A DNA stretch of 24,857 nt from a virus, in IMG/VR virus record IMGVR_UViG_3300020451_000309, positions 1 to 24,857 of that record; one strand, given 5' to 3'. The translations under genes and the position numbers were made by a program. The notes below the pieces were generated by a model, which saw nothing but the letters and a program-made list of their open reading frames with translations, did not search any database and was not told the origin of the DNA. Below, piece by piece: positions 1 through 24,857 of this stretch (position 1 is its first letter; each line of letters starts with the position of its first letter).

Positions 1-90
1 GTCTCAGGCAAGGACGTTTTTACTACTGTAGTAATGCCCGTTCTTTGTTGGTATACAGGAATCCAACCTCCCCCTTTTATATTATGGTAA
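1..90 (+). CDS. Possible 3' end of an upstream gene (partial, uncertain frame)
   Basis: Frame 1 is open from the window edge to a TAA at 88-90, giving about 29 residues that end in PPPFILW. The stop lies directly against the terminator hairpin at 91, which fits the end of a transcription unit. Frame 2 instead stops at 29-31, so the upstream gene could also end there. Frame 3 is open too and runs on into the methyltransferase. With so little sequence I cannot decide the frame or name the protein. Confidence 0.25.
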   Translation, partial: VSGKDVFTTVVMPVLCWYTGIQPPPFILW

Positions 91-114
91 AGAGAGGAAA
101 TCCTCTCTTTTTTT
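91..114 (+). terminator. Intrinsic terminator of the upstream transcript
   Basis: A perfect stem of AGAGAGGA (91-98) with TCCTCTCT (101-108) is followed by an unbroken run of T at 108-114. This is a standard factor-independent terminator for transcription from the left. It also argues that the methyltransferase begins downstream at 132, not at the more upstream in-frame codons at 45 or 84. Confidence 0.85.
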
Positions 115-118
115 GTAC

Positions 119-126
119 CATAAATA
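119..126 (+). promoter_or_regulatory. Late-promoter-like octamer CATAAATA
   Basis: The octamer CATAAATA matches the T4-type late promoter TATAAATA at seven of eight positions, and it lies just after a terminator and just before a gene. T4-like late promoters start RNA a few bases after the octamer. That would put the start almost on the ATG at 132, leaving a very short leader or none. Confidence 0.5.
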
Positions 127-131
127 TTTCT

Positions 132-767
132 ATGCTAAAACATGTTCTTATTAATAATAAACTTGAATGGATTGATTGGAATAAAACTTTCTTTTTAGAG
201 AGATACCTTAAAAAAGAAAATCCTGATGAGTTTAAGAATATTTTTGAAATAGGTGCGTATAATTGTGAAGAGTCTCTAACTTTTACCAGACTATTCCCCA
301 ACGCACATATTACAGCATTTGAATGTAATCCAGTATTACTACCTACATGTAGAGATAACAGTAGGAAGTCTGATAGAATTACATTAGTAGAGAAGTTAGT
401 AACTGATACACCAGAAGACAGCACGTTTTACGTCTGTGATGGTGGAGAATCTTCTATGAACTTCCCTTACTTTAATCATAGTGTAACATTTGTTCCTACA
501 ACAACTATGGATGAATATCTGGATGATCGACCCATTGATCTAGTCTGGATAGATGTTCAAGGAGCAGAAATAAATGTTCTTCGTAGTTTTAAAGATAAAT
601 TAAAAAACGTCAAAACCATATACTGTGAAGTTGATATTAATGCAGAAAGATATCAGAGTAGTTCCACATTACGAACAGTTAATGAGTTTCTTTCTAACTA
701 CACTATTAAAGACATGATGCAACTTAATCGTAACGAGATGCATGTGATCTACAAACTTGACGTTTGA
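132..767 (+). CDS. FkbM-family SAM-dependent methyltransferase
   Basis: The 211-residue protein has a class I methyltransferase fold signature. The glycine-containing SAM loop IFEIGAYNCEES is near residues 37-48, the acidic ribose-binding strand AFECNP near 63-68, and the FkbM hallmark IDLVWIDVQGAE near 135-146. FkbM proteins O-methylate sugars and other small hydroxylated molecules. In phages of this type the substrate is unknown, and glycan or cell-surface modification is only inference. I chose the ATG at 132 because the frame upstream crosses a terminator (91-114) and a late-promoter-like box (119-126). No clear Shine-Dalgarno precedes it. It is followed by a separate promoter whose -35 box overlaps its stop codon. 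Confidence 0.85.
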   Translation: MLKHVLINNKLEWIDWNKTFFLERYLKKENPDEFKNIFEIGAYNCEESLTFTRLFPNAHITAFECNPVLLPTCRDNSRKSDRITLVEKLVTDTPEDSTFYVCDGGESSMNFPYFNHSVTFVPTTTMDEYLDDRPIDLVWIDVQGAEINVLRSFKDKLKNVKTIYCEVDINAERYQSSSTLRTVNEFLSNYTIKDMMQLNRNEMHVIYKLDV

Positions 768-785
768 ACAAATTTAGTCTATAAT
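757..785 (+). promoter_or_regulatory. Sigma70-type promoter
   Basis: TTGACG at 757-762 and a perfect TATAAT at 780-785 are separated by 17 bases, the optimal spacing. The -35 box overlaps the end and stop codon of the methyltransferase gene (TGA 765-767 lies just after it). Transcription would start near 792, giving a leader of about 16 bases before the ATG at 808. This is the type of promoter used by the host polymerase early in infection. Confidence 0.8.
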
Positions 786-807
786 ATAGAATCGTATACT
801 ATACATC

Positions 808-1002
808 ATGCACTACAAACCATATTCAGCAGAGTGGCATAGACACAGGTATTTGAAAGAAGCAATCTTTAAGTATCTTGATGACGGGATAGAAAATGAA
901 GTTATCCTTGCAGACATTCTAAATATAGTAAGTGACCGTCAAGAAGCGGCACATGCTGAGTCCTTGAGACTCGCAGACCTGGAAACCAAATTACGAGAGT
1001 AA
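808..1002 (+). CDS. Small hypothetical protein (64 aa)
   Basis: I do not recognise a domain in this 64-residue protein. It starts with MHYKPYSAEWHRHR, is rich in charged and helix-favouring residues, and the C-terminal half (HAESLRLADLETKLRE) reads as a heptad-like amphipathic helix. No signal peptide or membrane segment is visible. It is the first gene after the sigma70-type promoter at 757-785 and has no evident Shine-Dalgarno in its short leader. Its stop is one base before the next ATG, so the next gene is probably translationally coupled. This is likely an early gene. Confidence 0.8.
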   Translation: MHYKPYSAEWHRHRYLKEAIFKYLDDGIENEVILADILNIVSDRQEAAHAESLRLADLETKLRE

Positions 1003-1003
1003 T

Positions 1004-1318
1004 ATGCTATCAACCAAGTATCGACTCAGATTAGATGGAATATGTAAGCAGATTGTTAACAATGAAGAAGTCTCTCTAGAAGATATGATATGGGCAGAGA
1101 AATTGTCTAAAGCAAACACAACTGCTAGAAATTGGTTACAACAAGCACGTCGGCAATCGTCGCAAGACATTGAGAAAGGAAGTACCGAGGATTTTCTCAA
1201 TAGGATGGGACTCGGAGACCCTGACCCATCCAGATACAGAAATAGATTTGAAGGTGCTGATGATATAAATGACTGGTTCAGACCAGATAGACCTGATGAT
1301 TGGAGGCAGCGTGACTAG
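1004..1318 (+). CDS. Hypothetical protein (104 aa)
   Basis: No family is recognised. The N-terminal 70 residues look helical (KYRLRLDGICKQIVNNEEV, then EDMIWAEKLSKANTTARNWL). The C-terminal tail is rich in Asp, Arg, Pro and Trp (DDINDWFRPDRPDDWRQRD) and is probably flexible. Its start is one base after the previous stop, with a purine-rich GAGAG just upstream. Its last 8 bases overlap the GTG start of the glutaredoxin-like gene. The order suggests a small early operon running 808-1690. Confidence 0.8.
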   Translation: MLSTKYRLRLDGICKQIVNNEEVSLEDMIWAEKLSKANTTARNWLQQARRQSSQDIEKGSTEDFLNRMGLGDPDPSRYRNRFEGADDINDWFRPDRPDDWRQRD

Positions 1319-1556
1319 AACAGCGGTAATTTATAGTAATGGTAGTCAAGAATGTGAACGCATTGCACAATTACTTAAAGCATTACCAGAAGTATCTGAA
1401 TTTCATCTATATACAGTTGGAAAAGAATTTGAACAATATCAATTTGAGATGGAGTTCGGCGGTGATGCATCATATCCACAAGTTGCTATTGATACTAAAC
1501 ATATCGGTAGCATGAAAGAAACACTACACTATATGAATAAGGAAGGAATGTTATGA
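1311..1556 (+). CDS. Glutaredoxin-like protein lacking the first active-site cysteine
   Basis: The 81-residue protein follows the glutaredoxin pattern: a beta strand (TAVIYS), the active-site loop, a helix (ERIAQLLKAL), a second strand ending YTVG, then YPQVAID with the expected cis-proline (P56) and KHIGSMKETLHYM at the end. Glutaredoxins reduce disulfides with glutathione and serve ribonucleotide reductase in T4-like phages. Here the CxxC loop reads SQEC, so the usual nucleophilic N-terminal Cys is Ser12 and only Cys15 remains. Standard redox activity is therefore doubtful. I chose GTG at 1311 because GGAGG at 1302-1306 sits at proper spacing. A longer ATG start at 1269 or 1296 lies inside the previous gene and lacks such a site. 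It overlaps the upstream gene by 8 bases. Confidence 0.7.
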   Translation: MTRTAVIYSNGSQECERIAQLLKALPEVSEFHLYTVGKEFEQYQFEMEFGGDASYPQVAIDTKHIGSMKETLHYMNKEGML

Positions 1557-1690
1557 AGAAACAATTTGTAAGCAAAAAAGGCGATACTTGGGAGTGGGAA
1601 GAAACTTCTGAAGCTAAAAAAGCAATTCAACGATTGCATGAAGACATTACAAACCGCATTCACGACCTAGAAAAAGATTCGTCTGACTAA
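1553..1690 (+). CDS. Very small charged hypothetical protein (45 aa)
   Basis: The ATG overlaps the previous stop (ATGA), and AAGGA at 1543-1547 sits at a good distance upstream. The 45-residue product begins MKKQFVSKKGDTWEWEE and continues as a highly charged, probably helical stretch (EAKKAIQRLHEDITNRIHDL). No family is recognised. It is the last gene of the 808-1690 cluster and is followed by the late-promoter-like box at 1710. Confidence 0.7.
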   Translation: MKKQFVSKKGDTWEWEETSEAKKAIQRLHEDITNRIHDLEKDSSD

Positions 1691-1709
1691 AGAGACGGGT
1701 AATAACTCT

Positions 1710-1717
1710 GATAAATA
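1710..1717 (+). promoter_or_regulatory. Late-promoter-like octamer GATAAATA
   Basis: GATAAATA matches the T4-type late consensus TATAAATA at seven of eight positions. It lies in the short gap before the giant structural gene, as expected for a virion gene. Transcription would begin near 1722-1724, leaving a leader of about 30 bases. No other such box was found before 18570, so it may serve the whole structural block. Confidence 0.6.
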
Positions 1718-1755
1718 ACCCAGAGGACCAATTAAAACCGCTTTGGTAAGCTGAT

Positions 1756-4700
1756 ATGCCGCTAACAAGACTAGATAACCTGATTTCGAGTAAGACAGGT
1801 CGATATCTTTATGTATCCCCCGATGATTTTAACGCTAGTGATGAACTAGACAATAGAGGTAACTCTCCAAGTCGCCCATTTGTGACTATTCAGAGAGCAT
1901 TTCTAGAAGTTGCACGTTATTCATATTTGCCTGGGGTAGATAACGATAGATTTGATGAGTTCACCATCATGCTAATGCCTGGTGACCACTACATTGATAA
2001 CCGTCCAGGTCTTGAAAATACATCATTGATTGACGTATTCGGTTTTGATCAGCAAAATAATGCTTGGGCAGATTCTTCGGTTTTGGATCTGTCTAACTCT
2101 AATAATGTTCTCTACAGATTTAACGGTTCAGATGGCGGTCTAATCGTTCCTCGTGGTTGTTCTTTAATTGGTTACGATCTTCGTCGTACAATTCTTCGTC
2201 CTCTATATGTTCCCGATCCTGCTAATAAAGAGTGTGCGAGAACATCTATCTTCAATGTAACTGGTGGTGCATATATCTGGCAGTTTACAATTAAAGATGG
2301 TGATACTACAAGTAAATCTCCTCTATATGATACCACTAATGGTGTCGGTAAAGTATACGCACGTAAGGGAGATGTTGCTAAACTAGAAATTCCTGAGTAT
2401 TCTCACCATAAGATTACTGTATTTGAGTATGCTCAAAAGAAAGATCTTGATCTTTACTATGAGAAAATTGCTAAAGCATTCTCACAATATCAACCAACTA
2501 TTGATGATGCTGATGAGTTCGGTACTAAGGTTCAAGAGACTAGAATTGTTGGACCTCTTTCTGACTTAAGAACTATTGAATCGATTCAGGTTGTTAACTC
2601 TTCTCCTGTTGGTACTGTTACTGTTAATGTAACAACTAAGATTGCTCACGGGTATATCAAAGGGCAATACATTGCTATACAAGAGAATGGTCTAGATGAT
2701 GGACTAAATGGTACGTTTGATGTTACTGCTATTGATAGTAATAACCGTAGAAAGTTTACGTTTGAACTCCCAGGCAGTGTTGCTGGTTTAGGTTTACAAA
2801 ATAACCAGACATATACCACTGCTAATGGTCTATCTACCAATGCATTTGTACAGGCAGAAGTTGACTCTGTAGAGTCTGCGTCTCCTTATATGTTTAACTT
2901 GTCGATTCGTTCGACTTGGGGTATTTGTGGTCTACATGCTGATGGTAGCAAGGCATCTGGTTTCAAATCAATGGTTTGTGCTCAGTATACTGGTGTTTCT
3001 CTACAGAAAGACGATAGAGCATTCATTCGTTACGATAGATTTACTAACACTTGGAACCAAGCATCATTCTCTGATGCCTTCGCAACAGTTCCATATCATA
3101 CAAAAGGTGATGCATACTGGAAGGATGACTGGAGAAACTTCCACATCCGTGCGTCTAATGACTCATTCGTTCAGTGCGTTAGTATATTCGCTGTTGGTTT
3201 CGCTGATCACTTCTTGATGGAGTCTGGTGGTGATATGAGTATCACCAACTCTAACTCTAACTTTGGTAACACTTCACTCCATGCAATTGGACATAAGGGT
3301 TATGCATTCAATCAGGATAAGGGTGGATTCATTACTGATATCATTCCACCTGAGAAACTTATTGAGTCTGCTGCTAACGAAGACGAGATTGATTACTACA
3401 CATTTGATGTTCAAGGATCTCGTGGTACAAATACAAAATTATACTATGCTGGATCTGGTATTACTGATCCTAAGAAACGTCCTGCTGTTACTCTTGATGG
3501 ATATAGAATCGGTGCTAAGTCAAATGAAAAGATTTTCGTTGAACTAGATCCATATGATGCTGCATCTGGTAAGACAACTCCTGCAAATTCTGTATTTAAT
3601 GCGACTCTAGAACCATCTGGATTCAAATCATACAGTAGTTCAATGCAGATCCTCAACCCTACAACTGTGGTTGTTGATAATAAGAATCAGGATGCTGCTA
3701 ACAGAATTGAAGAGAATAAAGATTTAATTGCTGAGGAAGCATATGGATATATTACTACTAAGTATCCTGCACTTCTCAGTAAGAATATTACTATTACTAA
3801 GTGTAAGAGAGATATTGGATATATTTTAGATGCAGTTATTGCTGACTTAAGACTTGGTGGTAACATCAATACTGTTCAGGCAGCAGAATCTTATTTCTCA
3901 TCTGGTCAACTCAATTATATTGATGGAGAATTATTTGAAACTATTGAAGGTTTTGAATATGCTCGTGACTTAGCAATCGCAGCAATGCGTAACTGGGATT
4001 TCCTACAGACTGGTTGTGTAATCACTAATGGATCTCCAAATGTTACTGTGCCTACAACTGAAGGTCTATCAATCGGTATGAAGGTTGAGGAGTATACAAC
4101 TGTAAATGCTAATAATACTACAGTTGATCCATCTTCTTTAATCACATCTAACATTCCAGCAAACACATATATTAAGAGCATCGTTAACGCAACTACGATT
4201 GAACTTGGTGGTGTTGTTGCTAATGCTAGAAGTTATCTTGGTGTTGGTGTTGCTCAGAATGCAACTGGTACAACTAGTGCTGGTAAACTATTATTCAAAC
4301 TAGAAGATACTAATGGTGATCGTAAGGGTATCTGGTCTGGTTTAACAGGAACTATTGATGCATCTATTACTACAGACACTGTATATCCTGAGTGTTCTGG
4401 AACTGCTAATGCAATCACTACATTCTTTAGTAACATTAAAACTATCATCAACAATGGTCTTAGTCCTGTTGCTGATCGTTTTGCTGATGCACATGATCTA
4501 TTACTTGCTAACAAGAACTGGATTGCTGATGTAGCAGTCAAGGACATGGAAATTCAGTATCCTACATTCAATGTCCCTGGTGGTTCTGTTAACTGTTTTG
4601 ATGATATTGTAGATGTTATAGAAGCAATTGCATATAACGTTAAGTATGGTTCTAACAACCAAGTATATGATGCTGCTAACTTCTATGTTTTAGGTGCTCA

Positions 4701-7700
4701 CGTTGCTGGTGAAGAAGCACAATCTGTATATGCCTTTGGTATTGCTAAACAGATTGCCGAGAAAGTAATTCAAAATCTTACTTACACTCCTCGTGCTGGT
4801 GTAACTACAACATACTCTCAACAAAAAGATTTAACTATCACCACAGATCCTAATCCTGTTGGTGGTAACACTCCACATACATGGGCAGGAGGCACAGCAA
4901 CTAGTGCAGTTCAGTCTGGTGGTAACTATGCACATACATTTGTATCTGCTGTAGGAAATGGAGTTACATCAAATTCAGGTAACTTACCAAACCCAGTTAC
5001 AAATGCAACATATAATGCATCAACTGGTGAGATGGTTATTACCTCTGCTGGTCATGGATTAAGTACATCAAACACACTTTCTATTGCTGATAACGCATTA
5101 TCATTCACATGTACAATGGATGGTAATACTGCAACTAAGACATATCCAAGATCTACTGACCCTTCATCTGGACAGGCACTGAATATTAGTTCAGTTACTA
5201 CTGATACAATAACTGTAAACGTAGGTGGATCACCCATCGTCAATCATGATGTTACAAATGCAGCTTATGATCCTGCAACAGGTGTAATGGTACTAACAAT
5301 TGGTACTCATTCCTTAACAACAGGAACAAGTATTAAGATCGCTGCTAACTCATTAACATTCACTTGTGGAATGGATAACAATGCAACTCAGCATACTTAT
5401 CCTAGATCAGGTGACCCTGCATATGATACTGCTATCAATATTGATTCAGTAGGTGCAGACACAATTACAGTTAATGTTGGTGCTGCTGGTTCTGCTACTT
5501 ACTACTGTGCTAACGTTCTTTCTGCGCAAAATACTTTATTTAATATCATTGAAGCAGGTATTGATAATGCTGGTACAGTCAATAGCACAAATGCTGGTGT
5601 GTTCGCTGCTATAACTAAAACTTCACCACAACAGACAATCATTCCTAGATTGAATCCAACTGTTGATAGTTCTCAGTTTGCTAATCGTGCGACATTATTT
5701 ACAGTCAATGCTGGTGGTAGTAACCCACATAAGTTTGAGACTGGAACTCCAGTTCGTTTAGTTGCTAGACCAAAATCAGGAATGACTCCTGATGAGAGAG
5801 ACGTTCGTCTACCAATAGGATTCCAACCAAACAGAGTATACTATGTAATTGCCCCAGGTAGAGACACACAACCATTCAACTATAACCAAGCAAGTGTATA
5901 CAACGGTATCTTTGACGGTGGTGATCAAACTAAACTGATGCTTGCAAACACAAAAGAAAATGCTGCAGCAGGTATCTATATCTACTCACCTGAAACTGAG
6001 TCAATTGAAGATGATGTTGAGATTTTACTTCAACAGTATGTTCTTGATGAGAGATTTGATCTTACTGAGTATCGTGTAACTTTTGATGGTAGCAGCGGTA
6101 CAGTCATGAAGACTGATGTTGCACACATCTTTGATAAACCAACAACAGGACTAGGAGCTGCATATCTACAGAAAGTATTCTTTAGAGCAGAAGGTTCTGA
6201 TGGTCAGGTAGGAACACTTCCTACACTCTCAGGTGTTGGTGGTCAACAGATCTCAGCAACTAAAGAGTTCTTTGTACGTTATACAAGTGATGATACATTT
6301 AAGATATTCAACACTGCAGCGGAAGCGATCGCTGGATCTCCTGAGGTAACACTTGTTAATAGCACAACTCAGTTCTGGTATGTCTTTGCTAACAAGCGTG
6401 TATCTCCACTAAAATTTGATCCTACATTTGTTGATACTAGTGCATCTAGAGTGCCTGCTATCACTGATGGTCTATGGTATCTACAGACTAAAGACGAGTC
6501 TACTAATGATGATAATATATTCTCTAGATTTAATCAGACTGACTATGATGCTGCATCTGGTCAATCACAGACAACAGACTCTAACTACAGAAGACTTCTT
6601 GATGCTAGAGAGAAAGAAGATAGAATATATCGTTTACGTTACGTACAACCTAAGGAATTCCCTGGTGCTGTAAGAAAACCAAACAACGGATTTGTTCTTA
6701 AGATCAGAACTGACGAGAAGAGAAATCTTCTACCTCAGAATATTGTTCTAGAACCTGTTGGTGGTGCTCCTACTAAGGCAGAATTCCGTAACCCATATAC
6801 ACAGAACAACGCAACTGAAGTTCTAGGTATGAGTAGAACTGCATATGATAGTGCAGTACAGGCAGGTACAATTGATCCTGATTTTGTATATGATCCTGAT
6901 AATAATCCAGTAGTTGTTAACACTAGCAACTATCTACGTTTCAGTATTCGTTCTGCTAGAGAAAAAACTGTTGGTTCTCAGCAACTTTTAGAAGTTACTG
7001 CATTCAACCATTCTGTTGATGATACAAATGCTCCTTCATTAAAGAATACTGTATTCCACACAGTTAAGATCAACTCTCCTCAGGCAGGTTCATTTACTGC
7101 TAGTAAGACAACTTCTACTCCAACTAATAGAGTTGAGTGGACTGGATACTCTAGTGGTTTTGCTTATATTCATGCATACTTCTCTGTAGGAAGTGAACAT
7201 TACCTCATCTTAAAAGATGTAAGTGCTCGTCCTAGTTTTGATGCCTTAACTAATACTAGATTTACACAAGGTTCAGTATATGCTGATCTACAGGAAGATG
7301 CTAACGGTGGTAGAGATGTTAAAGATAACTATCTTTATGTTGTACAGGGTGCTAACCTCTTTACTATAACCCCTGGTGATACTTTAGATGACTCAGTTGG
7401 TAACACATATAAAGTTATTTCTGTAAATGATGTTCCTGATATTGATGATACATTCTATATCTTTAACACAGAAGAGATTCAAGAACGTGTTTCAGGGCAG
7501 CAAGATGGTATTTACTATCTAACTGCTGTTCGTGGTAATATCACACCTCTACCTCGTGGTGCTGGTATTGGTAACAACTTCCAGAACTTTAAGTTCTCTC
7601 AACCTATATCCTCTCTGTATCCATTAGATTACAAAAATGATCCAACTTGGTATCAGGTTGTAGACAATAATGGTACAAAAGATACATTAATTACTGATCC

Positions 7701-10700
7701 TCAAGAGTCTAGTTCTTATGCTGATAACTATACTCATGGTTTAGTTTACGTTAACGACGCCAAGCGTTCGATGACGAAGGAAGCTGTTGTAGATTTAACT
7801 AAGAGTGCATACTTCGATGGTTATACCTACACTGGTACTAATGAGATCAAGGCAACCACAGGTAATGCAACATCTGGATCAGAACAAAGAAAGATTTCTA
7901 TCGCTGGTGATGCTGCATCTATCCACGATCAGAAGGTTTACGTTGAATTACGTCGTCCTTCTATTGCTAGATCTGGTAACCATACATTTGAATACTTAGG
8001 ATTTGGTCCAGGAAACTACTCTACTGGTCTACCAGCACGTCAAGAAGTTATTTTATCTGACTTCCAAGATTACTATGCACAGGCAAAACGTGAAGATGGT
8101 GGTATCGTATTCTATACTGGTCTAAACTCTAATGGTGATCTTTATATTGGTAACCGTAAGATTGATGCTATTACTGGTGAGGAAGAGTTCCTCGAGAGAG
8201 CAGTTCTTGCAGCATCTGAAGATGATACCGATGTAATTACATCACTGGTTACATCTTTCGATACTCCTGTTACATTTAAAGATAAGATTACAGTTGAAGG
8301 TGTTGGATTCTTTAATAATAGAGTCATTATCAACACTCAACCACCTAACGAAAATCCTGCTTTGACTATTCAGTCAAACCCAAGGAACGATGGTGGTGCT
8401 GAAGATCTTACTCTAACTAGAGGTAACTTCGCTAACAGAAATGAAGGCGACATTACCATAGATCGTAATAAAATTTCCGCTGCACTTTTCCATGTAAAAG
8501 GTCGTGGTACTGCGGCATTCCCTGGACAGGCATACAGTCTACGTTCTAACTTCTCATTCAATGAGAATGTCCCATCAAACAGAACTCCTGATCAGAACAC
8601 AACATTCAGTAATGATCAGTTTGTAAGATACTACAACTCTACTGATGTTGAAGCAAATCCACAAGCGGGTGATATCCTATTCAAGGGTAACTCTGTTGAG
8701 AGAAGTGGTTCTCTTGGTTGGGTGTATGCTAACTACTACACTAATATTCCTGAGTCAAGCATTCTTGATTTAGTAACAGATGGAAGTAGTAAGATCAGAA
8801 TCAATTGGACTGGTTCTCTAACTAACGCAAGCACAGGTATTGGACTTAGTGTTGGTAAGACAATTAGAATCCAAGGATTTAGTAATAGTTTAATTAACGG
8901 TAAGTGGGTAATTACTAAGGCAGATCTAACTGGAACTGATAACGACTTTATTGAATTTATTGTTGCTAATGCTATCACTGCTGCAACATATAACTGGACT
9001 GCTGCTGCTGAACCAACAGCGGTATTAGAAAGATCTGATGAAAACTTCAAAGAGTATGGCGTTATTGGTGCAGAAGCACTTAGAACAACCACAGATACAT
9101 ATGGTCAATTCAAATTAGGCGTTAACACACTTGCACGTACTGCACATGCTGCACATGAGTATGGATTCTTAACTTATAATGCTGGTGGTATCACATATGA
9201 CCAGCAAGAACCAAGAGCAAACTTAGATGTTGTTGGTAATGCATATATCAGTGGTAAGGCAATCAATGATTACCTCAATAACTCAACTACAAGTAAGACT
9301 GAGACTAACCTAGATGAGGCGTTCTTAGTTGGTGGATCTTCCGATTCTCCACAATCTAATGCACTTCTTAGAGTTTCTACTCAAGATACTAGAGTTGGTA
9401 TTAATGTAAGTAGAGGTGAATTAACTGATACTCTGACTGTTCAAGGTACAGTTAGAATGCTTGGATCAGGTGCTAACTTAGATATTGATGGTGATCTTAA
9501 TGTTGATGGCGGTGATATCACAACAAATGCAGGTGTATTCAACTTATTACAAGGAAATGCACTCACAGTCAATGCATTTGGTCAGGCAACTACATTACAT
9601 ATTGCTGATCTAGCAGTCAACGCCCAATCAATTAGTATTGGAACTAACGTTACTGCACAAACAATCTTTGATCTTCATACTAGTTCAACTGATTCCATAG
9701 TTAATATTGGAACTGTTGCTGATGGTGCTACAAATAAATCTGTTATCACAATCGGTGGTGCATTTAGTAATACTGCTAATTCAACATTAACAGTTAAGAA
9801 TGCTCAGACTATCTTAGATGGTGATTTAGATGTAAATGGTGGAGATATTCAATCTGATTCTCAGATAATTAATCTTCTTACAAGAGGTGGTACTGCTTCT
9901 ACAGTTAACTTTGCTACTAGAGCATCACAATTTAATATTGGTGGTGTTGCTGGTTCAACAACTATTAGAAACTCACTCAAAGTCAATGGTGATACCGATA
10001 TGTTCGGTGATGTTACCATGCATGGTGGATCTAACAGTGGTACAGTTACAGTTTCTAGAGCAAAATTTGGTACAAGTAAGATTGCTCACGCTAAGGGTTC
10101 TCTTGCTAACCTTAATGTTGACTTCTACGAGTTTATTGCCGATATTGATGGTATTGAAATTATCAGTGCATTGAATACAGTCAATGGTACATTCTCTGTT
10201 CCTGATAACTATTTCCTTGATGGTAACACTGTAAGATTCTCAGACACTACTGGATTCTCAAACAACGTTGATACTGTAACAACATACTTCATTGTTAATT
10301 CAACTGGTGTTGCTGGTGGTACATTCCAGATTGCTTCAACTGAAGGTGGTACACCAATCGTTGTTTCTGGAACCCCTGGAACTGCAACTGGTATCACATT
10401 ACAAAACACTTTAGTTGATACTGGATCTGGTACTACATCATGGACTTCAAACCCAGTTGATGCATCATATACTAATCTACCTGTTAACAACGTAGAGGGT
10501 ATTGAGATCGGTGACGTTCTTCTCATCAATAATGAGTTAGTTCAAGTTATATCCCCAGGTGCTGATACTAGCAATAGACTTGTTAAAGTTACTAGAGGTT
10601 TTGATTGTACAACTGTTACACAACACAATGATAACAGTCCTATCGTTAAACTTGGTAAGTCTGCAGCTGCGACTCATTTAATTGGTAGAGTACCACAAAA

Positions 10701-12177
10701 TAGTAATACTATTGCTATACAGCAAATTGTTGATGTAACTGATGTAATTGAAGTTACACTCGGTGAACTAGAAGAGGGTGATGCAATCACATTCGGTAGT
10801 GTTGGTAGTATTACTGGCGTAAACACAAACACAACATACTTTGTTGTTAATGCAGTCGATGATACACCTAACAGCATCACTAGATTTAATGTTTCTCTTG
10901 ACCCAGGTGGTGCAGCGTTACCTCTAGCAGGTACTGTAAACAGTGCAACTATCACATTTAGTGATACTCTTGTCGCACTGTCTGAATTTGGTGGACAATT
11001 TAAAGTTAATGACTATCTAAGAATAAGTGCTGGTTCTACTTGCCCATCTGGTGAATTTGTACAGATTACTGCAGTTAACGATACTAACTCTGAGAAGTTT
11101 ATCGTTAACAATGGTGCTAACCAAGATAGATTCATTATTGATTCTGTATATGGTGGAGTTGATTCTACAATTCTTGATACTCAAGACTTTACAATTAACC
11201 TTACATCTGATCCTGCTACAGCTCCAACTGATAACCAGTTTAAGATTGTAAATGGTCAACCTACTGCTAACACAAGACTCACAGTCAATAGTGATGGTGA
11301 ATTAAATGTTGTTGGAGCTGGTACTGAAACTAATCCAAAAGCAAGAATTGATAAGTCTGGTAACCAGTGGTTAGCAGGTAACTTAAGAATTACTCTATTG
11401 GGTGATAAAGTTCCATCAGTAGATGATGCAGATATGGCGTTATACGTCAACTCTACATCTGGTGATACTGAGATTGCTGGTTCTTTATCAATCGACAATG
11501 ACTTTAATGTATTCAGTGGAACAACTGGTGTTCAGTTTGGTTCTGCTTCTACATCTAAATTCCAAGTTGATGCGTCAACTGGTGATACAAGAATCGGTGT
11601 TGCTGGTTCTGCACTAGGTGATGGTGATTTAACAGTCAATGGTGGTCATGTTAACATTGTTAGCACATCTACTACAACTCCAAGTGCTACAGATTACGCT
11701 CTTAATATTAGCAATCTTGGTAACAGTGCAGATAGAAACTTTAGAATCCGTCAGGATGCTGCTGTTGATGCATTTGGTAACACTAACTTCTTTAATAGAA
11801 ACGGTGGTCGTAGATGGGACTTCGTTAATGCTGATACAACACTAAGTAGTGGTAGAAACTACATCGTTGCTGTAGCAGCGACAACTGTTCTAACTCTACC
11901 AAGTGATGCTGAGACAGGAGATATGATTAAATTTGTTGAGGTATCTGGAGCACTATCCTATCAAACTTCATTAATCATTCGTGCTCCTCTAAGCACTGCA
12001 ATCATGGGTGATAGCACTGGAACTAATGCGGGTGGTCTTGCTACTGCATATGCTGGTGGTGAACTAATCATCCAAACTAGAAATGCTGGATTTGGATTAG
12101 TCTACATGGGTACTAACGATGGTGGCGGTTCAGTAATTCCTCCAACATACCGTGGTTGGTGGTTAACAGAGATCTAA
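1756..12177 (+). CDS. Giant modular virion structural protein (tail fibre/baseplate-like, 3473 aa)
   Basis: This single uninterrupted frame of 10.4 kb encodes 3473 residues. The N-terminus (about 10-175) resembles the entry to a pectin-lyase-like beta-helix, with RPFVTIQRAF, MLMPGDHYIDNRP and a GGAYIWQFTIKDG turn. Two helical modules near 676-745 (KCKRDIGYILDAV) and 923-1005 (CFDDIVDVIEAIAYN) share a pattern. Residues 1081-1245 hold two tandem copies of an approximately 80-85-residue beta module. Residues about 2570-2770 carry repeated short beta units such as DLDVNGGDI, typical of phage fibre shafts. Residues about 2820-3065 hold two YF(I/V)VN-type beta domains. The C-terminus, about 3351-3473, ends YRGWWLTEI and looks like a compact tip. 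It is Gly, Asn, Thr and Ser rich, with no signal peptide or transmembrane segment. A virion fibre or baseplate-associated role is family-level inference. The start is the first ATG after the late-promoter-like box, and its Shine-Dalgarno is weak. Confidence 0.85.
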   Translation: MPLTRLDNLISSKTGRYLYVSPDDFNASDELDNRGNSPSRPFVTIQRAFLEVARYSYLPGVDNDRFDEFTIMLMPGDHYIDNRPGLENTSLIDVFGFDQQNNAWADSSVLDLSNSNNVLYRFNGSDGGLIVPRGCSLIGYDLRRTILRPLYVPDPANKECARTSIFNVTGGAYIWQFTIKDGDTTSKSPLYDTTNGVGKVYARKGDVAKLEIPEYSHHKITVFEYAQKKDLDLYYEKIAKAFSQYQPTIDDADEFGTKVQETRIVGPLSDLRTIESIQVVNSSPVGTVTVNVTTKIAHGYIKGQYIAIQENGLDDGLNGTFDVTAIDSNNRRKFTFELPGSVAGLGLQNNQTYTTANGLSTNAFVQAEVDSVESASPYMFNLSIRSTWGICGLHADGSKASGFKSMVCAQYTGVSLQKDDRAFIRYDRFTNTWNQASFSDAFATVPYHTKGDAYWKDDWRNFHIRASNDSFVQCVSIFAVGFADHFLMESGGDMSITNSNSNFGNTSLHAIGHKGYAFNQDKGGFITDIIPPEKLIESAANEDEIDYYTFDVQGSRGTNTKLYYAGSGITDPKKRPAVTLDGYRIGAKSNEKIFVELDPYDAASGKTTPANSVFNATLEPSGFKSYSSSMQILNPTTVVVDNKNQDAANRIEENKDLIAEEAYGYITTKYPALLSKNITITKCKRDIGYILDAVIADLRLGGNINTVQAAESYFSSGQLNYIDGELFETIEGFEYARDLAIAAMRNWDFLQTGCVITNGSPNVTVPTTEGLSIGMKVEEYTTVNANNTTVDPSSLITSNIPANTYIKSIVNATTIELGGVVANARSYLGVGVAQNATGTTSAGKLLFKLEDTNGDRKGIWSGLTGTIDASITTDTVYPECSGTANAITTFFSNIKTIINNGLSPVADRFADAHDLLLANKNWIADVAVKDMEIQYPTFNVPGGSVNCFDDIVDVIEAIAYNVKYGSNNQVYDAANFYVLGAHVAGEEAQSVYAFGIAKQIAEKVIQNLTYTPRAGVTTTYSQQKDLTITTDPNPVGGNTPHTWAGGTATSAVQSGGNYAHTFVSAVGNGVTSNSGNLPNPVTNATYNASTGEMVITSAGHGLSTSNTLSIADNALSFTCTMDGNTATKTYPRSTDPSSGQALNISSVTTDTITVNVGGSPIVNHDVTNAAYDPATGVMVLTIGTHSLTTGTSIKIAANSLTFTCGMDNNATQHTYPRSGDPAYDTAINIDSVGADTITVNVGAAGSATYYCANVLSAQNTLFNIIEAGIDNAGTVNSTNAGVFAAITKTSPQQTIIPRLNPTVDSSQFANRATLFTVNAGGSNPHKFETGTPVRLVARPKSGMTPDERDVRLPIGFQPNRVYYVIAPGRDTQPFNYNQASVYNGIFDGGDQTKLMLANTKENAAAGIYIYSPETESIEDDVEILLQQYVLDERFDLTEYRVTFDGSSGTVMKTDVAHIFDKPTTGLGAAYLQKVFFRAEGSDGQVGTLPTLSGVGGQQISATKEFFVRYTSDDTFKIFNTAAEAIAGSPEVTLVNSTTQFWYVFANKRVSPLKFDPTFVDTSASRVPAITDGLWYLQTKDESTNDDNIFSRFNQTDYDAASGQSQTTDSNYRRLLDAREKEDRIYRLRYVQPKEFPGAVRKPNNGFVLKIRTDEKRNLLPQNIVLEPVGGAPTKAEFRNPYTQNNATEVLGMSRTAYDSAVQAGTIDPDFVYDPDNNPVVVNTSNYLRFSIRSAREKTVGSQQLLEVTAFNHSVDDTNAPSLKNTVFHTVKINSPQAGSFTASKTTSTPTNRVEWTGYSSGFAYIHAYFSVGSEHYLILKDVSARPSFDALTNTRFTQGSVYADLQEDANGGRDVKDNYLYVVQGANLFTITPGDTLDDSVGNTYKVISVNDVPDIDDTFYIFNTEEIQERVSGQQDGIYYLTAVRGNITPLPRGAGIGNNFQNFKFSQPISSLYPLDYKNDPTWYQVVDNNGTKDTLITDPQESSSYADNYTHGLVYVNDAKRSMTKEAVVDLTKSAYFDGYTYTGTNEIKATTGNATSGSEQRKISIAGDAASIHDQKVYVELRRPSIARSGNHTFEYLGFGPGNYSTGLPARQEVILSDFQDYYAQAKREDGGIVFYTGLNSNGDLYIGNRKIDAITGEEEFLERAVLAASEDDTDVITSLVTSFDTPVTFKDKITVEGVGFFNNRVIINTQPPNENPALTIQSNPRNDGGAEDLTLTRGNFANRNEGDITIDRNKISAALFHVKGRGTAAFPGQAYSLRSNFSFNENVPSNRTPDQNTTFSNDQFVRYYNSTDVEANPQAGDILFKGNSVERSGSLGWVYANYYTNIPESSILDLVTDGSSKIRINWTGSLTNASTGIGLSVGKTIRIQGFSNSLINGKWVITKADLTGTDNDFIEFIVANAITAATYNWTAAAEPTAVLERSDENFKEYGVIGAEALRTTTDTYGQFKLGVNTLARTAHAAHEYGFLTYNAGGITYDQQEPRANLDVVGNAYISGKAINDYLNNSTTSKTETNLDEAFLVGGSSDSPQSNALLRVSTQDTRVGINVSRGELTDTLTVQGTVRMLGSGANLDIDGDLNVDGGDITTNAGVFNLLQGNALTVNAFGQATTLHIADLAVNAQSISIGTNVTAQTIFDLHTSSTDSIVNIGTVADGATNKSVITIGGAFSNTANSTLTVKNAQTILDGDLDVNGGDIQSDSQIINLLTRGGTASTVNFATRASQFNIGGVAGSTTIRNSLKVNGDTDMFGDVTMHGGSNSGTVTVSRAKFGTSKIAHAKGSLANLNVDFYEFIADIDGIEIISALNTVNGTFSVPDNYFLDGNTVRFSDTTGFSNNVDTVTTYFIVNSTGVAGGTFQIASTEGGTPIVVSGTPGTATGITLQNTLVDTGSGTTSWTSNPVDASYTNLPVNNVEGIEIGDVLLINNELVQVISPGADTSNRLVKVTRGFDCTTVTQHNDNSPIVKLGKSAAATHLIGRVPQNSNTIAIQQIVDVTDVIEVTLGELEEGDAITFGSVGSITGVNTNTTYFVVNAVDDTPNSITRFNVSLDPGGAALPLAGTVNSATITFSDTLVALSEFGGQFKVNDYLRISAGSTCPSGEFVQITAVNDTNSEKFIVNNGANQDRFIIDSVYGGVDSTILDTQDFTINLTSDPATAPTDNQFKIVNGQPTANTRLTVNSDGELNVVGAGTETNPKARIDKSGNQWLAGNLRITLLGDKVPSVDDADMALYVNSTSGDTEIAGSLSIDNDFNVFSGTTGVQFGSASTSKFQVDASTGDTRIGVAGSALGDGDLTVNGGHVNIVSTSTTTPSATDYALNISNLGNSADRNFRIRQDAAVDAFGNTNFFNRNGGRRWDFVNADTTLSSGRNYIVAVAATTVLTLPSDAETGDMIKFVEVSGALSYQTSLIIRAPLSTAIMGDSTGTNAGGLATAYAGGELIIQTRNAGFGLVYMGTNDGGGSVIPPTYRGWWLTEI
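4996..5490 (+). repeat. Tandem beta-module repeat inside the giant structural gene
   Basis: Two adjacent copies, 4996-5250 (85 codons) and 5251-5490 (80 codons), encode matching blocks. Both begin VTNA(T/A)Y and share FTC.MD, TYPRS.DP, and (S/D)(S/V)...DTITVNVG. The DNA has diverged more than the protein, so the duplication is not recent. Each copy keeps one Cys and one Met-Asp, which may mark a conserved turn or contact. Confidence 0.85.
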
Positions 12178-12181
12178 TTAT

Positions 12182-13726
12182 ATGGCTTCTAATTACGAAA
12201 CACAGAAAAAAATGCGTGCTGCTCAAGTCGGCACCATTATGCCTTGGGTTGGAGATTTATCTACTCAACCTGATGGATGGTTAGAATGCAATGGACAAAC
12301 AATAGAGGCAACTGACTATCCTGTTCTTGCTTCAGTTATTGGTAACACATACGGTCCTGCTAATGGACTCAATAATAGAACATATGGTAATTATATACTT
12401 GGTGATCAGTTCAGACTACCTTCATTAAATGGTAGAGTTCTAACTGATTATGAACCAAGTTTAGTCAACGTATCTAATCTACAGATGGGACAAACATATC
12501 CCAGTGGTGCGGTTGGTGGTTTAGTTATCATTCAAGGTGAAAGCGATACTACTCGTACTTCACAAACTGTTAACGTAACGAGCAACACTGCTCAACTTGT
12601 TCTTGGAACTGGTGTAACTGGATCAGCATTACAACTAACAGTTGACTGTGATGTTAACGGACGTGTTGATGTATCTAATATTGTTAATAAAGGTAGTGGA
12701 TTTGCTACAGGAGATAAATTAACAATCCCAGCAACTGTATTCTCTGGAAATGATGATGTTGTTCTTCAGGTTGCATGGGTATTACCATCTGTTGCTGATG
12801 TACTTACACCAACAGCGGCAGGAACAACAAAATTAATTGATGGTGATGGATCTACCGTCACTCCACCAACAGCATTAAATGCTACTGCTGATTTGAATTT
12901 TGTTGTGACTGACTCTCAGAACATGACTGCACAGATTAGAAACTTTAGTATTAATCCTCCTGCATATTTTAAAAGTTATTATACTATCCCTAGAAAATTA
13001 AGTAAGGATCATATGCCTTCACATAGGCACGTAGGACCCGATGGTTCAGCAGCAGGATATAGTCGTGGTGACTCTGATGCAGGTTATGTTGAGGGATTTC
13101 AATGCCCTGGACTTGTAGGTGCTGTTGAATCTAATCAAAAACAAAAACGATTGGATGCTGGTGCAGGTGGTGATATTGATACTGTTGACCCTGGAACTCT
13201 CTTAGTCACATATTATGAAGAAGGCGTGACTACAATGACTACGTTCCAACCTACAACACAGAATGTTGCAAGTGTTGGTACACAAGTTCCAATGCCTACT
13301 TGGACTGGTCCTGTTCCTAGAGCATTAAACGGTACATATCCTAACGAATGTAACTATCGTGAATCTTCTCAGTCAGGTTTCTTTGCAAATAAAAAGAACT
13401 GGTATGGTAATCAGACTGCTGATCAAATTAACCAAGCAACTGGTACATCATTAACATATCCTACTACACTAAATCATAATAAAGAAAATATGACTGGTGT
13501 TGGTAACTCAATTAATTCTCATAACCATTATTCATTTGAAGTTGTTATGAATGCTGGTTATGTTTCACCACCCACAATTGTTCCCGTAGATAACATTCAA
13601 ATTCAGAGTAATTTAACTGGTGCTCCAACCAATATTGGTGTACAAAACATCCCGTCAGCACTAAATATTAACGTAGATGTTAGGACTCCAGCATTGTCCA
13701 TGATTTACCTAATTAGAGCATACTAA
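12182..13726 (+). CDS. Phage tail-collar-domain protein 1 (short-tail-fibre-like, 514 aa)
   Basis: Residues about 15-95 match the phage tail collar domain: VGTIMPWVGDLSTQPDGWLE, CNGQ, DYPVLASVIGNTYG and DQFRLPSLNGRVL. T4 gp12 uses this domain in its receptor-binding tip. Two His-x-His motifs are present, H281/H283 (PSHRH) and H447/H449 (NSHNH). In T4 gp12 an HxH pair from each chain of the trimer binds a metal in the needle-like tip. The region between about 110 and 270 is a beta-rich insertion specific to this copy. The protein ends PALSMIYLIRAY. It starts four bases after the giant gene and its TAA shares a base with the next ATG, so it is probably translationally coupled. A tail adhesin is the likely role. 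Confidence 0.82.
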   Translation: MASNYETQKKMRAAQVGTIMPWVGDLSTQPDGWLECNGQTIEATDYPVLASVIGNTYGPANGLNNRTYGNYILGDQFRLPSLNGRVLTDYEPSLVNVSNLQMGQTYPSGAVGGLVIIQGESDTTRTSQTVNVTSNTAQLVLGTGVTGSALQLTVDCDVNGRVDVSNIVNKGSGFATGDKLTIPATVFSGNDDVVLQVAWVLPSVADVLTPTAAGTTKLIDGDGSTVTPPTALNATADLNFVVTDSQNMTAQIRNFSINPPAYFKSYYTIPRKLSKDHMPSHRHVGPDGSAAGYSRGDSDAGYVEGFQCPGLVGAVESNQKQKRLDAGAGGDIDTVDPGTLLVTYYEEGVTTMTTFQPTTQNVASVGTQVPMPTWTGPVPRALNGTYPNECNYRESSQSGFFANKKNWYGNQTADQINQATGTSLTYPTTLNHNKENMTGVGNSINSHNHYSFEVVMNAGYVSPPTIVPVDNIQIQSNLTGAPTNIGVQNIPSALNINVDVRTPALSMIYLIRAY

Positions 13727-14871
13727 TGAAGTTTTTAACACGAGAAAGATCAAAATTAGGATCTGCACCTGGGACTATTATTCAGTGGGCTTTACCTATT
13801 CAAGATGGTGATCCAGATGGATCTACAAATGTTGTGGATTTACCTGCAGGGTATCTTAAATGTGATGGTTCAATATACACAGAGAGATTATATCCTGAGT
13901 TAGCACGTATTCTCGGTACAGGTGCTGCATGTATTTACAAAAAAAGTGATGTAACTTTACTAACAGATCAGTTTCAAGTTCCAGACATGGGATCTAAACA
14001 TATTGAAGCATCTGTTAATGCTAACGTTGGTACATATAGAAACATTGAAAAAACCACTGCTAATACTACTATTACAAAAGCGGGTGTTGGTGTAGAAATA
14101 GTATCAAATGTAGGTAATACAGCAAACGTTGGATTCAATGGTGTGTTTACCGTACCATCCCAAACTTTTGCTTTGAACGGTAATGTAGGGTGGACCGTAC
14201 CAACAAACACAGAGAGTGAACAGGTTGCTGCAACAGCAATTGGTCCTCATATGCACTATACTTCTACTTCTCGTGTGACTGTTAAGGAAGATCCTGGGCA
14301 ACCAGCAGGAGCTTATGGAAATACATCTAGACCATATTATTTGAGAACTGCTGACGCAACAACTGCTACTCCAGACTGTAATCAAATTGCTGCAGCATTT
14401 TATCAACAGACTGTACAAGGAGGCGGTGGACCAAATAATTGTAATGCTGGGTGTGCTGGGTTTGGTTCTTATTTTATTGGTTCATATGGTGGTGCTGTTT
14501 CAAACTGGCCAGTAACTAAGACCATCTCAACCATAACTGCAAATAGTTGGCCATCACTTGTAAATCAACAAGTTGGTAATCTAAGACCATATGATGTTGT
14601 ATCAAATACTGGTGCTTATGCATATCCACTTGTAAGAAATACTGAGCAGGTAGTGTCGTCTCCCCCAGGTGCTGATACTACTAACTTGACTATACATTCT
14701 CATAGAATTGAAAAAGAAATCGGTGATACTGCTTTTAATGCTACAACTGATGTCGAAACTATTAGACCAGACGGATTACAAGCGTCTGTAAATATAAGAA
14801 CTGATACTGATACTAAGTTTGACGACATTGTATCTCCTTATGTTGTTATGGAATTCCTAATTAAGTATTAA
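13726..14871 (+). CDS. Phage tail-collar-domain protein 2 (381 aa)
   Basis: The N-terminal collar domain covers about residues 14-95: APGTIIQWALPI, AGYLKCDGS, LYPELARILGTG and DQFQVPDMGSK. Two His-x-His pairs are visible, H175/H177 (GPHMHYTS) and H324/H326 (IHSHRIEK). These fit a metal-stabilised adhesin tip like that of T4 gp12. It ends VVMEFLIKY, similar to the ends of its two neighbours. A Cys- and Gly-rich stretch (NNCNAGCAGFG) lies around residue 238-248, which is unusual for a fibre tip. The start overlaps the previous stop by one base. The next gene starts one base after this stop. Confidence 0.8.
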   Translation: MKFLTRERSKLGSAPGTIIQWALPIQDGDPDGSTNVVDLPAGYLKCDGSIYTERLYPELARILGTGAACIYKKSDVTLLTDQFQVPDMGSKHIEASVNANVGTYRNIEKTTANTTITKAGVGVEIVSNVGNTANVGFNGVFTVPSQTFALNGNVGWTVPTNTESEQVAATAIGPHMHYTSTSRVTVKEDPGQPAGAYGNTSRPYYLRTADATTATPDCNQIAAAFYQQTVQGGGGPNNCNAGCAGFGSYFIGSYGGAVSNWPVTKTISTITANSWPSLVNQQVGNLRPYDVVSNTGAYAYPLVRNTEQVVSSPPGADTTNLTIHSHRIEKEIGDTAFNATTDVETIRPDGLQASVNIRTDTDTKFDDIVSPYVVMEFLIKY

Positions 14872-14872
14872 C

Positions 14873-15946
14873 ATGGCTATAAGATTAGAACACAAATATA
14901 ATCATCATTATAGTGATATGCATGACGATAGTGGAATACCTATTGGTACTATCATGTGTGTCTTTGTAGATACAAATGGAAATGGTGCTGCCGATGTTGC
15001 TAATAACTATCCTGGCTGGTTATACTGTGATGGAGCACAACATAGTGTTAATAATTTTCCAATGTTATATGATGTGATTGGGGATAAGTATGGTGGTACT
15101 GCTCCTAATACAGTCACATTATCTGATTGGGGTAACACTGCAGGTAGTGTACAGAATGCTGTATTTAATGTACCTGATATGAGAATGAAAAGAGTTGTAG
15201 GTCCTGGTGGTGTAGACGGTGTAGGATCTATCACACCAGACAATGCACCAATGAACGTAGGTGATGTTGGTGGTGAATGGTATATTTCAAGAGCTAGACA
15301 AAACGAAGAATATGGTGTAGGATCAGTAAGGGTACAAGGTTATAGTGACTGTATTGGATTTGTTTCTGGTACACTAGGAGGAACAGCAGAAATTACTATT
15401 GGTCCTCTACAATCAAGAATAATAAATGGTCCACCCGCACACGGTCATACTGTTTTAAATTCTGAAAGGGATCAACGTAATGGAGGACAAAATGGTACTC
15501 CTGCTGATGGTGAAAAGTCTACAAACTATATCACCAACACAGGACCAATTGATCAGTTTGATCCTACAAATGGACAACAGGCAGAACATACTCATTACTT
15601 AGCAGAATATTCTCCTGTTAAATCAGGAACTGATTCACAGTATTCTTACTGTACTTCTGCACCATATACAAATTCACCTGATGCATATACAAATGCCTAT
15701 GGTGCTACAAAAGTAAATGATGGTGTTGTAAATCAACGAGGACAAACAGTTAATATGTTTGAATCTCAAGCATTGACTGGTGCTAATGCAGTTACACCTG
15801 CACAGGCAGGTATGTCTCTTAATGAAGGGACAATCACTATGACTCCTGGGGAGCAACTTAGTGTAATTGCAGGTATTATTCCACAAACTGCAGTTCCACT
15901 TGTACTAAAATACTTTAGGGTAAAATATTTAATTAAAGCTTGGTAA
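14873..15946 (+). CDS. Phage tail-collar-domain protein 3 (357 aa)
   Basis: The collar domain is at about residues 21-110: IPIGTIMCVFVDTNGNG, YPGWLYCDGAQ, NFPMLYDVIGDKYGG and AVFNVPDMRMKRVVGPGG. The two His-x-His pairs are H190/H192 (PPAHGHTVL) and H239/H241 (EHTHYLAEY). Here they are only about 49 residues apart, against about 150-166 in the two preceding paralogues. The C-terminus reads LKYFRVKYLIKAW. It is the third diverged member of a tandem family. No signal peptide is present, as expected for a virion protein. The next gene starts four bases beyond its stop and encodes an oxygenase, which suggests co-expression. Confidence 0.8.
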   Translation: MAIRLEHKYNHHYSDMHDDSGIPIGTIMCVFVDTNGNGAADVANNYPGWLYCDGAQHSVNNFPMLYDVIGDKYGGTAPNTVTLSDWGNTAGSVQNAVFNVPDMRMKRVVGPGGVDGVGSITPDNAPMNVGDVGGEWYISRARQNEEYGVGSVRVQGYSDCIGFVSGTLGGTAEITIGPLQSRIINGPPAHGHTVLNSERDQRNGGQNGTPADGEKSTNYITNTGPIDQFDPTNGQQAEHTHYLAEYSPVKSGTDSQYSYCTSAPYTNSPDAYTNAYGATKVNDGVVNQRGQTVNMFESQALTGANAVTPAQAGMSLNEGTITMTPGEQLSVIAGIIPQTAVPLVLKYFRVKYLIKAW

Positions 15947-15949
15947 ATT

Positions 15950-16651
15950 ATGGCGATTACAACTCCTGGATCATCGAATTTTAATGAGATGGTCAGTCCC
16001 ATCATTCCTGTTAATATGATGGGTGGGAAAGCAGAATATGATGATTTTATTGCTGTTTATAAAAACTTTATGCCCTCTGCGGTATGTAATGATATTATAA
16101 GTTTTTATAAACAATGGAAAGATCAGGCAGTTAAGCAACATATGGAAAAAGATCTTCGTAGTCGTCAAGCATTTGATAACTATGAAGAATCTATGAGTGG
16201 AGACGGTCAGTTTGCTACTGGTGAACTTGGGAGAAAAGATCTATCCATTATGTTGGAGACTCTCAACACACCATTAACTGCTAGAATTAATCAGTATCTA
16301 CAATCTGTAGTAAATGATTACTGTAAACAATATAATACACTCAATGGTACAGCACTAACTTCTTGGGCAGTTAAGTTTCAAGAAACTCCTGAGGGTGGTG
16401 GGTATCATGTATATCATTATGAACGTGGTTCATGGAGTGAAACTGCTAGGGAACTTGTTTGGATGATATATCTAAACGAAGAATTTGAAGGTGGTGAAAC
16501 AGAATTTTTATATCAAAAGCGTAGAATTAAACCTACCACAGGCACTGTAGTTCTATGGCCAGCAGGGTATACTCATACACATAAAGGAAACTTAGTACTC
16601 TCAGGAACTAAATATATTGTAACTGGATGGTACTATCAGCAACCCGTTTAA
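15950..16651 (+). CDS. Predicted Fe(II)/2OG oxygenase, prolyl-4-hydroxylase-like (copy 1)
   Basis: The 233-residue protein has the double-stranded beta-helix signature of prolyl-4-hydroxylase-like enzymes. The first metal motif is GGGYHVYHYE (H156-Tyr-E158, with H153 just before). GGETEFLYQKRR and WPAGYTHTHKGN follow, with H209 or H211 as the distal ligand. K221 in TKYIVTGW is the likely 2OG carboxylate contact. Such enzymes hydroxylate a substrate, often proline in proteins, using O2 and 2-oxoglutarate. The acidic ligand is Glu, not the usual Asp. The second copy at 21828-22472 keeps the same pattern. It follows the collar genes by four bases and precedes the tail-chaperone-like gene, so it is probably expressed late. 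The substrate is unknown. Confidence 0.85.
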   Translation: MAITTPGSSNFNEMVSPIIPVNMMGGKAEYDDFIAVYKNFMPSAVCNDIISFYKQWKDQAVKQHMEKDLRSRQAFDNYEESMSGDGQFATGELGRKDLSIMLETLNTPLTARINQYLQSVVNDYCKQYNTLNGTALTSWAVKFQETPEGGGYHVYHYERGSWSETARELVWMIYLNEEFEGGETEFLYQKRRIKPTTGTVVLWPAGYTHTHKGNLVLSGTKYIVTGWYYQQPV

Positions 16652-16654
16652 GAC

Positions 16655-17512
16655 ATGTCTCTCACAAATAAAACAATATCAATCAGTGGATTGAATAAGA
16701 CTATCACTCGTGGTGGTTTCTCTAGAACTTTTACAGATAAAGACTGGACTACGTTCATAACTCCTCTTATCTACCCATTATGGGATAGTGATAAAGATCT
16801 TTTAGTAGCATTTAACTATGTTGACTCTCCAGTAGAAACATGGTCATGTGATAAGAAAAAGTATGTTCGTAATCATACTACAGGAGAATACTTTTGGAAA
16901 CCATATATTTTTACTGAAGTAGAGATCGATGTAGTACAGAAGTTTGTTACTGATATAGATGAAGCATTTGATGCACAACTCTCAACTGAATTTGAGCATC
17001 AAAGTCTTAAAATGAATCAAGTTATTGATGAAGCTAAAGGTTTATCTCTCTCAAGAATTAAATCATGGAGAGACTTCTTCTTACATTCTAGTGATTGGAC
17101 AATGTTAGAAGATGCACCCGTTACTGCTGATGAAAAAGTACAATGGAAAACATATAGACAAAAATGTCGTGAACTTCCAGATCTGTTTTCATCTGGTACT
17201 GAAGTTCTTGCTGAGATTAAAGTACCTATCGACCCTATTGTTTACAAAAAGAATTATCTACCCTATAATAGTGGAGCAACATATCTTGGAAGTGATGATC
17301 AGTGGGTAACATTCCCAGGAAAAGATATCCCAGGTGGTGCAATGGAAGAAGCAATGAGAAGATATGTTGATATCGCATTACAACTATCAAGACCTTCACC
17401 ATTGTTCAACGTATCTGATATTTCACATCTTACTGATCCAGTTGAAGTTCTAATCAAACAAATTGAGAGAGAACAAGCACTACTAGATGAAGCAAAAGCA
17501 GCAGAGGGCTAA
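16655..17512 (+). CDS. Tail-assembly-chaperone-like protein (285 aa)
   Basis: Residues about 133-176 match the phage tail assembly chaperone pattern: SRIKSWRDFFLHSSDWTMLE, then DAPVTADEKVQWKTYRQKCR and ELPD. In other phages this short domain is typical of proteins that help tail fibres fold or attach. Here it sits inside a much longer protein. The N-terminal 130 residues include NHTTGEYFWKPYIFTEVE, and the C-terminal 110 residues end in a charged helix (IKQIEREQALLDEAKAAEG). It may be a virion-associated or scaffold protein. It lies between two oxygenase genes directly after the three collar genes, and its stop shares one base with the next ATG. A role in tail-fibre assembly is inferred from the domain and its position. 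Confidence 0.7.
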   Translation: MSLTNKTISISGLNKTITRGGFSRTFTDKDWTTFITPLIYPLWDSDKDLLVAFNYVDSPVETWSCDKKKYVRNHTTGEYFWKPYIFTEVEIDVVQKFVTDIDEAFDAQLSTEFEHQSLKMNQVIDEAKGLSLSRIKSWRDFFLHSSDWTMLEDAPVTADEKVQWKTYRQKCRELPDLFSSGTEVLAEIKVPIDPIVYKKNYLPYNSGATYLGSDDQWVTFPGKDIPGGAMEEAMRRYVDIALQLSRPSPLFNVSDISHLTDPVEVLIKQIEREQALLDEAKAAEG

Positions 17513-18201
17513 TGATTCGACAATATAAATGGTTAAGTGAAGTAATCTGTAAAAATATTAATGATCTTTATAATAGTGGTAATTTTGTAGACGGTAAAGA
17601 GTCTGGTACTCACAACAGAGACATTAAAAGAAATAGAGAACTAGATGGAGATGCAGTTGATACAGCTACTGAGTTATTCATGAAAGCATTTAGAGAAGAT
17701 CCATGGTGTACTTCTCTACATCTTAGACATCATACTATGCCCATGTTCAATGAATATGATGCAGTAAAAGATAATAATGGAGTATATAATTTTCATTGTG
17801 ATAATGCTATCATGAATGGATTACGTACTGATCTAGTTATTCTTACTGCTATGAATGATGAGAGTGAGTATGAAGGTGGTGATTTAACAATCAAAGTTGG
17901 TAATATTGATGTAGGTTTCCGACTACAGGCAGGTCAAAGTATTGTATTCGACCCTAATTTATGGCATACAGTGTCCCCAGTTACTAAGGGACATCGTAGA
18001 ATGTGTGTAATTTGGGGAGAAGCACTCATCCGAGACGCATGGATGAGAGAAATGTTCTATGATTATATGGATGTATCTGCAAGATGTTTAAATAGTATAG
18101 ATCAAGATAAATGGTATGAGCAAGGAAATCAAATGGATCCTGCTACATACCTTGGAGCACTCAGACAAAAAATACTACGTCAGTATTCAACCCCACTATA
18201 A
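17512..18201 (+). CDS. Predicted PKHD-type Fe(II)/2OG hydroxylase (PiuC/YbiX-like)
   Basis: The 229-residue protein has FHCDNAIM with the HxD pair H95/D97, then YEGGDLTIK, and LQAGQSIVFDPNLWHTVSP with distal H152. PVTKGHRRMCVIWGEALIRD follows, where R162 is the expected 2OG anchor. This order and spacing closely follow PiuC/YbiX enzymes. PiuC is linked with iron uptake in bacteria, but its substrate is not settled. An alternative substrate such as a phage protein cannot be excluded. The TAATG overlap with the preceding chaperone-like gene, and a purine-rich AGAGGG just upstream, support this start. The gene ends three bases before the next start. Confidence 0.85.
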   Translation: MIRQYKWLSEVICKNINDLYNSGNFVDGKESGTHNRDIKRNRELDGDAVDTATELFMKAFREDPWCTSLHLRHHTMPMFNEYDAVKDNNGVYNFHCDNAIMNGLRTDLVILTAMNDESEYEGGDLTIKVGNIDVGFRLQAGQSIVFDPNLWHTVSPVTKGHRRMCVIWGEALIRDAWMREMFYDYMDVSARCLNSIDQDKWYEQGNQMDPATYLGALRQKILRQYSTPL

Positions 18202-18204
18202 ATC

Positions 18205-18570
18205 ATGGAAAATTTTCTAGGACTACAAGAATTAATTTCTCTATCATCACTACAATCTTATGCTAACGATAAAGTAATTTTGTTCTATAATGCATCTAAT
18301 ATTAGAGACTTAGAAGCAACAGGTAATACTACTAAACTCAACACAGTTTATGAGTTCTATAAAAATTTAATGCCTGATGGATTATACGCAGAGTTTTTTA
18401 AGTCATCCTTTGGTGGTATAACTTACACTGATGAATATTCAGCACAAGATTTTGCTGAAGACTATTTCCCACGTCCTGCACTATCTGTTGATTCTGATCA
18501 CTATGTCTATGCGTGTGTATATAAAAATGGTGTTATTGTATGGGAAAATACTGATCCTCCGACAAGTTAG
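18205..18570 (+). CDS. Hypothetical protein (121 aa), tail-to-tail with the minus-strand gene
   Basis: No domain is recognised in this 121-residue protein. It has a mainly hydrophobic, helical first half (LQELISLSSLQSYANDKVIL) and ends in a beta-like DHYVYACVYKNGVIVWEN followed by a short tail DPPTS. There is no signal peptide or membrane segment. Its final 38 bases overlap the end of the reverse-strand oxygenase gene. The last few residues may therefore be an acquired tail created when that gene was placed here. It follows the PiuC-like gene by three bases and is the last plus-strand member of the late block. Confidence 0.7.
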   Translation: MENFLGLQELISLSSLQSYANDKVILFYNASNIRDLEATGNTTKLNTVYEFYKNLMPDGLYAEFFKSSFGGITYTDEYSAQDFAEDYFPRPALSVDSDHYVYACVYKNGVIVWENTDPPTS

Positions 18571-19333
18571 AAGGACGAAGTTGAGTAACTAAAAAAGAAT
18601 CTCCTGGCTCATGGAACCCATGAAATTGTATAGCAGTCTCTACACCTTCTAACCAAGCAGTAAAGTGTCCATGAGGTTTACGAAATTCTAAATCAGTTTG
18701 CTTCTTTGGATACAATAATACATCACTTTCTTTAATTTTGTGTGGTAAATTATATTCTACACATGCAGGTTCAAATGGACGAGTGTTCCATAAATTGTAC
18801 ATAAGTGTAACTCTTTTGTCTCCAGGTTGTATATGTCCCATACCAGAGGGAACTCCATGAAAGTATGGTAGTGTCCAAGAAATATGCTTACCCATCTTTG
18901 GATAAGACCAAAATGTCCAATCATCATTACCAGTAACATACACACCGTCTTTCTTTAACCAATCATGATGTTGGTCACATACGACAGTGGGTTGTCCACC
19001 GTCACATAGATATGTTACAGTAGAAAAAGGTGCAGCAATATACTCACCAGTTTGTCTAAATCTATCGACATCACCGTCTACATGAAAATACCATTGACTA
19101 TCAATAGTATCATGTGATCTAATCCACCACTCAGCACCTAGATATCCGTCTAGTCCATGTTGATGTGCAGATCTGTATATAAAGTTTTCAATTATATTTG
19201 ATGGTGGTTTGCTTAATTCATACCACCAAGTTAACTTTTCTTCTGGATCTTGTGCTAGAATAGTATTAGCTTCTACACGTAGATCTAAAGCACTCTCTTC
19301 AGTGAGATAATTATTATATGATTCAATACTCAT
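18533..19333 (-). CDS. Predicted Fe(II)/2OG oxygenase on the minus strand (266 aa)
   Basis: This is the only minus-strand gene in the window. The HxD pair is H84/D86 in WYFHVDGDVDRF. Then come PFSTVTYLCDGGQPTVV, and YFHGVPSGM with likely distal H159. R174 in KRVTLMYNLW is the expected 2OG contact. This is the standard order for the oxygenase fold, although overall similarity to the neighbours is low. Met1 at 19333 is the first in-frame ATG. It overlaps the opposite-strand ATG at 19332 through a CATG tetranucleotide. No clear promoter or Shine-Dalgarno is visible upstream on the minus strand. A GGATGA lies 12 bases before the start, and GGTAAATA about 40 bases before it is a poor late-promoter match. 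The substrate is unknown. Confidence 0.75.
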   Translation of the reverse strand: MSIESYNNYLTEESALDLRVEANTILAQDPEEKLTWWYELSKPPSNIIENFIYRSAHQHGLDGYLGAEWWIRSHDTIDSQWYFHVDGDVDRFRQTGEYIAAPFSTVTYLCDGGQPTVVCDQHHDWLKKDGVYVTGNDDWTFWSYPKMGKHISWTLPYFHGVPSGMGHIQPGDKRVTLMYNLWNTRPFEPACVEYNLPHKIKESDVLLYPKKQTDLEFRKPHGHFTAWLEGVETAIQFHGFHEPGDSFLVTQLRPSNLSEDQYFPIQ

Positions 19334-20033
19334 GACTAATAAAATTCATCCGCTGTTCCCTACAGTTATTTACCAGTGTAAGGTTGATGGACATGAAAAA
19401 TGGAAAGAATTGTTGGAATCGAAAACAGAACATCATTTTGACCCATGCACATTTGCAGACAAATATGCTAAAGGATATCATCTAACTGGTGAAGCAAGAG
19501 GTAAGAGTGTAATGCATAAAGATGAGGATCTCTCTTCGTTCTTCACTATTATAGCAGATAATGTTCGTGAATGCTTAACTAGTTCTGGTATCAAACCAGA
19601 CATGCATGATGTTCACTTCATGAAGTCGTGGTGTACTATCAAAGAGTATACAGACACTATGTCTGAACATAACCATGCATGTTCTGATCTATCCTTTGTA
19701 TACTATGTTAACACACCATACAAAACTGGTCTAGTATTTACTGTTCCAAAGAATCCAAATGAGTATTTTGGTGGAGTCTTTGATCCTAAAGATGATCCAC
19801 GTTCACATACATTTGAGGATAACTTTATTAATGCATGTAGCACATTCCTACCAGTAGAGGCAGGAGATCTATTATTATTTCCTGGGTCCATGCGTCACTC
19901 AGTACCACCAGAGGGACATAAGAAAGGAAAGTATTTAAGAAGTATTGCAGGAGATATTAAGATATCATTGAAAGAAAAATATATTAACCTAGAGACAGGA
20001 CTTATTCATCCTTCACATTGGAGATCATTTTAA
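19332..20033 (+). CDS. Predicted Fe(II)/2OG oxygenase, 2OG-FeII_Oxy_5-like (copy 1, 233 aa)
   Basis: The N-terminus (LFPTVIYQCKV) and the later signature follow the TIGR02466/2OG-FeII_Oxy_5 type: SEHNHACSDLSFVYYVNTP, then LPVEAGDLLLFPGSMRHSVPP. The first motif is H113-Asn-H115, not HxD. The distal ligand is H189, and R203 in YLRSIAGDIK is the likely 2OG contact. The start ATG overlaps that of the divergent gene at 19331-19334, so there is no space for a separate leader between the two genes. Its stop shares one base with the next ATG. The next gene has the same fold, so the two may be ancient duplicates. The substrate is unknown. Confidence 0.8.
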   Translation: MTNKIHPLFPTVIYQCKVDGHEKWKELLESKTEHHFDPCTFADKYAKGYHLTGEARGKSVMHKDEDLSSFFTIIADNVRECLTSSGIKPDMHDVHFMKSWCTIKEYTDTMSEHNHACSDLSFVYYVNTPYKTGLVFTVPKNPNEYFGGVFDPKDDPRSHTFEDNFINACSTFLPVEAGDLLLFPGSMRHSVPPEGHKKGKYLRSIAGDIKISLKEKYINLETGLIHPSHWRSF

Positions 20034-20653
20034 TGCAGCAGTTTCTTGATTTTAGATGTCGTATCATTAATTACACTACACATACATTTGATGTGTTAAA
20101 AATTCTTAATGCAATTTATGATACAAGTTGGGATAAACGTATTAAGAACGCTACCATGGTAGGAGGATATCAAATACGTGAAGCATATCTTAATGAGATA
20201 TGTAATGAAGAGATGAGAAAATTTATGGATGAGGTTGTAGTTGATGCAGTACAACAATATTGTATGCAAGAGTATGCTGCAGGCAATGTTGGCGATCGTT
20301 TTGGAGATGGACCTGGGCAGGGTGGATTACCACCTATCTCTATTGATCTAACTGAATATTGGATTAACGTCATGCCCCCAGGAGGGTATCAAAGGATACA
20401 TTCACATCCTAACGCTAATTTAAGTGGTACATTTTATCTACAGGCACCTGAGGGATCAGGAGATCTGTTTATTCCGTCACCATATATAAATGGAATTGAA
20501 AATATAATCTCTACAGCGTCAGAATATATCATACCACCAAAAGTCAGAGAAGGATGGTTACACCCGTCATCACTCCCTCACTCGGTATCCAGAAATGAAT
20601 CAGATGAAGATAGAGTCTCAATTTCGTATAATTTAAAACTAAAAGCTGTGTAA
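20033..20653 (+). CDS. Predicted Fe(II)/2OG oxygenase, 2OG-FeII_Oxy_5-like (copy 2, 206 aa)
   Basis: The conserved block reads GGYQRIHSHPNANLSGTFYL, with an H123-Ser-H125 motif. It continues with LPHSVSRNESDEDRVSISYN, giving distal H183 and the 2OG-binding R194. I chose ATG 20033, which overlaps the previous TAA (TAATG). A TTG at 20018 in the same frame lies inside the preceding gene and is less likely. The middle section includes a flexible Gly-rich loop (GDRFGDGPGQGGLPP) around residues 88-101 that the other copies lack. A promoter begins right after the stop. The substrate is unknown. Confidence 0.83.
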   Translation: MQQFLDFRCRIINYTTHTFDVLKILNAIYDTSWDKRIKNATMVGGYQIREAYLNEICNEEMRKFMDEVVVDAVQQYCMQEYAAGNVGDRFGDGPGQGGLPPISIDLTEYWINVMPPGGYQRIHSHPNANLSGTFYLQAPEGSGDLFIPSPYINGIENIISTASEYIIPPKVREGWLHPSSLPHSVSRNESDEDRVSISYNLKLKAV

Positions 20654-20656
20654 TTG

Positions 20657-20665
20657 TGCTATAAT
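20657..20665 (+). promoter_or_regulatory. Extended -10 promoter
   Basis: TGCTATAAT is a perfect extended -10 element (TGnTATAAT) with TATAAT at 20660-20665. No good -35 is visible 17 bases upstream, as is common for this promoter class. The ATG of the next gene is 22 bases after the -10, so the leader would be about 15 bases. Confidence 0.65.
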
Positions 20666-20686
20666 AAAATTAAGTAACTTATTAAT

Positions 20687-20986
20687 ATGAAAGATCAAGG
20701 TTCAGTAGGGAATGAATCCTCTGCTATTAAGTATGATAGAGCATTATCTCTATTCACAGAGTCAGTAATGAAACCTGACGCTGATTTACGTGGTTGTGCT
20801 CACAACCAAGGATGTTTCGATGAACTCATGGAGATCAGGACACATGTATTAGACTATCTCAAAACATTAAAGGAAGTCACACACCATACTAATCCTGATG
20901 AGAGTGATGAAATAGAAGCAGCGAAGTTACAAGAGCAGAAAGAATACGTTAACGATCAAAAACCATATTATTACAAATGGAGATAG
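20687..20986 (+). CDS. Hypothetical protein (99 aa)
   Basis: No family is recognised. The protein is charged, probably helical, and has no signal or membrane segment. A central GCAHNQGCFDELMEIRTHVL contains two Cys flanking HNQG, which could be a metal or disulfide site, but this is only a visual pattern. The C-terminal half (EIEAAKLQEQKEYVNDQKPY) looks like a long charged helix. It follows the extended -10 promoter at 20657-20665 and overlaps the next oxygenase gene by 10 bases, so both are likely made from one message. The overlap suggests it is expressed together with that oxygenase. Confidence 0.72.
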   Translation: MKDQGSVGNESSAIKYDRALSLFTESVMKPDADLRGCAHNQGCFDELMEIRTHVLDYLKTLKEVTHHTNPDESDEIEAAKLQEQKEYVNDQKPYYYKWR

Positions 20987-21594
20987 ACCCACAAGTAATT
21001 AATATTTGTCCTACATTTATTATTACACAGAAATTTCCACCCTCTAAGGCATGGAGGATAAAGAAACAGATACAAGAACTAGAGTTTCTTTCAAGTCCGA
21101 GACAAACTAAGAACACTCGTATCTTAGATCTCCCTTTCATGAGAGAATTAAAAGCTACGATTACAGGTACAATAGAAAATCTTATACACAATCTCGACAA
21201 AGATTCTAAAAATGCAGGTTTTAAATTCTTAGATTCATGGGCAAACCAGTATGATAAAGGGGAAGCGGCACAGGTACATGTACATCCAAACTCACAGTTT
21301 AGTGGAGTAGTATTCTTTGACGATGATGATAAGTTGATGTTTCATAGACCAGATCCATGGCATGATCCAACGCTACCTATTAATATGATAACAAAAGATA
21401 ATAATGATTATTACAGGAAGCATACTCATCAACAAATTACTGCACAAGCAGGCACTATCCTTGTATTCCCTTCAATGTTAGAGCATTCTACTATGCGTTC
21501 TGATGGAGATAGAGTCACTGTATCATTCAATACTTTCCTCACTGGAGACTTCTGTATGGAAGGACATACATTACAAGGAACAAATCTTGCTTGA
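20977..21594 (+). CDS. Predicted Fe(II)/2OG oxygenase, 2OG-FeII_Oxy_5-like (copy 3, 205 aa)
   Basis: The diagnostic block is AAQVHVHPNSQFSGVVFFDD, with H101-Val-H103. AQAGTILVFPSMLEHSTMRS carries distal H170, and GDRVTVSFN gives R179 as the 2OG contact. The N-terminal 80 residues are predicted to be largely helical and are not shared with the sister genes. The ATG at 20977 lies within the last codons of the upstream gene, with no distinct Shine-Dalgarno. Its stop codon overlaps the -35 box of the next promoter. Its placement downstream of a separate promoter suggests it is not strictly tied to late expression. The substrate is unknown. Confidence 0.83.
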   Translation: MEIDPQVINICPTFIITQKFPPSKAWRIKKQIQELEFLSSPRQTKNTRILDLPFMRELKATITGTIENLIHNLDKDSKNAGFKFLDSWANQYDKGEAAQVHVHPNSQFSGVVFFDDDDKLMFHRPDPWHDPTLPINMITKDNNDYYRKHTHQQITAQAGTILVFPSMLEHSTMRSDGDRVTVSFNTFLTGDFCMEGHTLQGTNLA

Positions 21595-21619
21595 CCTTAT
21601 GCACATTATCAGTTACAAT
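21591..21619 (+). promoter_or_regulatory. Sigma70-type promoter
   Basis: TTGACC at 21591-21596 and TACAAT at 21614-21619 are 17 bases apart. The -35 box overlaps the stop codon (TGA 21592-21594) of the preceding gene. The ATG at 21643 is 24 bases past the -10, again giving a short leader without a strong Shine-Dalgarno. Confidence 0.7.
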
Positions 21620-21642
21620 AGAGATTATACAACCTATTAATC

Positions 21643-21831
21643 ATGGATCTTCCTACAAACGTACCGTTAGACACAAATCAGATCAGATTTATTCTAGATA
21701 TGATGATGGGTTGCCCTCTAGGACACACAAGTTCATACTCACGACAACATGACGTGATTGCAGAGGATCTTTACAATCATCTTGAAGCACACTTAAATGC
21801 AGCGAATGCTGAACTATCTACAGGTAAATGA
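21643..21831 (+). CDS. Hypothetical protein (62 aa)
   Basis: This 62-residue protein has no recognised domain. It starts MDLPTNVPLDTNQIRFIL and carries MMMGCPLGHTSSYSRQHD, then a probable amphipathic helix (IAEDLYNHLEAHLNAANAEL). It has no signal or membrane segment. It lies behind the promoter at 21591-21619 and its TGA overlaps the ATG of the P4H-like gene (ATGA), so translation of the two is likely linked. Function is not evident. Confidence 0.75.
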   Translation: MDLPTNVPLDTNQIRFILDMMMGCPLGHTSSYSRQHDVIAEDLYNHLEAHLNAANAELSTGK

Positions 21832-22472
21832 GCGAAGATTTCATCAGAACATATGATAAAGTATTGACGAGACAGTTATACGATAACGTCATATCAATCT
21901 GTGATCAAAAGAAAGCATTTCAAATTCCTCGTTCTGTTAACAGAAAACAGGAGCATGTAAATGATATGCAACTACTGTTAGAACCAATCTATCCTGAGGT
22001 TGCCCGTGAGATCACGGAACTAGTGATGCATCGTATGGTTATACCATATTTTGCTGAGTTTCCTGCTAGTAGAATGGAAGGAAGATGGACTAGTGGTTCG
22101 ACTCTATATCAAAAGACAGAACCCACAGGTGGATATCATATTCTACATGCGGAAGCAACTGGATGGTATAATAGTACTCGTGTCCTAGCATGGATGATTT
22201 ACTTGAATGACCTTAATGATGAGGATGATGGTGGTGAGACCGAGTTCTTATATCAAAGTCGAAGAGTCAAACCAGTAAAAAATCTAGGAGTAGTGTGGCC
22301 AGGTGGTATCACACATATGCATAGAGGTAATCCACCATTGAAGAAGACCAAAAAGATTCTCACTGGATGGATTCAACCATGTGGTGATATGCACCTCTAT
22401 GAACCAAATTTCATTGCTGCAGAACAGGATGATATGCAAATTAAAAAAGATGGAAAACCATACAAACGATGA
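21828..22472 (+). CDS. Predicted Fe(II)/2OG oxygenase, prolyl-4-hydroxylase-like (copy 2, 214 aa)
   Basis: This is a paralogue of the 15950 gene. Shared blocks are GGYHILHAEATG (H104, H107, E109), GGETEFLYQSRRVKP and VVWPGGITHMHRGN (H163/H165). K residues in KKTKKILTGW take the place of the 2OG-binding lysine. As in copy 1, the acidic metal ligand would be Glu. The extension after ILTGW ends in a charged tail (DDMQIKKDGKPYKR) that copy 1 lacks. The ATG overlaps the stop of the previous small gene, and its own stop overlaps the next ATG. Unlike copy 1 it is in a small-gene operon behind a sigma70-type promoter. The two may act at different times. The substrate is unknown. Confidence 0.85.
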   Translation: MSEDFIRTYDKVLTRQLYDNVISICDQKKAFQIPRSVNRKQEHVNDMQLLLEPIYPEVAREITELVMHRMVIPYFAEFPASRMEGRWTSGSTLYQKTEPTGGYHILHAEATGWYNSTRVLAWMIYLNDLNDEDDGGETEFLYQSRRVKPVKNLGVVWPGGITHMHRGNPPLKKTKKILTGWIQPCGDMHLYEPNFIAAEQDDMQIKKDGKPYKR

Positions 22473-22759
22473 CTAACAAATTAATGAGAAAGCGTGCTAA
22501 GATACGAGCACAAATGAAATCTAGATTCTATTATATGTTCTGGGGAGCAGCAACTGTTGCAGTTGTAGGAGGACAGTTGTATGTTGGTACATCATATCGT
22601 GCTATGGCGAAATCAATGAACAGATGGTTTGAAGAAACTATTGACCTCATACAAATACCTGCGAGACCTAAAACTGGTACTCCAGTGGTACCTGATAGGG
22701 GAGGATATTATATGCCTGTACCTACACCAGAAGATTATGGTATGACTATTATAGAATGA
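22469..22759 (+). CDS. Small membrane protein (96 aa)
   Basis: A strongly basic N-terminus (MTNKLMRKRAKIRAQMKSR) is followed by one hydrophobic segment at about residues 20-42 (FYYMFWGAATVAVVGGQLYV), then a polar C-terminal half with a Pro-rich tail (ARPKTGTPVVPDRGGYY). By the positive-inside rule the N-terminus should be cytoplasmic and the tail outside. No family is recognised. The ATG overlaps the previous stop (ATGA). It is followed by another tiny membrane protein, so the pair may act together at the cell membrane, but this is inference. Confidence 0.75.
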   Translation: MTNKLMRKRAKIRAQMKSRFYYMFWGAATVAVVGGQLYVGTSYRAMAKSMNRWFEETIDLIQIPARPKTGTPVVPDRGGYYMPVPTPEDYGMTIIE

Positions 22760-22863
22760 TGGAACTTTTTATTATATTTGGAGGTGCATACGCACTGTAC
22801 ACAGTAGGGATGGCGATTGCTACTGAAATTGATTATAGAGCAGTTAACAAAAGGAGCAAATGA
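22756..22863 (+). CDS. Tiny membrane protein (about 35 aa)
   Basis: ATGATG at 22756 or 22759 overlaps the stop of the gene before, and the frame ends at TGA 22861-22863. The product, MELFIIFGGAYALYTVGMAI and a short charged tail (TEIDYRAVNKRSK), is a single hydrophobic helix of about 20 residues. The next gene begins by ATGA overlap with AGGAG just upstream, which supports a real coding chain. Function is unknown. Small phage membrane proteins of this kind can act as holin-like or regulatory peptides, but nothing here is specific. Confidence 0.6.
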   Translation: MMELFIIFGGAYALYTVGMAIATEIDYRAVNKRSK

Positions 22864-22964
22864 AAACAGAGACACTACTTAGAATATATAAGGCAGTGAG
22901 AGTTAAACCTATTAAAGAGGTGAAACCAGTTCGTAAACACTATAACATCATGACCTATGGGTAG
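22860..22964 (+). CDS. Tiny basic hypothetical protein (34 aa)
   Basis: The ATG overlaps the previous TGA (ATGA) and has AGGAG at 22852-22856 just upstream. The 34-residue peptide MKTETLLRIYKAVRVKPIKE and the remaining KPVRKHYN tail is strongly basic. It could bind nucleic acid, but no domain is visible. It overlaps the next gene by 8 bases. Confidence comes from the overlap pattern and the ribosome binding site, not from similarity. Confidence 0.55.
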   Translation: MKTETLLRIYKAVRVKPIKEVKPVRKHYNIMTYG

Positions 22965-23103
22965 AGAGTACGCAAAAGACAGAGCAGAATACTTTCGTGA
23001 GTTTCATTCAGTGATCGGACCAGTGATCAGTGTGGATGGATTTGAGTATGAACGTAAGTATGATGAAGAACCAAGTTATTGTAAACACCCTGAGGACAGT
23101 TGA
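22957..23103 (+). CDS. Small hypothetical protein (48 aa)
   Basis: The 48-residue frame MGREYAKDRAEYFREF through YCKHPEDS ends at TGA 23101-23103. It is charged, with an N-terminal helix-like stretch, and contains a single Cys and a CKHPED tail. No family is recognised. It continues the overlapping chain that begins at 22469. The next gene is separated by an inverted repeat, so this is probably the last gene of that unit. Confidence 0.6.
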   Translation: MGREYAKDRAEYFREFHSVIGPVISVDGFEYERKYDEEPSYCKHPEDS

Positions 23104-23114
23104 GATAGTGTCCA

Positions 23115-23151
23115 CTATATTACACAAGAGAGAGAATTTAGTGTAATATAG
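23115..23151. repeat. Perfect 11-bp inverted repeat, possible operator or stem-loop
   Basis: CTATATTACAC (23115-23125) is exactly the reverse complement of GTGTAATATAG (23141-23151), with a 15-base spacer. It ends four bases before the ATG at 23156. The left arm contains TATATT (23116-23121), which with AGGACA at 23093-23098 and a 17-base spacer could be a promoter. The arms would then overlap the -10 and the initial transcribed region, as an operator would. As RNA it could fold into a hairpin over the leader. The AT-rich arms and the lack of a T run argue against a terminator. Confidence 0.7.
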
Positions 23152-23155
23152 ATAT

Positions 23156-23368
23156 ATGAACCAAAAGTATTACTACGACATCGTTTGGACAGACTACCAA
23201 TACGAGAAAGAACTGACCACTGCACAAATGCAGGAGAAAGAACACGTTGATGAGATGATCAAACGTGTGAGTCATCTTCAATGGAAAGATGAACAGCGTG
23301 CGAAGTGGATGGGTGGAGAGTCACCTCAAATTCCTACGTACGTGATACCAGATGATTGTCCATTCTAG
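23156..23368 (+). CDS. Hypothetical protein (70 aa)
   Basis: The 70-residue product is tyrosine-rich at the start (MNQKYYYDIVWTDYQYEKEL), then a charged, probably helical middle (AQMQEKEHVDEMIKRVSHL), and a Pro-rich end (TYVIPDDCPF). No domain, signal peptide or membrane segment is recognised. The ATG comes directly after the inverted repeat and has no evident Shine-Dalgarno. It is followed by the terminator at 23391, so it is probably a single-gene unit with its own control. Its expression may depend on the inverted repeat. Confidence 0.7.
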   Translation: MNQKYYYDIVWTDYQYEKELTTAQMQEKEHVDEMIKRVSHLQWKDEQRAKWMGGESPQIPTYVIPDDCPF

Positions 23369-23390
23369 GACAGTTCAACAAGTTGCACAC

Positions 23391-23413
23391 ACCCCCTTCA
23401 CAGGGGGTTTTTT
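23391..23413 (+). terminator. Intrinsic terminator after the 70-aa gene
   Basis: The stem ACCCCCT (23391-23397) pairs with AGGGGGT (23402-23408) across a TCAC loop and is followed by six T residues (23408-23413). The stem is G-C rich and should be strong. It ends the transcript of the gene at 23156-23368. Confidence 0.9.
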
Positions 23414-23415
23414 AT

Positions 23416-23424
23416 TGCTATAAT
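23416..23424 (+). promoter_or_regulatory. Extended -10 promoter directly behind a terminator
   Basis: TGCTATAAT is a perfect extended -10 element with TATAAT at 23419-23424. It begins three bases after the T-run of the terminator. The -35 position lies within the terminator stem and does not match well. The ATG at 23448 is 24 bases downstream, with AAAGGA as Shine-Dalgarno at 23437-23442. Confidence 0.75.
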
Positions 23425-23447
23425 AATAGTATAAACAAAGGAACTCC

Positions 23448-23795
23448 ATGACCTCAACACTTACTTCCGCAGAAAGAGCACGCAAAACAATCGAGGATAA
23501 TATATTTAAGCACACTCAATCACTATGTGACGCACTTCAGAGAGATTTTGAGAAGGATTCATCATCAGGTTATAGTTTCACCATTGACCCAGGTAAGAAG
23601 TACTACAAGATCATTATGAACACTGGAAACCAACGTTCCGTGCATGCCTTCGTAGACAAGAAAACAGGAGAAGTATATAAGGCAGCAAGTTGGAGAGGAC
23701 CTGCTAAACATGTCCGTTTTGACCTACGTCTGATAGCAGACAGAGAATATCTGTTTGAGAATGCGGACTGGGCAGGCGGATATCTGTACATGTGA
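23448..23795 (+). CDS. Conserved-looking phage protein of unknown function (115 aa)
   Basis: The N-terminal third is helical and charged (ERARKTIEDNIFKHTQSLCD). The rest is beta-rich: KKYYKIIMNTGNQRSVHAFV, then DKKTGEVYKAASWRGPAK, and it ends ADWAGGYLYM. I have the impression that the VYKxASW...PAKxVR...ADWAGGYLY pattern recurs in phage proteins of unknown role, but I cannot check this. No metal or nucleotide motif is evident. The gene has its own promoter and a good Shine-Dalgarno (AAAGGA). Its stop is directly followed by the next promoter. Function is unknown. Confidence 0.8.
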   Translation: MTSTLTSAERARKTIEDNIFKHTQSLCDALQRDFEKDSSSGYSFTIDPGKKYYKIIMNTGNQRSVHAFVDKKTGEVYKAASWRGPAKHVRFDLRLIADREYLFENADWAGGYLYM

Positions 23796-23824
23796 TTGAC
23801 TTCAATCGCATTATATGCTAAATT
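23796..23824 (+). promoter_or_regulatory. Sigma70-type promoter
   Basis: TTGACT (23796-23801) follows the stop codon without a gap. A 17-base spacer ending TGC leads to TAAATT (23819-23824). The -10 is only a four-of-six match, but the -35, spacing and TGn extension support it. The next ATG is 26 bases further on. Confidence 0.6.
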
Positions 23825-23849
23825 AGTATAGTAGTCAACCATTTCTCTC

Positions 23850-24092
23850 ATGTCTGCACCAATCCCACCCACCTATTATCTCGTTGCTGAAGGTAATGCT
23901 TATGCACTTGATGATGACGGTACACCTTTCGGCGCTCCCGTATTTAATGATGGGACAGTAGACTGGTCTGTTTGCTTTGATCTCGACCCCTGCGAAGAGG
24001 ATCTAGATTACGTAGCACACATTATACTCCACCTACAACAGATTCATGATCTGACGGTAGAACACTTAAACTCAGAGGTTTTTATTAAATGA
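23850..24092 (+). CDS. Acidic hypothetical protein (80 aa)
   Basis: The protein is acidic and compact: PTYYLVAEGNAYALDDDGTP looks like a short beta sheet, and the end (DYVAHIILHLQQIHDLTVEH) is a helix. There is a single CFDLDPCEEDLD stretch with two Cys. No family is recognised. It lies behind the promoter at 23796-23824 and overlaps the next gene by ATGA, so it is the first gene of the final small operon. The acidic character might point to a decoy or inhibitor of a nucleic-acid-binding host protein, but that is speculation. Confidence 0.75.
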   Translation: MSAPIPPTYYLVAEGNAYALDDDGTPFGAPVFNDGTVDWSVCFDLDPCEEDLDYVAHIILHLQQIHDLTVEHLNSEVFIK

Positions 24093-24367
24093 GCATCGTC
24101 ACTGATGACCTAGTGGATAATCTTATCCAACCACCATATGTAAATCCGTTCTATGGTACACACACTACGTGGATAGTTCCAAGAACTGATTTAGACGAGG
24201 AGGAAACAAGAAGATACTGGAAGTATCACAAACGTTTCCCCAATGAATTTGCAGGAGCAATTAACAAATTAATGCTCAAGCAATCCAGATCCTTTAAATT
24301 CGTAACCTACGATCATCTCCAAAACATTCTGACTTATGAACAACGAACTCACTCTTCAAATCTCTGA
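24089..24367 (+). CDS. Hypothetical protein (92 aa)
   Basis: No family is recognised. The protein has a polar start (MSIVTDDLVDNLIQPPYVNP), an aromatic-rich THTTWIVPRTDLDEEETRRY, and a basic helical end (NKLMLKQSRSFKFVTYDHL). The ATG overlaps the previous stop (ATGA). Its last 32 bases overlap the next gene in another frame. No signal peptide or membrane segment is seen. It is probably co-translated with its neighbours. Confidence 0.75.
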   Translation: MSIVTDDLVDNLIQPPYVNPFYGTHTTWIVPRTDLDEEETRRYWKYHKRFPNEFAGAINKLMLKQSRSFKFVTYDHLQNILTYEQRTHSSNL

Positions 24368-24569
24368 GCAACGCGACGACATCTGTGGATGGATGGTCGA
24401 GCGATTCAGATATCTCCTCGAGAACAAAAGAATCGAAGACGCAATGGCGCTCGGTGATGAGTTCTTTGAGTGGGCAGATCCCGAGAACTACATACATGAG
24501 TCCACACACTTCTATAACGAAGATGCCCTCAGAAAACTCTACGTCAGCTTACGAGAAGCAGATCAGTGA
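24336..24569 (+). CDS. Acidic hypothetical protein (77 aa)
   Basis: The 77-residue protein is acidic and probably all-helical: NELTLQISEQRDDICGWMVE, FRYLLENKRIEDAMALGDEF, then FEWADPENYIHESTHFYNED. It has no recognised domain. It overlaps the previous gene by 32 bases and the next by 47 bases. Such long overlaps are unusual, but the amino-acid composition is sensible for a real protein. The overlap with both neighbours suggests tight translational linkage. Confidence 0.72.
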   Translation: MNNELTLQISEQRDDICGWMVERFRYLLENKRIEDAMALGDEFFEWADPENYIHESTHFYNEDALRKLYVSLREADQ

Positions 24570-24675
24570 ACTACTGATTGATATCTGTAAGGAACAGAAC
24601 GTAGAAAAACGTAAGGTGTTGGAATCACACCTCGAAACAATTCGTAAACTTTGCCCTAAATGTAATGAAAACTGA
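24523..24675 (+). CDS. Small hypothetical protein (50 aa)
   Basis: I chose ATG 24523 because the frame upstream (to 24385) lies wholly inside the previous gene and reads as Ser- and Thr-rich filler, while the part from 24523 looks natural. The 50 residues form a helical stretch (YEKQISELLIDICKEQNVEK) and end in a single CPKC pair (KLCPKCNEN). One CxxC alone is not enough for a zinc finger, but pairing between two subunits could bind a metal. It overlaps the previous gene by 47 bases and the next by 11. Confidence 0.6.
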   Translation: MPSENSTSAYEKQISELLIDICKEQNVEKRKVLESHLETIRKLCPKCNEN

Positions 24676-24841
24676 AGTCGGAACAGAAGTCGTGTACATG
24701 TTGAACAAGTCGAGTGCATGTATGAGACGAGTGATGAAAATGAAACTCAGTGATAAACAAGTCACGAGTATGCTCAAAGATCCCAAAGAGAGAAGATCAT
24801 TTGGGTATATGTACTTAGTTCAAATGGTTGCAGATGAATAA
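24665..24841 (+). CDS. Small basic hypothetical protein (58 aa)
   Basis: The 58-residue product starts MKTEVGTEVVYMLNKSSACM and continues with a basic, methionine-rich stretch (RRVMKMKLSDKQVTSMLKDP), ending LVQMVADE. No domain or membrane segment is clear. Its start lies within the last codons of the previous gene, and it overlaps the frame that runs off the window by 8 bases. The position in a gapless gene chain is the main support. Confidence 0.6.
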   Translation: MKTEVGTEVVYMLNKSSACMRRVMKMKLSDKQVTSMLKDPKERRSFGYMYLVQMVADE

Positions 24842-24857
24842 GAAGTATCCATTACTT
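24834..24857 (+). CDS. Start of a gene cut by the window end (partial)
   Basis: An ATG at 24834 opens a frame of eight codons (MNKKYPLL) to the window edge. It overlaps the previous gene's end by 8 bases, like other junctions here. It is too short to identify. Confidence 0.4.

Follow-up and report, generated by a model that had tools for sequence, protein, structure and literature searches.

Conserved linkage of 2-oxoglutarate oxygenase genes with tail fibre and chaperone genes in marine T4-like phages and a possible role in fibre modification

Introduction

Why would a virus keep a run of 2-oxoglutarate (2OG)-Fe(II) oxygenase genes immediately behind its tail fibre genes? The question is raised by the window analysed here, a 24,857-nucleotide stretch of DNA from a marine cyanobacterial virus (IMG/VR record IMGVR_UViG_3300020451_000309), in which seven such genes had been predicted, labelled A (15950), B (17512), C (18533, minus strand), D (19332), E (20033), F (20977) and G (21828). 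In the passages available from the literature, cyanophage oxygenase genes are discussed as metabolic or repair genes. A linkage to tail fibres is not noted in the available passages of PMC3037559, PMC9602691, PMC2984593, PMC12774648, PMC7824862, PMC11705849 and PMC4543633, and we found no mention of it in those parts of the open-licence literature on cyanophage oxygenases and tail fibres that were accessible.

Families and active sites of the oxygenases

The coordinates and reading frames of all seven genes hold, and six of the products exceed the curated Pfam cut-offs (27 bits for both PF13640 and PF13759). Oxygenase A (15950..16651, plus strand; phrog_61) matches PF13640 (2OG-FeII_Oxy_3) with 44.7 bits and carries the motif HxE..H..K, which is intact in 23 of 23 aligned tail-position genes. 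B (17512..18201, plus strand) belongs to the same family (34.1 bits) and displays HxD..H..R, intact in 20 of 21 aligned genes, as does G (21828..22472, plus strand, 40.8 bits), whose HxE..H..K is represented by one row only in the alignment. The oxygenase-like proteins D (19332..20033, 43.1 bits), E (20033..20653, 67.9 bits) and F (20977..21594, 60.3 bits), all on the plus strand, fall into PF13759 (2OG-FeII_Oxy_5) and show HxH..H. For C (18533..19333, minus strand; HxD..H..R) no Pfam match was obtained at E ≤ 1.

The original prediction ascribed a first metal motif, a distal His and a basic contact to all seven proteins. This description fits A, B, C and G; extending it to D, E and F requires that HxH be accepted as a metal motif, because these proteins lack the usual HX(D/E) carboxylate. 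HxH occupies the first metal site in 13 of 13 aligned rows, out of 15 available, L012 (motif gone) and L097 having been excluded; in the E homologue of L012 (2413-3015) even HxH is lost. D, E and F may nevertheless be active, because ASPH is likewise devoid of this carboxylate, according to the available passages of PMC4543633. The bacterial PF13759 proteins of PDB entries 2rg4 and 3bvc are sequence relatives of E (E-values 2e-11 and 1.7e-10) and have HxH at the same place; these entries give no function, and no link to a tail was seen.

Oxygenase A resembles prolyl 4-hydroxylases weakly in sequence (best PDB E-value 0.0027) and has a Lys ten residues past the distal His; collagen prolyl 4-hydroxylase has a Lys at the corresponding position. 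The B homologue is annotated as PiuC, the name of a bacterial hydroxylase, in S-PM2 and Syn1. A and G are 39% identical, yet G clusters with other loci in the tree described below.

Predicted fold of gene C

Sequence comparison did not place C in a known family. Across its alignment of 29 sequences, the window's own among them, searches at E ≤ 10 gave no match to a 2OG family, the sole match among PDB sequences (E-value 0.7) is not an oxygenase, and profile-profile alignment with A and B (hhalign) gave no match. His84, Asp86, His159 and Arg174 are, however, invariant across these 29 rows. An AlphaFold2 model calculated from the 29 sequences reached a pLDDT of 89.7 and a pTM of 0.89, replacing an earlier, poor prediction from 9 sequences (pLDDT 52.4). 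In all 50 structural alignments listed for this model, taken from the top 1000 Foldseek matches, the partner is a 2OG-dependent enzyme. The top Foldseek matches themselves are 2OG enzymes or PF13759 and putative oxygenases, the second being 2rg4, with TM-scores to the query of only 0.26-0.45. The model aligns best with Pseudomonas putida prolyl-4-hydroxylase (Z 12.8, rmsd 2.5, 146 residues) and similarly with human PHD2 (Z 12.5, 150 residues), enzymes known to act on EF-Tu and HIF, respectively. Despite the shared predicted fold, identity is 14% and 12%, and C possesses an additional C-terminal part. C is thus predicted to adopt the double-stranded β-helix fold of 2OG enzymes, with peptide prolyl hydroxylases and AlkB as its nearest structural neighbours.

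C overlaps both adjacent genes (gaps of -38 and -2 bases). We ruled out an antisense artefact, since its homologues are 52-89% identical with invariant residues and the plus strand at 18570-19332 is devoid of open reading frames of ≥60 amino acids. P-HM1, P-HM2 and MED4-213 encode distant homologues that carry the annotation hypothetical protein, and the 5 kb on either side of the P-HM2 gene contain no tail gene.

Linkage of A and B to fibre and chaperone genes

Three genes with collar domains precede A on the plus strand: 12182..13726 (514 amino acids; PF07484, 54.7 bits; phrog_4591, short tail fibre), 13726..14871 (381 amino acids; 27.3 bits; phrog_31602 and phrog_4714) and 14873..15946 (357 amino acids; 39.8 bits; phrog_30655 and phrog_4924), all above the cut-off of 24 bits. 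HxH also occurs in their products, at residues 281 and 447, 175 and 324, and 190 and 239, respectively. A tail assembly chaperone-like gene (16655..17512, plus strand; PF16778, 43.4 bits, cut-off 26.6; phrog_4697) stands directly behind the fibre genes, flanked by A and B. The predicted arrangement is thereby confirmed, A beginning after a gap of 3 bases; the gaps from A to the chaperone gene and from there to B are 3 and -1 bases. A small conserved gene (18205..18570, plus strand, 121 amino acids; phrog_4883) is a further regular member of the cassette, and its family is present in 81 loci among L001-L099 (near-copies not dereplicated).

This order recurs in related viruses. Among the best 80 of 272 A relatives, a set that includes near-copies and two contigs identical to the window, the next gene downstream of A encodes the chaperone in 80 of 80 loci and the next one upstream a collar protein in 76, three of the others being cut by the contig end and one having no detected collar gene. 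Dereplication at 80% identity left 42 chaperone clusters, which pool loci retrieved with A, with C and with a collar protein and are hence partly chosen by A; 39 of them contain A, 38 of these with a collar gene directly upstream, and B follows the chaperone gene in 35. Of the three clusters lacking A, a single one allows the absence of B to be judged. A scan with a collar protein, whose query alignment was itself made from A-bearing loci, matched at least 599 stretches; among the best 80 of at least 455 collar relatives, 15 of the 18 judgeable loci have a 2OG gene right after the last collar gene. The other 62 of these 80 show neither chaperone nor oxygenase past the last recognised collar gene, mostly owing to the contig end, with 12 extending more than 6 kb beyond it; in isolates the third collar domain may stand 9-13 kb behind the second.

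A occupies the same place in the isolates S-PM2, S-RSM4, S-H9-1, S-MbCM7, ACG-2014j, S-RIM32, S-CAM1, S-CAM3, ACG-2014e, ACG-2014i and Sf-FP1, as well as in Sf-CH1b, where the chaperone gene is unlabelled. In S-PM2 and S-MbCM7 the gene concerned (S-PM2p227, S-MbCM7_030) belongs to the T4-like clusters 240 and 412 and is flanked by a short tail fibre gene and the chaperone gene. Sullivan et al. 2010 (PMC3037559) list both clusters as cyanophage 2OG-Fe(II) oxygenases and, in the passages available, discuss them for 2OG levels, NtcA and DNA repair; the connection to fibres is not made there.

S-WAM2 and three contigs (from the best 80 of at least 455 collar relatives) possess collar and chaperone genes without A, and the annotation of S-WAM2 shows no B beside the chaperone; a modification by A is therefore not required by every such fibre. 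We found no residues that separate collar proteins accompanied by A (65) from those without it (3, of one type). The last collar proteins contain 6.1% proline with A (65) and 4.1% without (3), a difference to which we give no weight because the three represent one type. A-like genes also occur within a tail-fibre cluster of P-RSM1 and of metaG-MbCM1, in metaG-MbCM1 with no Collar match found; the P-RSM1 gene is a hint only because it falls outside the A clade. In a Rhizobium phage, the 6 kb on either side of an A homologue lack annotated tail genes.

Phylogeny and the variable genes

A quick tree without bootstrap, in which one gene occurs twice under different labels and 21 rows come from other genome places, unites all 23 A genes from the tail position in a single clade (SH-aLRT 94) and 20 of 21 B genes in another. 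The tree requires 8 label changes versus 36 in shuffles. The nearest non-A relatives of A stand in several genome places, and G clusters with oxygenases from elsewhere in the genomes.

C and D join the cassette in the lineage of the window, in 28 of 28 loci as far as the locus ends allow, some of these being contigs that also enter the comparison with L024. Beyond D the picture changes. In the long relative L024, E and F have homologues of 34% and 30% identity and none was found for G, and L128 shows no oxygenase match after D in the available 5.3 kb. E, F and G thus vary between relatives and are tied less well to the cassette than A and B. The original prediction had named variation independent of the collar genes as evidence against it; A and B are not refuted on that count, C and D are linked within this lineage, and the association is weaker for E, F and G.

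Proposed role and alternative explanations

In most of the relatives studied, A stands between the fibre genes and the gene for fibre assembly, and such viruses may therefore modify their own fibres chemically. Considering the families, the intact catalytic residues of A, B, C and G, the conserved gene order and the single clade of tail-position A genes, we tentatively propose, stopping just short of calling it probable, that A and probably B are dedicated enzymes of a tail-fibre cassette that hydroxylate the collar fibres or the chaperone, with C and D as lineage additions and E, F and G as accessories. In this cassette, ordered collar fibres, A, chaperone and B, the two oxygenases would be synthesised at the same time as the late structural proteins and would bind Fe(II), O2 and 2-oxoglutarate inside the infected cell. 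Their targets would be side chains of the chaperone or of the collar-domain fibre proteins, hydroxylated while the trimers assemble or earlier, with proline as the first guess for the modified residue. C and D would extend the enzyme set of this cassette in the lineage of the window, while E, F and G may be accessory oxygenases gathered in a variable stretch past it. Enzymatic activity, substrate and any effect on host recognition are inferred here. The motifs TATAAATA and CTAAATA, late-promoter motifs from T4 and cyanophage work, show no excess over chance, and expression timing is therefore inferred as well; a generic promoter and terminator scan inside the cluster was uninformative. The giant fibre protein had also been suggested as a substrate, but nothing points to it as a hydroxylation target, and no collagen-like runs were found in the giant or collar proteins.

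More doubtful is the extension of this proposal to many marine T4-like cyanophages, which would hydroxylate their own fibres. A, as a fibre-specific enzyme resembling prolyl hydroxylases, would cooperate with the chaperone while the trimer is being formed, and together with B (here also C and D) would set fibre stability or host recognition.

Alternatively, an insertion hot spot behind the fibre genes might simply have accumulated these oxygenases, particularly E, F and G, without any functional relation to the tail. This explanation stands for E, F and G: they differ among relatives, G groups with non-tail paralogues, and the array of seven in S-RSM4 stands away from the collar genes. Hot-spot regions of cyanophage genomes have been described, this one not being among them in the available passages of PMC3037559. 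As an account of the whole array it is unlikely, as a chance gathering gives no fixed order of collar, A, chaperone and B with distinct A and B clades, and the mixed origin expected for tail-position A genes is not seen in the tree.

We also consider it improbable that the enzymes hydroxylate host proteins, such as translation factors, and use the late structural operon just for strong expression, since this leaves unexplained both the fixed fibre/chaperone position of A (38 of 42 dereplicated clusters) and the single clade of tail-position A genes. Nonetheless, the P. putida enzyme that aligns best with the C model has also been solved in complex with EF-Tu, hydroxylation of EF-Tu by a Pseudomonas prolyl hydroxylase is reported in the available passages of PMC4543633, and the PiuC annotation of B is compatible with such a role.

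An action on small molecules, be it sugars on the host surface, some secondary metabolite or the 2-oxoglutarate pool controlling NtcA, seems quite unlikely. The available passages of PMC3037559 and PMC2984593 propose 2OG/NtcA or DNA repair roles in cyanophages, those of PMC7824862 propose that islands of halogenase and oxygenase genes serve to decorate polysaccharides or metabolites, and an FkbM-type methyltransferase gene is located at the window start. However, no further biosynthetic gene was recognised from A to G, burning 2OG needs no set of several distinct enzymes, and the fixed location beside the chaperone gene would remain unexplained. Finally, a chance pile-up of motif-like reading frames is ruled out, with six of seven genes over curated cut-offs and C conserved including its active-site residues, and recent tandem duplication is unsupported at 17-22% identity among D, E and F and 19% between A and B.

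Giant viruses offer a parallel: mimivirus (collagen lysyl hydroxylase) and chloroviruses (prolyl 4-hydroxylase) encode 2OG enzymes believed to act on proteins of the virus itself. Their hosts are eukaryotic and the mimivirus substrates collagen-like, unlike the fibre proteins described here. If fibre modification by A and B is true, the conserved fibre-oxygenase-chaperone cassette would give one oxygenase group a direct role in building the adsorption apparatus; fibre maturation would depend on oxygen, iron and 2-oxoglutarate and hence on the host's light and nitrogen status, and phage host range would be tied to the same supplies.

Oxygenase density in marine T4-like phages

Seven oxygenase genes in 6.5 kb had been considered dense, which is true but unexceptional among marine T4-like phages. 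S-RSM4 has seven oxygenase matches within 6.5 kb at 89-95 kb, distant from its collar genes, and in S-SCSM1 the tail-fibre genes ORF244 and ORF245 are surrounded by seven annotated oxygenases (210.7-219.7 kb). The S-SCSM1 array comprises 24 genes, seven of them around tail fibres as here, although in a different order (PMC9602691). In the available passages of that article the oxygenases are interpreted as host-metabolism genes, and virion mass spectrometry is reported to have identified 45 proteins, with no mention of an oxygenase among them or of a search for hydroxylated residues.

2OG-oxygenase profiles match 24 of the 24 phage records searched, which were mostly picked via such matches. 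Excluding 8 records without a Collar match over the cut-off, 54 of 129 oxygenase matches in the phage isolate records lie within 6.5 kb behind a collar gene, against 4.3 expected under a uniform null that takes no account of plastic regions in these phages. The records counted were mostly chosen through A, B or F matches, three collar ends were estimated (Syn1, S-RIM44 and S-H9-2), and weak unlisted PF13640 matches, two of them in S-WAM2, are missing. The number and density of the oxygenases are thus ordinary; their position beside fibre and chaperone genes is not. In a 135-kb relative, 9 of 10 oxygenase matches fall within 16.5 kb behind the collar, compared with 1.2 expected.

Gene content and family assignment

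The 24,857-base window, a virus record of the IMG/VR type, encodes a 3473-residue protein, followed by three collar-domain fibre genes (12182-15946) and then by the oxygenase region A to G, a gene order common to T4-like cyanomyoviruses. All seven genes of the original prediction are present as open frames, with A (15950), B (17512), D (19332), E (20033), F (20977) and G (21828) on the plus strand and C (18533-19333) on the minus strand. Interspersed among them are a tail-assembly-chaperone gene (16655, plus strand, PF16778), a gene for 121 amino acids (18205, plus strand) and two small genes (20687 and 21643). An FkbM-type methyltransferase gene (84-767; PF05050, 50.1 bits) lies upstream of the giant protein. 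A stretch of 42-45 bases at 23385-23429 is 93-95% identical to unannotated DNA of P-SSM2 and P-SSM5; it contains a promoter-like site and, at 23391-23408, a T-run hairpin resembling a terminator, and is perhaps a conserved intergenic control element.

In a Pfam profile search, A, B and G passed PF13640 and D, E and F passed PF13759, with PHROGs in agreement for these six genes. C matched no family at E<=1. Assignment to the oxygenases is supported by profile for six of the seven and, for C, by fold and motif. Comparisons of the C alignment members with 2OG families gave no match, of C with PDB sequences no convincing match, and profile-profile comparison of C with A and with B found nothing. 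In an alignment of C with 28 relatives (52-89% identical), 29 rows altogether, residues H84, D86, H159 and R174 never vary. A model built from 9 sequences was poor, and that from 29 sequences reached a pLDDT of 89.7 and a pTM of 0.89. Its best PDB matches in Foldseek, at low TM-scores, were HygX, OkaE, an algal prolyl 4-hydroxylase, AlkB and the PF13759 protein 2rg4. All 50 listed structural alignments are to 2OG-dependent enzymes and span residues 1 to about 187, with the Pseudomonas putida prolyl-4-hydroxylase first (Z 12.8, rmsd 2.5, 146 aligned) and PHD2 close behind (Z 12.5, rmsd 2.8, 150 aligned). Because of the invariant motif and the 2OG-enzyme fold of the model, C is classed as a predicted oxygenase, with an extra C-terminal part beyond the matched residues.

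The only gene of the cluster on the minus strand, C shares 38 bases with one neighbour and 2 with the other, and its inverted placement is kept in relatives. One homologue (L134:3897-4684) lacks a continuous reading, and two C fragments are called there. P-HM1, P-HM2 and MED4-213 encode distant homologues (25-27% identity); no tail genes were found within 5 kb of that in P-HM2.

Active-site motifs

The usual metal-binding triad of 2OG oxygenases is HX(D/E)..H (PMC4543633). It is present in A and G as HxE and in B and C as HxD; among 70 aligned PF13640-type domains, HxE..H..K occurs in 23/23 A rows and HxD..H..R in 20/21 B rows. The first metal motif predicted for each of the seven is therefore borne out in these four genes, and in D, E and F only if HxH, found in 13/13 aligned rows, is accepted as such a motif. 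In printed alignments, the solved relatives 2rg4 and 3bvc also carry HxH, and one E homologue (L012) lacks even this. Since HxH stands in place of HX(D/E), 2OG use by PF13759 proteins is putative; a carboxylate-free 2OG site is described as functional in ASPH (PMC4543633).

Number and place of the oxygenases

The original prediction called seven oxygenases in 6.5 kb dense, which is true but not exceptional among marine T4-like phages. In S-RSM4, seven matches crowd into 6.5 kb at 89-95 kb, with collar domains far off at 158-162 kb, and S-SCSM1 has seven annotated oxygenases at 210.7-219.7 kb around two tail-fibre genes, ORF245 and ORF244, the latter being marked as a virion protein. The gene clusters of Sullivan et al. 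give up to five 2OG oxygenases per genome (PMC3037559), and 24 are reported for S-SCSM1 (PMC9602691). Hence the number is not unusual; the place is, and constitutes the finding.

Among the best 80 of 272 A relatives, near-copies included, the chaperone is the next recognised gene downstream of A in 80/80 loci, and a collar gene is next upstream in 76, three others being cut by contig ends and one having no detected collar. Dereplication at 80% identity of 124 chaperone genes, taken from the A, C and collar scans and from annotated phages, left 42 clusters; A is present in 39 of these (in 38 with a collar directly upstream) and B in 35. A scan with the collar N-terminus is blind to oxygenases, yet its alignment was derived from A-bearing loci; of its 80 loci 18 were judgeable, nine reading collar-2OG-chaperone, six collar-2OG-end of locus and three (L228-L230) collar-chaperone without 2OG.

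Collar matches above the cut-off occur in 16 isolate genomes, and in 15 of them an oxygenase match begins 398-681 bases beyond the final collar gene. The exception is S-WAM2, which has neither A nor B beside its collar genes: its last structural gene is directly followed by the chaperone, and the closest listed oxygenase match lies 12 kb further. Of the 129 listed oxygenase matches of the 16 isolates, 54 fall in the first 6.5 kb after the collar genes, compared with 4.3 expected if uniform, an excess inflated by about 1-2 genes each because most isolates were found via A, B or F matches. In a 135-kb relative of the window, 9/10 oxygenase genes are found no more than 16.5 kb past the final collar domain (1.2 expected), and in a 63-kb contig carrying the window's cluster at 99-100% identity this is true of 6/7 (1.8 expected).

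In a quick tree of 70 domains, with SH-aLRT support only, the 23 tail-position A genes fall into a single clade (94); a second clade (98) unites 20 of the 21 B genes, the remaining B sequence being a long branch, and both stand apart from 21 rows that represent other genome places. The labels need 8 changes in all versus 36 in shuffles; a single gene is present twice there, once under each of two labels. The condition set to refute the original prediction, variation independent of the collar genes, does not refute it for A and B; the linkage is looser for E, F and G.

Placed next to the A clade but not in it, the A relative PSSM2_108 of P-SSM2 (72004-72597) directly precedes gp25 and gp6, genes of the baseplate wedge, and is another oxygenase adjoining structural genes. 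The metaG-MbCM1 record splits an A-like gene (26729-27358) into two annotated parts, and a single TAG interrupts the match, which makes it either a pseudogene or a sequencing error. Near the cassette, S-MbCM7 42532-43080 (labelled ferrochelatase) and S-PM2 190123-190632 (labelled DNA endonuclease V) match PF13640 with E 5.4e-20 and 1.2e-7, and by these matches both labels look wrong.

Core and variable members

The widespread core consists of A, the chaperone, B and the 121-residue gene, to which C and D are added in the window's lineage. The order 2OG-chaperone-2OG-121aa-C-D is kept in 28/28 loci as far as locus ends allow, and also in L004-L013 and L024-L027, partly the same contigs. A closer relative (L011) has E, F and G at 47-66% identity; in L024 the homologues of E and F fall to 34% and 30% and G has no match, and in L128 the 5.3 kb available behind D contain no oxygenase match. 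In the 70-domain tree G clusters with Syn1 and P-SSM2 oxygenases that are encoded elsewhere in those genomes. Mere collection of oxygenases in a plastic region is likely for E, F and G, but does not explain the fixed place of A.

Possible substrates

Fibre genes adjoin their chaperone genes because the chaperone serves that fibre, and PF13640 enzymes include peptide prolyl hydroxylases. A is separated from the collar gene and from the chaperone by 3-base gaps and its active site is intact; an enzyme so held would most simply act on either neighbour. Given the family and the best, albeit weak, PDB relative of A, a prolyl 4-hydroxylase, we propose that the collar fibre proteins or the chaperone may be hydroxylated inside the infected cell, ahead of assembly. 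Such a role would not require the oxygenase to sit in the virion; the available part of the S-SCSM1 virion analysis reports 45 proteins and names no oxygenase among them. Proteomic studies of S-PM2 and Syn9 are also mentioned in print (PMC2984593). The collar proteins of S-WAM2-type phages, which lack A, are generally similar in kind, so that the modification would depend on fibre type rather than be needed by every fibre.

Host translation factors are a less likely target, the closest fold to C being a Pseudomonas prolyl hydroxylase solved with EF-Tu, and so are small molecules or the 2OG pool, a role already in print for cyanophages; neither explains why A keeps its place. Neither the enzymes nor their numbers are new, and public records already display the cassette, for example in S-PM2, with S-PM2p226 (gp12), S-PM2p227 (A) and S-PM2p228 (the chaperone). 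The accessible portions of the open-access literature searched hold no remark on a link to fibre genes; what is new, within that literature, is the conserved fibre-gene setting of known enzymes.

Each of the three collar proteins (12182-15946) has exactly two HxH motifs, and at least two occur in 242 of 247 non-redundant collar ORFs of the fetched loci (mean 2.16 versus 0.12 in shuffles). HxH pairs are described as iron-binding in the T4 gp37 tip and are reported in cyanophage tails (PMC11705849), by analogy with which these fibres probably carry metal.
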